From contig NZ_CP097116.1 of the NCBI RefSeq assembly GCF_024029335.1, positions 1,054,001-1,118,000 of the forward strand: a stretch of DNA of 64,000 bases, given 5' to 3'. The translations under genes were made by a program, and so were the position numbers. The DNA is from Fructilactobacillus myrtifloralis (GTDB lineage Bacteria; Bacillota; Bacilli; Lactobacillales; Lactobacillaceae). Below the pieces are notes generated by a model. It was not told the DNA's origin. It saw nothing but the letters and a program-made list of their open reading frames with translations, and searched no databases. Of the stretch, positions 1 to 64,000 are shown one piece after another. Positions within the stretch are counted from its first letter, which is position 1, and every line of letters starts with the position of its first letter.

Positions 1-127
1 ACATGGTGTGGGGTTTAAGTTCGGAATAAACCCCCATTTCCCGAATCCGGCGGGTAATTAATTGGTTATATTGACTTCCGAAGTCTAAAACAACGACGGA
101 GTCATGTTTTTTAGTCGGGTTTGGCAT
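1..127 (-). CDS. guaA: GMP synthase (glutamine-hydrolysing), N-terminal part, cut by window edge
   Basis: Only the first 42 codons are present; the gene continues past position 1. The N-terminus contains [14 protein letters not shown] followed by [13 protein letters not shown], which is the opening of the class-I glutamine amidotransferase domain of GuaA. The enzyme aminates XMP to GMP in the cytoplasm, the step after GuaB. The ATG at 127 is preceded by AGGAGG, which overlaps the TAG stop of guaB, so the two genes are tightly coupled (10-base gap). No separate promoter is visible between them. Confidence 0.93.
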
Positions 128-137
128 CTCAGTCCTC

Positions 138-1283
<1,146 letters not shown>

Positions 1284-1314
1284 CTAAGTATTAAGTTGTC
1301 GTTATTAATATCTT

Positions 1315-1343
1315 AGAATAGCAGAAAGGACGCGGAAAATCAA
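1315..1343 (-). promoter_or_regulatory. guaB promoter
   Basis: Read on the minus strand, TTGATT and TATTCT are separated by exactly 17 bases, and the -10 lies about 40 bases before the guaB ATG. I see no room for a purine riboswitch in this short leader. Confidence 0.6.
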
Positions 1344-1430
1344 AGAAAATCACGAACACTAATTTCTGTTTTACCAAAAAACGTACGTCCCCATTTTTGC
1401 TTGATTATCCAATGGGAATTGGGAATGAGA

Positions 1431-1460
1431 TTATTAAAAACCGTGGAATAATGGTAGAAT
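1431..1460 (+). promoter_or_regulatory. hisS promoter
   Basis: TTATTA, 18 bases, then TAGAAT, with a TGG extended -10 just before it. The leader to the start codon is under 40 bases, too short for a T-box. Confidence 0.5.
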
Positions 1461-1497
1461 TTAACTAAACAGTTCAAAAAGAAAGTTGGTTGAAGGA

Positions 1498-2685
1498 ATG
1501 GACGGAAAATTTAAAAGAGTCCGCGGAATGGAAGACATCCTGCCGGAGCAAACGGCAATTTGGCAACGGATCGAAGACACAGCTCGGAACGTTTTCGCCC
1601 GGTATAACTATGCCGAAATTCGCACGCCCTTAGTGGAAAAAACGGATGTTTTTAGTCGTACATCTGGAGATTCGTCTGATATCGTGACAAAACAAATGTA
1701 TTCATTTGAAGACAAAGGGGGCCGGAGCATCACGTTACGCCCAGAAGGGACCGCGGGAATCGTGCGTTCCTTTGTGGAAAACAAGTTGTTTGGTCCAGAG
1801 CACCCCAAACCCGTCAAAACGTATTATATGGGACAAATGTTTCGATACGAACGCCCCGGAGCCACGCATAACCGGGAATTTCATCAGATTGGTTGCGAAA
1901 CGATTGGGGCGGTTAGTCCCCAAATCGATGCTGAAGTCATTCGCCTCGCGATTGATATTTTTCAAGGATTAGACATCCAGGATCTCCGGGTGGAACTTAA
2001 CACCCTTGGTGATGATGAAAGTCGGGCTGCCTACCGAGAGACCCTGGTGGAATACTTTCAACAGTACCGGGATGAACTCAGTTCGGACTCGCAACGGCGC
2101 CTGACGCAGAACCCACTGCGAATTTTAGACAGTAAGGATCGGCATGATCAAGCAATCGTGGCAGGAGCACCGAAACTAGAGGCGAGTCTGAACGAACGGT
2201 CCCAACGGTACTTTGCGGCCCTAAAGCAGGCCTTAGACGTGTTACACGTGGACTATACCGTTGATGATCGTTTGGTTCGGGGCTTAGACTACTACACCGA
2301 TACTGTGTTTGAAATCCAAGCCAAGGCCCCAGCCTTTGGGGATGAATACACCACGATCTGTGCCGGCGGTCGGTATAACAACATGGTCCAGGAATTTGGT
2401 GGCCCCGAAATGGGGGGAGTCGGCTTCGCATTTGGAGAAGAACGGCTTGCAACGGTGGTCCAAGCCACTGCGAAGGAACATGCCGTTGACTACTTTATTT
2501 GTACCGACACGAAGGATCAGGATCCAGAAACCATCAACCGGATTTTCGATGACGCGTTAGCACAGGCCGCGCAGTTACGAGAAGCTGGGAACGTGGTCGA
2601 GGTTAACTTTCAGGTTCGTAGTATGAAGAGTCAAAAAAAGGAAGCGTTCAAATTGAACGCGGAACACATTGTGGTCGTTGATTAA
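1498..2685 (+). CDS. hisS: histidyl-tRNA synthetase with shortened C-terminus
   Basis: This is a class II aminoacyl-tRNA synthetase charging tRNA-His. The catalytic core is complete: motif 1 region (RTPLVEKTDVF), motif 2 (MFRYERPGATHNREFHQIG), the histidine A loop LVRGLDYYTDTVFE, and motif 3 (GGVGFAFGEERL). The anticodon-binding domain begins near residue 310 but stops at AEHIVVVD. HisS proteins usually have about 425-430 residues; this one has 395, so the last two or three strands of that domain are missing. The bases after the stop do not encode them in another frame and a terminator starts about 30 bases later, so I do not see a recent frameshift. Start choice is uncertain: ATG 1498 has GAAGGA touching it, and an in-frame TTG at 1486 also lacks a good ribosome site. 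Confidence 0.88.
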   Translation: MDGKFKRVRGMEDILPEQTAIWQRIEDTARNVFARYNYAEIRTPLVEKTDVFSRTSGDSSDIVTKQMYSFEDKGGRSITLRPEGTAGIVRSFVENKLFGPEHPKPVKTYYMGQMFRYERPGATHNREFHQIGCETIGAVSPQIDAEVIRLAIDIFQGLDIQDLRVELNTLGDDESRAAYRETLVEYFQQYRDELSSDSQRRLTQNPLRILDSKDRHDQAIVAGAPKLEASLNERSQRYFAALKQALDVLHVDYTVDDRLVRGLDYYTDTVFEIQAKAPAFGDEYTTICAGGRYNNMVQEFGGPEMGGVGFAFGEERLATVVQATAKEHAVDYFICTDTKDQDPETINRIFDDALAQAAQLREAGNVVEVNFQVRSMKSQKKEAFKLNAEHIVVVD

Positions 2686-2714
2686 TTCAGTTTAGCTAGA
2701 CCTTCAGTAACACG

Positions 2715-2749
2715 AAAACCCCCACCTAAATCCTTAGGTGGGGGTTTTT
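2715..2749. terminator. Bidirectional terminator
   Basis: Near-perfect hairpin of about 11 bp (CCCCCACCTAA / TTAGGTGGGGG) flanked by A-run and T-run, ending hisS on the plus strand and the remnant and clcA on the minus strand. Confidence 0.9.
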
Positions 2750-2775
2750 AGTTGGCGTCGTAACGATTGAACCGG

Positions 2776-2958
2776 TTACTTAGTAATGTTAATGGAATTA
2801 GTGGGTTTAATTAATTCACCAGAATTAGGATCGTAATAGTTGGTGGTGCCATCAGGGTTGGGAACGGTTTGGCCCTTTATTTGAATTCCATTTTGATCGA
2901 AGTACAAGTGGTGGCCGTTAATTACCTGTTCTCCGGTAACTGCGTTGCCAGTCCTTAC
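2776..2958 (-). pseudogene. Remnant of a glucan-binding / choline-binding-like repeat protein (C-terminal end)
   Basis: This open stretch of about 60 codons ends in TAA at 2776 and has no start codon or ribosome site. Its translation contains GNAVTGEQVINGHHLYFD, QNGIQIKGQTV and NYYDPNSGEL. This is the pattern of aromatic- and glycine-rich wall- or glucan-binding repeats (NG.xxYFDxNGxQxKG) found at the ends of glucansucrases and related surface proteins. It lies directly downstream of the clcA stop on the same strand and is probably the tail of a lost gene. The parent enzyme cannot be named from one repeat. Confidence 0.7.
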
Positions 2959-2960
2959 AA

Positions 2961-4511
2961 TTAAATTTTTTCTTGTTGGTTAGTAGTCATGTGACTTAAT
3001 TCCTGATACAAATAGCCCCGGGTATCTTTGTGGACTAAGAAAATTAAATTATCACCCGGTTTAATTACCGTGGCCCCGTGGGGGAGGATGGTTAAGTTGC
3101 CTCGTTTAATCGTAATTAAAATGGTATTCGCTGGCCAGGTAATGTCTTTGACCTGGTGGTTAGCGACTTCACTGAAGTCAAAGACGGGAACCTGCAGTTG
3201 GTCGGTGTCCTCTAGGGAATCTAAGTAGCGTTTGACGCTGGTTAGTCGTTCAGCGAGAACCTGATAGATTGGTTGGGTGCCCAGTAAGTCACTCGTGAGG
3301 TAGGCAATCAAGACTACGATGGTGAGGGACATAAAGTTTCTGGTACTGCCGACTAATTCCGTGATTAAAATGATGGAGGTAAAGGGATCCTTACACACGG
3401 CCGTTAGACAGCCAGCCATTCCAAAGATCAAGAGGTTATTCATTAAGCCGGCCGACAGTAGTCCGAATTGATTCATGACGCTCCCGTAGATAACCCCAAT
3501 TAACGCTCCCAGGGTCAGGATCGGCATGAAAAAGCCCCCAGGGAGTCCGGCTCCGTAAGAAACGAGCCCAAAGCCAAAGCGCAGGGCCAGCCAGGCTAAC
3601 AGTAACATGATGGCGTAGTGGTTGTGGGCCACTAACATAATCGTTTGACTTCCGCCCCCGATGGTTTCTGGAAAGAACACTCCAATGGGGATGATCAAGA
3701 GGAGCGGGACCACGCAGTACAACCAGCTTGGGATAAATTTGAGCTTGGCGTACCAACTACCCGCGTTCAAGATGCCGAGGTTATACCAATGACCTAACAA
3801 CCCTAGGAGCATGCCTAGGGGTAGCAATTGCCAGTACATATTCGGCTGAAAGAGCATGTGATAAGAAATTGGGAGGACGGGAGTTAAGCCAAATACCTTT
3901 TCAGAAACAAAGTTCGAGCATAAAGAGCCGGTTAAGCACGAGATCCAGATCGACGGTTGAAAATTTCGATAGATCCCTTCCAGCACAAAAAAGGTCCCAG
4001 CCAAGGGGGCACTGAACGTGGCCGATAGCCCTGCTGCCGCTCCTGTGGCGATTGAGAGCCGGCGGGCTCCACCCTGTTGCTGGAGTCCAGCGGCGATTCC
4101 TTGGCCGAGCGCTCCCCCTAATTGGATGGAAGGACCTTCCCGGCCCATGAAGACCCCGGTGGAGTTCGTGAGCACTCCTGCCACAAATTTTTTCCAGAGA
4201 ATTTGGGGCCACGACATTTCTAAATTACCCGCCAGTTGGGCTTCAACCTGCGGAATCCCCGAGCCCCGGATGTTTGGTTCCGAGCGAACGAGAAGCCCGA
4301 CGATGCAGGCGATGATCAGGGCCGCTGGAATGACGATCAAGAGGACGGTCCACTGCTGGTGAAGACTTTGATAGAGGGAACTACTAAGGCGCATTCCGTG
4401 ATCAATTAAAATTCGGAAAGCGGAGATGATTCCCCCAGTAATGATCCCGATGATGGCACTGATTCCAACTAACTTTAGATTTGTAAATGAGAGTTGGGAT
4501 GATTTTTTCAT
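2961..4511 (-). CDS. ClC-type chloride/proton antiporter with C-terminal TrkA-C domain
   Basis: This 516-residue integral membrane protein belongs to the ClC voltage-gated chloride family. It shows the anion-selectivity motifs in order: GSGIPQ (near residue 83), GREGPSIQLGG (near 123, with the gating glutamate) and GLPGGFFMP (near 325). About eleven hydrophobic segments occupy residues 12-410. The last 75 residues (PVFDFSEVANHQVKDIT to the end) look like a TrkA-C/RCK_C ligand-binding domain, an arrangement known for bacterial ClC antiporters of Firmicutes. Its likely role is pH or anion homeostasis. The ATG is preceded by AAGGGG. It is transcribed divergently from the hydrolase gene at 4735. 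Confidence 0.92.
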   Translation of the reverse strand: MKKSSQLSFTNLKLVGISAIIGIITGGIISAFRILIDHGMRLSSSLYQSLHQQWTVLLIVIPAALIIACIVGLLVRSEPNIRGSGIPQVEAQLAGNLEMSWPQILWKKFVAGVLTNSTGVFMGREGPSIQLGGALGQGIAAGLQQQGGARRLSIATGAAAGLSATFSAPLAGTFFVLEGIYRNFQPSIWISCLTGSLCSNFVSEKVFGLTPVLPISYHMLFQPNMYWQLLPLGMLLGLLGHWYNLGILNAGSWYAKLKFIPSWLYCVVPLLLIIPIGVFFPETIGGGSQTIMLVAHNHYAIMLLLAWLALRFGFGLVSYGAGLPGGFFMPILTLGALIGVIYGSVMNQFGLLSAGLMNNLLIFGMAGCLTAVCKDPFTSIILITELVGSTRNFMSLTIVVLIAYLTSDLLGTQPIYQVLAERLTSVKRYLDSLEDTDQLQVPVFDFSEVANHQVKDITWPANTILITIKRGNLTILPHGATVIKPGDNLIFLVHKDTRGYLYQELSHMTTNQQEKI

Positions 4512-4543
4512 GATTTTAACCCCTTCATTTTCAACTGGTATTC

Positions 4544-4552
4544 ATTGTATCA
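4544..4552 (-). promoter_or_regulatory. Extended -10 for clcA
   Basis: The minus strand reads TGATACAAT about 35 bases before the clcA ATG. No good -35 is visible, so the extended -10 would carry the recognition. Confidence 0.4.
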
Positions 4553-4575
4553 TTTTTAGTTGGGATTCAGAGATG

Positions 4576-4584
4576 TGGTAAAAT
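4576..4584 (+). promoter_or_regulatory. Extended -10 for the 4735 gene and its leader RNA
   Basis: TGGTAAAAT is an extended -10. It places the transcript start near 4590, leaving a leader of about 145 bases before the ATG at 4735. Confidence 0.5.
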
Positions 4585-4587
4585 GGG

Positions 4588-4734
4588 ACTTAGTCAATTA
4601 AACGTGCCGTGGTTCACAGCCCCAGTTAATCGCTAGCTTGTAGAAGCTACTTAGAGCAGAGCCAGCGGACGGCAACATCACTAAAGTGGGCGTACGGAAG
4701 GAGTGCGCTTTTTCGATTAGAAAGATAGGTAGAC
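4588..4734 (+). ncRNA. Structured 5' leader, candidate cis-regulatory RNA
   Basis: The leader contains a perfect 6-bp stem TAGCTT-GTAG-AAGCTA (4633-4648), a possible closing pairing of GCCG (4606-4609) with CGGC (4669-4672), and a final hairpin GCGTAC/GTGCGC (4690-4708) followed by five T. A terminator-like hairpin 22 bases before a start codon suggests attenuation. I could not match it to the T-box, SAM, purine, preQ1, FMN or PyrR families. The class, ligand and function are unknown. Confidence 0.45.
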
Positions 4735-5694
4735 ATGACAGCAACTAAGCAACCAAAACCAAAACAAAAACGGATCTGGCCCAGGGTCCTAATCAGTGTC
4801 CTGGTTATTTTGGTCATCATTGGGGGCGTGATGATTTATTTCCTCTTTAACTTTGCCTTCCAACGGGGTGGATTTGCCTCGCGCCAGGAACAAAACATTA
4901 ATACCGAATTTTATGACCGGACGCCTTCCCAAACGTGGACGCAGAAAACCAAGGATGGCCTAACGCTCAAGGCTCACTACTTCACGGCGGACCAGCCGAC
5001 GAACAAGACCATCGTGGTGGTGCACGGCTATGGAGGCTCAGCCCGGAAGATGAGCTCCTACATTCGGATGTTTCATAACGATGGCTACAACGTGCTAGCT
5101 CCCGATAACCGAACCTTTGGCCAAAGTCAGGGGCACTACATTGGGTACGGGTGGCTAGATCGAAGTGACCTGGCCCACTGGATGAAGCAGCTAAACCAGT
5201 ATAATCCGCATGCTGAAATCGGGATGTTTGGGGTCAGCATGGGCGCCGCCGAGGTGCTGTACACCTTGCCCCTGGCTCCGCATAACGTTAAGTTTGCGAT
5301 TGCCGATTGTGGTTATACGAGCATCAGTGCCGAGTTAGCCTTCCAGCTAAAGACCATGTTCAAACTGCCGTCATTTCCGATTCTGCAAATTGCCAGTGTG
5401 TACTCCAAGCTCTTTGCTAAATATAACTTCCAAAGAGCCGATACCAAGCAGACGTTACGGCAGAATCAAATTCCACTCTTCATTATTCATGGGGACCGGG
5501 ATACGTTTGTACCCACTAAGTTTGCCTACCAGAACTTTCGCAATAACGGTGGGAAAAACAAGGAACTTTGGATTGTGAAGGGGGCCGGTCATGCCCAATC
5601 CCGCTCGCTGGAACCCGAACAATACCAACAAAGAACCCAGGCCTTTGCAGAACGGTGGTTTAACCCGCAACCCGCAAAGCAGTTGGGGAAGTAG
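4735..5694 (+). CDS. Membrane-anchored alpha/beta hydrolase (S33-like)
   Basis: The 319-residue protein has one N-terminal membrane segment (about residues 15-42) after a Lys/Pro-rich cytoplasmic stretch, followed by an extracytoplasmic alpha/beta-hydrolase fold. Visible landmarks are the oxyanion-hole motif VVVHGYGGS, the nucleophile elbow GVSMG with Ser168, the acid in HGDRDTFVP and the catalytic His in GAGHAQS. The fold matches the serine aminopeptidase S33/BEM46-like hydrolases common in lactobacilli; the substrate cannot be told. The ribosome site before the ATG is poor (ATAGGTAG), and the better GGAAGGAG lies inside the leader hairpin, 30 bases too far upstream. This makes leader control plausible. 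Confidence 0.85.
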   Translation: MTATKQPKPKQKRIWPRVLISVLVILVIIGGVMIYFLFNFAFQRGGFASRQEQNINTEFYDRTPSQTWTQKTKDGLTLKAHYFTADQPTNKTIVVVHGYGGSARKMSSYIRMFHNDGYNVLAPDNRTFGQSQGHYIGYGWLDRSDLAHWMKQLNQYNPHAEIGMFGVSMGAAEVLYTLPLAPHNVKFAIADCGYTSISAELAFQLKTMFKLPSFPILQIASVYSKLFAKYNFQRADTKQTLRQNQIPLFIIHGDRDTFVPTKFAYQNFRNNGGKNKELWIVKGAGHAQSRSLEPEQYQQRTQAFAERWFNPQPAKQLGK

Positions 5695-5710
5695 CGCTTC
5701 GAGCCAATAT

Positions 5711-5738
5711 TTACAAAAGAGCCGAGAATTGGTATGCT
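5711..5738 (+). promoter_or_regulatory. galU promoter
   Basis: TTACAA, 16 bases, TATGCT, with TGG directly before the -10. The leader of about 75 bases contains a small TGGCG/CGCCA hairpin of unknown meaning. Confidence 0.6.
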
Positions 5739-5821
5739 AAAAGAAAGTTTTTGAGGTTCAAAAAGCATCGTGGCGTGGTTTAGCGCCAACGGTCGCTAAA
5801 AAATAAAAGGTGGATTAGAAA

Positions 5822-6700
5822 ATGAAAAAAGTTACCAAAGCGGTGATTCCCGCCGCGGGATTAGGAACCCGGTTTCTCCCAGAAACCAAGGCCGTACCGA
5901 AGGAAATGTTACCAGTCATTGATACTCCAACGATTCAATACATTGTAGAAGAAGCCAAGGCCTCGGGGATTACGGACGTTGTCATTGTAACTGGGAGTGG
6001 CAAGAATGAAATCGAAGACCACTTCTCACCGAACTTCATGTTAGAAGATAACCTGGAGCGTAAGGGGAAACTCGAGATGCTAAAAGCAGTTCGGGCGACT
6101 GACGACGTCAAGGTTTATTTTGTCCGGCAGGGCTATCCCAAGGGCTTAGGTGATGCCGTATTAACGGCGAAGAGCTTTATTGGAGACGAACCGTTTGTAG
6201 TAATGCTTGGTGATGACCTGATGACTGATCAAGTTCCATTAACGAAGCAACTCATTAATAGTTACGAAAAGACGGGGGCTTCAACGTTAGCCGTGATGCG
6301 GGTTCCACATGAAGATACTTCAAAATATGGGGTGATTGATCCCGTAGAGAAGCTCGATGACGAAACGTATCAAGTCCGGCAATTCGTGGAAAAGCCCAAT
6401 CCTGACGACGCGCCTAGTGATTTGGCCATTATTGGCCGTTACTTATTTACCCCGGAAATCCTCGATGTGTTGGAAACAACGAAGCCGGGGAAGGGGAATG
6501 AGGTCCAGTTAACGGATGCGATTGATACCCTGAACAAGTCGCAAAAGGTCTATGCACACGAATTTAAGGGAGAACGTTTCGATACTGGGAACAAGCTCAG
6601 TTGGTTAGAAACGAACATCCGCTTTGGGTTGAAACGGCCCGAACTAAGCGCTGATTTGAAGGATTATATCATCAAATTAGCACAAGAATTAGATCAATAA
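5822..6700 (+). CDS. galU: UTP--glucose-1-phosphate uridylyltransferase
   Basis: At 292 residues this is standard length for GalU, which makes UDP-glucose from UTP and glucose 1-phosphate. The nucleotidyltransferase signature [18 protein letters not shown] sits at residues 11-28, the metal-binding GDDL is near 134, and [10 protein letters not shown] and GEYLF-like [11 protein letters not shown] follow. The ATG follows AAAGGTGG. It has its own promoter and terminator, so it is monocistronic. Together with pgcA (50395), galE (52592) and glf (21878) it supplies UDP-galactofuranose precursors and UDP-glucose for wall glycosylation. Confidence 0.97.
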
Positions 6701-6706
6701 CCTAAC

Positions 6707-6743
6707 AAAAAAGCCAATTGTGAAATTCACAATTGGCTTTTTT
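6707..6743. terminator. Bidirectional terminator between galU and SDR
   Basis: Perfect 12-bp stem (AGCCAATTGTGA / TCACAATTGGCT) with a three-base loop, A-run before and T-run after. It serves the convergent genes on both sides. Confidence 0.93.
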
Positions 6744-6761
6744 AGTTGGTAAATAAGAACT

Positions 6762-7553
6762 TTAACCCTTACCGTCTTTGAAAGCAGGGTAGAGAGTCAT
6801 TCCACCATCAATGTAGAGCGAAACCCCAGTGATGTAACTAGCTTGGTCAGAAGCTAAGAAAGCAGCCCCAGCAGCTACTTCAGCTGGCGTTCCAACGCGA
6901 TTCATCGGAACCATGGAAACCGTTGAAGCGTATTGTTCTGGATCAGCAAATTTTTTGGCGTTGATTGGGGTATCAATCGCACCGGGACAAATTTGGTTAA
7001 TCCGAATGTTTTGGTTAGCGTATTCCATTGCGGTCGTTTCAGTGAAGAGTTTAACCCCACCTTTACTTGCAGCATAGCTTGCGAAGTTAGGCCAAGGAAT
7101 CTGTTGGTGCACGGAAGAAGTGTTAATCACAACTCCCTTTTTCTTGTTAGCTAACCAGTAGTCAAGAGCGGCTTTGGTTCCTAAGAAAGTCCCCGTTAAG
7201 TTCACGCCCAAGACGGCATTCCAGTCATTAAGTTCGATTTGATCAGTAGGACAACTTTTTTCCATTCCGGCGTTGTTGAAGAAGACGTCCATGCCACCAA
7301 AGGTATCAACGGCTTTTTTAACCAACGCATCAGCAGCGGCTTCGTTACTGATATCGTGTTGGAGAATGGTTGCTTTACCACCAGCAGCTTCTACTTTAGC
7401 AGCGGTGTCATTAGCAGCGGCTTCATTTTTGTGGTAGTTGATCACCACGTTCATGTGTTCTTGGCCGAGTCGTTCGGCAATTGCTGCTCCAATTCCAGAG
7501 TCTCCCCCTGTAATTACGGCAGTTTTGCCTTCAAGATCTTTGTACATAACCAT
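6762..7553 (-). CDS. Short-chain dehydrogenase, glucose 1-dehydrogenase-like
   Basis: From the ATG at 7553 the protein has 263 residues. This start has AAAGGAG seven bases upstream; a longer in-frame reading to 7595 would place the start ahead of that ribosome site. Classical SDR motifs are present: TGGDSGIG (cofactor), NNAG near residue 92, and the Ser-Tyr-Lys triad in TSSVHQQIP...SYAASKGG. The C-terminal SLYIDGGMTLYPAF is typical of glucose-1-dehydrogenase-like SDRs from Bacillus and lactobacilli. The likely reaction is NAD(P)-dependent oxidation of glucose or another polyol; the real substrate is not determined. Confidence 0.85.
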   Translation of the reverse strand: MVMYKDLEGKTAVITGGDSGIGAAIAERLGQEHMNVVINYHKNEAAANDTAAKVEAAGGKATILQHDISNEAAADALVKKAVDTFGGMDVFFNNAGMEKSCPTDQIELNDWNAVLGVNLTGTFLGTKAALDYWLANKKKGVVINTSSVHQQIPWPNFASYAASKGGVKLFTETTAMEYANQNIRINQICPGAIDTPINAKKFADPEQYASTVSMVPMNRVGTPAEVAAGAAFLASDQASYITGVSLYIDGGMTLYPAFKDGKG

Positions 7554-7716
7554 ACTAGTTCTCCTTTTCTGTTTGAGATAGCTTAATTTTAACACATTTA
7601 ATTTTGGAATGGAGAGGGGAACTGTTAGAATTTAAATTGTTGAAAATTAAATTTTGTGAGCTAAATATTAGGGTTCAGAAATAGAAGCTGTTAGAATAAG
7701 TTAGTAAGCTATTTAA

Positions 7717-7724
7717 AGGAGGAA
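7717..7724 (+). promoter_or_regulatory. Strong ribosome binding site of the HesB-like gene
   Basis: AAAGGAGG, five bases before the ATG at 7730. A TAGAAT -10 lies at 7692-7697. Confidence 0.7.
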
Positions 7725-7729
7725 TTATT

Positions 7730-8113
7730 ATGAACTTAACGATTACGGATGCAGCAATGGACTACATCAAAAAACGGTTACCAAACGCAAAGTATTACCT
7801 ATTAGCAACTGACGATGGTTCCAACCAATACTCTAAGGGTGGTGGATCATGTACAGTTGGTGATACCTTCCAAGTAGTAGGGGTATCAGAACTAGAAGAT
7901 CCTTACAAGATTAAAATGGACAACAACCAAGATGCTCCATTCTACACGAGTGAAAATGATATGTCCTTCTTTGATAAGGGAATGAAGATCGACTTTAACC
8001 ACAACTGGTTACAATTAAAGAGTGACAGTGAGTTGTTAGATGGTCAAATGACCACGAACGACGCTACTAAGGGCGTTGATGACACCAAGATGGACGGTGT
8101 GATTGGCTGCTAA
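7730..8113 (+). CDS. HesB/IscA-like (FeS_biosyn) small protein
   Basis: The 127-residue acidic protein starts MNLTITDAAMDYIKKRL, the usual opening of the HesB-like iron-sulfur biosynthesis domain of lactobacilli. It has only two cysteines, C41 (GGGSC) and the very last residue C127 (VIGC), instead of the three-cysteine C...CGC pattern of true A-type carriers. The function in Fe-S metabolism is therefore inferred from family likeness alone. It has its own strong ribosome site and a strong terminator, and its codon use looks like that of a well-expressed gene. Confidence 0.7.
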   Translation: MNLTITDAAMDYIKKRLPNAKYYLLATDDGSNQYSKGGGSCTVGDTFQVVGVSELEDPYKIKMDNNQDAPFYTSENDMSFFDKGMKIDFNHNWLQLKSDSELLDGQMTTNDATKGVDDTKMDGVIGC

Positions 8114-8131
8114 TTGAACGCATAGTTTAAT

Positions 8132-8174
8132 AAAAAAGACGATTTCCACTAATAATGTGGAAGTCGTCTTTTTT
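8132..8174. terminator. Bidirectional terminator
   Basis: 12-bp stem GACGATTTCCAC / GTGGAAGTCGTC (one G-T pair) with AAAAAA before and TTTTTT after. It separates the HesB-like gene from the convergent glycosyltransferase operon. Confidence 0.92.
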
Positions 8175-8190
8175 GGTTTTTAGAGAGTGA

Positions 8191-9093
8191 TTACTTACTT
8201 GGTTTATTAGGAAGATCTGCCTTGGGATTATATGTAATTCCACTAATAATCCCTTTGAAAGTGGTCATAAACCGTTTAAAGCGATAGTTCTTAGCTTTAA
8301 ACGGGATTTCAATTAAATCACAGACATCATGAAGGAAGAGTTTAAAGGTTTTTAACTTACCATCGTATTTTTTGGAAATAAAGAAGACGTTGCGGTAAAG
8401 ATAAAAATAGCGATTAATTCGGGCCGGGGTATCGTTGAAGATGTTAACGGTGGAAACATTTGCGACAGTTTTGTGCACCACGACACTTTTGATGACGTAG
8501 TAAGAAGACTGGTAGCGACTGAGACGCCTAGTATACTCTGTATCATCACCCCAGATAAACATTGAACCAATGGGGAAGCCCACTGCTTCAATTGCAGTTC
8601 TACTAACTAGGATAGAAACAAAGGTTGCCTGTTTAACCCCAATTAAGCCGTTGGCTATCTGCTCATTCCAATCATTGACTGGAACTGGGACGTTGCAAGA
8701 ATCACTATTGGTCCAGCGCACGTCACTACATAAGAAGCCAAATTGTTGGTGGATGGCTGAACTAGCTTTAACAAATTCTTCTAAAGCTGTTTCAGTCGGG
8801 ATGGTATCATCATCCAGGATCCAGAAATAATTATCATTAGTTTGATTAAAAGCTTCCTTAAGACCAATTTCAAAGCCACCAGCACCACCAAGGTTTTGGG
8901 TGGAAGTATAAACAATAATTTGGCTACTTTTAATGCTCTCTAAGTATTGTTTGGTTGGTTGATCACTATCATTATCAACAATGACAATATGCGATAATTG
9001 ATAGGTTTGCGCTTGTAGATGTTGGATACATTCTTGGAGTAATTCTAATCGGTTGTGGGTGACGATAACACAAGATACGTTATAAGTATTCAT
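8191..9093 (-). CDS. GT2 glycosyltransferase, galactofuranosyl/rhamnosyl-transferase-like
   Basis: From ATG 9093 the protein has 300 residues. GTTGAGG precedes this start, and only one base separates it from the stop of the upstream gene. The GT-A fold is clear: CVIVTHNRLELLQECI, IVDNDSDQ, the NLGGAGGFEIGL loop, the DxD-like ILDDDTIP and WGDDTEYTRR. The NLGGAGGF plus WGDDTEY combination is typical of the GlfT/rhamnosyltransferase branch. With glf elsewhere in the window, galactofuranose transfer is a reasonable guess but not shown. It is the last gene of a six-gene minus-strand operon starting at 13672. Confidence 0.85.
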   Translation of the reverse strand: MNTYNVSCVIVTHNRLELLQECIQHLQAQTYQLSHIVIVDNDSDQPTKQYLESIKSSQIIVYTSTQNLGGAGGFEIGLKEAFNQTNDNYFWILDDDTIPTETALEEFVKASSAIHQQFGFLCSDVRWTNSDSCNVPVPVNDWNEQIANGLIGVKQATFVSILVSRTAIEAVGFPIGSMFIWGDDTEYTRRLSRYQSSYYVIKSVVVHKTVANVSTVNIFNDTPARINRYFYLYRNVFFISKKYDGKLKTFKLFLHDVCDLIEIPFKAKNYRFKRFMTTFKGIISGITYNPKADLPNKPSK

Positions 9094-9094
9094 T

Positions 9095-10039
9095 TTAAAC
9101 CTCAACTTTATCAATAATTTGCGCTTGGTAATCCTTTAAAACAGAACCATCAATTTCACCAATTACCTCATGGCTAACTTCATTGACATATTTACCACTT
9201 ACAGGAACTTTTTCAGTAGCGCCGTTTTTGAACCATTCATACTCAATATCAGCATGCCCAATGTCGATAGTTTGAAAGCCGCTTTTGCATAAATCAAAAG
9301 CGAGCACCGTCGCTGTTGGGCCCAGAGCAGCTAAAACTAAGTCGTTTGGTTTAACATGCTTTTTAATTGTTTTCAAGATCTCATCATAGCGTTCAAAGGC
9401 ATTAGTAACGGGACATTCGATTCTACGAATTGAATGAGCATTAGCAAGGAGATCATTTCCGACCCCAAAACGAGTTTCTTGTCCCTCGACAATTAAAACA
9501 TCCCGATTATTCCAAACCTGCTTTAATAAATTGAAGGTTTTTTCGCTGTTGCGCTTGTCGCGTTTTTCGATGTAGGGACGAGTAATGTCAGCATCATAAT
9601 AGGTTTTGTGTGGATCTAAATAACTAAACCATTTGGAGCCGTTTTTACATAATTGCTTTTTCCAAAAAAAGCTACTTTCATCGTTTACCTGATTAGGATC
9701 GGTTAAATTACCAGGGATTCCGACTAAATGATTGGGTAGGTTGGATTTAATGATTTCAGCAAGTCGATTTTGCAATTTTGAACTGCCGATTTCAAATGAT
9801 TCAAAACCGTCGTCACCAATCATCCAATTGAGTTCACCATCACCATAACGACTAATCGAAAGCTGATTTTTGCTAATTAGCGCTAACGTAGCATCAGCAT
9901 CAATAATTTTCGGTCGAAATGGGGGGCGATAGAAAGCAAATTGTAAGTTAGTTTTTTGTTTCATAAAGGCGGTATAAAGAGAGACAATTGCTTGGTTTTG
10001 TTTTAATTTATTTTTGAACTTTACCATTCTAGATTCCAT
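9095..10039 (-). CDS. GT-D fold glycosyltransferase (DUF1792), copy 1
   Basis: This 314-residue protein belongs to the DUF1792/GT-D family, whose founding member adds a sugar to the Fap1 adhesin glycan in Streptococcus parasanguinis. Family landmarks are LSISRYGDGELNWM near residue 58 (the DGE metal/nucleotide-sugar motif), KTYYDADITRPYI, VLIVEGQETRFGVGNDLL and ALGPTATVLAFDL. The ATG at 10039 follows TAGGAGA, which contains the TAG stop of the next gene upstream. It is a close paralog of the 10048 gene along its whole length. Confidence 0.85.
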   Translation of the reverse strand: MESRMVKFKNKLKQNQAIVSLYTAFMKQKTNLQFAFYRPPFRPKIIDADATLALISKNQLSISRYGDGELNWMIGDDGFESFEIGSSKLQNRLAEIIKSNLPNHLVGIPGNLTDPNQVNDESSFFWKKQLCKNGSKWFSYLDPHKTYYDADITRPYIEKRDKRNSEKTFNLLKQVWNNRDVLIVEGQETRFGVGNDLLANAHSIRRIECPVTNAFERYDEILKTIKKHVKPNDLVLAALGPTATVLAFDLCKSGFQTIDIGHADIEYEWFKNGATEKVPVSGKYVNEVSHEVIGEIDGSVLKDYQAQIIDKVEV

Positions 10040-10047
10040 TGGGTCTC

Positions 10048-10965
10048 CTAAATTGTTGCAATGATCTGGGCTTGGTACGTTTTTAAATCGGGGGTGTCAA
10101 GATTTCCATTAACATGATTAGTAACTTCATTAACATATTTGCCAGTAACAGCCGTTTTTTCGGTGGCCCCCTGCTTAAACCATTCGTATTCAATGTCAGC
10201 ATGCCCAATGTCAATAGTTTGCAGACCTTGTTTACATAGATCATAAGCAAGTACGGTTGCTGTTGGTCCTAGGGCCACTAAGATAATATCATTTGGACGA
10301 GCTACCTTAGTAACCGTTTTTAAAATAGTTTCATAATTTTCAAAAGCATTCTTTGGTGGACATTCGACACGACGAATACTTCGTGCATTTTTCAATAAAT
10401 CGTTTCCAACCCCAAATCTAGTTTTGGTACCCTCTACGATTAGAACATCGCGTTGCGACCAAATTTGCAACAGTAACCGAAAGATTTGTCCGGTGGTTTG
10501 TTTATTTTTTTTATCAATGTATGGCCGGGTAATATTGGTGTCATAATAGGTTTTTTGGGGATCAATGTATTTAAACCACTTTGATCCGTTCTTAAGCAAC
10601 TGTTTTTCCCAAAAATAGATGCTTTTAAACGTTGTATCGTCAAGGGTTTTAAGTGCCATCGGGAGGGTGACAATATGATGCTGTAAGTTTGATGAAATAA
10701 TTTCTTGTAACCGTCGTTGTAATTGGTCGCTTTGAATTTCAAAGGAGGTCTGGTCGTCATTTCCCACCATCCAATTCAACTCTCCGTCGCCATAACGGCT
10801 TACCGAAAGATGTTCATCAAGAATTTTTTGGATGGTAGTGCTGGAATTTTCAATTTTAGGTGTGAATGGTGGGCGGTAAAATTGAAACAAAATGATAGTT
10901 TTTAAATTGGCCAGCACATGAAAAATGGCATAGAGGGTGGGATGGTTATTAATGAATTTTTTCAC
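10048..10965 (-). CDS. GT-D fold glycosyltransferase (DUF1792), copy 2
   Basis: The 305-residue paralog of the neighbouring gene has the same ordered motifs (LSVSRYGDGELNWMVG, KTYYDTNITRPYI, VLIVEGTKTRFGVGNDLL, ALGPTATVLAYDLCK). It starts at GTG 10965, overlapping the end of the upstream GT2 gene by 17 bases, and the ribosome site is weak (GGGGT). Two adjacent copies suggest duplication followed by divergence to add different or consecutive sugars. Acceptor and donor are unknown. Confidence 0.85.
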   Translation of the reverse strand: MKKFINNHPTLYAIFHVLANLKTIILFQFYRPPFTPKIENSSTTIQKILDEHLSVSRYGDGELNWMVGNDDQTSFEIQSDQLQRRLQEIISSNLQHHIVTLPMALKTLDDTTFKSIYFWEKQLLKNGSKWFKYIDPQKTYYDTNITRPYIDKKNKQTTGQIFRLLLQIWSQRDVLIVEGTKTRFGVGNDLLKNARSIRRVECPPKNAFENYETILKTVTKVARPNDIILVALGPTATVLAYDLCKQGLQTIDIGHADIEYEWFKQGATEKTAVTGKYVNEVTNHVNGNLDTPDLKTYQAQIIATI

Positions 10966-11941
10966 GGTTTACCCCATTCTTTGTTTGGTAAAGGTGACTA
11001 TAGAGCCTTGGAAATAATTTAATTCCAATAATTGCCACTTGATAATTTCTGGGTAGATACTTTAGGCTCTGCCAGGATGTTTGCAATAGGTGGGTCTCTT
11101 TACGAATGTCCCATTGGGGATTATTCAAGATATTTCTGTGTAGATAAAACAGGTAGATTCGATTTTGGAAGCCCGGGAAATAAGCGAAAAGCTTTGGTTG
11201 CCGTTGCAACATTTTTTCCACCATTTGAATGTAATTTTCACATTTGGTTAAGAGGGAGGGGTCGTAAGAATTCGTAGTCGACCCTTGATGCTTATTTAAA
11301 ATGTAAAGAGGTTCGTGGAGGTAAGCAATCTCTTGATAATTAATCAGTTGCAAGTAGTTTAACACGAAAAGACTATCCTCAAAAAAATTATCATTACTCA
11401 TGATAACGGAATTTTTTTTGATGAGATCAAGCCGAAAAATTTTGTTCCACAAGCCAACGTCCAGTTCGGCATTTTTAGTTAAATAATTACCAATTAATTC
11501 GACGTTACTGGTGCTATTTTCTAGAGCCGAGTGAGTTTCCATTACGACATGATTATCAGCAAATTTTTTTTCGATTCCTGCAATTACTAATTTTTGGCCA
11601 CGGACACTTTTGACCATTTGATCCACAAAAGTGGGTTGGTATAAGTCATCGTCATCACAAAACATTAAGTATTTACCCTGGGCATTTTTGATCCCCAGAT
11701 TACGCGCTTCGGCCTGGAAGCGGTGATTTTGCTGAAAAAGCTTAACGTTAGGGTACTGGTTGGCATATTTTGCTTCAATTTGGTTGGTATTATCACTTGA
11801 ACCATCGTCTACTAGAATAATTTCATATGAAAAATTAGTAGATTGCTGTAAAAGGGAATCTAGGGTGTTGGGGAGGGTTGCTTCAGAATTATAGGTTGGC
11901 ATTACAATGCTAACAACTGGTTGGTTAGTGGTTGTTTCCAC
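10949..11941 (-). CDS. GT2 glycosyltransferase
   Basis: This 330-residue GT-A family 2 enzyme opens VSIVMPTYNSEATLPNTL and continues with IILVDDGSSDNT, AEARNLGIKNAQG and the DxD-type FCDDDDLYQPTF. The C-terminal 120 residues are aromatic-rich and probably pack on the membrane face, as in many capsule GT2 enzymes. It starts at GTG 11941 and overlaps both neighbours by 17 bases, indicating translational coupling. Likely role: adding a hexose to a lipid-linked repeat unit. Confidence 0.85.
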   Translation of the reverse strand: METTTNQPVVSIVMPTYNSEATLPNTLDSLLQQSTNFSYEIILVDDGSSDNTNQIEAKYANQYPNVKLFQQNHRFQAEARNLGIKNAQGKYLMFCDDDDLYQPTFVDQMVKSVRGQKLVIAGIEKKFADNHVVMETHSALENSTSNVELIGNYLTKNAELDVGLWNKIFRLDLIKKNSVIMSNDNFFEDSLFVLNYLQLINYQEIAYLHEPLYILNKHQGSTTNSYDPSLLTKCENYIQMVEKMLQRQPKLFAYFPGFQNRIYLFYLHRNILNNPQWDIRKETHLLQTSWQSLKYLPRNYQVAIIGIKLFPRLYSHLYQTKNGVNREKIH

Positions 11942-12881
11942 TTTGTCTCACTTCCTGATTGAAAAGATTATCAATTCGATTAGTTCCAGGGATTTGTTGA
12001 TATTTATAGGTCAGTTTGTAAAAATCAGAAGCTTCAAGAATTGCCTTGAACCTTTGTGGCTCCATTTCAGCATTCATTTTGCCAAGGAAAAAGTAGGGAT
12101 TGGAATAATAGGTAGTATCATGATTAATTTTTGCTGGGAACTGGTCAATGTTATTTGTATAGGCAATGCGGAGCACATAATCAACTAAAAAGTAATCTAG
12201 TAAACGATCATTATGTTTCCAATAGTCAACTAAAAATTCATACACAAATTTAAACAAAGGGGAATGCACACTTCCCGAAAGAATGAAAGTAGCCCATTTG
12301 CCATGCGAGACGTCATAATACTGGGGGTTCGGGGATTGAATGCTATAAAAATCATGCTCCGTTTTACTAAAATCAAATTGGGGCGTAATAAAGTTAGTAG
12401 CATCCATCCACAAACCACCGTGTTGATAAATTAGTTTGAAGCGTAAAATATCGGCAAAGTGAAAAGTTGGCATTTTATGGTTTTTAAATTTATTAACAAT
12501 CAAACTCGGTAAATCAACATAGTCTGTGTAATTATCTTGATTGATGATTATTAATTTACGCTGATTTTTTTCGCATACTTTTTTAGTTTCAGCAACGCAA
12601 TCTTGAACAATTTGAGGAGCGGTTTCAATTCCCTGCCACCAAAAGAGCCACACATAGTTCCCCAGTTGATGCTCCTCACTGAGAGGAACTTGATATTGCT
12701 GGATTATATCTGCATATTTTCGGGATAAAAGCCGGACAATTTGGTTTTGCCGAGCGTTGTTATAGCTTTTTTGAATTGAATTAGGACAAATTTTAGTTCT
12801 GCGTAAAACCTTGGAGATGAAGAGCGTGCTTTTAAAATATTTAATGGCAAGATTGTTAATTTTTTTTTGCAAATTGACCAC
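11925..12881 (-). CDS. Capsular polysaccharide synthesis glycosyltransferase (Caps_synth/DXD type)
   Basis: In this 318-residue protein the central region YVWLFWWQGIETAPQIV, FADILRFKLIYQHGG and LWMDATNFI fits the capsular polysaccharide synthesis family related to Och1-type sugar transferases with a DxD motif. The first 60 residues are basic. The GTG at 12881 overlaps AAAGGTGG; an in-frame TTG three codons later has a better-placed ribosome site and may be the real start. It sits five bases after the DUF4422 gene. Confidence 0.8.
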   Translation of the reverse strand: MVNLQKKINNLAIKYFKSTLFISKVLRRTKICPNSIQKSYNNARQNQIVRLLSRKYADIIQQYQVPLSEEHQLGNYVWLFWWQGIETAPQIVQDCVAETKKVCEKNQRKLIIINQDNYTDYVDLPSLIVNKFKNHKMPTFHFADILRFKLIYQHGGLWMDATNFITPQFDFSKTEHDFYSIQSPNPQYYDVSHGKWATFILSGSVHSPLFKFVYEFLVDYWKHNDRLLDYFLVDYVLRIAYTNNIDQFPAKINHDTTYYSNPYFFLGKMNAEMEPQRFKAILEASDFYKLTYKYQQIPGTNRIDNLFNQEVRQSGNNH

Positions 12882-12886
12882 CTTTA

Positions 12887-13672
12887 TTAGAAATGAGTCT
12901 GATCACTACCAACTTTGCTAGAAAATTTTCTTTTTAGAAAAGCAATTCCCTTCTTTACAAGTTGTCGATCTCCGATTTGAATCCAATTGCACTCGGTGTA
13001 TGAAATTTGATTGGTATCCACCCAAACATCTAGCAATAATTCAGAGATATACCCGAAAACCCGTGCTTCTTGGGGGGAATAATGCGAAATATCGATGCAA
13101 TCTTCTAGTTTAAATAGGATTGGGAAGAGCCACTCGCAGTATTGATTAAAGTAGTCTGTTTTCATAATGAACATATTAAACATATGGGCAGAACGGCGAT
13201 TCATCACGGTATCAAAACTTTGGAGATAGTCTGGTTTTTCTTGTTTGATAATCTCGCGGGTGACTTCCAGTGGTTTTCGATGATGAGAGTGGAGATAATG
13301 TGATTTAATCGTTTCAATGTAATAATGTCGTTTCCGTGGCAAGACAACCGGGGCTTTGTTCAGTAAGGCAGTTGCTTGTGCTTCAGTTAAAACTGCCTCT
13401 AGGGTGCGCCGATGATGTTTACTAAAAAATCTGCGATAGTGAACAAGACCAATTGCATCAACATGATTCAGATTTTTCCATGCCCAGTAAATCGCGGTTA
13501 ATTCATTGTAGTTAGGATTTTTACTAGAAATGTTATCCCCAGTATTATCTAATTGAAAGCCAGTTTGCCCAGCGAAATTTTGATCAGCACCAACTAGAAT
13601 GGGGAGATACAGGTTTCGATCTGATGGCATGGGTGCAGCTTTGTGAGTAGCAACAAGAATTTTAGTTTTCAA
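12887..13672 (-). CDS. DUF4422 family glycosyltransferase
   Basis: This 261-residue protein shows the family opening KILVATHKAAPMPSD, then NYNELTAIYWAWKN, IGLVHYRRFFSK and MFIMKTDYFNQYCEW. Members occur in capsule and exopolysaccharide loci and are treated as glycosyltransferases. The start is TTG at 13672, supported by GGAGG seven bases upstream; no ATG or GTG fits. It is the first gene of the minus-strand glycosyltransferase operon. Confidence 0.82.
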   Translation of the reverse strand: MKTKILVATHKAAPMPSDRNLYLPILVGADQNFAGQTGFQLDNTGDNISSKNPNYNELTAIYWAWKNLNHVDAIGLVHYRRFFSKHHRRTLEAVLTEAQATALLNKAPVVLPRKRHYYIETIKSHYLHSHHRKPLEVTREIIKQEKPDYLQSFDTVMNRRSAHMFNMFIMKTDYFNQYCEWLFPILFKLEDCIDISHYSPQEARVFGYISELLLDVWVDTNQISYTECNWIQIGDRQLVKKGIAFLKRKFSSKVGSDQTHF

Positions 13673-13713
13673 ACGGAGTCCTCCATTTTCGAATCAATTA
13701 ATTTCCATTCTTA

Positions 13714-13722
13714 ATCTTATCA
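13714..13722 (-). promoter_or_regulatory. Extended -10 for the glycosyltransferase operon
   Basis: The minus strand reads TGATAAGAT about 42 bases before the TTG start of the DUF4422 gene. No convincing -35 was found. Confidence 0.45.
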
Positions 13723-13767
13723 TTTTTTGGTCGGAAAAGTTAGATACCAATTGAATGAGACCCGAAC

Positions 13768-13808
13768 TTAAAAAGGCCAGCTACTATTTTTTAGATAAGT
13801 AACTGGTC
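13768..13808 (-). terminator. Terminator after the VTT-domain gene
   Basis: On the minus strand an 11-bp arm (GACCAGTTACT / AGTAGCTGGCC, one mismatch) is followed by TTTTT. It ends the oatA-like operon just before the glycosyltransferase operon promoter. Confidence 0.8.
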
Positions 13809-13847
13809 AATTTATTTTAGGATAGTTTCGCTGTTGAATTTAGTAAA

Positions 13848-14528
13848 TTAGTGAGTCGCCAGTTTTTTCAGGAACCAATTAGCGCCACTGAAAAAGATAG
13901 CCATAAAAATTAGTAAACAAATTAGTTCCAACCAGTTCCCCTGAAAGATACTATTCCCACCTAATGCATAGATGATTGAGAGCGGAATCGTTCCCAAACA
14001 AGCGGACACCGCAATCAGTTGGGGACCGAATTGTTTCTCATCATTAGCAGCCTGTAAATCGACGAGGTAGGAAGGAATGATGGGAATCGCATAGCCAATC
14101 ACGAGTGCCATCAGGGGATTCTTACTGTGTTTAAGGTGATCAGCAAAGCGATTGTGGCGATATTGCTTTTCTAAATCGTTTTTCATGAAGGTGATTAGCC
14201 GTAAGGCGGTTAAGTTCCCTAGGCCAATGCTGATTGCATTCATGATTGTGCCTGGAAGGGTTCCAAAGCATATTCCTGCCAAGACGGCGATCGGCATGAC
14301 TGGGATCCCCGGGACCACCGTTCCAAGGTAGAGTAACAGCATCACCAGGGTGATGTCGGTTGCTCCGTGGCTCCGAATTTCATGGATGGCCCGGGGGCGT
14401 TCTGCTGGATTGAACATCATCTTGATTTGGGGCTGATAGTCCTTAAAGATTAACAATAACAGTAAGAGCCCGAGTAAAACGGCGCCCGTTTTTAAGAGTG
14501 TAATTTTACGAAAATGGGGAAAATGCAT
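13848..14528 (-). CDS. TVP38/TMEM64 (VTT/SNARE-assoc) family membrane protein
   Basis: The 226-residue protein has about six hydrophobic segments. The central core VVPGIPVMPIAVLAGICFG with GTIMNAISIGLGN is the re-entrant loop region of the VTT/DedA-like family. Relatives are linked to membrane phospholipid or polyprenyl-phosphate handling, but the job of this member is unknown. The ATG at 14528 is preceded by AAAGGA. It lies 36 bases downstream of the oatA-like gene and shares its transcript, which fits a cell-envelope role. Confidence 0.82.
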   Translation of the reverse strand: MHFPHFRKITLLKTGAVLLGLLLLLLIFKDYQPQIKMMFNPAERPRAIHEIRSHGATDITLVMLLLYLGTVVPGIPVMPIAVLAGICFGTLPGTIMNAISIGLGNLTALRLITFMKNDLEKQYRHNRFADHLKHSKNPLMALVIGYAIPIIPSYLVDLQAANDEKQFGPQLIAVSACLGTIPLSIIYALGGNSIFQGNWLELICLLIFMAIFFSGANWFLKKLATH

Positions 14529-14564
14529 AACTAGTCCTTTGGGTCCTCATTATTTAACGGCGTG

Positions 14565-16427
14565 TTACAAAACTTGCTTGGCAATGAAGGTAGCATACTT
14601 TGGTACTCCTGTTTGATTGGGATGAGCCTGATCGTCATAGAGCCAGTCAGGGTGCTTAGCAACGTAATCATTCCAATCAATGACATAGAAGTGGGGTTGT
14701 TTCTGCTGTGTTTTTTGAAGCAACTCGTTGTTTTGATTTTGCCAAGGTTGGGAAGGAATGTGGTTATTAATCCAGAAAACGTGGCGGTTGGGGCCAGCAA
14801 TTTTACAAACTTCACTGATTGTTTCTGGTTTAATCGCACCATTAGTTCCTAATCCAATGATAACATTTTTTCCCAGTAATCCCTGACTTTCCATGGTTTT
14901 TAGGGAAGCAATGGCGGCATCCGGCTGGCGTGAAACCTGCGCATCAATGTAGAGCTGCGGGAAAATCTTTTGGAGATCATCGCGTCCTGCTAGCATAACG
15001 GAATCACCAACGGCACTTCCAGAAAGTTGTTGGGCTTGTTTTAACTGCGCCTTAGTTAGGCCGTCCTTTTGAATCTTGGCTGCATCAGTTGAGGTGCTTT
15101 TAACCTTTTTTCCGCTTTTAATTTGCTGGGCCAGCTTTTTGTTATACTGCTTTTCTTGTTTGGTATTTTTCTGAATTTGTTTGGCAAGGGGAGAGTGGTT
15201 GGCGACCTTTGGATCCACAATGGTTGACTGGATGACGCCTACGCTCCCACACACGATAATGAAAGCTAGTAGAAGTCGTCTGAAGGTGATTTGGGCGAAG
15301 AAAGCGGATAAACGCCGTAAAGCGTTGCGGTAGTCATAGTGGCTGAAAGGGACCTCCACGTACCGATACGATAATTCGGAGATGGCGAGGACGAGAGCGA
15401 TTTCGATTCCAGCATACAACCACGGGTGGGCAGCCAAGTTTGGCACCTTGTCACCGAAAAAGACAAAGACCGGAAGTTGGTAGACGTAGATTTCATAGCT
15501 TCGTGACCCAATCCAGTCAAAGACCGGATTGGTTAGTGCGCGGTTCCACATGCCAGGGATAGCAACAATGGCCCACATTGCGAGCACGGTTAAGACCGAG
15601 AAGAGGAACATGCCGCCCCGGTAGAGGAACGCCGATTGGGCACCAACCGTGAGGATGATGAGCGCCATTCCACCGATTCCTAGGGCACCAACCAGGGCAA
15701 AGAAGAGGCGTTGGTGGTGGTTCGGGTGCTGAAGCACATGACTACTAGGCCAAAGGACAGCTAATGCGGCTCCAAGTAGAATCGAGAACATGCGGGTATC
15801 CGTTCCGTAGTAAACGCGACTAGGATCTACACCCGGATGGAACAGGAGCGCCATTAAGATGCCGGACCCGATGGAAAGGAGGAGGGCAATTATGAGGACA
15901 CTACGATTGCTTTGACGGCGGTTTTTAAACCAGCGGAGCAGGAATAAGACGATCAGTGGCCAGATTAGATAAAACTGACCTTCGATTGAGAGCGTCCAGA
16001 GGTGGGTAAAGGGTGATTCGGAACCGGCAAATTTTTGAAAGTAGGATTGCCCGTTGGCAATCTCAAACCAGTTGTAAACGTAAGTTAAGTTGGTTAGAAT
16101 ACTCTGCCACAGGTTGGCAAGCAGGTTTCGTTGAAAGAACGTAATGTAACCGGCAGTTGCAAATAACATGACGATCAAAGTGGGGTAGAGCCGCTTAAGG
16201 CGTTTATACCAAAAATGACCGTAATGAAATTGACCCGTGGTGTGATATTCGTTTAAGAGGTGATCGGTAACTAGATAACCAGACAGGGTTAAGAAGACTG
16301 GGACCCCTAAATAACCACCGCTAAAGATGGTGGGATTGAAGTGATACAGAATCACGCAAATTACCGCTAACGCTCGTAGACCGGTAAATCCGGTAATAAA
16401 GCGATAGTTAGGACGCTCAGTTGGCAT
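14565..16427 (-). CDS. OatA-like peptidoglycan O-acetyltransferase (AT3 plus SGNH domains)
   Basis: The 620-residue protein is a two-domain acyltransferase. Residues 1-390 form an acyltransferase-3 membrane domain with 10-11 segments, opening FITGFTGLRALAVICVILYHF-like sequence with the key Arg and His. A Lys/Gln-rich linker leads to an external SGNH esterase-like domain with block I GDSVM near 475, a GLGTNG motif and the catalytic pair in DDQAHPNQTG near the end. OatA acetylates MurNAc O-6 and gives lysozyme resistance. A good promoter lies 45-75 bases upstream. Confidence 0.9.
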   Translation of the reverse strand: MPTERPNYRFITGFTGLRALAVICVILYHFNPTIFSGGYLGVPVFLTLSGYLVTDHLLNEYHTTGQFHYGHFWYKRLKRLYPTLIVMLFATAGYITFFQRNLLANLWQSILTNLTYVYNWFEIANGQSYFQKFAGSESPFTHLWTLSIEGQFYLIWPLIVLFLLRWFKNRRQSNRSVLIIALLLSIGSGILMALLFHPGVDPSRVYYGTDTRMFSILLGAALAVLWPSSHVLQHPNHHQRLFFALVGALGIGGMALIILTVGAQSAFLYRGGMFLFSVLTVLAMWAIVAIPGMWNRALTNPVFDWIGSRSYEIYVYQLPVFVFFGDKVPNLAAHPWLYAGIEIALVLAISELSYRYVEVPFSHYDYRNALRRLSAFFAQITFRRLLLAFIIVCGSVGVIQSTIVDPKVANHSPLAKQIQKNTKQEKQYNKKLAQQIKSGKKVKSTSTDAAKIQKDGLTKAQLKQAQQLSGSAVGDSVMLAGRDDLQKIFPQLYIDAQVSRQPDAAIASLKTMESQGLLGKNVIIGLGTNGAIKPETISEVCKIAGPNRHVFWINNHIPSQPWQNQNNELLQKTQQKQPHFYVIDWNDYVAKHPDWLYDDQAHPNQTGVPKYATFIAKQVL

Positions 16428-16471
16428 AGTTGGGGAAACCTCTTTTGCAAAATTTATTTGACACGCCTTTA

Positions 16472-16500
16472 ATGATATAACCGTGTGAACGCCGTTACAA
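16472..16500 (-). promoter_or_regulatory. Promoter of the oatA-like operon
   Basis: Minus strand TTGTAA, 17 bases, TATCAT, between the clpL terminator and the ATG at 16427. Confidence 0.6.
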
Positions 16501-16520
16501 TAGCAAATGTAAAATTAAGA

Positions 16521-16556
16521 AAAAAAAAAGAACCCGTCGCGAGACGAGTTCTTTTT
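16521..16556 (-). terminator. clpL terminator
   Basis: Minus-strand stem AAGAACTCGTC / GACGGGTTCTT with one mismatch and a GCGA-type loop, followed by a long T-run. It lies 17 bases after the clpL stop. Confidence 0.88.
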
Positions 16557-16572
16557 AAAGCTAATTGAAGCA

Positions 16573-18729
16573 CTATTTAGTTGCTTTTTCAGCAACGTGA
16601 TCTTCTTCAATCCGTAACGTATTGTTTTCTTTATCAAGGACCGCCTTGATATCTTTCACATCTTGGTGATCAAGGTAGTACATGGCAATCTTGTCACGAA
16701 GTTGTTGTTCAATGACACGCCGCATTGGACGAGCGCCCATGGCTTCATCGTAACCTTGTTCCATCAACCAATCCTTCACGTCTTGGGAGATGGAAAGCTT
16801 CATCCCCTTGCGAGCTAACGTGTTGTTGAGGTCTTCAATCATCAAGTCGACAATTTGACCCAAGTCTTCCTTAGATAGGTGAGAGAACTCAACAATGGCG
16901 TTAAACCGGTTTAGGAATTCGGGACGGAAGAAAGGAGCTAAGCGATCCATGATGCTTTGGTTCTTTTCTTCGTCATTTGACATGGCGTTGTTACCAAAGC
17001 CGGCGTTGGAAGTAGCAATAATCACTGTGTTCTTAAAGTCCACCACGTTTCCTTGGCCATCAGTTAACCGACCATCATCCATTACCTGGAGTAGGAGGGT
17101 GATTACTTGTGGGTTAGCCTTTTCAATTTCGTCAAGTAGCACGATTGAGTATGGATTCCGACGAACTCGTTCCGTTAACGTGTTACCGTTATCGTTGTAA
17201 CCAACGTATCCAGCGGTGGCCCCGATCATCTTAGATACCGCAGTTTCGTCTTGGTATTCTGACATATCAAGCCGGATGATGGAGTCCTGGTTGTTGAACA
17301 TGTCCTTAGCTAATTGCTTAACCAATTCCGTTTTACCAACCCCAGTTGGTCCAACGAAGAGGAAGGAACCAATTGGACGGTTACCTTCGTCAAAACCAGC
17401 TCGGTTCCGACGAATAGCGTTAACTACAGCATCAACGGCTTCATCTTGACCAATGATGTGTGATTTGAGCCGAGAGCCCATGCCCTTCAACCGTTCCATA
17501 TCATCAGAAGTCATTTGTGAAACCGGAATTCCAGTTAATCGTTCAACTGATTCAGCGATGTCAGCTGGTTTAGCAACGGGAGTTTCGGAGTTGTCAGACT
17601 GATTATTGAGTTGTTTTTCTAACTCTTCAATCTTTTCCTTGTCCTTAGCTGCTGCTTCGTAGTTTTCAGCTTTAGCATCAGCGTCTTTTTGGTCCTTAGC
17701 AGCCTTGAGTTCTTTTTCAAGACTAACTTTGTCAGTAACCGGGTGCTTAGCAGCCAAGTGAGCAGCCGTCATATCAACGAGGTCAATAGCCTTATCTGGT
17801 AAAGAACGCTGTGGAATGTATTGTTCGGAGTAATCAATCGCAGCCTTTAAAGCATCATCTGGTAATTTAACCTGGTGGTGATCTTCGTAAGACTTACGGA
17901 TTCCTTGCAAGATTTCAAAGGTAGTTTCTTTGCTAGGAGCGTTTACCGTAACATCGTTGAACCGTCGTGCTAAAGCAGCGTCCTTCATGATGGTGTTTCT
18001 GTATTCGTCTTGGGTAGTAGCACCGATTACGGAGATGTCACCACGAGACAATGCTGGTTTCAGAATATCTGACAGACCCTTGCCTCCATTTTCATCACCG
18101 GAAGCACCAGCCCCAACAATTTGGTGAATTTCGTCAAAGAAGAGGATGACGTTTTTACGTTGTTCAACTTCCTTAACTAATTTTTGAATGTTTTCTTCGT
18201 AAGCACCACGGTATTGAGTTCCGGCTTCTAATGAAGATAAGTCAATCGAAATGATATCCTTGTCCTTAATCGTAGCAGGAACTTCACCCTTCACGATCTT
18301 TTGGGCTAAGCCTTCGACAATCGCAGTCTTACCAACTCCGGCATCACCAACTAAGATCGGGTTGTTCTTAATCCGACGACTTAGAATTTCTGCCGTTTCT
18401 TGAATTTCTTGATCACGACCAATAACAGGATCTAATAAGCCCTGCTTAGCTTCATCAGTCAAATTACGACCGATTTTGTCAAGATAACTTTCTTGTTTTT
18501 GATTTGCTTGATTTGCTTGATTTGCTTGGTTAGGAGTAGCGTTATGCTGACCATTTTGACCTGGAATCCGGCCCGTCCGGCGCATTTCGGCAACTTGTTC
18601 AGGGGTAAGCTCGTGCCCGTTAACCACGTAACGTGCGTTCGGGTTGTTACCCATGTTGTTGAAGAAGCTGTTAAATAAGTCATCCATTCCGTTGTTTCCA
18701 AATGGATCGTTTCCAAAATTGTTTGCCAT
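16573..18729 (-). CDS. clpL: Clp ATPase ClpL (HSP100 chaperone)
   Basis: This 718-residue class II-type HSP100 has two AAA+ modules: Walker A GDAGVGKT near 134 with Walker [11 protein letters not shown], and GPTGVGKTE near 455 with [14 protein letters not shown]-like coiled segment ([19 protein letters not shown]) lies between them. The N-terminus is short and Asn/Phe/Gly-rich, with [18 protein letters not shown], and lacks both the ClpC/ClpB repeats and the ClpE zinc finger; this is the ClpL layout. ClpL refolds aggregated proteins in heat and acid stress without ClpP. A 9-base tandem repeat encodes NQANQANQA near residue 70. Control is probably by CtsR (site at 18855). Confidence 0.93.
18501..18530 (-). 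repeat. 9-bp tandem repeat inside clpL
   Basis: Three and a third copies of GATTTGCTT (plus strand) encode Asn-Gln-Ala units in the flexible N-terminal linker. Copy number is likely to vary between strains. Confidence 0.8.
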
Positions 18730-18761
18730 AGAAAAATCCTTCTTTCCTAAGTTAGTTGCCA

Positions 18762-18806
18762 GGTAGTTTTAATCACTACCGTCTGAGGTTTATCTCAACC
18801 TCTGAC
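18762..18806 (-). promoter_or_regulatory. Paired hairpins in the clpL leader
   Basis: Two adjacent hairpins lie 33-77 bases before the clpL ATG: GGTAGT/ACTACC (18762-18780) and GTCTGAGGTT/AACCTCTGAC (18781-18806, one mismatch). They are not followed by T-runs, so they are not terminators. Possible roles are mRNA stability or temperature-dependent translation; neither is shown. Confidence 0.45.
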
Positions 18807-18854
18807 TTAATTTTAACCAATTTTAACCAAAAAGAACAGGATTTAGCTCAAAAA

Positions 18855-18871
18855 AGTCAAAAAAGGTCAAA
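18855..18871. promoter_or_regulatory. CtsR operator
   Basis: AGTCAAAAAAGGTCAAA matches the CtsR heptad direct repeat (A/G)GTCAAA-NAN-(A/G)GTCAAA exactly. A further half-site TGTCAAA lies at 18881. CtsR represses clp genes in Firmicutes until heat inactivates it, so clpL is the expected target; the divergent LCP gene could also be affected. Confidence 0.85.
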
Positions 18872-19007
18872 TTTTTGAAATGTCAAAGTAACATAAGTTA
18901 ATGATGCTCGCAAGACCCGCGGGAATTGAATGTTTTAAAAACTGCCGTAGTTTGGTAAACTGTAAGTATTGTCGTTTACAGATAAGTAGATAAAGGAGAT
19001 TTTCAGG

Positions 19008-19997
19008 ATGGAAGAAAGTCGGTTACAGCGAGATCAACAGCCGAAGAAATCGCATCATACTAGAAATATTATTTTGACGATTATTCTGGTCCTGTTGTTA
19101 GGGGTAGTAGCATTTGGATCCTACAAATACTTTGCCGTTAAGAACGCCGTTGACAAATCTTATAACAGCGCAGGAATGAAAAAAGAACGGGACACAAAGG
19201 CCCTCCTTAAGAACAAAAAACCCATTTCAATTCTATTAATGGGAACGGATACCGGTGAACTGGGACGGAAATATAAAGGTCGGACGGATACCATGATGGT
19301 GGTAACCATTAACCCCCAGCAACACAAAACGTTAATCACTAGTATTCCGCGGGATACGGCCGTTAACATCCCTGGATTTGCTGATCAATCACCAGCTAAA
19401 ATCAATGCCGCTTACGCTTACGGAAGTGCCAAGACCGCAATTCAAACGGTGCAACAAATGTTAAACGTGCCGATTGATTATTACGCCATGATTAATATGA
19501 AGGGACTCGTCCAAATTGTTGATCAAGTGGGGGGAGTGACCATCGAACCCGAATTAACTTTCGATTACGAGGGCTACCACTTCACGAAGGGGCAACCAAC
19601 CAAGATGGACGGGAAAAAGGCGCTTGCTTACTCCCGGATGCGGTACGATGATCCGCGCGGTGACTTTGGTCGGGAACAACGGCAACGCCAGCTGCTTGAG
19701 GGAGTCGTTACCAAGAGTGGTTCGGTTACTTCATTGTTAAACCAAGGTTTCATTGATTCAATTGCCCAAAACACCCAAACCGACTTACAATTTTCTGATT
19801 TATCGGCAATTGCGACCGGTTACTTATCCGGACGGAAAAACATTGAGAACACTTATTTAAGTGGTCAATCAGGTGAAATGATTGATGGTCAGGATATGGA
19901 AGTTACTCCCCAAAATGAGTTGCAAAAAACAACCAACCAGATTCGTAACAGTCTTGACTTGCCAAGTGCAACCACTGGAAAGATTGCTTTGAATTAA
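19008..19997 (+). CDS. LCP (LytR-CpsA-Psr) family wall glycopolymer ligase
   Basis: The 329-residue protein has a cytoplasmic basic N-terminus, one membrane segment (about residues 22-45) and an external LCP domain. Conserved elements are LLMGTDTGELGRKYKGRTD, TSIPRDTAVNIPG, INMKGLVQIVDQVGGV and AYSRMRYDDPRGDFGREQRQ, with the Arg/Asp residues that hold the polyprenyl pyrophosphate. LCP enzymes transfer wall teichoic acid or capsule from lipid carrier to peptidoglycan. The ATG has AAAGGAG upstream, and a TGGTAAACT extended -10 lies near 18952. It heads the plus-strand polysaccharide cluster. Confidence 0.92.
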   Translation: MEESRLQRDQQPKKSHHTRNIILTIILVLLLGVVAFGSYKYFAVKNAVDKSYNSAGMKKERDTKALLKNKKPISILLMGTDTGELGRKYKGRTDTMMVVTINPQQHKTLITSIPRDTAVNIPGFADQSPAKINAAYAYGSAKTAIQTVQQMLNVPIDYYAMINMKGLVQIVDQVGGVTIEPELTFDYEGYHFTKGQPTKMDGKKALAYSRMRYDDPRGDFGREQRQRQLLEGVVTKSGSVTSLLNQGFIDSIAQNTQTDLQFSDLSAIATGYLSGRKNIENTYLSGQSGEMIDGQDMEVTPQNELQKTTNQIRNSLDLPSATTGKIALN

Positions 19998-20013
19998 AGG
20001 AGAATATGGTTAA

Positions 20014-20676
20014 ATGGAATATTCTAATTTGCAATATTTTTTATTCAGGTTGGCGAACATCTTAAGTGGACGCTCATTGATTATTATCGTGGCTATCATT
20101 ATGATGGTTGGATTTGTCATTTTCTTTAGCTATGACATTTGGAACAACGGTCCCGTTTTTTTGGATAACGATGAGCCAACGGCGAAGAACAAACATGGTC
20201 GTAAAAATAACAAAATTGATAAGAAAGAATTAGCGATGATTCTAATTCCACTAATTCTGGTATTTGGAATTTTTACGGTTAAGTCAATTGTTTCTCGAGT
20301 TGATAGCCCGGCAACGATTACTAATGATTCGAAACGGGTACTAGCAACCCGGGGACGGGTGGTTGACATTGACCGAAAAGACGGGGCAGTGTTAATCGCT
20401 ACTAATGCTCAAAAACGGCAACGACCGCTGCTTGCCAAGTTAAATGGTCGGTTGGTATTACCATATTCGCCCAAACCAGTTTTTATGTACGATGGTCTAA
20501 GTCTCAATCGGAATACTCTACTTGATTTACAAGTTGGAGATCCAGTTAACGTTTGGGTTCATCCGTTTAAAATGAAATATAAAAATTATTCTAATTTCCC
20601 CGAAACCAAGAATGCGAAAGATGAAGTTAATTTTTTGAATAAGGCGAAAGTTAATGGAGAGGTATCTAAACGATAG
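20014..20676 (+). CDS. Membrane protein of unknown function in polysaccharide cluster
   Basis: I do not recognise this 220-residue protein. It has two hydrophobic segments (about residues 20-42 and 73-92) separated by a charged Lys/Asn-rich loop, then a soluble C-terminal domain of about 125 residues. That domain contains RVLATRGRVVDIDRKDGAVLIAT and LLDLQVGDPVNVWVHPFKM, which reads like a small beta-barrel (OB- or NfeD-like) domain. The AAAGGAG site is 11 bases from the ATG. It lies 16 bases after the LCP gene and 33 before the polymerase, so it is likely part of polysaccharide export or attachment. It does not look like a Wzd/Wze chain-length regulator. Confidence 0.6.
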   Translation: MEYSNLQYFLFRLANILSGRSLIIIVAIIMMVGFVIFFSYDIWNNGPVFLDNDEPTAKNKHGRKNNKIDKKELAMILIPLILVFGIFTVKSIVSRVDSPATITNDSKRVLATRGRVVDIDRKDGAVLIATNAQKRQRPLLAKLNGRLVLPYSPKPVFMYDGLSLNRNTLLDLQVGDPVNVWVHPFKMKYKNYSNFPETKNAKDEVNFLNKAKVNGEVSKR

Positions 20677-20709
20677 ATATCATTTAAATCTAGGAAAGGA
20701 ATTGATTAG

Positions 20710-21885
20710 TTGAAGATCTTGAATAAGCTGAAAACCATTAGCGTCAAAAATCAATTGTTTCTTGTTGCTTTTGCTTTGTTAGTTATTAGTGCCAATTTTC
20801 GTTATACGACGTTTCCCCACACATTTGCTGGATTCACTAAAGTGTGTGTTGTGTTGGAATATTTTTCGATTTTGTTAGTGGTGGGCAAGACGTTGTTTTT
20901 GGACAACTTAACCCGAAAACAAAAAGTGATTTTTGTTGTAATTGGTTTGCTACTAGTTATATCTGCTAAAATTTCAAAGTCACATGATTTGGTTAATTCC
21001 TATTTTTTCATTTGTGCCTCAACTGGAATTAGCCTCAGAAAGATTTTTAAAACATCATTTGTGTATATGACGATTGCACTGGTCTTTACGGTGGTCGCTG
21101 CTCTAAGTGGATTGATTATTAATTTAATTTACGTGCGTAACGGAATTTTCCGGTTTTCGCTAGGTGAAGGGTACACCACGGTGCTTTCTTCAATCATTTT
21201 CTTTATTTTGGCCTCTATTGCTGCGTTTAATTTAGCGAGTCGAAATAAAAAAACGATCATTATGATTTTTAGTCTAATTTTTCTCCTATCGTTCGTGGTA
21301 TATCAAATTACTGATACGAGAACTGATTTAATTTGTATGTTATTGCTGTCATTTGTAACTTTGTGGCGGTATTATGGTAATTTCTTGAAGAATAAATTTG
21401 TCAGAGGATTTATCTTGATCTCACCAGCACTGGTGTTTCTATGGACCCTAATCTCTGCCTATTTTTTCAATCCCCAAAGTGAAGCTTGGCAAAAATTGAA
21501 TCAGCTCTTTAGTAATCGGTTGTCGTTAGTTTCAGAGGCGACAATTAAATATCCAATCAAATTTTTAGGGCGCTACATTGTCGAACATGGGAATGGAAAC
21601 TCACTCAAGCCGGTCTTGCATTACTTTTACATTGATTCTTCTTTTTCAAGAGTGTTATTTTTAAACGGATTGTTTGCATTTATATTTTTATACATTGTTA
21701 TTCAGTTTGCTTTTTATTTAATCATTAAGAAGAACCAGCCACTTTATACAGCCCTCAGCTTGATCTTAGTGATTATTTTCATCGAAGGAACCTTTTCTTC
21801 TATGATTTTAAGTGTCGGGTTTAATTCAATTTTATTTATTCTTAACATTATTTTGAGTAAGAAAGGAACTTTAACTTATGACTGA
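20710..21885 (+). CDS. Wzy-like polysaccharide polymerase / O-antigen ligase-type membrane protein
   Basis: The 391-residue, very hydrophobic and AT-rich gene product has about ten membrane segments with a larger loop near residues 250-310, as in Wzy polymerases. No sharp motif is available for this divergent group, so the call rests on topology and on position between LCP and glf-wzx. The start is TTG at 20710 with AAAGGAA upstream. The stop overlaps the glf ATG by 8 bases. Confidence 0.7.
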   Translation: MKILNKLKTISVKNQLFLVAFALLVISANFRYTTFPHTFAGFTKVCVVLEYFSILLVVGKTLFLDNLTRKQKVIFVVIGLLLVISAKISKSHDLVNSYFFICASTGISLRKIFKTSFVYMTIALVFTVVAALSGLIINLIYVRNGIFRFSLGEGYTTVLSSIIFFILASIAAFNLASRNKKTIIMIFSLIFLLSFVVYQITDTRTDLICMLLLSFVTLWRYYGNFLKNKFVRGFILISPALVFLWTLISAYFFNPQSEAWQKLNQLFSNRLSLVSEATIKYPIKFLGRYIVEHGNGNSLKPVLHYFYIDSSFSRVLFLNGLFAFIFLYIVIQFAFYLIIKKNQPLYTALSLILVIIFIEGTFSSMILSVGFNSILFILNIILSKKGTLTYD

Positions 21886-22996
21886 TTATCTAGTAGTTGG
21901 TTCGGGATTATTTGGCTCAACATTTGCATACGAAGCGGCGAAACGCGGGAACCACGTGGAAGTGATTGAAAAACGGGATCACGTGGCCGGTAACATTTAC
22001 ACTAAAGAAGTGGAAGGGATCCAGGTTCACCAGTTTGGCGCCCACATTTTCCATACTAAAATGAAAGATATTTGGGAATATGTACAGCAATTTGCGGAAT
22101 TTAATAACTACATTAACAGTCCGGTGGCCAACTATCATGGTGAAATTTATAACCTGCCCTTTAACATGAACACCTTTAACAAACTGTGGGGGGTCCGGAC
22201 GCCCGCTGAAGCTCAGGCTAAAATTGAAGAACAAAAGCAAAACGCTAACGTACCGGAGAAACCGACTAACCTAGAAGAACAAGCGCTCTCCTTAGTGGGG
22301 ACGGATATCTACGAAAAGTTGATCAAGGGGTACACCGAAAAGCAGTGGGGACGCAAGGCAGTTGACCTGCCATCGTTTATTATTCGGCGGATTCCCGTCC
22401 GGTTTATTTATGACAATAACTACTTTAGTGATCCCTACCAGGGAATTCCCAAGGGGGGTTACACGCAGATCATTGAAAAGATGTTAGCCAGTGATTTAAT
22501 TGACGTGAAGGTTAATACGGATTTCTTTGACCACAAAGATGAGTATCTGCAGTCCGGGAAACGGATTATTTTCACGGGAATGATTGATCAATTCTTTGAT
22601 TATGCCCTCGGTGAATTAGAGTACCGGAGCTTACGGTTTGAAACCGAAGTGAAGGACGTTGATAACTACCAAGGAAACGCGGTAGTTAACTATACCGACG
22701 CAGAAACTCCCTTTACGCGGGTGATTGAGCACAAGCACTTTGAGTTTGGCAAAGGAAACAAGGGCAAAACGGTTATCACTCACGAATATCCCAAGGACTG
22801 GAGTCGGGGTGACGAACCTTACTATCCAATTGATAACAAACAGAATCGCTCTTTATACAAACAGTACACTGATCTAGCCAACCAAGCAGCTGAAAACGTG
22901 GTCTTTGGGGGCCGTTTAGGTCAATACCGGTACTACAACATGGATCAAACAATTATGGCTGCCTTGCGCTTGGTCAAAACGGAATTTGGTGAGTAA
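21878..22996 (+). CDS. glf: UDP-galactopyranose mutase
   Basis: At 372 residues this flavoenzyme interconverts UDP-galactopyranose and UDP-galactofuranose. The FAD Rossmann motif GSGLFGSTFAYEAAKRG is at residues 8-24, followed by EKRDHVAGNIYT, HQFGAHIFHT and the active-site region EKQWGRKAVDLPS. The C-terminal GRLGQYRYYNMDQTI is typical. Base composition is clearly higher in G+C than in the flanking polymerase and flippase genes (28 of 60 in the line at 22201, compared with visibly AT-rich neighbours). Confidence 0.96.
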   Translation: MTDYLVVGSGLFGSTFAYEAAKRGNHVEVIEKRDHVAGNIYTKEVEGIQVHQFGAHIFHTKMKDIWEYVQQFAEFNNYINSPVANYHGEIYNLPFNMNTFNKLWGVRTPAEAQAKIEEQKQNANVPEKPTNLEEQALSLVGTDIYEKLIKGYTEKQWGRKAVDLPSFIIRRIPVRFIYDNNYFSDPYQGIPKGGYTQIIEKMLASDLIDVKVNTDFFDHKDEYLQSGKRIIFTGMIDQFFDYALGELEYRSLRFETEVKDVDNYQGNAVVNYTDAETPFTRVIEHKHFEFGKGNKGKTVITHEYPKDWSRGDEPYYPIDNKQNRSLYKQYTDLANQAAENVVFGGRLGQYRYYNMDQTIMAALRLVKTEFGE

Positions 22997-23001
22997 TTAG
23001 G

Positions 23002-24423
23002 ATGAAAGTAATTAAAAATTACTTATATAATGCTTTTTATCAAATTTTTGTCTTGCTGGTGCCATTATTAACAACTCCGTATTTAGCTCGAGTCCTTGGG
23101 CCCCACGGAGTTGGAATTAATGAGTTTACCAATGCTAACATGCAGTACTTTATTATTTTCGGTAGTATCGGAGTAGCAATTTATGGGAACCGCCAAATTG
23201 CTTATGTAAGGGAAAACCGCCAAAAGTTAACGAATACTTTTTATGAAATTTTCTTCATGAAGATTATCACGGTTGGGATTGCATATATTGCTTTCTTTGT
23301 GTTTTTAATGTTAATTCATCGATTTCGCCAGTACTACTTGGCGCAATCTTTTGCATTATTAGCAGCAGCTTTTGACATTTCATGGTTCTTTCAGGGAGTA
23401 GAAGATTTCGCTGTTACCGTGGTCCGTAATTTTTTAGTGAAAATTACCACGTTAGTTTTGATTTTTACCTTTGTTAAATCGTATGATGATCTCTTTTTGT
23501 ATATTTTAATTCTATCGCTTTCTTTACTGGCCGGGAATTTAACGATGTTTCCTAGTCTCAAACGATTTATTGGGAAACCCCAATGGAATAAATTGAGATT
23601 ATTTCGCCATTTTTTACCTTCGTTGGTTCTTTTTATTCCAGAAATTGCAACGCAAATTTACTTATATGTGAATAAAACGATGCTTGGAGTTATGACGAAT
23701 GTAACGACCTCTGGATATTTTGGTCAATCCGATAAAATTGTTAAAATGTCATTAGCGGTTGTAACGGCAACCGGGTTAGTGATGCTACCGCATGTTTCTA
23801 ACGCGTATAAAAATGGTGATCACGCTAAGGTCCAAAAGTATTTGTACACTAGTTTTGAATTTGTGACAGCCATCGCTGTTCCATTGGCGTGCGGAATTGC
23901 TGCGATTGCCCCAGTTTTAGTTCCACTGTTTCTTTCTAGTCGCTTTACGGCTGTCATTCCATTATTAATGATTGAATCAGGAGTGGTGCTTTTGATTGGC
24001 TGGAGTAACGTTATTGGAGTTCAATATTTAGTTCCAACTGGTCAAAATGCTAAGTATAATTATTCTGTAATTATTGGTGCCGTTTGCAATATTATTGCAA
24101 ACGTTCCGCTTATTATTTTATGGGGAGCAGTTGGGACCGCAATTGCAACGGTGATTTCAGAAATTGCAGTTACTGCTTACCAATTATATTCAATCCGAAA
24201 TCAGGTTAGTATGACACGCTTATTCTCTGGATACTGGCAATACTTATTTGCAGGGCTTGTCATGTTTTGGTTGGTATTTGGTTTAGGAGTTAAATTAAAA
24301 TCAACTTGGACAATGCTGATTTTAGAAATCTTGGTTGGGATGGTATGTTACCTAGGATTTCTACTGATTTTAAGGCCAAAATTAGTGCGTGAAACCATTG
24401 CGAAGGTTCGTAACAAACGATAA
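23002..24423 (+). CDS. Wzx-like oligosaccharide flippase
   Basis: The 473-residue protein has 12-14 membrane segments and the polysaccharide-synthesis MATE-superfamily opening NYLYNAFYQIFVLLVPLLTT followed by PYLARVLGPHGVG. It flips undecaprenyl-linked repeat units across the membrane. The ATG follows glf by five bases (GTGAGTAATTAGG before the start gives a modest ribosome site). A terminator follows, ending the LCP-to-wzx unit. Confidence 0.9.
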   Translation: MKVIKNYLYNAFYQIFVLLVPLLTTPYLARVLGPHGVGINEFTNANMQYFIIFGSIGVAIYGNRQIAYVRENRQKLTNTFYEIFFMKIITVGIAYIAFFVFLMLIHRFRQYYLAQSFALLAAAFDISWFFQGVEDFAVTVVRNFLVKITTLVLIFTFVKSYDDLFLYILILSLSLLAGNLTMFPSLKRFIGKPQWNKLRLFRHFLPSLVLFIPEIATQIYLYVNKTMLGVMTNVTTSGYFGQSDKIVKMSLAVVTATGLVMLPHVSNAYKNGDHAKVQKYLYTSFEFVTAIAVPLACGIAAIAPVLVPLFLSSRFTAVIPLLMIESGVVLLIGWSNVIGVQYLVPTGQNAKYNYSVIIGAVCNIIANVPLIILWGAVGTAIATVISEIAVTAYQLYSIRNQVSMTRLFSGYWQYLFAGLVMFWLVFGLGVKLKSTWTMLILEILVGMVCYLGFLLILRPKLVRETIAKVRNKR

Positions 24424-24436
24424 AATTTAAGTAGTT

Positions 24437-24463
24437 AAACCGTCTGAGCTAGACGGTTTTTTT
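24437..24463 (+). terminator. Terminator after the flippase gene
   Basis: AAACCGTCT/AGACGGTTT stem with a four-base loop followed by seven T. Confidence 0.88.
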
Positions 24464-24551
24464 AGATTTAATTGTTTTACGTAACGTGGGAATAAATAAA
24501 GGCAGTGCTGATGTGGAGCCGCTAAATTAATTTTAATTACGGCTTTATTTT

Positions 24552-24560
24552 TGGTATGAT
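24552..24560 (+). promoter_or_regulatory. Extended -10 for the priming transferase
   Basis: TGGTATGAT, 40 bases before the chosen TTG start; the -35 is weak. It lies behind the flippase terminator, so this gene has its own promoter. Confidence 0.5.
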
Positions 24561-24599
24561 GAAGATACTACTAATTGGGCTTGAATATAGGTGAATATC

Positions 24600-25262
24600 T
24601 TGAAAGAAAATCATGAAAATAAAATCTGGTTAGATAAAAAAGCGGTACAAGATCGGCCGTTTTATTTTTCGGTTAAACGAATTACTGATTTATTCTTAAG
24701 TGTAATTGGAGTAATTTTGCTTAGTCCAGTGTTTTTAATTGTGGGCATACTAGTTAAATTTGATGGATCACATGGCAAGATTTTGTATGTTCAAGAGCGA
24801 GTTGGCTTGAACGAGCAACCATTTAGAATGTATAAATTTCGTTCAATGATCCCAGATGCGGATCAAAAGTTGCAGACTTTAAAAAACAAGAATGAAGTTA
24901 ACGGCGCCATGTTTAAGATTAAAGAGGATCCGCGAATTACAAAAGTGGGAAAATTCATTCGGAAATACAGTTTAGATGAACTCCCGCAACTTTTTAACGT
25001 GATTAAAGGTGACATGTCATTAGTAGGACCTCGTCCACCGTTACCAAGTGAAGTGGCTGACTATACTGATTACGATCGGCAAAGATTGTGGGTAAAGCCT
25101 GGATGTACAGGGCTATGGCAAGTCACAGAACGTAATAATACGGATTTTAACGGGGCCGTTCGAATTGACTTAGAATACATTAAAAAAAGTAGTTTCAAAT
25201 TTGACTTACTAATTATTATAAAAACGGTTAAAATTATGATAAAGCCTAATGCTGCATATTAG
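24600..25262 (+). CDS. Undecaprenyl-phosphate sugar phosphotransferase (priming enzyme)
   Basis: This 220-residue bacterial sugar transferase is of the short type with one membrane helix (KRITDLFLSVIGVILLSPVF). Signatures are LYVQERVGLNEQPFRMYKFRSM, KVGKFIRKYSLDELPQL and GDMSLVGPRPP, then WVKPGCTGLWQV. It puts the first sugar phosphate on undecaprenyl phosphate. Start choice: TTG 24600 has AGGTG seven bases upstream; the in-frame GTG at 24591 overlaps that site. It stands alone between a terminator and the hydrolase gene. Confidence 0.9.
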   Translation: MKENHENKIWLDKKAVQDRPFYFSVKRITDLFLSVIGVILLSPVFLIVGILVKFDGSHGKILYVQERVGLNEQPFRMYKFRSMIPDADQKLQTLKNKNEVNGAMFKIKEDPRITKVGKFIRKYSLDELPQLFNVIKGDMSLVGPRPPLPSEVADYTDYDRQRLWVKPGCTGLWQVTERNNTDFNGAVRIDLEYIKKSSFKFDLLIIIKTVKIMIKPNAAY

Positions 25263-25391
25263 GCAGTAATTAAATAAATTCAAATTGGGATTATTTCGAG
25301 TGAAGGGGTCATTATGACATAATCAAAATTTAAGGATTATGACAGTTTAAATCGAAGGATGCATTCGGTTATTAATAAAAAGGAGACTAAA

Positions 25392-28300
25392 ATGAAGCAG
25401 TATCAAAGGAATCGGCAATTAATGATTAATGACACTAGAGAAGAAAAATTAAGGCATAAATTAGTTAAAAGTAAGAAAGGGTGGTTAACCTTTTCTTTAA
25501 GTACGATTTTTGCTGTTGGATTAGCCTTTGGAACTGGAAATCTAACTGTTTCAGCGGATCAGACGGGGGTAGCGACTACCCAACAACAATCGGTAGCTAA
25601 CAATCAAAATGCACCAGCACCAGCACCAACTGATAGCACAGCTATCACTACTGATAACCAAGTAAATGGCAGTAAACCTGAAAATGATCAGGAAGTAACT
25701 ACAACACAAAGTTCTGCTGACGGAAAGAAAGCGGCCGATCCGGTAGTTGCAGAAAACAACGGCGGACAAACCTCCCCAACTACCGAAACTAAAGTAAATA
25801 ATACGACTGAACCAACAGATAATCATTTAGACAATCAACAACAGACCAAGAGTGAAGCATCAGAACAACAACAAACTCCAGATGCGACCGCTGAGCAACA
25901 ACAAGCTGAAGTTAAGCAGAACGATGAACCTGATAACACCACTACATCAACAAACACTACTCAGCAAACTAAAGATAGTGATGTAAAAGCAACTACTGAT
26001 GAAACTAATTCAGTGAATAGTCAGCAAAAGACTAAGGACGACCAGCCACAATCGGGTGAGGAGCAAGCAGAAGCTGGTTCACAAACCGTTTCTAACCCAA
26101 AGGAAACAGATAAAACTAGTGAGCAAGCTACTACGGCTAATGAAAGTGAATCCCAGTCGACGCAGCAAGCTGATACCAAATTACCAGTAGCAAGTACTGA
26201 ACCGGAAAATAAACAATCTGAACAATCACAACCAGTAAATAATGCTACTAGCGTTAAAATTGATCCGGTTTTAAGTAGTCAATTACACACTAATTTGGCT
26301 TCTACTAATTATCGGCAGTTTATTGATTCGTTGGCTGCTGGAGCAATCGAAACTTGGCATCGGTATGGGGTTTTGCCTAGTATTTCGATTGCACAAGGAA
26401 TTTTAGAAAGTGGTTGGGGAAGTAGCACTCCCGGAAATAATCTATTTGGAATTAAGGGTTCTTATAATGGTCAATATGTAACTGTTCAAACGCGGGAATG
26501 GATTAATGGTCGGTACGTTACAATTTATGATCGGTTTCGTGCTTACCCATCATTTAAAGAAAGTATTTTAGACCACGGAGCCTTTTTAGCCAATAACCCA
26601 CGGTATGCTAATTTGCTGCATAATAGAAACTATGCAGAAGTGGCTAGATTATTGCAGGCTGACGGCTATGCCACCGATCCTAACTATGCTTCATCTCTAA
26701 TTGGGATTATTCGTTATAATAAATTGGACCAATATGATTCGCAGGCCGATTTTGTTATTAATGCAGAAAAGTTTGCCAATGCTGATGGGGACTGGACGTT
26801 TAGTCAATCAGCCCCAATTTACTGGGCGCCTTCTCAAAATGCTTACAAATACGGTGAATTTCACTCTGGTTGGTCAGTTCACTACAATGGGACTTGGTAT
26901 GACCAAGAACATAACTTAACTTGGTTACGTTATGCCGATAGTAATGGAACGCACTATGTACCTCGCTATGGTTTTAACGTTAATGATGTGAACGTTAATA
27001 CGAATGAAAGTGGAACGTGGACGTTTAGCCAATCATCACCAATTTATAATGGAGCACCTTCCCATGAAGCAGATCAGTACGGCGAATTTAAACCTGGTTG
27101 GACCGTCGAATATTCTGGAACAGTTGATCTAGATGGGACAACATGGTTACGTTATTTTGATGGGAATGGAGTTCACTATGTGCCTAAGGTAGGCTTTAAT
27201 GTAAATAGTATTCCATTAAATAATGAGAGTGGAACATGGACATTTAGTCAGACTGCACCAATTTATAATGGGGCTCCATCTGAACAAGCGGATCATTATG
27301 GTGAATTTCATGCTGGTTGGACCGTTGAGTATGCTGGTACAATTGATTTTGACGGGACTACATGGTTACGTTACTTCGACAGCAACGGGGTTCACTATGT
27401 GCCTAAGGTAGGCTTTAATGTAAGTAGTGTTCCGCTGAACAACGAAAGTGGAACATGGACGTTTAGTGAATCAGCGCCAATTTATAGTGGTGCGCCTTCA
27501 TATCAAGCTGATCATTATGGAGATTTTCATGCCGGCTGGACGGTTAATTATGCTGGAACGGTTGATTTCAACGGAACTACTTGGTTACGATATTTTGACG
27601 GCAACGGGGTTCATTACGTTCCTAAAGTCGGGGTTAATGTAAACAATCTTCCACTTAAAGACGAAAATGGAACATGGACGTTTAGTGAACCAGCATCAAT
27701 TTATAGTGGAGCCCCATCTGATCAAGCTGATCATTATGGAGAATTTCATGCTGGCTGGACGGTTAATTACGCTGGAACGGTTGATTTCAACGGAACTACG
27801 TGGTTACGCTACTTTGATAGTAATGGTGCTCATTATGTTCCCAAAGTTGGGGTTAACGTAAACAGCCTTCCGGTTAAAGATGAAAACGGAACTTGGACAT
27901 TTAGTGAACCGGCACCAATTTATAGTGGAGCCCCATCTGATCAAGCTGATCATTATGGCGATTTCCACGCGGGTTGGACAGTTGATTACACGGGAACCGT
28001 TGACTTTAACGGCATTACATGGTTACGTTACTTTGACGGGAATGGGGTTCATTACGTTCCCAAAGTTGGAGTTAATGTTAATGATCTTCCAGTTAAGGAT
28101 GAGAATGGAACCTGGGAATTCAGCCAGGCAGCACCAATTTATAGTGGAGCCCCAACCGCACAAGCAGAACATTATGGAGCATTTCTTCCCGGTTGGAAGG
28201 TTAATTACACTGGAACAGTTGATTTTAATGGAACTACATGGTTGCGTTATTTCGATGGTAAGGGTGTCCACTATGTTCCCGCTGTTGGATTTAATGTCCA

Positions 28301-28907
28301 AAACTATTTAAATAGTACTCAAGGTGGGACATGGACCTTTAATCAAGGGGCTACAATTTATGATGACGCACCCTCATTTCAATCCACAAGTGAGAATTGG
28401 TTCCGTCCTGGTTGGACTTTGCACTATGATTCAACCTATGTTAAGGACGGAGTAACTTGGATGCGTTACTCTGATAAGAATGGGGTTCACTATGTTCCGC
28501 AAGTTGGAATTAATCTTCCGGAAAATACTCCTTATTTAGGAGCAATTAGAGTGGCAGATCAATATCTCGGTGAACCATATAGCTGGGGTGGTAGTAAGCC
28601 ATGGACTGGCTTTGATTGTTCTGGTTTAACTCAATGGTCTTATGGGCAAATTGGAGTTACTTTACCACGAGTTAGTGAGGATCAATGGCGAGTTACTAAG
28701 CACATTAGCCAGGATGAAGCTCGGGCTGGAGATTTAATCTTCTTCTCTAGAACTTATGATGATGGTAGTAATTATGCTCTATACTCAATGACACACGTGG
28801 GAATCTATCTTGGTAATGGATACTTCTTGTCATCTAACGGTAAAGGAATTACCATTGATACAGTTGCTTCATGGAACATGTATCCAACCTTCTTTGGGAG
28901 AATTTAA
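25392..28907 (+). CDS. Secreted bifunctional peptidoglycan hydrolase (glucosaminidase plus NlpC/P60) with eight SH3-like repeats
   Basis: The 1171-residue exported protein starts at ATG 25392 (AAGGAG seven bases upstream); an earlier in-frame ATG at 25359 lacks a ribosome site. It has a long KxxKSKKGWLTF-type signal peptide cleaved near residue 55 (VSA-DQ), a Gln/Thr/Glu-rich stretch to about 290, and a GH73-type glucosaminidase domain (about 300-450; catalytic Glu339 in AQGILESGWG). Eight repeats of 73 residues (about 466-1046) carry the pattern GTWTFS..APIY...WLRYFD..GVHYVP. The C-terminal NlpC/P60 domain has Cys1076 in FDCSG and His1135 in THVGIY. It would cut both the glycan and peptide parts of the wall. 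There is no LPxTG; the repeats probably bind wall polymers. Confidence 0.92.
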   Translation: MKQYQRNRQLMINDTREEKLRHKLVKSKKGWLTFSLSTIFAVGLAFGTGNLTVSADQTGVATTQQQSVANNQNAPAPAPTDSTAITTDNQVNGSKPENDQEVTTTQSSADGKKAADPVVAENNGGQTSPTTETKVNNTTEPTDNHLDNQQQTKSEASEQQQTPDATAEQQQAEVKQNDEPDNTTTSTNTTQQTKDSDVKATTDETNSVNSQQKTKDDQPQSGEEQAEAGSQTVSNPKETDKTSEQATTANESESQSTQQADTKLPVASTEPENKQSEQSQPVNNATSVKIDPVLSSQLHTNLASTNYRQFIDSLAAGAIETWHRYGVLPSISIAQGILESGWGSSTPGNNLFGIKGSYNGQYVTVQTREWINGRYVTIYDRFRAYPSFKESILDHGAFLANNPRYANLLHNRNYAEVARLLQADGYATDPNYASSLIGIIRYNKLDQYDSQADFVINAEKFANADGDWTFSQSAPIYWAPSQNAYKYGEFHSGWSVHYNGTWYDQEHNLTWLRYADSNGTHYVPRYGFNVNDVNVNTNESGTWTFSQSSPIYNGAPSHEADQYGEFKPGWTVEYSGTVDLDGTTWLRYFDGNGVHYVPKVGFNVNSIPLNNESGTWTFSQTAPIYNGAPSEQADHYGEFHAGWTVEYAGTIDFDGTTWLRYFDSNGVHYVPKVGFNVSSVPLNNESGTWTFSESAPIYSGAPSYQADHYGDFHAGWTVNYAGTVDFNGTTWLRYFDGNGVHYVPKVGVNVNNLPLKDENGTWTFSEPASIYSGAPSDQADHYGEFHAGWTVNYAGTVDFNGTTWLRYFDSNGAHYVPKVGVNVNSLPVKDENGTWTFSEPAPIYSGAPSDQADHYGDFHAGWTVDYTGTVDFNGITWLRYFDGNGVHYVPKVGVNVNDLPVKDENGTWEFSQAAPIYSGAPTAQAEHYGAFLPGWKVNYTGTVDFNGTTWLRYFDGKGVHYVPAVGFNVQNYLNSTQGGTWTFNQGATIYDDAPSFQSTSENWFRPGWTLHYDSTYVKDGVTWMRYSDKNGVHYVPQVGINLPENTPYLGAIRVADQYLGEPYSWGGSKPWTGFDCSGLTQWSYGQIGVTLPRVSEDQWRVTKHISQDEARAGDLIFFSRTYDDGSNYALYSMTHVGIYLGNGYFLSSNGKGITIDTVASWNMYPTFFGRI
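26788..28530 (+). repeat. Eight tandem 219-bp repeats in the hydrolase gene
   Basis: Unit starts fall at about 26788, 27009, 27228, 27447, 27666, 27885, 28104 and 28323, spaced 219 bases from the second on. The middle units (27447-28103) are nearly the same at protein level, while the first and last are the most diverged; this is the usual result of unequal recombination within an array. Confidence 0.9.
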
Positions 28908-28947
28908 TTCGTTGATTTAATTTTAATTTTTCATAGATTTAGGTATT

Positions 28948-28993
28948 AAAAAAAGCCGCAGTAAATTGTTAATCTCAATTTACTGCGGCTTTT
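28948..28993. terminator. Terminator after the hydrolase gene
   Basis: Perfect stem AGCCGCAGTAAATTG / CAATTTACTGCGGCT with A-run before and T-run after. Confidence 0.93.
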
Positions 28994-29014
28994 TGATTAC
29001 ATTAAAATCTAATT

Positions 29015-29059
29015 AAAAAAACTGCACCATAAAATAATTAAGCATTTTATGATGCAGTT
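29015..29059 (-). terminator. Terminator of the minus-strand GT-C-like gene
   Basis: Stem AACTGCACCATAAAAT / ATTTTATGATGCAGTT (one mismatch); on the minus strand it is followed by seven T. It lies only 22 bases from the hydrolase terminator. Confidence 0.85.
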
Positions 29060-29065
29060 AAAATG

Positions 29066-30733
29066 TTATTTAGATTTTTTGTTTGTTTTCATGATATAAA
29101 ATAACGTTGAAATTAAAGCTAGAATACTAATTACGATTGTTAGTTTTTGTATCGTGGTCTTTTGATATTTAATTTGGATATCATTAATTCCTTTATTTAC
29201 TTTGACCTTAATTAATTTATTTTTTCCGACATTTATTTTTTGCTCTTTATCGTTAACATAGACATGGAATCCAGGATAATAGGCAGCTGGTAAATATATA
29301 GAAGAATAATTGCGGTTTGTCTTTATTCTATAATCAATTTTATTATATGAATTAGAATAATCTAATTGGACAAGATCTTTACCCTTATTAACCACGGGAA
29401 TCGAATGTTTAGATAGCAAGTCTTTGTCATGATTTGTTTCTTTAGGTAAGTAATCTAACGTATTGCAGGATAGGGAATTCTGGTCAAAATCTTTCCATGA
29501 AACTAAAGTAAAACCATTTTCTGCTGGTTTTTTTACATTGTTTAGGTTAATGGATGTTACCGCCAAAATCCCACAAACAGATAGAATTGTGATAATTAGC
29601 AGTCTATCTGATTTATTCGTTAGCACCATACAGATTAGTTTGGCACCTATAAATGCAATTAAAAATGTAATTACGTATAAAAATCTACCTGTGAATTGTA
29701 GAAATTTAAAATTATGTTGCAATAATTGCCACGGAAAAACATTTGAAGTGAGAACTATGAACAATAATAATTCAATTGATAGATATTTGAAAAAAGCACT
29801 TAACTTTGTCCAGAATGCAATGATTCCAATGATTATTATTCCACCGAGTATTCCAATTGCGTAAGAAGAAAGGGTTTTAGGTAAAATTAAATCCATAATT
29901 GAAATGCTGGAAGAATATAAATCATTAATATTAACTGTAATGTCTTTGATATAAAGCAGATTTTGAACTAACGGAATAATGAAAAAACTAGTAAGGAGTA
30001 GGGTTACAATTCCCGCCACAATTAAATATGAGCATCTCTTTATAACGGTTTCCTTCCAGTTTTTTCCTAGAAAGGCTAAACCTAAAGAAAAGATAATAAA
30101 AGAAAATATAACGAGTGAATCAGGAAGATCACTTAAAATGACACCGGACATTCCGAATGCTAAAATCCACCATTTTCGGTAATTTTTTAATGTTAGTTGA
30201 TATACTCCGTAAAAAACAATTGGAAGGAAAATGAAATCTAGCATTCCACCCAAACTTCTATAGAAAAAAATGATGCTAAGCGTGAAGTGGCCTAGGCCAT
30301 ACAATAAACTTGCAATGATTGCCAGCATTCTATTCTTACTTATTTTGAAAGAACAAAAAAACATGCTGATGAAAATCAGAAATTCGCATAAAAAAGTAAA
30401 AAGTAAAAAGGCTAAATATCCATTTCCAACAATTAGATGGATTATAATTTCGGGGATGAAAAGAATAAGGGGGTAAAAAATATTTTGTGGGTATCCAAAT
30501 GATCCAAAAGAATGCGTCATTAAATCTGGATAGGCTTTGAAGATGCCACCATTTTTAACGTTAATAAAACTTTCAGTGATTCTTGCTACATGGAACTGAC
30601 CATCATAACCAGGATTAGATGCTAAAGCTGGATAATGGAATAACGGCAGAATTGTGAGAAGACTTAAAAACATAAAAAAAGCGATAATCGTTAAATTTTT
30701 ATGGGAAACAATAAATTTTCTGATAGGTGTAAT
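29066..30733 (-). CDS. YfhO/GT-C-like multi-pass membrane protein, probable ATT start
   Basis: This large membrane protein has about 12 segments and a periplasmic-side C-terminal domain. The early external loop NPGYDGQFHVARI resembles ILGYDTFFHFNRI in the 33945 protein and fits the GT-C/YfhO-like group of lipid-linked-sugar transferases. The first ATG is at 30673, but no ribosome site precedes it. AAAAAAGGAG lies at 30742-30751, eight bases before an in-frame ATT at 30733. Starting there gives 555 residues and adds a basic leader (TPIRKFIVSHKNL) before the first membrane segment, as expected for topology. No ATG, GTG or TTG fits. The gene is very AT-rich (16 G+C of 60 in the line at 29641) and was probably acquired. 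Confidence 0.72.
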   Translation of the reverse strand: MTPIRKFIVSHKNLTIIAFFMFLSLLTILPLFHYPALASNPGYDGQFHVARITESFINVKNGGIFKAYPDLMTHSFGSFGYPQNIFYPLILFIPEIIIHLIVGNGYLAFLLFTFLCEFLIFISMFFCSFKISKNRMLAIIASLLYGLGHFTLSIIFFYRSLGGMLDFIFLPIVFYGVYQLTLKNYRKWWILAFGMSGVILSDLPDSLVIFSFIIFSLGLAFLGKNWKETVIKRCSYLIVAGIVTLLLTSFFIIPLVQNLLYIKDITVNINDLYSSSISIMDLILPKTLSSYAIGILGGIIIIGIIAFWTKLSAFFKYLSIELLLFIVLTSNVFPWQLLQHNFKFLQFTGRFLYVITFLIAFIGAKLICMVLTNKSDRLLIITILSVCGILAVTSINLNNVKKPAENGFTLVSWKDFDQNSLSCNTLDYLPKETNHDKDLLSKHSIPVVNKGKDLVQLDYSNSYNKIDYRIKTNRNYSSIYLPAAYYPGFHVYVNDKEQKINVGKNKLIKVKVNKGINDIQIKYQKTTIQKLTIVISILALISTLFYIMKTNKKSK

Positions 30734-30793
30734 AGTGATTTCTCCTTTTTTATAGTACTTAAATTAAAAGTAAATTTACGACTCTTAACCATT

Positions 30794-30841
30794 ATAATAT
30801 ATAATTAAATTCTTTTATTATTGAATTTAATTATATATTAT
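30794..30841. repeat. Perfect 19-bp inverted repeat in divergent intergenic region
   Basis: Arms 30794-30812 and 30823-30841 are perfect reverse complements, all A/T except one base, around a ten-base loop. The element lies upstream of both divergent genes, so it is not an ordinary terminator. It may be an operator or a cruciform-forming site. I see nothing else in the rest of the 30734-31006 gap except the promoter at 30948. Confidence 0.75.
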
Positions 30842-30947
30842 CAAGCGTAAATCTTATATTTATAATTGTTTTGAAGCATAAATAAATCACAAAATTAACA
30901 TCCTTAAAGAAATTGAAATTTTAAATTTTTTTGATTTCCCTAATTTC

Positions 30948-30977
30948 TTGCTATCTAAATTCGAAGTACCTTATAAT
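30948..30977 (+). promoter_or_regulatory. Promoter of the hydroxyacid dehydrogenase operon
   Basis: TTGCTA, 18 bases, TATAAT, 29 bases before the chosen ATG. Confidence 0.7.
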
Positions 30978-31006
30978 TAAGCATAGACCGACTGAGGAGA
31001 ATGAAT

Positions 31007-32005
31007 ATGTTTAAAATAACTGTGTATAACGTACGTGAGGTCGAAACCCCACTGTTTGAAAAACTTAATAAAGATGACTATGACTTAACGTTGGTAGCGG
31101 AACGGCTCACGCTGGATAACGTGGATCGGGCCGAATGTGCCAATGCAGTTCTGATTACGGCCTTTGATGATTGTGATGCCGAAGTGGTTGAACAGCTAGC
31201 TAATGCGGGCGTGAAGTACATTTACACCCGGGTCGTGGGTGTGAATAACATTAACGTTAAGGCGGCTAGAAACCTGGGGATTCAGGTTGCCAACGTGCCG
31301 AACTACTCGCCACGTGCCGTGGCAGAGTTGTCCTTGACGCTTGGATTAACGTTATTTAGAAACGTGTCAAAGGCCAGCGTGAATACTCACGATGGTGATT
31401 TCCGTTTGTTGCCAACTTACTATGCCAATGAAATTCACAGTGCAACGGTCGGAATCATTGGGGCCGGTAAGATTGGGATGGCCGAAGCAAAGTTATACCG
31501 AGGCTTAGGTGCCAAGGTCGTGGCTTACAAACGGAACCCCGAACCAGATAATGACGTGGTTTCATTTGTGGATCTAGATACGTTGTTACGCACTTCTGAC
31601 ATTGTGTCACTCCACATTCCCTACATTCCGGGGCAAACTGGAAAGTTAATTGGTGATCCTGAAATCGCGAAGATGAAGGATCAGGCTATTTTGGTGAACA
31701 CCGCCCGGGGGCAAGTCGTTGATAACCAGGCGGTGGCGGATGCGGTTCGTAATTCGCACCTCGGTGGTTACGGAACGGATGTAATTTTGGACGAAGATGC
31801 CATCATCGGGAAACAATTCGATTCCCTGGATGACTTGCCGAACCCCCTTAATCTAGAGTTAATGAAAAACTATCCTAACGTCTTGGTAACTCCGCACATG
31901 GGCTTCTTTACTGAACCAGCCGTTGAAGACATGATTCGGATTAGTTTTGAAAACTTTGCTAACACATTAACGAAGGGTGCACCATTGTACCCAGTAAACG
32001 AATAG
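31007..32005 (+). CDS. D-2-hydroxyacid dehydrogenase (D-lactate dehydrogenase family), copy 1
   Basis: This 332-residue NAD-dependent dehydrogenase has the Rossmann motif GIIGAGKIGMAEAKLY, the cofactor region SLHIPYIPGQTG, catalytic Arg in LVNTARGQ, Glu in the VILDEDA segment and His in TPHMGFFTE. The family reduces pyruvate or branched 2-keto acids to D-hydroxy acids. The ATG at 31007 lies six bases after GAGGAGA; an upstream ATG at 31001 touches that ribosome site. It is the first gene of a four-gene plus-strand operon and is followed at 13 bases by a paralog. Confidence 0.9.
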   Translation: MFKITVYNVREVETPLFEKLNKDDYDLTLVAERLTLDNVDRAECANAVLITAFDDCDAEVVEQLANAGVKYIYTRVVGVNNINVKAARNLGIQVANVPNYSPRAVAELSLTLGLTLFRNVSKASVNTHDGDFRLLPTYYANEIHSATVGIIGAGKIGMAEAKLYRGLGAKVVAYKRNPEPDNDVVSFVDLDTLLRTSDIVSLHIPYIPGQTGKLIGDPEIAKMKDQAILVNTARGQVVDNQAVADAVRNSHLGGYGTDVILDEDAIIGKQFDSLDDLPNPLNLELMKNYPNVLVTPHMGFFTEPAVEDMIRISFENFANTLTKGAPLYPVNE

Positions 32006-32018
32006 AAGGGGATTAAGC

Positions 32019-33011
32019 ATGGCTAAAATTACGGTTTATAACGTTCGTGACTTTGAAAAACCGCTGTATCAGGAACTCAACCACGATCGCTTTGAATTAA
32101 AATTAATGGAAGAACCATTGACGGCGGACAACGTTGAAACTGCTAACGGGTCAGTCGGCGTTTTAATCGATGGGACGACTAATGCGGATGCAGAATTATT
32201 GGCAGCGCTCAAGGGATTGGGCATCAAGTACTGCTTTACCCGCTTTGTGGGTTACAACAACATTGATTTAGACGCTGCGAGTGCGCGTGACATTATGGTG
32301 GCCCGGGTTCCAAGTTACTCACCATACTCAGTGGCAGAATTAGCGTTGACGCTGGGCTTGGACCTGGTTCGCCACGTTACGGAAGCAACTGACAATACCA
32401 ACCAAGGTGATTTCTTACTGCATCAGGGGTACTTTGCCAACGAAATTGACCACTTAACGGTGGGAATCATTGGAGTGGGACACATGGGAGCAGCCGAGGC
32501 GAAGCTGTGGCACAACTTAGGCGCCGAAGTGTTAGGCTACCAACGCACGCCCAACGATAATCCCGACGTTGATTTTGTTTCCTTAAACGAATTGTTGATG
32601 CAATCAGACATCGTTTCAATCCATGTTCCTTATTTCCCAGGAGAAAACGACCTCATGATTGGGGCGATTGAAATTGGAAACATGAAGAATCAAGCTGTCC
32701 TCGTGAACACCGCCCGGGGTGAATTAATCGATACGGCTGCCGTGGCTGATGCCCTTGCTGATGGTAATCTAGCTGGTTATGCGGCTGACGTTATCCCAGA
32801 TGAAAATGCCATTGATGGCAAGCAGTTCGATAGTTTGGATGACATTCCGGATCCAGAATTACTGAGCTTGATGAAACACTACCCGAACGTGATTATTACC
32901 CCCCACATGGGTTATGACACGGAACCAGCTACTAAGGACATGATTAAAGTTAGTTTACAAAACTTTCAAGATGCCATTGATACTGGTGAAACTGAGAACC
33001 AAATTAAGTAG
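32019..33011 (+). CDS. D-2-hydroxyacid dehydrogenase, copy 2
   Basis: The 330-residue paralog of the preceding gene is full length, with GIIGVGHMGAAEAKLWHN, SIHVPYFPGEND, LVNTARGELID, DVIPDENA and TPHMGYDTEPA. The catalytic Arg, Glu and His are all kept, so both copies should be active, perhaps on different 2-keto acids (lactate versus hydroxyisocaproate-type). AAGGGGATT precedes the ATG. Confidence 0.9.
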   Translation: MAKITVYNVRDFEKPLYQELNHDRFELKLMEEPLTADNVETANGSVGVLIDGTTNADAELLAALKGLGIKYCFTRFVGYNNIDLDAASARDIMVARVPSYSPYSVAELALTLGLDLVRHVTEATDNTNQGDFLLHQGYFANEIDHLTVGIIGVGHMGAAEAKLWHNLGAEVLGYQRTPNDNPDVDFVSLNELLMQSDIVSIHVPYFPGENDLMIGAIEIGNMKNQAVLVNTARGELIDTAAVADALADGNLAGYAADVIPDENAIDGKQFDSLDDIPDPELLSLMKHYPNVIITPHMGYDTEPATKDMIKVSLQNFQDAIDTGETENQIK

Positions 33012-33022
33012 GAGGAACCCTC

Positions 33023-33628
33023 GTGAACACCCAATTATTAGATTTAATGAAGCAGCGGCGGACGATTTATCATTTGGGAAAAAACGTCCAGTTCGACCAA
33101 GCGGAGCTTTATCGCTACATTAAGGAAATTGTCCGCTATACTCCGTCAGCATTTAACAGTCAACCGGTCCGGGCCGTTGTGTTGTTTAACGAACACCACG
33201 CAGCGCTGTGGGACATCGTGGAAACCACCCTTGAAGAAAAGGTTGCCCCAGATGCCTTCTTACGGACGAAGGCCAAGATTAGTAGCTTTCGGGATGCCTA
33301 CGCTTCCATTTTGTTTTACACCGATATGGACGTTGTTAAGGACTATACGGATAATCCGGCGTTAGCTACCTATCAATATCAAGAATACAACTGGTCTGAA
33401 GAGGCGCAGGGGAACGCCCAATTTGCCGTGTGGACGGGACTCGAAGAAAACGGGTTGGGAGTAAACATTCAACACTACGATCCGTTGATTAATGCAGCGG
33501 TGGCTTCCCGGTTTGAGATTCCCGCTAGTTGGCAACTGCGCGCCGAAATGAACTTTGGTTCGATTGAAAAACCAGCGGACGCAAAGGAATTTATGGATGA
33601 TGAGGATCGCTTTAAGCTCTTTCAGTAG
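33023..33628 (+). CDS. Nitroreductase family protein (HBN-like)
   Basis: This 201-residue flavin oxidoreductase has the family opening LLDLMKQRRTIYHLGKNV, the FMN-binding RYTPSAFNSQPVRAVVL and WSEEAQGNAQFAVWTGLEENGLGVNIQHY. It resembles the fatty-acid-repression (HBN1) type. The start is GTG at 33023 with GGAGG seven bases upstream. Position in one operon with two hydroxyacid dehydrogenases suggests a role in NAD(P)H turnover. Confidence 0.88.
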   Translation: MNTQLLDLMKQRRTIYHLGKNVQFDQAELYRYIKEIVRYTPSAFNSQPVRAVVLFNEHHAALWDIVETTLEEKVAPDAFLRTKAKISSFRDAYASILFYTDMDVVKDYTDNPALATYQYQEYNWSEEAQGNAQFAVWTGLEENGLGVNIQHYDPLINAAVASRFEIPASWQLRAEMNFGSIEKPADAKEFMDDEDRFKLFQ

Positions 33629-33646
33629 TTTCTGTAGGAGGATCGC

Positions 33647-33859
33647 ATGACTCAAGAACAAATTGATCAGCGCTTGTTAAAACTGCGTCACTTTGCGAAC
33701 ATTACGATTACGCCACTCTGCTTGGCGCTAATCATCACCTATGTAGTGCAAAAAACGGTAACGCCGCTAGTAGTCTTATTAGCCGTTCTAGTGGTTTGTA
33801 CCTATTTACCGTACGGATTAGTGACGCTCTACTATGTTTTCAAACGCCGGCAACGTTAA
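33647..33859 (+). CDS. Small two-helix membrane protein, unknown
   Basis: The 70-residue product has a charged N-terminus and two hydrophobic segments (about 17-35 and 37-62) ending in FKRRQR. AGGAGG precedes the ATG and a terminator follows, so it looks like a real last gene of the dehydrogenase operon. No family is recognised. Confidence 0.65.
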   Translation: MTQEQIDQRLLKLRHFANITITPLCLALIITYVVQKTVTPLVVLLAVLVVCTYLPYGLVTLYYVFKRRQR

Positions 33860-33863
33860 AATG

Positions 33864-33899
33864 ACACCCCTTGCTAGTAATGGTGAGGGGTGTTTTTTT
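33864..33899 (+). terminator. Terminator of the dehydrogenase operon
   Basis: ACACCCC / GGGGTGT stem with further pairing, then seven T. Confidence 0.88.
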
Positions 33900-33944
33900 G
33901 GTGTAAAATAGAAAAGTCGGAAATACGAAAGGAGGGATGACTAC

Positions 33945-35735
33945 ATGCGAAAGTTCCGTGAATGGGGCCTAGCTATGTTACTGATTGGTGGCGCAGCGGG
34001 CTTGATCATGTTAATGCAGTGGCAAAAGCATACCGTCATCCTCGGATACGATACGTTCTTTCATTTCAATCGAATTTATGATGCCGCCCAGCAGTTGCAA
34101 ACGGGGCGGTTTAACTACTTCATGAGTAACTACGGATACCAACAATCGGGCCAAATGATTAATGCCCTCTATGGACCGTACTTTGCGTATGGATTAGGGC
34201 TCCTGTTGTGGCTAACTGGTAGTTGGTTTAGCTTTCAACTAGTGACCGGCACCCTAATTTTAGTGGGGGCGGGAGTTAGTGCCTGGGTGCTATTTTGCCG
34301 GTTGCACGTGAAGCGGTCCTTAGCAATCCTGGGAGCCCTCATTTATTTAGGGCAGAATTTTATTACATACTGGATCACGAGCGCCGCCTTTCTGGATTGG
34401 GGCGCGATGATACTGCCCCTGGCAGTTTTAATGGGCTTAGGCTTATTGGATGGGCGTCCTGCTAAAATATCATGGGGACTCGGAATGGTCATTGCAATTT
34501 TAATTGAAATGCACACCTTGAGTGCCGTGATGACCTGTTTGTTGTTGATTCCCTTTGCCCTAGTTGGCTGGTGGCGCTCGAAAACGAAGTGGCGCTACCT
34601 TGGACGCTTAGGGTTAAATGCGCTTGGAACGCTTGTGCTAACTGCTAATTACCTAGTGGTATTTGTGAACGTGATGGTGCATAACCGCTTAGTGGCACCG
34701 TTTGCCGTGAAGAACTTAGCCCAGGGGGCCATGCATTTTTTAAGTCCGAATTGGATGCAGGCCGACCTTGGAGTCGTGTTTATCGTAATTATTAGTGGGC
34801 AAATTGCCTTGTTACTGTTAGTGCGTCCGCAGCGGCGCTTAAACTACTTTCTAACTGGAATTGGGCTCTTCTTTTTCTACATTTCCTCAAATCTCTTTCC
34901 CTGGCGGTTAGTGGGGCGGCACTTGCCGTTCTTAAACCATTTTCTCCAGTTTCCCTCCCGCTTTTTTTCGTTTGCAGCCTTATTAATTCTGGCGGGCTTT
35001 TTAATGTCACTCACAACCGTTTTGGCCACGCCCAAGTGGCAGTGGGGGCATGGGTCTGTGTATGCTCTGGTGGGGTTGCTAGCCGTCATGACCGTGATGT
35101 TAGGGATGCGCAATGTGAAATTTCAAGCCGATAATAACTGGCACGGACAGACCGAACCACCCCAAGTCGGGGTTTATACTCCGGTCAAGCATCGTCACGA
35201 TTATTACCAACCGGGAGTTACCAACGCCCGGCTCAAAGCGGACTTTGCCAGTTCTGATCTGAGTAAGCCGTTACTAGATGAACGACGGGGGATTACCGAC
35301 TATTTACCTAATAACAGTGGGCGTGCCAACGTTCGGCACTTACAAACGCAGTATCAAACCCAAATCATGCCACGGCCGTCCCGCTTTACCAAGCACGTTG
35401 ATCGGCAGGGACAGTTACACGTGGCCTGGCGCGCACCTCAGTCTGCGGTGACCACCATTCCGGTAGTGGCCTATCACGATACGCGGGTTCGGTTGAACGG
35501 GCGTCCGTTACAGCGGGGACAACGTGCGGATGCGAACCACTTTACGATAACTGAGATTGGCGCAATTCAGGTGGCCACGCGGTCAGGAACCAATCAGGCA
35601 ACGGTCGCTTATCACCAAGCTGCGTGGATTACAGCAGCTGGATTAATTTCACTGGGAGCCTGGTTCCTGGTGTTGGTTGGAGGACTATGGTTGTGCATAC
35701 GGCACCTGCTCCAGCGTTGCTGCGATTGGGAGTAA
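33945..35735 (+). CDS. YfhO/GT-C-like multi-pass membrane protein
   Basis: The 596-residue protein has about 12 membrane segments to residue 385, then a soluble outer domain (390-565) and a last helix. The first external loop ILGYDTFFHFNRIYDAAQQL holds the acidic residue typical of GT-C enzymes. It is similar in layout to the 29066 protein and more distantly to YfhO at 39580. A lipid-linked sugar transferase acting on teichoic acid or polysaccharide is likely; the substrate is unknown. The ATG follows AAAGGAGG. Confidence 0.75.
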   Translation: MRKFREWGLAMLLIGGAAGLIMLMQWQKHTVILGYDTFFHFNRIYDAAQQLQTGRFNYFMSNYGYQQSGQMINALYGPYFAYGLGLLLWLTGSWFSFQLVTGTLILVGAGVSAWVLFCRLHVKRSLAILGALIYLGQNFITYWITSAAFLDWGAMILPLAVLMGLGLLDGRPAKISWGLGMVIAILIEMHTLSAVMTCLLLIPFALVGWWRSKTKWRYLGRLGLNALGTLVLTANYLVVFVNVMVHNRLVAPFAVKNLAQGAMHFLSPNWMQADLGVVFIVIISGQIALLLLVRPQRRLNYFLTGIGLFFFYISSNLFPWRLVGRHLPFLNHFLQFPSRFFSFAALLILAGFLMSLTTVLATPKWQWGHGSVYALVGLLAVMTVMLGMRNVKFQADNNWHGQTEPPQVGVYTPVKHRHDYYQPGVTNARLKADFASSDLSKPLLDERRGITDYLPNNSGRANVRHLQTQYQTQIMPRPSRFTKHVDRQGQLHVAWRAPQSAVTTIPVVAYHDTRVRLNGRPLQRGQRADANHFTITEIGAIQVATRSGTNQATVAYHQAAWITAAGLISLGAWFLVLVGGLWLCIRHLLQRCCDWE

Positions 35736-35804
35736 CTAGGCTTTGAGCGCTAAATGTGCTAAAATAGCAAGCATATCACTGGAACGAAACGAGGAGTTAG
35801 TTTA

Positions 35805-36320
35805 ATGCAACGGTTATACTGGGATGCAATTAACATCAATGGCCAAAAGGTCTTTTATACGGTTACCGATGCGGGACTCAATTTTGTTAGTTCGCCCGAT
35901 TGTGGGGTTTCGCAGGTGCTTCGGTTTTATGCAGCACCGTTTGAATACGTCCATGATCACCAACAGACGGATGGGTACCGAAAAGCCCTGAAACGGTATT
36001 TGAAGGGGAAAAGCGAGCAATTTGGCTTCACCCTCGATTACTTTGTGGATGGGACTCCTCAACAAGAAGAGGTCTGGCAGCTGATTAGTGCAATTCCATA
36101 CGGAAAAACTCTGAAGCTGGCTGACCTTGCTGCACAATTACGCGTTGACCCAGCCACGGTGCGGGCGGCCATGCAGGCCTGTCCGCTGTGGTTAGTGGTT
36201 CCCCTCCATCGGGTGGTGGAACTAGGTGATGATCGTGGCTACCGTACCAACGCCGCCATGCGCACCTATTTGCGTAATCTGGAGCAAAGTCCAAAATCAG
36301 AGTTAAGGGAGTTATTATAA
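35805..36320 (+). CDS. O6-alkylguanine-DNA alkyltransferase-like protein lacking the catalytic cysteine
   Basis: In this 171-residue protein the C-terminal half aligns with Ogt/Ada-C: VWQLISAIPYGKTLKLADLA (helix-turn-helix lead-in), VRAAM (Arg finger region) and then VVPLHRVV where active enzymes have PCHRV. Residue 134 is Leu (codon CTC at 36204), so methyl transfer to Cys is impossible. An unrelated Cys lies at 126. Alkyltransferase-like (ATL) proteins have the same loss, usually Cys to Trp or Ala, and flag damage for nucleotide excision repair. An ATL-like damage sensor is my best guess. The start is ATG with AGGAG eight bases upstream; yjeM follows at 31 bases. Confidence 0.8.
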   Translation: MQRLYWDAININGQKVFYTVTDAGLNFVSSPDCGVSQVLRFYAAPFEYVHDHQQTDGYRKALKRYLKGKSEQFGFTLDYFVDGTPQQEEVWQLISAIPYGKTLKLADLAAQLRVDPATVRAAMQACPLWLVVPLHRVVELGDDRGYRTNAAMRTYLRNLEQSPKSELRELL

Positions 36321-36351
36321 CCGTCATTAACTTTGAGAGGAATTTAAACAG

Positions 36352-37818
36352 ATGAATAACCGAAAATTAACTTTAATTTCGTTAGTATTGATTATCTTTA
36401 CTTCGATTTTTAACTTTGTTAACATTCCGCGGGCCTTTTACTTAATGGGCTACGCTTCCATTATTTTTTATCTGATTGCAGCCGTTTGTTTTTTCCTACC
36501 GTTTGCGTTTATGGTGGCGGAGTTTGGGTCCGCATATCCTAGCGCCAAGGGGGGAATCTATACGTGGATGGCGGCGTCCGTTAACCCCCGGTATGCCTTT
36601 GTGGGGATTGTGATGTGGTATACCTCCTTCATTACGTGGATGCTAAATACCAGTTCCATTATCTGGATTCCGATCTCCACGGCCATCTTTGGGGTGGATA
36701 AAACCCAGAGTTGGCATCTGTTTGGACTTAACGACGTCCAGACGTTGGGGATCTTGGCAGTGGCCCTGGTGGCGCTCGTGACTTTTGTGGCTAGCCGGGG
36801 ATTAAAGCAGTTTAAACTGATTACCTCCATTGGGGGTACCGCCATGTTACTGGCCAGCTTTATTTTGATTGTGGGGGGCAGTATCATCCTGCTCTTAAAC
36901 GGGCATCCCCTTCAACCGTTGAGCTTGCTGAGCTTCTTTAAATCACCTAATCCAGACTACCAAACGGGAATTGCCGTGCTCGGTTTTTCCGTTTATGCAA
37001 TCTTTGCCTTTGGGGGGATTGAAATTATTAGTGGGCTGGTTGATCAAACCAAGAATCCCCAAAAGACCTTCCCCCGGGGGATTGCGATTAGTGCTAGTTT
37101 AATTACGATTGTTTATGCCCTCGGGATCTTTGTAACGGGGATGTTTACCAACTGGAACCAGGTCTTTAATGCCAATGGGGGTCACCACGTCAACATTGGA
37201 AACGAAGCCTTTATTGCCATGAATAACTTTGGTTATCAATTAGGACTAGCGCTGCACTATCCCCATGGGGTTGCCGTTCAAATGGGCCTCTGGGTGGCGC
37301 GCTACATCGGCTTATCCATGTTCTTGGCTCTGATGGGGGCCTTTACGACGGTGGTCTTTTCGCCAATTAAGCAACTAGTCGAAGGAACGCCGGCGCACAT
37401 GTGGCCAGCGTGGTTACGAAAAGTGAAACAGGACTTACCGGTGAACGCCATGAAGGTGCAAGCCCTCATTGTGATGGCCTTCATTTTACTGGTCTCCTTT
37501 GGCGGAAAAGACGCCAAAATGTTCTTCCAGATTGTTGTTTCAATGACAAACGTTTCAATGTCACTCCCATACCTGTTTGTGGCCTTTGCGTTTTGGCAGT
37601 TTCGCAAGAAACGGATTGCTCATCCCTTCGTGTTCTTTAAGAGCTATCCCGTGGCGCGTTTAGCGTCGATCGTGGTCTTAGTAACCGTTGGGGCGGCAAT
37701 CTTGTTTACCTTGATTGCACCGGTGATGAGCGGGCAGTGGTCCACTACGATGTGGATGATTCTTGGTCCCGTCCTCTTTATTACGGTGGCGCTGATTTGG
37801 TCGCGAAAAACCGACTAA
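36352..37818 (+). CDS. yjeM: APC-family transporter YjeM
   Basis: This 488-residue, 12-14-segment member of the glutamate/GABA antiporter branch of the APC superfamily follows E. coli YjeM closely. Examples are LISLVLIIFTSIFNFVNIP, AFYLMGYASI, AEFGSAYPSAKGGIYTWM, FAFGGIEIISGLVDQTKNP and RYIGLSMFLALMGAF. The substrate of YjeM itself is not firmly known. AGAGGA precedes the ATG. It is probably co-transcribed with the Ogt-like gene. Confidence 0.88.
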   Translation: MNNRKLTLISLVLIIFTSIFNFVNIPRAFYLMGYASIIFYLIAAVCFFLPFAFMVAEFGSAYPSAKGGIYTWMAASVNPRYAFVGIVMWYTSFITWMLNTSSIIWIPISTAIFGVDKTQSWHLFGLNDVQTLGILAVALVALVTFVASRGLKQFKLITSIGGTAMLLASFILIVGGSIILLLNGHPLQPLSLLSFFKSPNPDYQTGIAVLGFSVYAIFAFGGIEIISGLVDQTKNPQKTFPRGIAISASLITIVYALGIFVTGMFTNWNQVFNANGGHHVNIGNEAFIAMNNFGYQLGLALHYPHGVAVQMGLWVARYIGLSMFLALMGAFTTVVFSPIKQLVEGTPAHMWPAWLRKVKQDLPVNAMKVQALIVMAFILLVSFGGKDAKMFFQIVVSMTNVSMSLPYLFVAFAFWQFRKKRIAHPFVFFKSYPVARLASIVVLVTVGAAILFTLIAPVMSGQWSTTMWMILGPVLFITVALIWSRKTD

Positions 37819-37838
37819 CTTATTTAAATTACAGAACG

Positions 37839-37877
37839 AAAAAAGCTTGTCAGTTGGGATTTCTGACAAGCTTTTTT
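37839..37877. terminator. Bidirectional terminator
   Basis: Perfect stem AAAAAAGCTTGTCAG / CTGACAAGCTTTTTT between convergent yjeM and the NmrA-like gene. Confidence 0.93.
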
Positions 37878-37911
37878 GTATCCAAATCAGGACAGTTCCC
37901 ACCAAGTTTAG

Positions 37912-38859
37912 TTACAACAGGTATCCCGGCTTGGGCGTCAACAAGTCCCGAACTTGCTCCGTCAAGCTCGGCAGCGGTTGGCCAAGCAGCCGCGGGAGAT
38001 CCTGAGATTGGGACTGGATGTCGGCAATCTCTTGGTGACTCATTCCCATTTGCACCGGTTGGTGGTCAATCTGTGGTCCGAAGGCGCCAGCACGAAGTAG
38101 TTGCTGCCAATTGGTTAGGAACTGAGTGGTGGTGGCATTCACCTTTTTGTCCTTTAACCAGCGTTGGTACTCAGCTGGGGTTACCTGCTGCAATGCTAGT
38201 TTGGTACCCGTAACGGTCTGCACCGCTGCCACTAAATCAGTATACGTGTGAAAGGCCCCGGTTAGTTCGTAAACGGGTTGCAATTCCTCAGTGGCCTTGC
38301 TAAGGAGAACGGCAGCTGCTTGGGCGTAATACCGTTCCGCTGCCCACCCGATGACCTGGTCGCCCGCCGTAGTAACGAGGGGTTGGTGTTGCTGGAGGGC
38401 GGTTTTAAGCGCTGGTTGTTCGTTTTCTAAGTAGCAGTTATTTCGCAAAAAGGAGTGAGGCACAGCTGTGGCTGCAATTAGTTGTTCGGTTTTGCGGTGG
38501 TCGTCAATCAGGGGATTATGCCACTGATCAGCATGAAAGAAACTGGTGTAACCCAGCCACTGGACGTGATTGTCAACCGCAGCCGTCACCACGTTTTGAT
38601 GTTGAGTTAAGCGCGAAACGGTTTCATCGGGATGAGCTGAAAGCATGAGGACCCGGTCAACCTCATGCAGGGCGGTTTGGAGGCTTGCGGGATTAGTATA
38701 ATCCCCCTGCCGGATGTCTAGGGCAGCCGGAAACAGGGCCTGCGCCTTGGTTAAATCATGGGTAATGATGACAATGTCTTGAAAGGGAACCAGGGTAAGT
38801 AAGTGATTCACTACCAACTGACCCAAATGACTGGTCGCGGCCGTAACTGCGTATTTCAT
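37912..38859 (-). CDS. NmrA-like NAD(P)-binding protein (quinone oxidoreductase 2-like)
   Basis: The 315-residue atypical SDR has the N-terminal nucleotide site AVTAATSHLGQLVV, where relatives have GATGxLG, so the first Gly is replaced. LDIRQGDYTNPASLQTAL and VDRVLMLSAHP follow the QorB/YtfG pattern, with LGYTSFFHADQ. There is no Tyr-Lys pair, in line with NmrA-like sensors or quinone reductases. A ribosome site (AGGAGG) precedes the ATG. It is convergent with yjeM. Confidence 0.75.
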   Translation of the reverse strand: MKYAVTAATSHLGQLVVNHLLTLVPFQDIVIITHDLTKAQALFPAALDIRQGDYTNPASLQTALHEVDRVLMLSAHPDETVSRLTQHQNVVTAAVDNHVQWLGYTSFFHADQWHNPLIDDHRKTEQLIAATAVPHSFLRNNCYLENEQPALKTALQQHQPLVTTAGDQVIGWAAERYYAQAAAVLLSKATEELQPVYELTGAFHTYTDLVAAVQTVTGTKLALQQVTPAEYQRWLKDKKVNATTTQFLTNWQQLLRAGAFGPQIDHQPVQMGMSHQEIADIQSQSQDLPRLLGQPLPSLTEQVRDLLTPKPGYLL

Positions 38860-38884
38860 AATGAGGAACCTCCTATTTTACAAC

Positions 38885-38910
38885 AAAAAAAGAGTGGTCT
38901 GAGACCACTC
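38885..38910 (-). terminator. Terminator of the HdeD-like gene
   Basis: Minus-strand GAGTGGTC / GACCACTC stem with a three-base loop followed by seven T. Confidence 0.88.
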
Positions 38911-38925
38911 CCGTTAAGTCGTTGC

Positions 38926-39447
38926 TTAGAATGAACGAACAACCAACAAAATTCCGAAGAACATGAGGTAAAAAGCAATTAAGAAGAGGCTGGTACTTAC
39001 ACCCAGTAAAGGATTGAATAACAGCACAATTCCTAAGATTAAGCCGATTACTCCTAAGATAACCGTAAACCAGAAGTAACCTTTGTGGTTCTTGCTGATG
39101 TACCGGCTAGCCCAGAGTTCAAAGAGTGAATCCACAATGAACGAGATGGAGAGAACTACCCATAGGTAGATGCCACCCAAACCAGGCATGAAGATAATCA
39201 GAACTCCAAGGATTAGGTCAAGGATGGCACTGATAATCATCCAAGTATTGCTAATCCCCAGTGACTTATCAATGGCAGTTAAATCAGCTAACTTGAAGAT
39301 TCCTTCCATAATCAAAGCAAAGGCAATGATGTAAGCAACGACCATCAGAGAACCGTTGGGGTATTTCAAAATTACTAACGACAGAATCGCAAATAAAATC
39401 CCTACGACTAACGTAAATGGATCAAATTTTCTTTCTGAACTAAACAT
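38926..39447 (-). CDS. HdeD/DUF308 family membrane protein
   Basis: In this 173-residue protein nearly the whole length is six hydrophobic segments in three helical pairs, with the DUF308 repeats seen as VVGILFAILSLVILKYPNG, DLILGVLIIFMPG and GVIGLILGIVLLFNP. HdeD proteins are linked to acid stress in E. coli; the role here is only inferred. AAGGAGG precedes the ATG and TGATATAAT lies at 39485-39493 on the minus strand. Confidence 0.85.
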   Translation of the reverse strand: MFSSERKFDPFTLVVGILFAILSLVILKYPNGSLMVVAYIIAFALIMEGIFKLADLTAIDKSLGISNTWMIISAILDLILGVLIIFMPGLGGIYLWVVLSISFIVDSLFELWASRYISKNHKGYFWFTVILGVIGLILGIVLLFNPLLGVSTSLFLIAFYLMFFGILLVVRSF

Positions 39448-39579
39448 AGTGTTTCCTCCTTATTGTGTCCTTAATACAATCTTAATTATATCATATTTGG
39501 TAGGCGAGCTCGGTTTTATAGTAAAATAAAATTGACGGCAATTTATCCGAATCAATAATCACAGAAAGTGTTGAAGTTA

Positions 39580-42177
39580 ATGAATAAGAAATTGAAGCAC
39601 CTCCTGGGCTATGTAGCGGCTTTTCTCATTCCCATCGCCATCGTAAGCGTGGCGTTTGCGGGCCGGGGGATTGCTCCCGTGGGGAATCACAACCTCTTGG
39701 TAAGTGACTTAGCAACCCAGTACTTTCCCTTTTTTAATTTTTTACGCACGCAGTTACAGCACGGGACGATTAGTACCTATTCCTTTTTATTCTCCCTCGG
39801 GGATAATACCATTCCGGTCTATACCTACTACCTGATGAGCCCCTTAAATCTACTGGTTGGATTGGTGAAGAGCGCACAGATTCCTTTACTCATGGAAGCC
39901 CTAATCATGATCAAGATTGGCTTGATTAGTCTCAGCATGGTGATTTTTCTTCGCGTGCATGAACACCGGTTTGAGTGGCGCCAACTAGTAGCGGGAACGG
40001 CTTACGGACTTTGTGGATTCGTGGCCATGTACTTTTACGATTTTATGTGGCTCGAAGCGCTGATGGTCCTACCGTTCTTGACCCTCGCCATTGACCGACT
40101 ATTCACGAAGGGGAAATGGGGCTGGTATACCTTTACCTTGCTGGTTGGCATTCTTTTGAACTATTACATGGGCTACATGCTGTGTGTCTACTCCGTTATT
40201 TACTTTATTTACCTCCTGCTCTTACATCAACCGCAGTCCATGAAGTTTTGGGCCTACGTCAAGACGCAGGGAACCTGTCTGGCGAAATACATCGTTAGTT
40301 CGCTCCTTGGCGGGGCCTTGTCAGCATTCCTCTTGGTTCCGACCCTCGTGGGGATGCTGTCCACCGGTAAGGGGAGTTTAAGCTTCGTTAGTTTCCTCCC
40401 CATCGTGCGCTTTCTTCCATCGGACTTTTTGAGCCTCGGCGTGGGAGCGACCAACTTTGTGGGGCGCTTAAACCACGAGCCCTCGTTATTCGTAGGTAGT
40501 TTTTTTGCGTTGGGGATGCTGGTCTTTTGGTTAAGCCCCCGGATTACTCGGCACGAAAAACGGGCGTCCGTCTGGTTAGTCGGAGCCATTTTTATTGGGA
40601 TGTTAATTGCCACCTTTGATACCATTTGGCACATGTTCCAGATGCCAGCTGGGTTCCCCTTCCGGGAAGTTTATATGTTGAGCTTTGTGATGATTTGGTT
40701 GGGGTACCAAGCCTGGCAACGGGGGGCCTTTCAATCCCGCACAGTGGTGGTTCAAGCAGCCGTGGTTTTAGCTGGGCTCTTGACGCTGGGCTACGGAGCG
40801 GCCTTTTTAGAAATCCGAATTGCCCGTGCCGTGCACTGGTCCACCCCGTTTTACGTTACTAGTTACTGGAACTGGATTATCGCCCTCGTCTTCCTGGGAG
40901 TTACGGTCGGGGTGATTTTGCTTAGTCAAAAGCACCCCCGGTGGTGGCCATTAATCTTAGTGGTCGTAGCCGTGGAAATGGGCACCAACTTCTGGTTAGC
41001 TCTCGGTGGGACCAATGAATATGGGAACCAACCTCGGTTTGCCCGCCACTTTCAGCAATCTACCCGGCTAGTGGAGACCGCCCGACGGAACGATCGCTTT
41101 ACCCGGCTCGACGTTAATAATCAGCTCTATACGCATAGTTTTAACATTAATTACAACCAGTATAATGACTCACTCTTATTTAACTTTTATGGGGTCAACA
41201 GTTACACGTCATCCTTAAACGTGCACACCCACGATGCGCTCACGAACCTCGGCTTGTACAGTCGTAACGAACGGCGGGTTAGTGTGCGGGGGCTAACGCC
41301 GGTCACGGCACAACTGTTAAGCGTGGGGCGGCAGGTTGATATTGACCAGCAGGGACACCGCACCATTACAGAAAATGCACAAAATACGGGACTGGGCTAT
41401 GCCGTCGCAGCTGGCAGTGCCCACGTCCGCTTGGTTAATCAGGACGTGTACGGAAACTTAAACCGCCTCTTTCAAGCAGAAAGTAACACGAAACAAACTG
41501 TTTTCCACCCTAATCGGGTCCAAACATTACAAAAGCACCAGCAGGGGGGTCAATTTAAGTATCGGGTTCGGGTAACACCAACCCTTTCGGGACCCCAGTA
41601 CCTTGATTTGCAACGGGTTAGTCCCAACCAGAAACTCCAGTTAGCGGTTAATGGGAAACGCGTGGCGAGTCGCTATCCACAAAACGGTGCAGAACTCATT
41701 TCGTTAGGGAAGCAGTCGAAGCCATTTGTGGTGACCTTGATGAGTAATCGGAAGTTAACCGCCCAGGATTGGCGGACGACCTTTGCTAGTTACCAACCAG
41801 AACCAGTGCAACGATTTGAACAGGCAACCAAACCATACCGGCTTCAGGTTGATAATCCGCGGCAGTTGGCACTACACGGGGACCGGTTTACCGCTCAAGT
41901 TCGCACGACCAAGGACCGACCGGTAGTCCTGATTAGCATTCCATACGACCAGGGTTGGACGATTACAGCCGATGGGAAACCTGTTAAAATGAAGAAGGCG
42001 CTAAACGGACTGTCACAAGTTACATTAACGCCCGGACACCATCGCTTAGCGTTTCATTACCAAACTCCGGGGTTTAAGGTCGGGTTAATTATTTCCGGAT
42101 TAGGGCTTCTAGGAGTGTTATTGGCTAGTTGGATGTGGAAAACGCCACGGACGGTTAGGAGAAATAAAAAATGGTAG
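39580..42177 (+). CDS. yfhO: YfhO family membrane protein (lipid-linked glycosylation)
   Basis: The 865-residue protein has about 13 membrane segments over residues 10-470, then a large outer C-terminal domain and a last helix. The YfhO hallmark is the early loop GRGIAPVGNHNLLVSDLATQYFPFF; FYDFMWLEALMVLPFLTLAID and FREVYMLSFVMIWLGYQAW are also typical. YfhO homologues in Bacillus and Listeria take part in glycosylating lipoteichoic or wall polymers. Start choice: GTG 39568, TTG 39571 and ATG 39580 are all in frame; the ATG is best spaced from GAAAGTG. It overlaps the next gene by seven bases. Confidence 0.88.
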   Translation: MNKKLKHLLGYVAAFLIPIAIVSVAFAGRGIAPVGNHNLLVSDLATQYFPFFNFLRTQLQHGTISTYSFLFSLGDNTIPVYTYYLMSPLNLLVGLVKSAQIPLLMEALIMIKIGLISLSMVIFLRVHEHRFEWRQLVAGTAYGLCGFVAMYFYDFMWLEALMVLPFLTLAIDRLFTKGKWGWYTFTLLVGILLNYYMGYMLCVYSVIYFIYLLLLHQPQSMKFWAYVKTQGTCLAKYIVSSLLGGALSAFLLVPTLVGMLSTGKGSLSFVSFLPIVRFLPSDFLSLGVGATNFVGRLNHEPSLFVGSFFALGMLVFWLSPRITRHEKRASVWLVGAIFIGMLIATFDTIWHMFQMPAGFPFREVYMLSFVMIWLGYQAWQRGAFQSRTVVVQAAVVLAGLLTLGYGAAFLEIRIARAVHWSTPFYVTSYWNWIIALVFLGVTVGVILLSQKHPRWWPLILVVVAVEMGTNFWLALGGTNEYGNQPRFARHFQQSTRLVETARRNDRFTRLDVNNQLYTHSFNINYNQYNDSLLFNFYGVNSYTSSLNVHTHDALTNLGLYSRNERRVSVRGLTPVTAQLLSVGRQVDIDQQGHRTITENAQNTGLGYAVAAGSAHVRLVNQDVYGNLNRLFQAESNTKQTVFHPNRVQTLQKHQQGGQFKYRVRVTPTLSGPQYLDLQRVSPNQKLQLAVNGKRVASRYPQNGAELISLGKQSKPFVVTLMSNRKLTAQDWRTTFASYQPEPVQRFEQATKPYRLQVDNPRQLALHGDRFTAQVRTTKDRPVVLISIPYDQGWTITADGKPVKMKKALNGLSQVTLTPGHHRLAFHYQTPGFKVGLIISGLGLLGVLLASWMWKTPRTVRRNKKW

Positions 42178-42830
42178 TAACAGCATATTTAGTTAGACAC
42201 GGACAAACCTATTTAAACCTGTACAACAAGGTGCAAGGCTGGATTGACTCTCCCCTTACGTCTAAGGGGATTAAGGATGCCCAAGATGCGGGCGCGCGGT
42301 TAGCCAAGGTGGCCTTTGACGCCGCCTTTACCAGTGATTCGGGGCGTGCGGTTGCAACGGGACGGGAGATTTTACAGCAAAACCCCCGGGGGATGGACAT
42401 CATCACCTACCAGTATCCGGAACTGCGTGAACAATTCCACGGCTACTTTGAGGGAGAAAACCTCGACCAGATGTGGCAGTTTGTCGGCGAGCAGGTTGAT
42501 ATCACGAACGAAGCAGGGGTTTTAGATCACTATGGGCTGGAACGGGCCCGGGATTTGATTGCAAAGGCCGACTTGTATAACAATGCCGAAAACAACCAGC
42601 AATTCTGGGACCGGTTAGACCGTGGTTTTAACCGGATTCGCGAAAATACGACGGTAGGGCAAAACATCCTGATTGTGTCACACGGGATGACGATTCGGTC
42701 GATTGTAGACCGGTATGCTCCGGAACTTGATGATGGACAAGCGGCTAAAAATGGGAGTATTACCAAGCTTTTAATCCATCCAGAGACGATTGAAGTTGAG
42801 TATTATAATAAATTGGATCGCGATGTGTAA
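42171..42830 (+). CDS. Histidine phosphatase family protein
   Basis: The 219-residue phosphoglycerate-mutase-like enzyme has the catalytic RHGQT at residues 9-13, TSDSGRAVATG, the acid in the YPELREQFHG region and the second His in IVSHGMTIRSI. The ATG lies inside the end of yfhO with AGGAGA upstream, so the two are translationally coupled. This type includes broad phosphatases; a role in recycling a phosphorylated lipid or sugar for the YfhO step is possible but unproven. Confidence 0.85.
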   Translation: MVVTAYLVRHGQTYLNLYNKVQGWIDSPLTSKGIKDAQDAGARLAKVAFDAAFTSDSGRAVATGREILQQNPRGMDIITYQYPELREQFHGYFEGENLDQMWQFVGEQVDITNEAGVLDHYGLERARDLIAKADLYNNAENNQQFWDRLDRGFNRIRENTTVGQNILIVSHGMTIRSIVDRYAPELDDGQAAKNGSITKLLIHPETIEVEYYNKLDRDV

Positions 42831-42865
42831 GTAATTCACCGTGATTAATTATTAATGAGACAAAG

Positions 42866-42896
42866 AAAAGTTCCCAGGTTTGCCTGGGAACTTTTT
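42866..42896 (+). terminator. Terminator after yfhO operon
   Basis: AAAGTTCCCAGG / CCTGGGAACTTTTT stem with a four-base loop. Confidence 0.9.
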
Positions 42897-43132
42897 AGTT
42901 TGGATCATTATTGGACTTTAAATGTGACACAAGACCAAGTTTTGTAACATTTAGTGGAGCATTTCCAATTAAATGGCTAATTTGATAATTTTTAAATTTC
43001 AATGAATTTATTAGCACGGTAGGGTAACGATTTTAGGCCATGGCGCTTGATTTCTGATTTAGGATTTTACCTTAGTTTGGTATGATTCAAATGTTTTAGA
43101 AGTTGATTTTTCGAATTAGGGAGCGAACGTAC
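42897..43132 (+). promoter_or_regulatory. Leader region of the GbpC-like adhesin gene
   Basis: An extended -10 TGGTATGAT lies at 43078-43086 and a ribosome site GGGAG at 43120. An imperfect palindrome ACAAGAC-CAA-GTTTTGT lies near 42948 and might be an operator. I see no gene in the AT-rich rest. Confidence 0.4.
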
Positions 43133-45184
43133 ATGCAGAAAAAAGGACACAACCAAATTAATCAAACCAGCAAAACGTGGCTTTTTACTGCCCTAACCAC
43201 GGTGACCCTTGCGGGAGCCGTCCCGTTAGTGAGTAATCGAATTTATGCCGCCACTGATGCGACCACGGTGGGCACTAAACAAGCTCAGCTAGACGCTTCA
43301 ACGCAAGCCAACGCCCAACCAGCGCAACCAAAGGAAGTAGAGCAGTTGACACAGCCAGCGGCTTCGACTTCAGAAGTGCACCAAGCTGTTCAGCCCGCGT
43401 CGACTGCGCCCCAACCAACGAACGCATCCGCAACTGATCAACCGAAAGCGGTTATTCCGGAAACGACACCGGTTCAGACTCACGCTCCAGCCCAGTCGAC
43501 TGAGGAACCACCGGCGAGATCGCTTTCGACTGGTACTGCTGAAAAGACGTCAGCACCGGATTCACAACCCGTTTCCACGACCGATTCCGTGCAGCCACTG
43601 CAAAATTATCTAGTACAAACGCGGAGTGCAGCTCCTTCTGAGCAGGATTATCAAGCACAAGCAGAGCAGTATCAACGTGATTTACAAGCTTACCAAGCCA
43701 AGGAACGTGCTTATCAGGAAGCAGAACGGCGCTACCAAGCGCAGCAGGTGGAGTACCAACGTGATTTACAGAACTACGATACCAAAGTTGATTATGCTAA
43801 GCAGCACGGTGAAGTAGATCCGACGACGTTGGTAAATAACTTTGTCATGGGCCACTCTCCAGCAGCACAGGGCAAAATTATTTACCAGGGCAATGAAGTT
43901 TCCATCAAAGTGGTGAACGAAGAAATCCCTAATTCCAACACGAACCATCAACCCACTCCCCACTTCCAGATGGTGTGGACAAGCGGGCAACTGCATGATG
44001 TTAACGGTTATCATGATCTGATTGCGACGATTAAGTTTTCGAACTTAAACGGCTCCTATTTAAATGCAGAAACGGGGGTTCGAATTCCGGTGGTGGGCGC
44101 CATGGAAACCTTCTACGCTCCTTCAGAGGGGTTGCAAACGTTAGACGTTTACTTTGATCCCACACAGGGCTTTGTTTTTGGAAACGGAGGCTTGCAGTCT
44201 GGGGTTAAAAATAAATCAATCAGAATGCAAATGACGTATTTTGATGCTAACGGGCAACCGATTAACTTTGTTCCCGGAACCGCATATGCAGAGATTGAAT
44301 CGCTAAATAACTTTGCGAGCGATGGTTCCGAACCAGAAACCGCGACCGTTAATTCCGGGGGCACTGCGATTACGATCGCCGGGTCCTCGGTGAAAGCTAA
44401 GCAACAAACGCTGACGCCCACCTTTAATTCAGGGTTACCATGGCCCTCAGTTCTAAAGGGGGCGTTAACGTGGAACTATCTGCCAAGTACCGTGATGGAT
44501 CAGTTGCAACAGGCTTTAGATCAGTATGATCGGACTGGGGATGCGAGTGGTTGTGAAACATGGATTAAACAATACTATGACCAATATAATTGGGATAAAA
44601 CCACGTCTCCATATAACTACTTTGGCGCGGGGTTAATCCAATTTAGTGGGAGTGTGTTTGACGTTACGTATGCGGCCACGAATAATCCGGAATATGGTTG
44701 TTGGGAAATCTCAACGACGAATACGAAGCAATCCCATTTGACCAAACCTCAGGCGCCGATTGCTCCGGTTCCCCCCGTTGCTCCAGTTCCACCGGTAAAA
44801 CCAACTCCGTCCGTGGTCCCACCTCAACCGGGTTCTCCGCGGGTTCCAGCTACGCCAGTGCAACCCCACCAACCAAAAACTCCCGGGCTTCCAGTGCAAC
44901 CGGTGCAACCAAACGTGCCCGTGGTCCCAATGCAACCGGTCACTCCGTTCCAACCGCAGCCGCTGACCGCGACGCCGAAAGGGATGCCCCATTCACCAGG
45001 TCAGCAAACTTCCCAACCGACGACCGTTGTTTCGAGTGGGGCCCCTAAGCCAACGCCCAGCCCCGCGGTGTTACCAGCCACTGGAACAAAAGCAACGAGT
45101 TGGCTCCAACGGCTTGGAATGTTGGTGCTAAGTGGCGTTTTACTGCTGATTGTGACGGTTACTAGAAACCGGCGCACGAAATAA
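43133..45184 (+). CDS. LPxTG-anchored surface protein with GbpC/antigen I/II-like domain
   Basis: The 683-residue wall protein starts at ATG 43133. It has a signal peptide (KTWLFTALTTVTLAGAVPL, cleaved near IYAA), a Gln/Ala/Pro-rich region to about 165, and a short Tyr/Gln heptad coiled coil (YQRDLQAYQAKERAYQEAE, about 175-230) like the A-repeats of antigen I/II. A GbpC/Spa-type beta domain follows (about 235-540; FDANGQPINFVPGTAYAEI and SPYNYFGAGLIQFSG). Then come a Pro-rich wall-spanning stretch (about 545-640) and LPATG at 647-651 with a hydrophobic helix and RNRRTK tail. It probably binds glucan or a host or plant surface. Confidence 0.85.
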   Translation: MQKKGHNQINQTSKTWLFTALTTVTLAGAVPLVSNRIYAATDATTVGTKQAQLDASTQANAQPAQPKEVEQLTQPAASTSEVHQAVQPASTAPQPTNASATDQPKAVIPETTPVQTHAPAQSTEEPPARSLSTGTAEKTSAPDSQPVSTTDSVQPLQNYLVQTRSAAPSEQDYQAQAEQYQRDLQAYQAKERAYQEAERRYQAQQVEYQRDLQNYDTKVDYAKQHGEVDPTTLVNNFVMGHSPAAQGKIIYQGNEVSIKVVNEEIPNSNTNHQPTPHFQMVWTSGQLHDVNGYHDLIATIKFSNLNGSYLNAETGVRIPVVGAMETFYAPSEGLQTLDVYFDPTQGFVFGNGGLQSGVKNKSIRMQMTYFDANGQPINFVPGTAYAEIESLNNFASDGSEPETATVNSGGTAITIAGSSVKAKQQTLTPTFNSGLPWPSVLKGALTWNYLPSTVMDQLQQALDQYDRTGDASGCETWIKQYYDQYNWDKTTSPYNYFGAGLIQFSGSVFDVTYAATNNPEYGCWEISTTNTKQSHLTKPQAPIAPVPPVAPVPPVKPTPSVVPPQPGSPRVPATPVQPHQPKTPGLPVQPVQPNVPVVPMQPVTPFQPQPLTATPKGMPHSPGQQTSQPTTVVSSGAPKPTPSPAVLPATGTKATSWLQRLGMLVLSGVLLLIVTVTRNRRTK

Positions 45185-45202
45185 GCTAAAGTTAAAGCAG
45201 CT

Positions 45203-45240
45203 AAAAAAGCTGTCCGATGATTACTCGGACAGCTTTTTTA
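45203..45240. terminator. Bidirectional terminator
   Basis: AAAAAAGCTGTCCGA / TCGGACAGCTTTTTT perfect stem between convergent genes. Confidence 0.93.
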
Positions 45241-45242
45241 GT

Positions 45243-46481
45243 TTATGGATTTGATGATTGGAGGAGGCGCTGATAGTCACGCAGCAGGGCGGACCGTAAG
45301 GCCGGATCATGGGCGTAGAGATAGACGCCCCGAATGCCTCGTTTTAAAAGGACGTTGACGGTGTTTAGGATGATCTGCTGTTTCATGTGGTTAAAAACTG
45401 CAGGATCAGTTACATCCGCCCGCCGTTTCAGCATCTCACGGTTGGTTTGTTTACTTAAATCGACTTTTATGCGCTGGTCAGTCGGATCAAGATAAAGTAG
45501 CGGACTGAGGATTAACCCGACGTAGTTTAAATCAAAGCCCTGACAGGTGTAAATCGAACCCACTTCATTAATGGTCTCCGGGATTTCCGACCAGGGAGTT
45601 TTGGTGTAGTTGTACTGATCCCACGGCATGTGAAAGCCACCCGTTTCGTTGATATAGTGTTGCCCGCCGTCCAGCGTCGAGGGATAACCGGTAGTGGCAA
45701 CTACGCGCGAGAGCCCTACCTGACGATTCCGGGCTACGATGGCCTTCCGCAGGGATTCGGCATCCCCATAAACCCGAAAGTCATAGTCTGTGCGGGCATC
45801 CGCAGGCAGGGGGAGTAATTCTCCTTGACTAACGGCATCCATCCAGTTAATTAGGGCTGGCGTAGCGTGCATCCGAAACTGGTGGGTTAAGTGATAAGTT
45901 TCGTGGGGATAGGGAGCAACAATTTGATTTAAGCGAGCTTCGTCCCAGTAGTTCTTGGTTTGAACCACTTGATGAAAGTCAAAGACACAAATGACGACCC
46001 GACTGAGTTTCAGAATTTCTGCTAGCTGATTGGTGCCGTAAAAATTATTGTAGTGGTCCGGTTGGGAGAGCAGGAGGTGGGCTTCGTCAATAACGACCAC
46101 GTCTGCTCGGCGGTGCTGTTTGTGTAACTGGTTGATAAAAGAAGTTGGCCGGAGAAAATCCTTCTTAAGGACGTGGGGTTCAGAACCAGCCAGTTCCTGA
46201 TAAACCTTTAACACCTCTGGATGATTCACCAAAAAGTAGTTCTGGGTTCCGGCTAGGTCATTTTGTGGCTCGTGCGCCGCTTGTTGGAGGTTATAGAATA
46301 ACTGGCTGAGAATCACACTTTTCCCCGTTCCACAGTCGCCGTTAATGGTGAAAATCGCTGGTTTTTCCCCGCTTAGATGGTGCGTGGTGAAGGTGAGAAT
46401 GCGGTCCACCAAGTCCTGTTGCTCCGGGGTCAAATGGTGCTGGTTAGGAGCTAGTTTAGCCGTGGCAGTGTTGTTAGGCAT
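45243..46481 (-). CDS. DUF2075 family P-loop NTPase/helicase-like protein
   Basis: This 412-residue superfamily-1-like ATPase has Walker A NGDCGTGKSVI near residue 48, Walker B VVVIDEAHLLL near 130, VVICVFDFHQ, THQFRMHATPALINW and a late motif with GSIYTCQGFDLNYVGL. Family members occur singly or with nuclease domains; no nuclease domain is seen here. Its ATG lies inside the end of the DHA2 pump gene (8-base overlap), so translation is coupled. The cellular role is unknown. Confidence 0.85.
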   Translation of the reverse strand: MPNNTATAKLAPNQHHLTPEQQDLVDRILTFTTHHLSGEKPAIFTINGDCGTGKSVILSQLFYNLQQAAHEPQNDLAGTQNYFLVNHPEVLKVYQELAGSEPHVLKKDFLRPTSFINQLHKQHRRADVVVIDEAHLLLSQPDHYNNFYGTNQLAEILKLSRVVICVFDFHQVVQTKNYWDEARLNQIVAPYPHETYHLTHQFRMHATPALINWMDAVSQGELLPLPADARTDYDFRVYGDAESLRKAIVARNRQVGLSRVVATTGYPSTLDGGQHYINETGGFHMPWDQYNYTKTPWSEIPETINEVGSIYTCQGFDLNYVGLILSPLLYLDPTDQRIKVDLSKQTNREMLKRRADVTDPAVFNHMKQQIILNTVNVLLKRGIRGVYLYAHDPALRSALLRDYQRLLQSSNP

Positions 46482-47892
46482 GGTGAGCCGACTTTCGCTG
46501 GAGGTGCCAGTTAGTAAAGGCCAAAATGGTAATTAGAACGGCAATCACGAATAACAGCGTGTAGTCCAAATGGCCACCCTGGATGGTTGCCGTGATTTGA
46601 GCAGCAGCTCCATGAGCTTGATTCTGGTACAGCGCTAACCCAGAAGCCAAGAGACTGGTTCCCACTGACCCAGCGTACTGTTGCAGCATGTTGAACAACG
46701 AGTTAACGTCAGCTGATTGGGTCACCGGAGCCAGCGCTTGCGCGTTGGAAAGGAGGTTTGCAAACGCCATATTCATCCCGATTCGGAGCAGGGTAAAGAG
46801 GAGCATAAAGTACACGGGGGTTGCCCAGGAGCTCGAGATACTGAATAAAAAGGTTGCCGTTGTGAAGAGAATCATACCCGTGAGAATGGGTTTAAAGGCG
46901 CCGTAGCGGTCGTAAGCGAAGCCGGCCACTGGGGAAATAGCGCCTCCGATAATCGATCCGGGAAGCAAAATCAACCCAGCAACGAGTGGGGTGACGTGAA
47001 AAACGACCTCAGCGTAGATGGGAATCACAAAGGAAATCCCAATGTTGACGAACATCAACATCATGTAAACGATGGCGTTCATGGAGATGCTCGGAATTTT
47101 AAGGGGATGGAGGGAAAGTAACTGGGTGTTTCCGTGATTGTTGGTCCATACAAAGAGTGCGAGACTCACAATTCCAATCAGGCAGGGGAGCAACCATGGC
47201 AGCAATTGGCCGTGGGCACTTCCCAGTTGGTTAGTGGCCCACACAAAGGCAAAGAGGGTGATTGCTAATAACCCGAGGGCAAGAAAATCGAAGCGTTTGG
47301 TTACGCCCTGGGGCTGTAAAGTGAGGGTCCGGGTCCCGAGCAACAGGGTGAGGATGACAAACGGCAAAATGACGATAAAGATATAGCGCCAGGAAAGAAG
47401 CGAGGACAGGGCGCCTCCGTACGTTGGTCCGAGTGCTGGAGCGAGGGAAATCACCATCGAGGCAATTCCAACGTAGGTCCCGATGCGCCGTTTGGGGATC
47501 AGAGCGAAGATGACCTGATACATCATTGGCATTGCCAACCCCGTTGAACCGGCTTGAATTAAACGGCCGAGCAGTAAAATGGGAAAATCGGGGGCGAACA
47601 GTGACAACACATCACCGAGAATAAACAGGGTGCTGGCAGCGATGAAAATCCGTTTCACTGGATACCGTTTCAGTAAAAAGGCGGTGGTTGACATCGTCAT
47701 GGTAACCACGAGGAGGTACCCCGTGGTAATCCACTGGATGAGATTCAGGGAAACGTGCATTTCGCGTGCCAGTTCTGGAAACGTGACGTTCATAGAGGTT
47801 TCGATTAAAACCCCGGCAAACGAAAGAAACGCCGTCGCTAGAATGGCTAAGTTGGTCTTTAGTGAAATGGTTGAATTATTGGTATTTGACAT
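46474..47892 (-). CDS. DHA2-family MFS multidrug efflux transporter
   Basis: The 472-residue protein has 14 predicted segments and the EmrB/QacA pattern: LSFAGVLIETSMNVTFPEL, LNLIQWITTGYLLVV and GRLIQAGSTGLAMPMMYQVIFAL (motif C area, with GLAMP). It exports lipophilic drugs with proton antiport; the substrate is unknown. The ATG follows GGGAGG. It forms a unit with the DUF2075 gene; proC ends upstream at a terminator. Confidence 0.88.
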   Translation of the reverse strand: MSNTNNSTISLKTNLAILATAFLSFAGVLIETSMNVTFPELAREMHVSLNLIQWITTGYLLVVTMTMSTTAFLLKRYPVKRIFIAASTLFILGDVLSLFAPDFPILLLGRLIQAGSTGLAMPMMYQVIFALIPKRRIGTYVGIASMVISLAPALGPTYGGALSSLLSWRYIFIVILPFVILTLLLGTRTLTLQPQGVTKRFDFLALGLLAITLFAFVWATNQLGSAHGQLLPWLLPCLIGIVSLALFVWTNNHGNTQLLSLHPLKIPSISMNAIVYMMLMFVNIGISFVIPIYAEVVFHVTPLVAGLILLPGSIIGGAISPVAGFAYDRYGAFKPILTGMILFTTATFLFSISSSWATPVYFMLLFTLLRIGMNMAFANLLSNAQALAPVTQSADVNSLFNMLQQYAGSVGTSLLASGLALYQNQAHGAAAQITATIQGGHLDYTLLFVIAVLITILAFTNWHLQRKSAHHA

Positions 47893-47913
47893 GGCAAAAC
47901 CTCCCTTTCAAAG

Positions 47914-47935
47914 AAAAAAGACGCTGAGCGTCTTT
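47914..47935 (-). terminator. proC terminator
   Basis: Minus-strand AAAGACGC/GCGTCTTT stem with a short loop followed by TTT-rich sequence. It overlaps the leader of the DHA2 gene. Confidence 0.75.
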
Positions 47936-47942
47936 GGTAGTG

Positions 47943-48710
47943 TTAATTAGTTCCGTTGGCTTGATTAACGGCATAGTTGATAGCAGCCCGAAAGCCCTTT
48001 TCATCGAGGCCCACGACCCCTTTAATGGTTGAACCACCAGGGGAAGTGACCTGATCTTTCAGCGCGTCGGGAGCGGTGCCCGTTTGCAGGGCTAACTTAC
48101 CGCTTCCATAGACCATGCTAGCCGCCACTTTAGTCGCGGTCTGGCGATCAAGGCCATTTTGCACAGCCGCGTCAGCGAGAGCACTCATGAAGATGTCCAC
48201 AAACGCTGGTCCACAACCAGCAACAGTTCCAACGATGCCAACATTATCAGCCGGAACTGCTATAACCGTTCCAAGGTTCTTCAAGATTTGGTTGGCAGTT
48301 TGTTGGTCTTCTGGAGTAGCAGCACTGGCCTTTGTCATGGCAATGCAACCAGCATTAACAGCAACCGGAATATTTGGTACGATACAAACAACCGAATTTT
48401 TAGGAAATATTGTTTTAATCTGTTCAGGTGTAATCCCTTGAGCAGCAGAAATGAGCAACGTCTGTTCGTCAATTTGAGTGTCCTTTAAGCTTGTTAACGT
48501 AGCCGATGCTGGGGTGGTTACGAATAAGACGTCTAAACCACTGAAATCATTATTGGTCAGAATTTGGAACCCAAGCTCTTGCTGTAAGCTTTTTAAAGTG
48601 TCGTTGACATGGTGTCCCTTGACGAATATATCGTTGGATTGGTATCGATTGGTTAACCCACGAATGATGGCGGTTCCCATGTGACCTGCTCCTAAAATTC
48701 CAATTTTCAT
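47943..48710 (-). CDS. proC: Pyrroline-5-carboxylate reductase
   Basis: At 255 residues it makes proline from pyrroline-5-carboxylate with NAD(P)H. The cofactor site is ILGAGHMGTAIIRGL at residues 4-18, followed by VRCVPNIPV-like VCIVPNIPVAVNAG and GCGPAFVDIFMSALADAAV. The family signature sits at LKDQVTSPGGSTIKGV. AAAGGAG precedes the ATG and a TGATACAAT extended -10 is at 48750-48758 on the minus strand. No proB or proA is nearby, so it stands alone. Confidence 0.95.
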   Translation of the reverse strand: MKIGILGAGHMGTAIIRGLTNRYQSNDIFVKGHHVNDTLKSLQQELGFQILTNNDFSGLDVLFVTTPASATLTSLKDTQIDEQTLLISAAQGITPEQIKTIFPKNSVVCIVPNIPVAVNAGCIAMTKASAATPEDQQTANQILKNLGTVIAVPADNVGIVGTVAGCGPAFVDIFMSALADAAVQNGLDRQTATKVAASMVYGSGKLALQTGTAPDALKDQVTSPGGSTIKGVVGLDEKGFRAAINYAVNQANGTN

Positions 48711-48783
48711 ATTAAAGCTCCTTTGTTATTTAATTTGATAACTATCGTTATTGTATCATTGTTTTTAATAAATATAGATGATT

Positions 48784-50166
48784 CTAGTTAGTGGGGGTGG
48801 TCATGAGCGCCGTATCAACGTCGTCATTGGTGATCGTTTGTAACGTTTTTTTGGTCGGATGGGCTTGAAAGGCGACCCGGCGGGCTTGCGCTTGGAGCAT
48901 GGCCTGGTAAACATTTCGGCCCCACCGGGCGTTTCCACTCGGATGGTGTTGGTTAATAAACGCGGTGACCACCTCAGTGAAATAACTCGGGTCCTTCAGG
49001 TTTACCACTTGTTCTTGCTTAATCATGTTCAGAATGATCTGAGTTAATTCGCCCGTGGTGTAGTCTTCAAAGTGGACCCGGTTGGGAATTCGCGATCGTA
49101 GCCCAGGGTTATCATTCAAAAAGGTTTCCATTTGCTTCGTATAGCCCGCTAGAATCACGATTAAATCGGAACGATGGTTCTCCATTCCGATGATTAGTTG
49201 GTCGATCGCTTCGTGACCAAAATCAGTGGGACTGTCCGGATTGGAGAGTTGGTAAGCTTCGTCAATAAACAACACGCCTCCAAGGGCCGCTTGAATTACC
49301 TTTTTGGTTCGGTCGGCGGTGGTCCCAGTGTAATGACCAACAAGATCGGAACGATCGGTTAGGACGAGCTTATTGGCCGGGATAATGTGGTTTTGGTAGA
49401 GGATGGTAGCGAATAACTTGGCCACGGTGGTTTTTCCCGTTCCGGGATTTCCGGTGAAAATCATGTGGTTACTTAAGCCAGCGGGAACTTTTAAGCCCTG
49501 CTCCTTGCGGAGTTGATTCATCTTAGCGATGGCCACCATGTCGGTGATTTGGTGTTTAGCTTCTTCCAGACCGGTTAGGTTAGTGAGCTCGGTGAGGGCA
49601 TCCTGATCGGTATCGAGGGTTTCGACGTTTAGACTTAGGTCGTCGTTTGGACTGGTTTCTTCACTTGAATCAGAGTGCTGATCACCCTTGGATTGCTTGC
49701 TGCTTTCTTCGGCATCCAGCCTCGCCAAGTCACTGAGGTCTAAGTCCGCGTACGGATCCTGTTCAAAGAGCTGGGTAGCGTGACCATAATTAGCTTGAAA
49801 CTTGCTAATGTCAATGGTGGCAATTGAAGAGACCTCATCGGTTTCCACACTGACGACATCAACTAAGGGAAGTTGCTTTTGTAAGGCCGCCACTGTCACC
49901 GGTTTTTTGATGGCGAAGTAAATCGACATGGTTCGTTTCTTAAAGTTTAATTGGAAACTAAATTTGCTCCCGAGAAGTTGGTGCAACAGGTTATACAGCA
50001 AAATCAGATTGTCGGTCCAATCGGTGGTTCCGCCCGCGTCATTGGGTTCGCGTTGGTAGGCTTTAATGTTATTAATCTTAAACACTTTGGTTTCTAGATT
50101 GCGATCTAGTTTGTAATTTTCGCGGTAGAATAGCTGACCATATTCCTTTAACTCTTCAAAAGTCAT
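48784..50166 (-). CDS. CbxX/CfxQ (SpoVK/EccA-like) AAA+ ATPase with unique N-terminal domain
   Basis: The 460-residue protein has an unrecognised N-terminal domain (1-140, FEELKEYGQLFYRENY at the start), an acidic Ser/Asp-rich linker (140-190) and then a complete AAA+ module. The module opens LTNLTGLEEAKHQITDMVA with Walker A GNPGTGKTTVAK, then LTDRSDLVGHYTG (pore loop area), Walker B VLFIDEAYQL and GLRSRIPNRVHF (Arg finger area). The AAA+ part is that of CbxX-type remodellers such as RuBisCO activase CbbX, SpoVK and EccA of type VII secretion. None of these partner systems is nearby. It is monocistronic with its own promoter. Confidence 0.82.
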   Translation of the reverse strand: MTFEELKEYGQLFYRENYKLDRNLETKVFKINNIKAYQREPNDAGGTTDWTDNLILLYNLLHQLLGSKFSFQLNFKKRTMSIYFAIKKPVTVAALQKQLPLVDVVSVETDEVSSIATIDISKFQANYGHATQLFEQDPYADLDLSDLARLDAEESSKQSKGDQHSDSSEETSPNDDLSLNVETLDTDQDALTELTNLTGLEEAKHQITDMVAIAKMNQLRKEQGLKVPAGLSNHMIFTGNPGTGKTTVAKLFATILYQNHIIPANKLVLTDRSDLVGHYTGTTADRTKKVIQAALGGVLFIDEAYQLSNPDSPTDFGHEAIDQLIIGMENHRSDLIVILAGYTKQMETFLNDNPGLRSRIPNRVHFEDYTTGELTQIILNMIKQEQVVNLKDPSYFTEVVTAFINQHHPSGNARWGRNVYQAMLQAQARRVAFQAHPTKKTLQTITNDDVDTALMTTPTN

Positions 50167-50212
50167 GGCTACACTCCCTTTCCGTTGGCAGATTTGGTTC
50201 TAACTTGTTTAT

Positions 50213-50242
50213 TTTATAAGTAACAATAGTAATTGTAAACAA
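50213..50242 (-). promoter_or_regulatory. Promoter of the AAA+ ATPase gene
   Basis: Minus strand TTGTTT, 18 bases, TATAAA, followed about 45 bases later by the start codon. Confidence 0.6.
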
Positions 50243-50270
50243 GGAACCCCCAAAAAAACCGGATTATTTC

Positions 50271-50340
50271 GGGATTGCCAGGCGGAGAAGGTGCACGCAC
50301 CGGGGTTGTTCGGATTTGGGGTGCCCGTCCGCCACTGCAA
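50271..50340. ncRNA. GC-rich long-hairpin element, candidate structured RNA
   Basis: Nested pairings TTGC/GCAA (50275-50278 with 50337-50340), GGCGGA/TCCGCC (50281-50286 with 50328-50333) and GCACC/GGTGC (50297-50301 with 50319-50323) give one long three-part hairpin. It lies in the 228-base gap between pgcA and the AAA+ gene. It is much richer in G+C than other gaps here and has no coding potential that I can see. It does not carry the SRP RNA, RNase P or 6S RNA motifs I know. Strand and function are unknown. Confidence 0.4.
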
Positions 50341-50348
50341 GCCAAACT

Positions 50349-50386
50349 AAAAACCACCTCCCAGCGCCGGCTGGTAAGGTGGTTTT
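50349..50386 (-). terminator. pgcA terminator
   Basis: AAAACCACCT / AGGTGGTTTT arms enclosing a second CCAGC/GCTGG stem; minus-strand T-run of five. Confidence 0.8.
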
Positions 50387-50394
50387 AACGGTGG

Positions 50395-52143
50395 TTATTC
50401 TGTCGCTTCGTGGAGTAATTCTTGGTGGATCGCGGTCACATAGCTGGCTAAGCGGCTGGAAGCAGCAGCTTGGGAATCAGCTTTGACCCCGACGTAAAAC
50501 TTAATCTTTGGTTCAGTTCCGGACGGGCGAATGGCTAACCACGTGCCGTCTGCAAACCAATACTTCAAAACGTTGGATTGGGGTAGATCAATTGGCGTTT
50601 GCTTCCCATCTTTATCAGTGCGAAGGGAGGTTTGAAAGTCTTCTCTAGCCACCACGTCGATGCCGTTAAAGGTGGTCAGCGGGTGCTCTCTGAAGTCGGT
50701 CATTAAGTTTTTCATGGTTGCTTGACCATCTAAGCCGGCAAACTCCTTGGAGATGGTCTCTTCTTCAAAGTAACCGTACTCCTGATACAGGGATTGTAAC
50801 CCGTCGTACAGCGTCATTCCCTGTTGTTTGTAGAAGGCCGCTACTTCTGCCAGTAACATCGTTGATTGGATGGCATCCTTATCTCTGACAAACGGTTTAA
50901 TTAGGTAGCCAAAGCTTTCTTCGAATCCAAACAGGAAGGTGTGATCGTGGTTAGTTTCAGCGGCTTGAATCTGTTCGGCAATGAATTTAAACCCGGTCAA
51001 AACGTTTTTCATCGTAACGCCGTAGTGGTTGGCAATGTCAGTAGCCAATTCGGTGGAAACGATCGATTTAACCACCATTCCATCCGCTGGCAGGTCATGA
51101 GCTGCTTGTCGGGCTTGCAGGATGTAGTTTAAGAGGACACTGGCAATTTGATTCCCGGTCATGAGTTGGTAGGTACCGTCCGGTTGGCGCACCGCTGCTC
51201 CTAGTCGGTCGGCGTCTGGATCGGTAGCGATGAGGACGTCAGCGTTTTCCCGCTGGCCCAGTTCGATTGCTAGGTCAAACGTTTGGGAAAATTCGGGATT
51301 GGGGAACGGCGTGGTGGGAAATTCGGGATCCGCAATGGTTTGAGCGACCACCACGTCGTAATTTTGAAACCCGGCATCCGAAAGCGCGCGGCGGGCAATG
51401 ATTTTCCCGGTTCCATGGAGGGGAGTATAAACGAATTTGAGGTCTTTGCCTTCCGTTTGAATTAATTTATGGTTCACGTTGACGGTTTTGATTTGGTCTA
51501 GGTAAGCAACGTCAACGTCTTCACCCACAATGCTGAGTAAGCCTTTTTGCCGTAGTTCTGGTTCTTCGGCCACGGGAATTGTAAACAAATCGGTCACCTG
51601 GCGCACGTACGACGTCATTAAATCTGATTCGCGGGGAGGCATCTGGCCGCCGTCAGCTCCGTAAATTTTGTAACCATTGTATTGTTTAGGATTGTGGCTG
51701 GCCGTAATCATAATTCCGGCGTACGTATGTAAATGGCGAACTGCAAAGGATAATTCTGGAGTGGGCCGGATTTCGTCAAAGACAAAGGTTTTAATCCCGT
51801 GGGCCCCTAGGACGCGAGCTGCTTCGTGAGCAAATAACTGGGAGTTGTAGCGGGGATCAAAACTAATGACCACGCCGCGTTCCCGCTCGGTGGCAGGGAG
51901 GGTTTCCATTAATTTAGCTAAGCCTTCGGTGGCTTGGCGCACCGTATAGATGTTCATCCGGTTGGTTCCCGCTCCTAGGACCCCGCGCATTCCGGCCGTT
52001 CCAAACGACAAGGAGGTACCAAAGGCATCGGCAATGGCGGCTTCGTTACCAGCGAGCTGGGTTAGTTCGGTACGTAATTCAGCTGGCAGGTCACTGGCAT
52101 GCAACCACTCGGAATAACGTTGGTTAATTTCAGTTTTGTTCAT
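50395..52143 (-). CDS. pgcA: Alpha-phosphoglucomutase / phosphomannomutase family
   Basis: From ATG 52143 (AGGAG eight bases upstream) the protein has 582 residues; an upstream in-frame start at 52179 has no ribosome site. The phosphoserine loop TASHNPKQYNGYKIYG, metal site DPDADRLG, sugar loop FGFEESFGYL and phosphate site RPSGTEPKIKFY mark a full-length alpha-D-phosphohexomutase. It interconverts glucose 6- and 1-phosphate and feeds GalU. A near-consensus promoter drives it alone. Confidence 0.94.
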   Translation of the reverse strand: MNKTEINQRYSEWLHASDLPAELRTELTQLAGNEAAIADAFGTSLSFGTAGMRGVLGAGTNRMNIYTVRQATEGLAKLMETLPATERERGVVISFDPRYNSQLFAHEAARVLGAHGIKTFVFDEIRPTPELSFAVRHLHTYAGIMITASHNPKQYNGYKIYGADGGQMPPRESDLMTSYVRQVTDLFTIPVAEEPELRQKGLLSIVGEDVDVAYLDQIKTVNVNHKLIQTEGKDLKFVYTPLHGTGKIIARRALSDAGFQNYDVVVAQTIADPEFPTTPFPNPEFSQTFDLAIELGQRENADVLIATDPDADRLGAAVRQPDGTYQLMTGNQIASVLLNYILQARQAAHDLPADGMVVKSIVSTELATDIANHYGVTMKNVLTGFKFIAEQIQAAETNHDHTFLFGFEESFGYLIKPFVRDKDAIQSTMLLAEVAAFYKQQGMTLYDGLQSLYQEYGYFEEETISKEFAGLDGQATMKNLMTDFREHPLTTFNGIDVVAREDFQTSLRTDKDGKQTPIDLPQSNVLKYWFADGTWLAIRPSGTEPKIKFYVGVKADSQAAASSRLASYVTAIHQELLHEATE

Positions 52144-52192
52144 TGAGTAATCTCCTAAATAAAGCCTTTTGATGAGCATTAATTCAACCCAA

Positions 52193-52221
52193 ATTATAGT
52201 TATTCAGCCGTTAATAGTCAA
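52193..52221 (-). promoter_or_regulatory. pgcA promoter
   Basis: Minus strand TTGACT, 17 bases, TATAAT: a near-consensus housekeeping promoter. Confidence 0.8.
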
Positions 52222-52273
52222 TGAGAGCCGTCGTTTCAAGGACGGAGCGCTAGCCCGGGGACTAAACTAGATA

Positions 52274-52282
52274 TGCTATAAT
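52274..52282 (+). promoter_or_regulatory. Extended -10 for the GNAT-galE unit
   Basis: TGCTATAAT, about 30 bases before the ATG at 52313. The -35 region is poor. Confidence 0.6.
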
Positions 52283-52312
52283 ATGGTAAACGAATCGAAG
52301 GGGGAGGAAACA

Positions 52313-52585
52313 ATGCCGTTTTTATTTGAACCTGGTCGTTTCTATCAAAACGACGCGACCGGTCAGTTAGTGGCTGAGGTGACGTTCACCGTCACTGACG
52401 ATGTGTTAGCGGTTAACCATACCTTTGTCGCTCCCAGTTTGCGGGGGCAGGGGATTGCTAGTCAATTGATGGTGGCAGTGGCTGAGTACGCCCGCGAGCA
52501 CCACGATTGGATTAAACCGGTTTGTTCCTATTCACAACGGTTTTTTCAACGATCCGACCAATATCACGATTTAATAAAGGAGTAA
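52313..52585 (+). CDS. Small GNAT-type acetyltransferase (YjdJ/Acetyltransf_CG-like)
   Basis: The 90-residue protein has the minimal GNAT core LAVNHTFVAPSLRGQGIA (acetyl-CoA loop RGQGIA) and ends KPVCSYSQRFFQRSDQYHDL. This is the hallmark of the short CG-type acetyltransferases with a conserved Cys-Ser-Tyr. The ATG at 52313 follows GGGGGAGG. galE follows at six bases. The substrate is unknown. Confidence 0.88.
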   Translation: MPFLFEPGRFYQNDATGQLVAEVTFTVTDDVLAVNHTFVAPSLRGQGIASQLMVAVAEYAREHHDWIKPVCSYSQRFFQRSDQYHDLIKE

Positions 52586-52591
52586 GATACG

Positions 52592-53587
52592 ATGGCAGTT
52601 TTAGTTGCTGGAGGAGCTGGCTACATTGGCTCACACATGGTTGATCGCCTGATCAATGAGGGTTATGACGTGGTGGTCGCTGACAACTTGTCAACGGGGC
52701 ACCGGGCTGCAATTCACCCGCAAGCCCGTTTTTATGAAGGAGACACCCGAGACGCCCACTTTTTAGACAATTTATTTGCGCAAGAAGACATCGAGGCTGT
52801 GATTCACATGGATGCATTCTCGTTAGTTCCAGAATCAATGCAAAAACCGTTGAAGTATTTTGATAACAATGTAATCGGGATGATTGTGCTTTTAGAAGCC
52901 ATGCAACGCGCGGGGGTCAAGTACGTGGTCTTTTCATCGACGGCGGCAACCTACGGCAATCCCGAACGGATTCCGATTCACGAAGCTGATCGCAAGGATC
53001 CGATTAATCCATACGGAGAAAGCAAGTTAATGATGGAACACATCATGAAGTGGGTGGAACAAGCCGACGGAATTCACTCCGTAGCGCTGCGCTACTTTAA
53101 CGCCGCGGGCGCCAAGGCGGATGGTTCAATTGGAGAAGATCACCAACCAGAAACCCATTTAATTCCGATTGTTTTGAAGGTAGCTGCGGGGCAACAGGAA
53201 AAGTTGAAGATTTTTGGTGATGATTACGACACCCCGGATGGCACGAACGTCCGGGATTACATTCACATCTTAGATTTAGCGGATGCCCACATTTTAGCCA
53301 TGGAATACCTGAAACAAGGAAATCCGAGCGAGGTCTTTAACCTTGGTTCCTCGACCGGTTTTTCGAACCGCGAGATTTTAGAGGCGGCCCGGCGGGTAAC
53401 TGGCCAAACAATCCCAGCAGAAATTGCTCCCCGGCGGGGTGGTGATCCAGATACGCTCATCGCGGATAGTCACAAAGCTCGTGAGGTGCTGGGCTGGAAG
53501 CCGCAATATGATGATGTGGAAGAGATTATTAAAACCGCCTGGACGTGGAAACAAACCCATCCACACGGTTACGAAGACCGGTCCTAA
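52592..53587 (+). CDS. galE: UDP-glucose 4-epimerase
   Basis: This 331-residue extended SDR has NAD site [16 protein letters not shown] at residues 4-19, [16 protein letters not shown] (relatives have H-x-A-A), SSTAATYG and the catalytic Tyr-Lys in [11 protein letters not shown]. It also has LRYFNAAGA and PRRGGDPD. It makes UDP-galactose, the substrate of Glf. AAAGGAG precedes the ATG. The Asp in HMDAF replaces the usual Ala, a change seen in other lactobacilli as far as I recall. Confidence 0.95.
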
Positions 53588-54501
53588 TGAAAGCACGAAT
53601 GCAGCAATCCCAAACCTACCTGGGGGTAATCCTCGCAATTGCAGGAGCCTTAATGTGGGGGATCCAGGGTCCCGTTTCTCAGTTCTTGTATCAGGATCAT
53701 AGCTTTTCCACGGAGTGGCTCATGGGCGTGAAAATGCTCGTTTCGGGCGTTTTGATTCTGCTCTTTGTCCGGTTCGGGCAGCGGCAACCAATTCTAAAGA
53801 TTTGGAACCGCCACAATTGGCTAACCTTAGTTTTGTATGCGCTCTTAGGATTAACCGGGGTGCAGTATTTTTTCCTGTTAACCGTGCGAGCCAGTAATCC
53901 GGCGACCGCGACAATCATGCAAAGCTTGGGGACCGTGATGATTGTGATCTTAACGGCCCTGATTTACCACCAGTTGCCGAGTCGACCTGAGGCCAGTGCG
54001 GTGCTCGTGGCTTTAATTGGAACGTGGTTATTGGTTACCAAGGGAGATCTAACCCAGCTGGCGATTAGTCCCACGGCCTTTGGGCTTGGTCTGACCGTTG
54101 CTCTGGCGGGAGCATTACAAACGATGCTACCGGTCCGCTTGATTCAGCACAACAACACCCTGGTCGTAGTCGGCTGGGCGATGCTCATCGGGGGCGTGAT
54201 TTTTAGCCTGATTCACCCCGTCTGGGTCAATCCACCCCACCTCAACGTCGGGGTGGTGCTGGGCGTCGGCTTCATCGTGATTTTCGGCACGATGCTGGCG
54301 TTTATTTGCTTTATTTCCAGTTTGCACTACATTTCACCGACCACGGCGGGACTGTTAGATACATTTGAGCCCCTATCAGCCACGCTGGGAACGGTCGTGT
54401 GCTTTAATACCAGTTTTAATGGGGCCGAAGTGATCGGAGGCTTGTTAATTCTAAGTACGGTTTTCATTTTGGCAGTCCCAACCAAGAAGCATTCTTCATA
54501 A
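53587..54501 (+). CDS. EamA/DMT-family transporter, copy 1
   Basis: The 304-residue protein has ten membrane segments in two EamA halves: VILAIAGALMWGIQGPVSQFL and GLTVALAGALQTMLPVRLI. The ATG at 53587 overlaps the last base of the galE stop (TAATG), which couples the genes; a longer in-frame reading to 53545 lies inside galE without a ribosome site. It is related to the two EamA genes at 58029 and 59312 but more distant. The substrate is unknown. Confidence 0.85.
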   Translation: MKARMQQSQTYLGVILAIAGALMWGIQGPVSQFLYQDHSFSTEWLMGVKMLVSGVLILLFVRFGQRQPILKIWNRHNWLTLVLYALLGLTGVQYFFLLTVRASNPATATIMQSLGTVMIVILTALIYHQLPSRPEASAVLVALIGTWLLVTKGDLTQLAISPTAFGLGLTVALAGALQTMLPVRLIQHNNTLVVVGWAMLIGGVIFSLIHPVWVNPPHLNVGVVLGVGFIVIFGTMLAFICFISSLHYISPTTAGLLDTFEPLSATLGTVVCFNTSFNGAEVIGGLLILSTVFILAVPTKKHSS

Positions 54502-54521
54502 GCAGGAGGCTTCTTTTTTTT
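54484..54521 (+). terminator. Probable terminator after EamA copy 1
   Basis: AAGAAGC / GCTTCTT with an 18-base loop followed by a long T-run; the stem overlaps the stop codon. Confidence 0.6.
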
Positions 54522-54541
54522 GCGATTAATTGAACACCGTG

Positions 54542-54569
54542 TTGACTTAATAAGCAAAATGAGTACAAT
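54542..54569 (+). promoter_or_regulatory. Promoter of the TetR-MMPL operon
   Basis: TTGACT, 16 bases, TACAAT. Confidence 0.65.
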
Positions 54570-54602
54570 AGAATTTGATTGAAAAAGTAGGGAGGGGCGT
54601 CG

Positions 54603-55232
54603 ATGGCAAAGCAAACGCGAAAAACCAGCACGGTGGCTGATATTCAAACGGCTCTGATTCAGCTAATTAACGAAAAGGGACTACCGAATTTGAACGTCAC
54701 TGATTTGACCCGGGCCGCGGGGATCGGTCGGGGGACGTTTTATACCCATTACACCGATAAAGCGGACCTGGTTGAGCAGGTGGAAACGGATTTATTGAAA
54801 CGGTTGCAGGCGGATTTAGCCCACATCATGCCGGATGCGATGAAGTGGTTGATTAGTTCGACTGCCGAACCGGCGCCCTTCATTACGGAAACGTTAAATA
54901 ATTTTTATGAGAACCAGCGCCTCATTGCCGCCTTACTTAGTGAGCAGGGAGATCCGTACTTTTTGAATCGGATTAAGCAGGTGGTGTTTGCCGATTTAGA
55001 TACCGCCATGGTGCAGCTGGGGGATCAATTTCAGAGTCGGAGTGATTTACCGGCTGACTATGTCAGAGAATTTATCATTGATGAAATTATGGGCGTGATC
55101 TTGTACTGGATTAAGAAACCCCAGCCAGAACAACCCGCGGAAGTGGCGCAGATCATTACCCAACTCCAACGCACGGCCCCTGCACAATTATTAAGGAAAA
55201 CAAAGGAAAAAGGAGGAACCAAAGATGAATAA
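54603..55232 (+). CDS. TetR/AcrR family transcriptional regulator
   Basis: The 209-residue protein has an N-terminal HTH: VADIQTALIQLINEKGLPNL, then VTDLTRAAGIGRGTFYTHYTDKADL, the classical TetR recognition helix GRGTFYxHY. The C-terminal half is a helical ligand domain. It overlaps the MMPL gene by 8 bases, so it most likely represses its own efflux operon. Confidence 0.93.
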   Translation: MAKQTRKTSTVADIQTALIQLINEKGLPNLNVTDLTRAAGIGRGTFYTHYTDKADLVEQVETDLLKRLQADLAHIMPDAMKWLISSTAEPAPFITETLNNFYENQRLIAALLSEQGDPYFLNRIKQVVFADLDTAMVQLGDQFQSRSDLPADYVREFIIDEIMGVILYWIKKPQPEQPAEVAQIITQLQRTAPAQLLRKTKEKGGTKDE

Positions 55233-57912
55233 ATTTATCAAGAAATACAGTGGGGTAGCCGTTCTCTGGCTAGTCGCCGTGGTCGCTGCCGTCCTCTTTT
55301 TGCCTAACATTGGGAACCTTGAGGCCCAAAAGGGACAGACTAAGATTCCAGCCACCATGCAAAGCCAGGTAGCTGATAACATGCAAAAACACTGGGGGCA
55401 TCACATTAGTAATACCCGCCAGGTGGTGTTGGTCTATAACAATGGTGAAAAGCCACTGACCAAGGCCCAGCAACAACGAATTGACCACCAGGTGCAAAAG
55501 TTAGAAAATCACGCCCAGCACTATGGGATTAAGGGCGTGACCTCAATTACTAACACGCCTGCCGCTAAGCAGCAGTTGCTGTCAAAGGATCGAACGACAG
55601 AAATCGTGCAACTGAACGTCTCAAAACGAGACTCCGTGGAAACGATGAACCAGAAATTACAAACCGGTTCCAAGGTTAGCGGGGTGCATTCCTACGTTAC
55701 CGGTGCGGACGTTTTAAACGACGACATGCGGTTATCAATGGTGTCTGGCATTAAGAAGACCGAAATCATCGCCACCATCTTTATTTTAATCGTGTTGATT
55801 CTAGTCTTCCGCTCACCAATTGTGCCGCTGATTTCGTTACTAACGGTGGGAGTTTCGTTCATTGTTTCTTTGAGCGTAGTGATGAACCTCGTGCGCTTCT
55901 TTAACTTCCCGCTCTCGAACTTTACCCAGGTATTCATGGTGGTGGTACTGTTTGGGATTGGAACGGATTACAACATCCTGCTGTACGATCAGTTTAAGGA
56001 AAACCTTGCCAACGGCATGGAGCGGATTCAAGCGACCGTGGATGCCCGAAAACAAGCTGGACGGACGATTCTTGACAGCGGGGTGTCGGTCTTAATCGGG
56101 TTTGCCGCGCTCGGATTAGCTAACTTTTCCATTTACAAATCCGGTTTTGCCGTGGCCGTTGGAGTGGTGGTACTGCTCCTTGTGCTACTAACGTTGAATC
56201 CCTTCTTTATGGCCATTTTGGGGCCGAAGATGTACTGGCCTAACAAAAACTTGGCAGAACAAAGCCAAAACAGCCGACTCTGGGGCTGGCTTTCCAGTAA
56301 AGCCGTTCAGTTTGCAGTTCCGGCAATCGTAATCGTGTTAGCAATTCTGCTGCCCCTGATTTCCTTTGGCCATGGTAATTTGAGTTATGACAGTGCGGTC
56401 GAACTCAGTAATCAGGTTCCGTCAAAACAAGGGTTGAATGTGGTGGAAAAACACTTCTCCAAGGGAACGGCGGAACCATCAACCGTGTACATTCAATCCA
56501 AGCATTCGTTGAATAATCAAGCCGATTTAATGAAGATTGATGAGGTTACGAACCAGTTGCGAAGCCGCAAGGACGTTGCGACGGTGGCCTCGGTTACCCA
56601 ACCAGGTGGCCAACCAATTAAACAACTATACCTAAAGGATCAGTTACAAACGCTGACTGGAAAGATGAACCAGGCCGACCAAGGGGTCCAACAATTGCAA
56701 AACGGTGGGAACGCTCAGAGATTTAATGGAGACCAACTACGAGCAATTGGCGAATCGGCACAGGCAATTGGGCAAAAGCTACAGACCATTCAGGCGAGCG
56801 CAGGTAACCAACCGACGGGAGAGCAAGCCGTAGCGGCCATGCAACAACGCGCGACTGCGTTAGGTTCTCCTTTGAACCAAGCTCAGCTCCAGGTAATTGC
56901 GGGCGCCTTGCAACAGGCGCAGGCCGGGCAAAGTAACGTTGCAGGCCAATTAAATGGCATTGCAAGTGATACGCAACAAATTGGGAACAATGCCCAAGCC
57001 CTCGGCCAACAGCTACAAGCCCTACAGGTCCAAGCTCAACAAGCCCAGCAGGGACTCGGCCAGCTCTCAGGTGGCTTAGGCCAAGCTAACGGCTACTTAA
57101 CATCAGTTCAGGGTTCTGCCGCCGGACAAACCTTCTTTATCCCAGAACAGGTCCGGCAGAGTAGTGAATTTAAGCAAGCCACGCAGAACTACCTCTCTGA
57201 AAACGAAAAGACCACCAAGATTATGGTGGTCTTGAAACAAAACCCGTCGAGTGCCAAGGCCATGAAGACGGTTAATGACATTCAGGACCAAGTTCAACAA
57301 AATCTAAAGGGCAGTAACTTAGCCCACGCCAAGGTTGCTGTGAACGGGCAGAGTGCTTTGATTTCTGATACCCAAACGATTGCCTCAGGCGACTTCTTCC
57401 GGACGTCCGTAATCATGCTGGGTGGAATCTTAATCGCACTAATCTTTGTAACACGCTCCATCTTACAGCCACTGTACATCGAAGGAACGTTACTGTTAGC
57501 ATACTTTGGGGCGCTAACGTTGACCCACTGGATTAGTAGCCTCATTCTGGGGCAAACCATGTTAACCTGGAACACGCCGTTCTTTGCGTTCATCATGATC
57601 ATTGCGCTCGGAGTGGATTACAGTATCTTCTTGATGCGCAAGTATCAAACCATTGCACCAACAGAGAGTCCAGCGCACCGCATTGTGGCCGCTTCGAAGT
57701 TTATTGGAGTGGTTGTGCTCTCTGCCGCCCTGATTTTAGGGGGAACTTTTGCCGCTCTGATTCCATCGGGAGTCTTAACGCTGATTCAAGTGGCGATTGC
57801 GGTTATCATCGGGCTTGTCATCCTAGTAATTATTTTGCCAGTTGTAATGGCAGCAGCCGTTAAATTGACCTACCCGGAGCAACCACAAGCTAAACCCCAG
57901 GAAACAGAATAA
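55225..57912 (+). CDS. MMPL/RND-type membrane transporter
   Basis: The 895-residue protein has two MMPL halves, each with an N-terminal helix, an outer domain and five to six membrane segments (about 180-370 and 715-880). Paired acidic motifs GIGTDYNILLYDQ and ALGVDYSIFLMRK lie in the fourth helix of each half. The second outer domain (about 400-690) contains a Gln/Ala-rich coiled coil (about 475-625), typical of YdfJ/YhgE-like proteins of Firmicutes. It probably exports a lipid or drug; the TetR gene controls it. The ATG follows GGAGGAACC. Confidence 0.9.
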   Translation: MNKFIKKYSGVAVLWLVAVVAAVLFLPNIGNLEAQKGQTKIPATMQSQVADNMQKHWGHHISNTRQVVLVYNNGEKPLTKAQQQRIDHQVQKLENHAQHYGIKGVTSITNTPAAKQQLLSKDRTTEIVQLNVSKRDSVETMNQKLQTGSKVSGVHSYVTGADVLNDDMRLSMVSGIKKTEIIATIFILIVLILVFRSPIVPLISLLTVGVSFIVSLSVVMNLVRFFNFPLSNFTQVFMVVVLFGIGTDYNILLYDQFKENLANGMERIQATVDARKQAGRTILDSGVSVLIGFAALGLANFSIYKSGFAVAVGVVVLLLVLLTLNPFFMAILGPKMYWPNKNLAEQSQNSRLWGWLSSKAVQFAVPAIVIVLAILLPLISFGHGNLSYDSAVELSNQVPSKQGLNVVEKHFSKGTAEPSTVYIQSKHSLNNQADLMKIDEVTNQLRSRKDVATVASVTQPGGQPIKQLYLKDQLQTLTGKMNQADQGVQQLQNGGNAQRFNGDQLRAIGESAQAIGQKLQTIQASAGNQPTGEQAVAAMQQRATALGSPLNQAQLQVIAGALQQAQAGQSNVAGQLNGIASDTQQIGNNAQALGQQLQALQVQAQQAQQGLGQLSGGLGQANGYLTSVQGSAAGQTFFIPEQVRQSSEFKQATQNYLSENEKTTKIMVVLKQNPSSAKAMKTVNDIQDQVQQNLKGSNLAHAKVAVNGQSALISDTQTIASGDFFRTSVIMLGGILIALIFVTRSILQPLYIEGTLLLAYFGALTLTHWISSLILGQTMLTWNTPFFAFIMIIALGVDYSIFLMRKYQTIAPTESPAHRIVAASKFIGVVVLSAALILGGTFAALIPSGVLTLIQVAIAVIIGLVILVIILPVVMAAAVKLTYPEQPQAKPQETE

Positions 57913-57917
57913 GGTCT

Positions 57918-57950
57918 AAACAAGTCACGCCAATGCGGGGCTTGTTTTTT
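57918..57950 (+). terminator. Terminator of the MMPL operon
   Basis: AACAAGTC / GGCTTGTT stem extended by CGC/GCG, then six T. Confidence 0.8.
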
Positions 57951-58028
57951 GGTTAACTGGGGGACAACTGGACGGAAAAAAGCGTATGATAGACCTATTG
58001 GAAAAATTAAGGTTGAAGGGGAATAATC

Positions 58029-58970
58029 ATGGAAAAACAACCGGTAGTGCAACATAAAAACATTACAAAAGGAATTTTTTGGGCGACCTTAGCCTCGGCC
58101 TTTTGGGGAATTTCGGGGACGATTCTGCAGTTTGTGTCCCAGAATGCCAACATTCCGGCGGCGTGGTTTTTATCCGTCCGGACCCTCTTTTCCGGGGTAA
58201 TCTTGCTCTTTATTAGTGCCATTTTATACCGGGGCAAAATCTTCGGGGTCTTTCGGGATGTTCATTCAATCCTGCTCATCTTCGGCTATGCAATCTTTGG
58301 ATTGGGAGCCAACTTACTCTCATTCTTTCTGAGTGTGCAGACGGGGAACGCGGCTTCGGCCACCATTTTGCAGTACCTCGCCCCCCTCTTTATTTTGTTA
58401 GGGGGACTAGTGTTTAAACACCGGATCCCTAGTAAGATTGACGTGCTGGTGTTTGTGATTGCCCTAGTGGGAGTTGTCCTCTCGATTACCAAGGGTGATC
58501 TTAGTCAGCTGTCAATCCCACCAGTTTCCCTCTTTTGGGGGGTAATTTCGGGGATCACGGCCGCGTGTTACGTGGTCATCCCACGGCCGTTGATGGCGCA
58601 AAACTCGCCACTGACGGTGTTAGGTTGGGGGACCTTAATTGCGGGGTTCTTCTTTAACCTCCACCAACCCGTGTGGGAAAACGTTCCGCACCTAACCACT
58701 GGGAGTGTAGTGGGAATTGCTGCCATCGTGGTCTTTGGAACGGTCTTGCCGTTTGCCTGCCTCTTGTACAGTATGCACTTTGCCAGTTCCGAAGATGTCA
58801 GCCTGGTCGATGCCGTTCAACCAGTCATGACTTTTGCCCTGAGCATTATCTTCTTGCACACGCAAATTAGTTTCATGGAAATTGTCGGGTCCGTCTTGGT
58901 GATCATTGCCATTTACATTCTGCAAAGTTACCGGCGCAAGGCAGACCAAGCCGCTGCCCGGACGGAGTAG
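58029..58970 (+). CDS. EamA/DMT-family transporter, copy 2
   Basis: The 313-residue, ten-segment protein has ASAFWGISGTILQFVSQNA in the first EamA half and PVSLFWGVISGITAACYVV in the second. VQTGNAASATILQYLAPLF marks the fourth helix. AAGGGG precedes the ATG and TATGAT lies at 57985-57990. It is much closer to the 59312 protein than to copy 1, consistent with tandem duplication. Confidence 0.88.
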   Translation: MEKQPVVQHKNITKGIFWATLASAFWGISGTILQFVSQNANIPAAWFLSVRTLFSGVILLFISAILYRGKIFGVFRDVHSILLIFGYAIFGLGANLLSFFLSVQTGNAASATILQYLAPLFILLGGLVFKHRIPSKIDVLVFVIALVGVVLSITKGDLSQLSIPPVSLFWGVISGITAACYVVIPRPLMAQNSPLTVLGWGTLIAGFFFNLHQPVWENVPHLTTGSVVGIAAIVVFGTVLPFACLLYSMHFASSEDVSLVDAVQPVMTFALSIIFLHTQISFMEIVGSVLVIIAIYILQSYRRKADQAAARTE

Positions 58971-58973
58971 CTG

Positions 58974-59300
58974 ATGGGAGCACAATATCGAGTATTACGG
59001 CTGGTAGGGGTACCGGTGGTGCAAACTGCGAACGGGCAGTATGCCATTAAGCGGGATCACAACCAGCACTTTAAACTGCACGAGTGGCGAATTGGAAAGC
59101 ATACCAAGGGTCATTATCAGGGTCCGGGGCAACTTTTTTTGACGGAACAACAAATGCGGGTTGCAATTGTGGCGGCGTTTGATGTATCTTTTAAAAAACG
59201 TCATCGGTATCAGCCGATGGCGCGTTTTTTAACAGACTGTGCGCCCGCTGAAGTCATTGCTGAAGCCCAAGCACAGGGAGCGCAACAACACTTAATCTAA
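58974..59300 (+). CDS. Hypothetical protein between two EamA genes
   Basis: This 108-residue, soluble, basic protein (GAQYRVLRLVGVPVVQTANG; HEWRIGKHTKGHYQ; VAAFDVSFKKRHRYQP) has no membrane segment and no family I recognise. The ATG lies four bases after the EamA copy 2 stop with GGAG upstream, and EamA copy 3 follows at 12 bases, so it sits inside a three-gene operon. It has no Cys-rich or HTH pattern. The function is unknown. Confidence 0.6.
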   Translation: MGAQYRVLRLVGVPVVQTANGQYAIKRDHNQHFKLHEWRIGKHTKGHYQGPGQLFLTEQQMRVAIVAAFDVSFKKRHRYQPMARFLTDCAPAEVIAEAQAQGAQQHLI

Positions 59301-59311
59301 GGGGAGAGCAC

Positions 59312-60241
59312 ATGTTTGCATGGTATCGAAAGTTAAATAACAACACGAAGGGAATTTTGTTAGCCGGTCTGGCTTCTGTTTCGTGGGGGATTGCTGGGGT
59401 GATCACCCAGTTTGTGTCGCAAAATGAATCCATCCCAGCGTCCTGGTTTTTATCGGCCCGGACGACGGGAGCGGGCCTCATTCTAATTCTGGCAAGTGCC
59501 ATCATTTATCGCGGACGCATCTTTGATATTTTTAAAAGTTGGAAGTCAATTGCGATTCTAGTTTGCTACGGGTTATTTGGATTAGCAGCCAACATGGGGA
59601 GCTTTTACGTTAGTATTCAAACCGGGAACGCAGCTGCGACCACGATTTTGCAATATCTAGCGCCACTGTTCATTGTCATTGGGGCTTTCATCTTTGAACA
59701 CCGCAAACCGGTGAAGATGGATTTAGTTATTTTCGTGATTGCCATTGTGGGAGTGGTGCTCTCGATTACCAAGGGTGATTTGAGTCAATTATCCATTCCC
59801 TTAGATTCGTTTCTATGGGGGTTGGTAACGGGGGTCACGGCCGCTTTGTACGTGGTGCTTCCCCGGCCGCTTGGAAAAACCAACCCACCGATCGTGGTAA
59901 TGGGTTGGGGAACGTTGATTGCCAGTTTGGCCTTTAACTTGAACCACCCAGTGTGGCGGGACGTCCCACCGTTGAGCACGGGGGCAATCCTGGGAGTGTT
60001 AGGGATTATCTTCTTTGGGACGTTGTTAACGTTCTCAACTTTGATTTACGCATCCCGCTTTACTTCATCTGAAAACATTAGTTTGATGGATGCCCTCCAA
60101 CCGGTTTCCACGTTCATTTTAAGTGTCATCTTCTTTAAGGAGTCACTGAGCTTGGCAGAAGTAATTGGTGCCATCATGGTCATTATTGCCATTTACCTGT
60201 TGCAGTATACGCAACGAAATAATCACCTGCTTGATAGTTAA
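59312..60241 (+). CDS. EamA/DMT-family transporter, copy 3
   Basis: The 309-residue paralog of the 58029 gene has matching motifs in the same order: ASVSWGIAGVITQFVSQNE, IQTGNAAATTILQYLAPLF, GVVLSITKGDLSQLSIP and YVVLPRPLG. The ATG follows GGGGAG. Conservation is strongest in helices 3-5. The substrates of this group are unknown. Confidence 0.88.
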   Translation: MFAWYRKLNNNTKGILLAGLASVSWGIAGVITQFVSQNESIPASWFLSARTTGAGLILILASAIIYRGRIFDIFKSWKSIAILVCYGLFGLAANMGSFYVSIQTGNAAATTILQYLAPLFIVIGAFIFEHRKPVKMDLVIFVIAIVGVVLSITKGDLSQLSIPLDSFLWGLVTGVTAALYVVLPRPLGKTNPPIVVMGWGTLIASLAFNLNHPVWRDVPPLSTGAILGVLGIIFFGTLLTFSTLIYASRFTSSENISLMDALQPVSTFILSVIFFKESLSLAEVIGAIMVIIAIYLLQYTQRNNHLLDS

Positions 60242-60242
60242 T

Positions 60243-60276
60243 TAAAACCCGCTTTTCGGTAGGAAAGCGGGTTTTA
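60243..60276 (+). terminator. Terminator of the EamA operon
   Basis: TTAAAACCCGCTTT / AAAGCGGGTTTTAA perfect stem with an eight-base loop. Confidence 0.9.
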
Positions 60277-60374
60277 ATTTGGGTGCCAATCCGGATTAAT
60301 TGACGGGTAACCGGAGGGACCATTTATCAGCTGGATTGGTAACAATTGAATTTAATGTAAGTTACTAACGTTCA

Positions 60375-60403
60375 TTTAAAATTCCGGCTGAGTTCGGTAT
60401 AAT
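60375..60403 (+). promoter_or_regulatory. Promoter of the APC transporter gene
   Basis: TTTAAA, 17 bases, TATAAT. Nothing else is evident in the 60277-60447 gap. Confidence 0.5.
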
Positions 60404-60447
60404 AAATGGTATTCTGAATTTTTAGCACGCGGAAGGAAGCGAATAGT

Positions 60448-61869
60448 TTGAAGAGCAAGCAGCACGGAGTTTCCCTAATGGGCTTAATCATGCTGGTCAT
60501 CAGTGCCTCCATTGGCGCGGGAATTTATAATGCTAGCGAACAACTGGCAATGGTATCTACTCCAGGACCGGCGCTCGTGGCCTGGTTGATTACCGGAATT
60601 GGGATTTTAGGACTCACGTTGAGTTTTAAGTCCCTTAGTGAAACTCATCCGGAGCTAAACGGGATGGTGGAATACGCCCAAACTGGCTTTGGCAACTTCG
60701 CCGGCTTTTTATCCGGGTGGGGATACTGGTTATCCTCCTGGGTCGGTAGTGTCGCCTTTGCGACGATGATGATGTCTGCGGTGGGGTATTTTCTGCCGAG
60801 TTTTCGCAGTGGGAACTCCCCGATTGCCGTTCTGACCGCCTCGGTCATTTCCTGGCTGTTAACCTTACTGGTGATTAACGGGATTGAGTTGGCCGCCTCG
60901 ATTAACGTTATTATCACGGTGTTAAAACTAATCCCCCTAGTAGCGTTCATTTTGCTTGGGATTGTTTTATTTAAAGCCAACGTGTTCACCGCCCACTTCT
61001 GGGCTAACTTCACGAGTAATTTTCAGTACTACCAGGCAACGCCGAAGGGCATCTTTGCCCAGATGAAGGGCTGTATCATTACGATGATGTGGGTGTTTGT
61101 CGGGATCGAAGGAGCCACCATGATGACGGACCGGGCCCAAAAGCGGTCGGATGCTAGTAAGGCCACCATTATCGGGTTTCTGGCGCTCTTAACCATCAAC
61201 GTGGTTATTTCGATGTTGCCCTATGGTTATCTGACCCAAGCGCAGCTAGCGCACGTCAGTAATCCGGCGCTCACCTACGTTGTGCAAGATATGATTGGCC
61301 CCGTTGGGGGAGCGTTAGTTAGCATTTCATTGATTATCACGATCACAGGGGCCTGGCTCTCCTGGACGATGCTACCCGTAGAAGCAACCACGCAGATGGC
61401 CGAGAAGGGGTTGTTGCCCCGGTGGTTTGGACATTTAAACCGACGCCAATCACCGTCGCACTCCCTGTGGATGACCCAAATTTTGCTGCAGTTGTTTTTG
61501 ATCTCCCTCTTGTTTTCTAGTCAAGCTTATAACTTTGCGATTTCCCTCTGTACGGCTGCGATTGTGGTGTGTTATTCCCTAGTTGCGGCTTACCAAATCA
61601 AGGTCGGGTGGCACCGGCATTCGTTTGGCTTAATCTTGCCAGGGATTTTGGCTCTTGCCTTTGAACTCGTCGGCATTTCCTTTGCCGGGCTGCAGTACGT
61701 GTGGTTGTGTACCATTGCGTACGTGTTAGGCTTTGTGTTCTACATTCGCGCAGCGCACGAACAACACCGGCGGCTTACCCGCCTGGAAATTGGACTGATG
61801 ATTCTGATTACGCTCGCAGCCGTTGCTGCCGTTATTGCCATCAGTACCGGGAAGCTGGCCCTCAGTTAA
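60448..61869 (+). CDS. Basic amino acid/polyamine antiporter (APA family)
   Basis: The 473-residue APC-superfamily protein has about 12-13 segments. The first helix LIMLVISASIGAGIYNASEQL holds the substrate-binding GAGIY break, followed by VAWLITGIGILGL and WVFVGIEGATMMTDRAQ (helix 6 EGA). This branch includes arginine/ornithine antiporters (ArcD/LysP-like). No arginine deiminase gene is in the window, so the substrate stays open. The start is TTG at 60448 with AAGGAAG upstream; no ATG fits. Confidence 0.85.
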   Translation: MKSKQHGVSLMGLIMLVISASIGAGIYNASEQLAMVSTPGPALVAWLITGIGILGLTLSFKSLSETHPELNGMVEYAQTGFGNFAGFLSGWGYWLSSWVGSVAFATMMMSAVGYFLPSFRSGNSPIAVLTASVISWLLTLLVINGIELAASINVIITVLKLIPLVAFILLGIVLFKANVFTAHFWANFTSNFQYYQATPKGIFAQMKGCIITMMWVFVGIEGATMMTDRAQKRSDASKATIIGFLALLTINVVISMLPYGYLTQAQLAHVSNPALTYVVQDMIGPVGGALVSISLIITITGAWLSWTMLPVEATTQMAEKGLLPRWFGHLNRRQSPSHSLWMTQILLQLFLISLLFSSQAYNFAISLCTAAIVVCYSLVAAYQIKVGWHRHSFGLILPGILALAFELVGISFAGLQYVWLCTIAYVLGFVFYIRAAHEQHRRLTRLEIGLMILITLAAVAAVIAISTGKLALS

Positions 61870-61912
61870 GCCTTTAGGCCAGGTGATTAACCCAGCAAAT
61901 AAGTAAACATGT

Positions 61913-61951
61913 AAAAAATCCTGCTAACTTACTGGTTAGCAGGATTTTTTT
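61913..61951. terminator. Bidirectional terminator
   Basis: AAAAATCCTGCTAAC / GTTAGCAGGATTTTT perfect stem between convergent transporter genes. Confidence 0.93.
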
Positions 61952-61954
61952 AGG

Positions 61955-63178
61955 TTATTGAGCGGAACGGTGAAAGCCCGGTAGGGTCAACATCGTGATA
62001 AAACTAATCAGGTAGAGGATCGAGAGGAACAACATAACGATAAGTAAGTTGAAGTGCTCCATTAACAAGCCAATGACGAGGGATGACATGCCGCCCACGG
62101 CACGACCCACGCCGACGATGATGTTGTTAGCACTCGAACGAACGGACGTAGGATACAGTTGACTAACGACGGCTCCATAACCACCGTACATTCCGTTGGA
62201 AAAGAATCCAACGACGGCCCCGATCACCAGTAAGAGGCCGGTCGAGTGCGCGAGGGCAATGCTATATACTAGAACCGCTGAGGCCAGTAAAAAGATTCCA
62301 AAGGCTAATCGAGGTCCAAGCCAATCCAGGATGGTCCCGAAGGTTAACATGCCGACGCTCATTCCGCCGATGGTGGCAAGCATCCACAGCGAGGACCCGG
62401 CCACGTTTAAATGGCTTTGTTTTTGAACGATGGTGGGCAACCAGTTCATGAGGCCAAAGTAGCCGGCAATCTGAACCGTGGTCATAATCATGAGTCCAAT
62501 CGTCGTCCAGGCCACCCGGGCGTTTGCAAACATGTACCGGCGAATGGCTGCAAACGGTGGCAGTTTTTCTCGTTGTCGCGCTGCGACAAACGTGGGTGAT
62601 TCTTTTAAGTGACGGCGGACGAGGAAAACGAGGGCGATGGGGAGCAGGCCAAACAGGTAAAGGGCGTGCCACCCGAGGCTAGGAATCACTAAGGCTGCCA
62701 GGATGGCCGCGGCTACGGCTCCCAGTTGACCACCGATTGCGGCAATGGACGACAATTTCCCGAGGTTGCGGTTAGGAAAGGCCTCCGCAATGAGGGTGAT
62801 TCCAATGCCATATTCACCACCAGCCCCAATTCCAGCTAGCAAGCGAAATAGGTAAATCCAGTAGATGTTCGTAGCAATGCTCATGAGCGCGGTGGCAAGC
62901 GCAAAAACAAAGATGGTGTGGGTAAACACCCGAACGCGACCGTACCGATCGCCTAGCATTCCAAAGAGAATGGCACCGATGAGCATCCCCCAGTTGGTAA
63001 TGGTTCCAATCAAGCCGGCCGCGCCGGGGGAGACGTGCAGGGTGGTAATGATGGAACTGAGGGTAAACGAAAGAAACAGCACGTCCATGTTTTCGAGCCC
63101 AAACCCAGAACTAGCGGAAAACAGAACTAGTTTTTGGTTGGCCGTTATCGGGACCTGCTGTTTAGATGCTTTTGCCAT
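61955..63178 (-). CDS. MFS metabolite:proton symporter (AAHS/sugar-acid-like)
   Basis: The 407-residue, 12-segment protein has MFS motif A as GMLGDRYGRVRVF near residue 75, GIGAGGEYGIGITLIAEAF in helix 4-5 and a second GTILDWLGPRLAF near 280. The GGEYG motif is typical of aromatic-acid/metabolite symporters. GGAGG precedes the ATG. It is divergent from the pyrF operon; the substrate is unknown. Confidence 0.85.
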   Translation of the reverse strand: MAKASKQQVPITANQKLVLFSASSGFGLENMDVLFLSFTLSSIITTLHVSPGAAGLIGTITNWGMLIGAILFGMLGDRYGRVRVFTHTIFVFALATALMSIATNIYWIYLFRLLAGIGAGGEYGIGITLIAEAFPNRNLGKLSSIAAIGGQLGAVAAAILAALVIPSLGWHALYLFGLLPIALVFLVRRHLKESPTFVAARQREKLPPFAAIRRYMFANARVAWTTIGLMIMTTVQIAGYFGLMNWLPTIVQKQSHLNVAGSSLWMLATIGGMSVGMLTFGTILDWLGPRLAFGIFLLASAVLVYSIALAHSTGLLLVIGAVVGFFSNGMYGGYGAVVSQLYPTSVRSSANNIIVGVGRAVGGMSSLVIGLLMEHFNLLIVMLFLSILYLISFITMLTLPGFHRSAQ

Positions 63179-63252
63179 GTTGATTCCTCCAAATGGGGGT
63201 TCACGGACCCCGTTTATTTGTTGCTTTAATCAGTGTGCCATAAAGACTTCGT

Positions 63253-63281
63253 TTGTACAATCTTCGTTTTTATATTATAAT
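63253..63281 (+). promoter_or_regulatory. pyrF operon promoter
   Basis: TTGTAC, 17 bases, TATAAT. Confidence 0.8.
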
Positions 63282-63298
63282 GCGAGAAATTAATTAAA

Positions 63299-63314
63299 TG
63301 GTTCAGAGAAGCCA
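63299..63314 (+). promoter_or_regulatory. PyrR-binding anti-antiterminator hairpin
   Basis: TGGTT-CAGAGA-AGCCA: a five-bp stem with the CAGAGA loop that is the core of PyrR recognition sites (UCCAGAGAGGCU consensus). It lies some 12 bases after the expected transcript start and before a terminator, as in pyr attenuators of Bacillus and lactobacilli. Confidence 0.82.
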
Positions 63315-63349
63315 GATTAAAGCACAAGTTAATTAACCAGCGATTAGTG

Positions 63350-63381
63350 GGCCTTCTCGACCGTAGAGAAGGTCTTTTTTT
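63350..63381 (+). terminator. pyrF attenuator terminator
   Basis: GCCTTCTC / GAGAAGGT stem then seven T, 35 bases before the pyrF ATG. UMP-bound PyrR would favour this terminator. Confidence 0.85.
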
Positions 63382-63415
63382 GGCTTCTTTTGAACCCGAA
63401 CCCCGGGAGGTACCA

Positions 63416-64000
63416 ATGACAGATTCACAAGCGACGCACCCACTAATGATTGCCTTAGATTTTCAAACTAAGGAAGCAGTGCAGGCTTTCTTAGCGCAGT
63501 TTCCCGATCCAGCCCACCTGACGGTTAAAATTGGCATGGAGCTGTTTGACCGTTACGGTCCTGCGATTGTCAAAGAAATTCAAGCCAGGGGCTGTGCCAT
63601 TTTTCTAGACCTAAAACTGTTTGACATTCCTAATACCGTCGAACGGGCGCTGACCCAACTCGGGGAACTCGGGGTGCAGTACGTGACGGTGCATACCCTC
63701 GGGGGCTCGGCCATGTTACAAGCAGCTCAGCGGGGCTTAGTTGCTGGTGCTAAGCGCGCTCACGTCGCGGTTCCCCATTTGTTAGGGGTGACGGAGCTAA
63801 CCTCGATTTCGCCAGTTGGACTACGGGACGAACAAAACTGTCGACTGACCATGACGGAGCAGGTGGTGGCCCTTGCAAAGCTTGCCCAGCAGTCGGACTG
63901 TGATGGGGTGATTACCTCGGCGCTTGAATTACCAGCACTAGTTGCCGCTGTCGGTCCCGAGTTTGAATACGTGGTGCCGGGGATTCGGTTAGCTAGTGAT
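63416..64000 (+). CDS. pyrF: Orotidine 5'-phosphate decarboxylase, cut by window edge
   Basis: The first 195 codons are visible; the gene runs off the window end before its stop. The catalytic motif FLDLKLFDIPNTV (Lys-Asp-x-x-Asp type) lies near residue 62, after KIGMELFDRYGP; HTLGGSAML and the C-terminal-side VVPGIRLAS follow. It converts OMP to UMP, the last step of pyrimidine synthesis. The ATG at 63416 follows GGGAGG. It is the first gene behind the PyrR attenuator; pyrE probably follows. Confidence 0.95.
   Translation, partial: MTDSQATHPLMIALDFQTKEAVQAFLAQFPDPAHLTVKIGMELFDRYGPAIVKEIQARGCAIFLDLKLFDIPNTVERALTQLGELGVQYVTVHTLGGSAMLQAAQRGLVAGAKRAHVAVPHLLGVTELTSISPVGLRDEQNCRLTMTEQVVALAKLAQQSDCDGVITSALELPALVAAVGPEFEYVVPGIRLASD

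Follow-up and report, generated by a model that had tools for sequence, protein, structure and literature searches.

Among described proteins, the closest to the one treated here are the Ogt/AGT enzymes (methylated-DNA--[protein]-cysteine S-methyltransferases; PF01035, TIGR00589) and the alkyltransferase-like proteins (ATLs). The roles of the Ogt residues (nucleophilic Cys of the PCHR motif, His, Glu, Arg finger, base-flipping Tyr and Asn hinge) have been assigned as given in the sections used here of a 2023 review (PMC10779285). According to the same sections, the N-terminal domain of Ogt is not as conserved as the C-terminal one, and ATLs have no N-domain, keep the HTH, the Arg finger and the Tyr, and in most cases carry Trp in place of the Cys. 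For the lineage of Fructilactobacillus and Apilactobacillus, a large gene loss and a domain-wise loss of adhE have been reported (PMC11269746, 2024), and the terms "ogt", "methyltransferase" and "DNA repair" do not occur in the main text of that paper.

We have analysed a window (the whole stretch of 64,000 nucleotides) of the Fructilactobacillus myrtifloralis genome, which consists of 1,458,675 bases in a single contig. A gene in this window encodes an Ogt-like protein that lacks the catalytic Cys, should be repair-dead judging from its sequence, and differs from the ATLs. In the following, G-codes denote genomes (the window genome is G000), L-codes denote loci, g1 is Fructilactobacillus, and the other g-codes are other genera.

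The Ogt-like gene and its active-site positions

Features of the locus are listed in Table 1. The window protein matches PF01035 in residues 86-160 with 43.3 bits, above the Pfam cut-off of 27, and falls just short of the cut-off of the NCBIfam ogt model, TIGR00589. No Pfam match was found for its N-terminal half in a Pfam scan, and Methyltransf_1N matches were found in four of six relatives scanned, one of them above the cut-off. The only significant match in PHROGs (E 2.4e-10, residues 56-147) is to a "DNA methyltransferase" family and tells nothing beyond Ogt. A structure predicted from two rows, the window protein and that of F. sanfranciscensis DSM 20451 (L014), is unusable (mean pLDDT 46.1, pTM 0.36).

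Table 1. Features of the Ogt-like gene, its product and its neighbours, in positions of the window.
Feature	Position	Strand	Basis or remark
Nitroreductase-family gene	33023-33628	+	PF00881; neighbour common to g1, g24 and g36 loci
Cys-less Ogt-like protein, 171 aa	35805-36320	+	Intact ATG ORF; PF01035 E 3.3e-11; TIGR00589 42.4 bits against 46.4
N-terminal domain, residues 1-82	35805-36050	+	Better conserved half within the five-genus Cys-less group
HTH region, residues 105-124	36117-36176	+	Family alignment
Leu105, at the position of the base-flipping Tyr (human Y114)	36117-36119	+	MAFFT and hmmalign alignments
Arg-finger column: Ala117 (MAFFT) or Arg120 (hmmalign)	36153-36155 or 36162-36164	+	
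Cys126, at the Asn-hinge position	36180-36182	+	MAFFT and hmmalign alignments
Leu134 (codon CTC; motif PLHRV), replacing the nucleophilic Cys	36204-36206	+	Translation, family alignment
His135 and Arg136	36207-36212	+	In 96/96 family rows, all picked by the PxHR pattern
Glu160, equivalent of the catalytic-triad Glu	36282-36284	+	In 96/96 family rows
yjeM-type amino acid transporter	36352-37818	+	31 bases downstream; NF011775 equivalog, 639.2 bits (cut-off 400); PF13520

A homologous C-domain by sequence, the two-domain layout, the IPYG and PxHRV motifs and the His/Arg/Glu network connect the protein with Ogt/AGT, and its syntenic ortholog in G009 has the full active site. The replacement of the nucleophile by Leu134, proposed by an earlier sequence-only reading, was confirmed by translation and alignment. 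A sequencing error at this codon, which that reading had named as a possible refutation, is ruled out by the Leu found in seven other species and the Met in one. The replacement is one of several differences from Ogt/AGT, for the Tyr and the Asn hinge are absent as well (Leu105 and Cys126), as are the loop glycines described below.

The sequence-only reading also held that the HTH and the Arg finger were kept, which the alignments do not bear out. In addition to the loss of the Tyr at residue 105, MAFFT places Ala117 in the Arg-finger column (human R128) and sets Arg120 opposite a small residue of the Cys enzymes. For G000 and G006, hmmalign with a Cys-only profile does bring Arg120 into the finger column, which requires a three-residue gap in the recognition helix, and the phmmer alignment of the window protein to Ada opens an identical gap. 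The G006 ortholog, 96% identical, is the only other Cys-less ortholog of the genus with Arg there in either alignment, and neither MAFFT nor hmmalign finds it in the remaining seven. By these alignments, the Arg finger is ambiguous in the window protein and its nearest sister, and missing from the majority of the genus orthologs.

An ortholog is present in all ten Fructilactobacillus genomes examined. The Leu, whose conservation in relatives the sequence-only reading had proposed to check, is found in eight of them, with Met in G008 and Cys in G009. Whole-gene dN/dS (Nei-Gojobori) is about 0.04-0.25 over eight species pairs, with dS near or at saturation in several, and that of the C-domain is 0.035-0.34. 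In the closest pair, G000-G006, the value is 0.25 for the N-half and 0.035 for the C-half. For yjeM the identical eight pairs give 0.015-0.09, lower than the Ogt-like gene in every pair compared. In g24, 40 of the 41 pairs with dS below 1.5 (of 91 pairs) have a dN/dS of 0.08-0.47; the pair G190-G239 has 0.80 at a dS of 0.02, which is uninformative. Judged by these ratios, the gene is under purifying selection in both halves, less strictly than yjeM, and the C-domain is therefore not free to drift.

Gene decay, already rejected in the sequence-only reading, is ruled out by the presence of the ortholog in ten of ten genomes, the intact ORFs and the low dN/dS. We give only a very slight chance to the gene being a remnant under relaxed constraint that has lost its function and is still present only because the loss is recent. 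The fast divergence of the C-domain, the two of 16 g24 genomes with no PF01035 match and the excess of dN/dS over that of yjeM would agree with such a remnant, but no internal stop occurs in the nine Cys-less orthologs of the genus, dN/dS is well under 1 save in one very close pair, and the gene is kept in the other 14 g24 genomes.

Residues, conservation and charge in the family

For comparison within Lactobacillaceae, 109 ORF hits were collected, of which 13 duplicated a gene already present in an overlapping locus; without these, 96 rows remained, and they were trimmed by the PxHR pattern, which every hit had. This set is a partial and biased sample (best-ranked places first, then a spread across genera) that spans 88 genomes, out of 291 with a match and 397 searched, and 22 genus codes, plus six second copies of Fructilactobacillus. 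All of the 64 Cys rows have the Tyr and the Asn hinge, and 60 have the Arg finger in the MAFFT alignment, with Gln in the other four. The 32 Cys-less rows, with Ser (10), Thr (10), Leu (8), Val (2), Met (1) or Asp (1) for Cys, have lost the Tyr in 29 cases and kept it in three; the Asn is kept in 21, and the Arg finger in six (MAFFT) or nine (hmmalign). In the 27 Cys-less rows of five genera (g1, g24, g32, g34 and g36; hereafter the five-genus group), the four invariant g14 glycines that align with residues 142, 144, 148 and 149 of the window protein are mostly lost; we take these glycines to belong to the lesion-pocket loop.

All 32 Cys-less rows retain the His, Arg and Glu of the former network, and this conservation might reflect residual chemistry. 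Together with the polar replacements of the Cys in g24, g27, g34, g36 and g37, it would suit a new chemistry in the same pocket, carried out by His/Glu/Arg with Ser, Thr or Asp in other genera and with Fructilactobacillus as a dead-end version. We see a slim chance for this, as the Leu, Met or Val of 11 rows cannot serve as a nucleophile, and in g24 Ser (7 rows) and Thr (7 rows) are mixed among close species.

The two domains differ in conservation between Cys and Cys-less proteins, as measured by identity to the 23 Cys proteins of g14. In 34 Cys rows from other genera (Fructilactobacillus left out), N-domain identity is 29.5% and C-domain identity 50.8%, and the N-domain is the higher in none of them. 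In the five-genus group, the N-domain is the higher in 26 of 27 rows, the exception being G044, while the Cys-bearing G009 is even (N 49, C 49). The conserved residues of the N-domain are W6, T19, G24, F27, P31, S36, F41, Y42, E47 and Y58. The Cys-like pattern is kept in the Ser rows of g37 (N 30, C 45.9%; two rows) and nearly so in g27 (N 29, C 35; three rows).

Net charge has changed as well. The mean for the C-domain is +5.5 among the 64 Cys rows and -1.9 among the 32 Cys-less ones. Because the rows are related by descent, P values of the charge comparisons are not independent tests. The C-domain value is -2.0 in the nine Cys-less Fructilactobacillus proteins, -4.3 in g24 and +2.3 to +4 in g27, g34 and g37. 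The N-half shifts in the opposite way and becomes less acidic, from -4.6 to -1.1. Since the flipping Tyr, the pocket loop and the basic charge have been lost, the window protein is a poor candidate for lesion binding.

These data bear on whether the protein is a lesion sensor of ATL type. The sequence-only reading had likened it to the ATLs, with Leu as a variant of the usual Trp or Ala, but it is not simply an ATL with that exchange. Such a sensor would bind O6-alkylguanine without repair and recruit nucleotide excision repair, with Leu taking the place of the usual Trp. Several points agree with it: the Cys is replaced within PxHRV, the Ogt-type domain and HTH region are kept by sequence, and the Asn hinge is missing in Fructilactobacillus, as in ATLs (E. 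coli ATL, S. pombe Atl1 and T. thermophilus TTHA1564). ATL-like states also exist nearby, in the Ser/Asp proteins of g37 and in G044 with Asp, all with Tyr and Arg kept, and some genomes carry only the Cys-less form. Unlike ATLs, however, the window protein has no Tyr and no secure Arg finger (lost in seven of nine orthologs), its loop glycines are gone, its C-domain is acidic overall, and 82 residues conserved family-wide precede the C-domain, forming the N-domain that ATLs lack in the sections used of PMC10779285. By the definition given there, the window protein is not an ATL, and we consider a sensor role quite unlikely.

The g37 proteins are a different case. Of their lower-scoring loci (L185-L204), 18 of 20 have the motif, with Ser in ten, Asp in six and Cys in two, and all 18 keep Tyr and Arg; the motif is found in 27 of 29 higher-scoring copies, always with Cys. 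The Ser/Asp homologs are from the same bacterial family as the window protein and likewise have the Cys of PxHRV replaced, but they differ from it in keeping Tyr and Arg (16/16), in a C-domain almost as well conserved as that of the Cys enzymes (45.9% identity, from two Ser rows, against 50.8%), and in having other neighbours. By these residues they are an ATL-type group. The literature matches listed, from a search mostly outside subscription journals, contain no report of such a group or of Cys-less Ogts in Lactobacillaceae.

The sequence-only reading had also suggested looking for a second intact ogt, and a PCHRV-type copy does exist in the window genome (C1:673508-673744). A second PF01035 protein with PCHRV or PCHRI is present in G000, G001, G002, G003, G005 and G006; the only PF01035 match is the Cys-less protein in G004, G007 and G008 and the Cys protein in G009. 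Of the 16 g24 genomes, 14 contain just one PF01035 match, the Cys-less protein, and two contain none. An extra PCHR copy was found in G040, G074, G340 and G071, and none in G044, G042 and G045. At a locus of G071 (L120, on C91), three Cys-less Ogt homologs stand in tandem (PTHRV, PSHRV and PTHRV); each has Ser in place of the Tyr and keeps the Arg, and the PCHR copy lies elsewhere in that genome.

In total, 20 sampled Cys-less genomes (the 14 of g24, G044, G042, G045, G004, G007 and G008) have no other PF01035 match. Because some genomes have only the Cys-less form, the protein is more than a spare copy accompanying an active enzyme. In 17 of the 20 it scores above the Pfam cut-off, and a PF01035 match alone would credit such genomes, too, with Ogt.

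Neighbours and loss of the catalytic Cys

The pairing with yjeM noted in the sequence-only reading was found in nine of ten genus genomes, eight Cys-less ones and the Cys-bearing G009, and failed in G004, where no yjeM match lies within the 10.5 kb examined at the locus. Because of the 31-base spacing, the two genes are probably co-transcribed; promoter and terminator scans of 35500-38000 gave no excess over shuffles. Downstream neighbours vary by genus (yjeM, bPH_2 membrane proteins, a nuclease-domain protein), and the context thus points to no single partner.

On the upstream side, a gene at 33945-35735 (+) encodes a hydrophobic-looking protein of 596 aa without a Pfam or NCBIfam match. It precedes the Ogt-like gene in nine of ten genus genomes, the window included, with 38-90% identity in the other eight, and changes faster than its neighbours. 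Two adjacent ORFs of one similarity cluster, 334 and 330 aa (31001-32005 and 32019-33011, +), lie upstream of the nitroreductase gene.

The yjeM link and the kept HTH region would accord with a regulator, in which the former repair HTH binds a specific DNA site and controls, for example, yjeM. Weak similarities to GntR in the window protein (E 0.061) and to a LacI type in a g32 relative (L063; E 0.065) lie in the same direction but far under the cut-offs. The net charge of the HTH stretch also speaks against a regulator: its mean is +2.2 in Cys rows but -1.3 in Fructilactobacillus and -2.6 in g24, with g34 retaining a basic HTH (+6). As, moreover, the downstream neighbours differ among genera and the recognition helix differs between close species in the family alignment, we consider a regulator unlikely.

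Relatives with Cys, which the sequence-only reading had listed as a possible refutation, do exist (G009 and 63 other family rows); they leave the Leu of the window protein unaffected and suggest that Cys is the ancestral state. In G009, the ortholog with Cys, Tyr, Arg and Asn all present lies between nitroreductase (upstream) and yjeM (downstream). YetF-type and NlpC/P60 neighbours, with Pfam names taken from g24 members, are common to G009, g24, g36 and g32, and g34 and g32 have two downstream neighbours in common. On the basis of these shared neighbours, the Cys-less proteins of g24, g36, g32 and g34 look like syntenic orthologs.

When the trait columns are left out of the protein tree, G009 falls with the Cys-less proteins of Fructilactobacillus (97/87; 86 in a quick tree). 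It also groups with the genus in a nitroreductase tree (99/98), which includes only seven of ten genus genomes and in which G009 has a long branch. The fewest unordered changes on the trees are three. A single Cys-less five-genus clade with G009 outside is not rejected by the AU test (p 0.136), and the count of losses therefore depends on the genus of G009, the synteny and the neighbour tree. From these comparisons, the Cys was likely lost in Fructilactobacillus after the split of G009, and separately elsewhere, provided that G009 did not regain the whole residue set. The syntenic ortholog of G044 (g36, L065), with Asp for Cys and both Tyr and Arg kept, may represent a stage on the way from Ogt to the stripped form; it clusters with g32 and g34 (99/99), both of which have lost the Tyr.

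A proposed non-repair role through the N-domain

The reading we prefer, with a probability of about 0.55, is that the window protein is a functional, selected, non-repair pseudoenzyme, which descends from a true Ogt that occupied this locus and acts via contacts of its N-domain. Since the N-domain remains the better conserved half, it is probably the part through which the protein acts. By sequence, the protein has lost the nucleophile, the flipping Tyr, the Asn hinge, the loop glycines and the net positive charge of the C-domain, and the majority of the genus orthologs have no Arg finger; what is retained is the N-domain and, from the former network, His, Arg and Glu. Such a protein is predicted to be unable to transfer alkyl groups and unlikely to flip or hold alkylated guanine. 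Its C-domain may persist as a structural core, and the function would reside in contacts, centred on the N-domain, to a protein or another ligand. An ancestral Ogt with two functions is the probable origin of this role, which would now be the sole one remaining.

We only infer the new role, because the conservation of the N-domain is also found in Cys-bearing relatives of the clade, as in G009. Some observations stand against the pseudoenzyme: in the pair G000-G006 the N-half has a higher dN/dS than the C-half, the C-domain itself is constrained, the change in charge extends to the N-half, the HTH of g34 is basic, and G044 has no shift toward the N-domain.

A wider form of this proposal, which we hold tentatively and at somewhat less than even odds, is that an Ogt with an N-domain function has been repeatedly stripped of its repair half in several genera of Lactobacillaceae, losing first the Cys and later the Tyr, the Arg finger, the pocket loop and the basic charge. 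G044, in which Asp has replaced the Cys but Tyr and Arg persist, would represent the first step. The process would have yielded a non-repair class distinct from the ATLs. ATLs tell us that a Cys-less Ogt can remain in DNA repair as a lesion sensor, and here the parts of the sensor are mostly gone too. The persistence of selection and the N-domain now being the better conserved half provide a testable case for a second function of Ogt. If the wider proposal is true, the ordinary Cys-bearing Ogts of this subfamily (g14 and G009) would also have a second function, which has been unrecognised.
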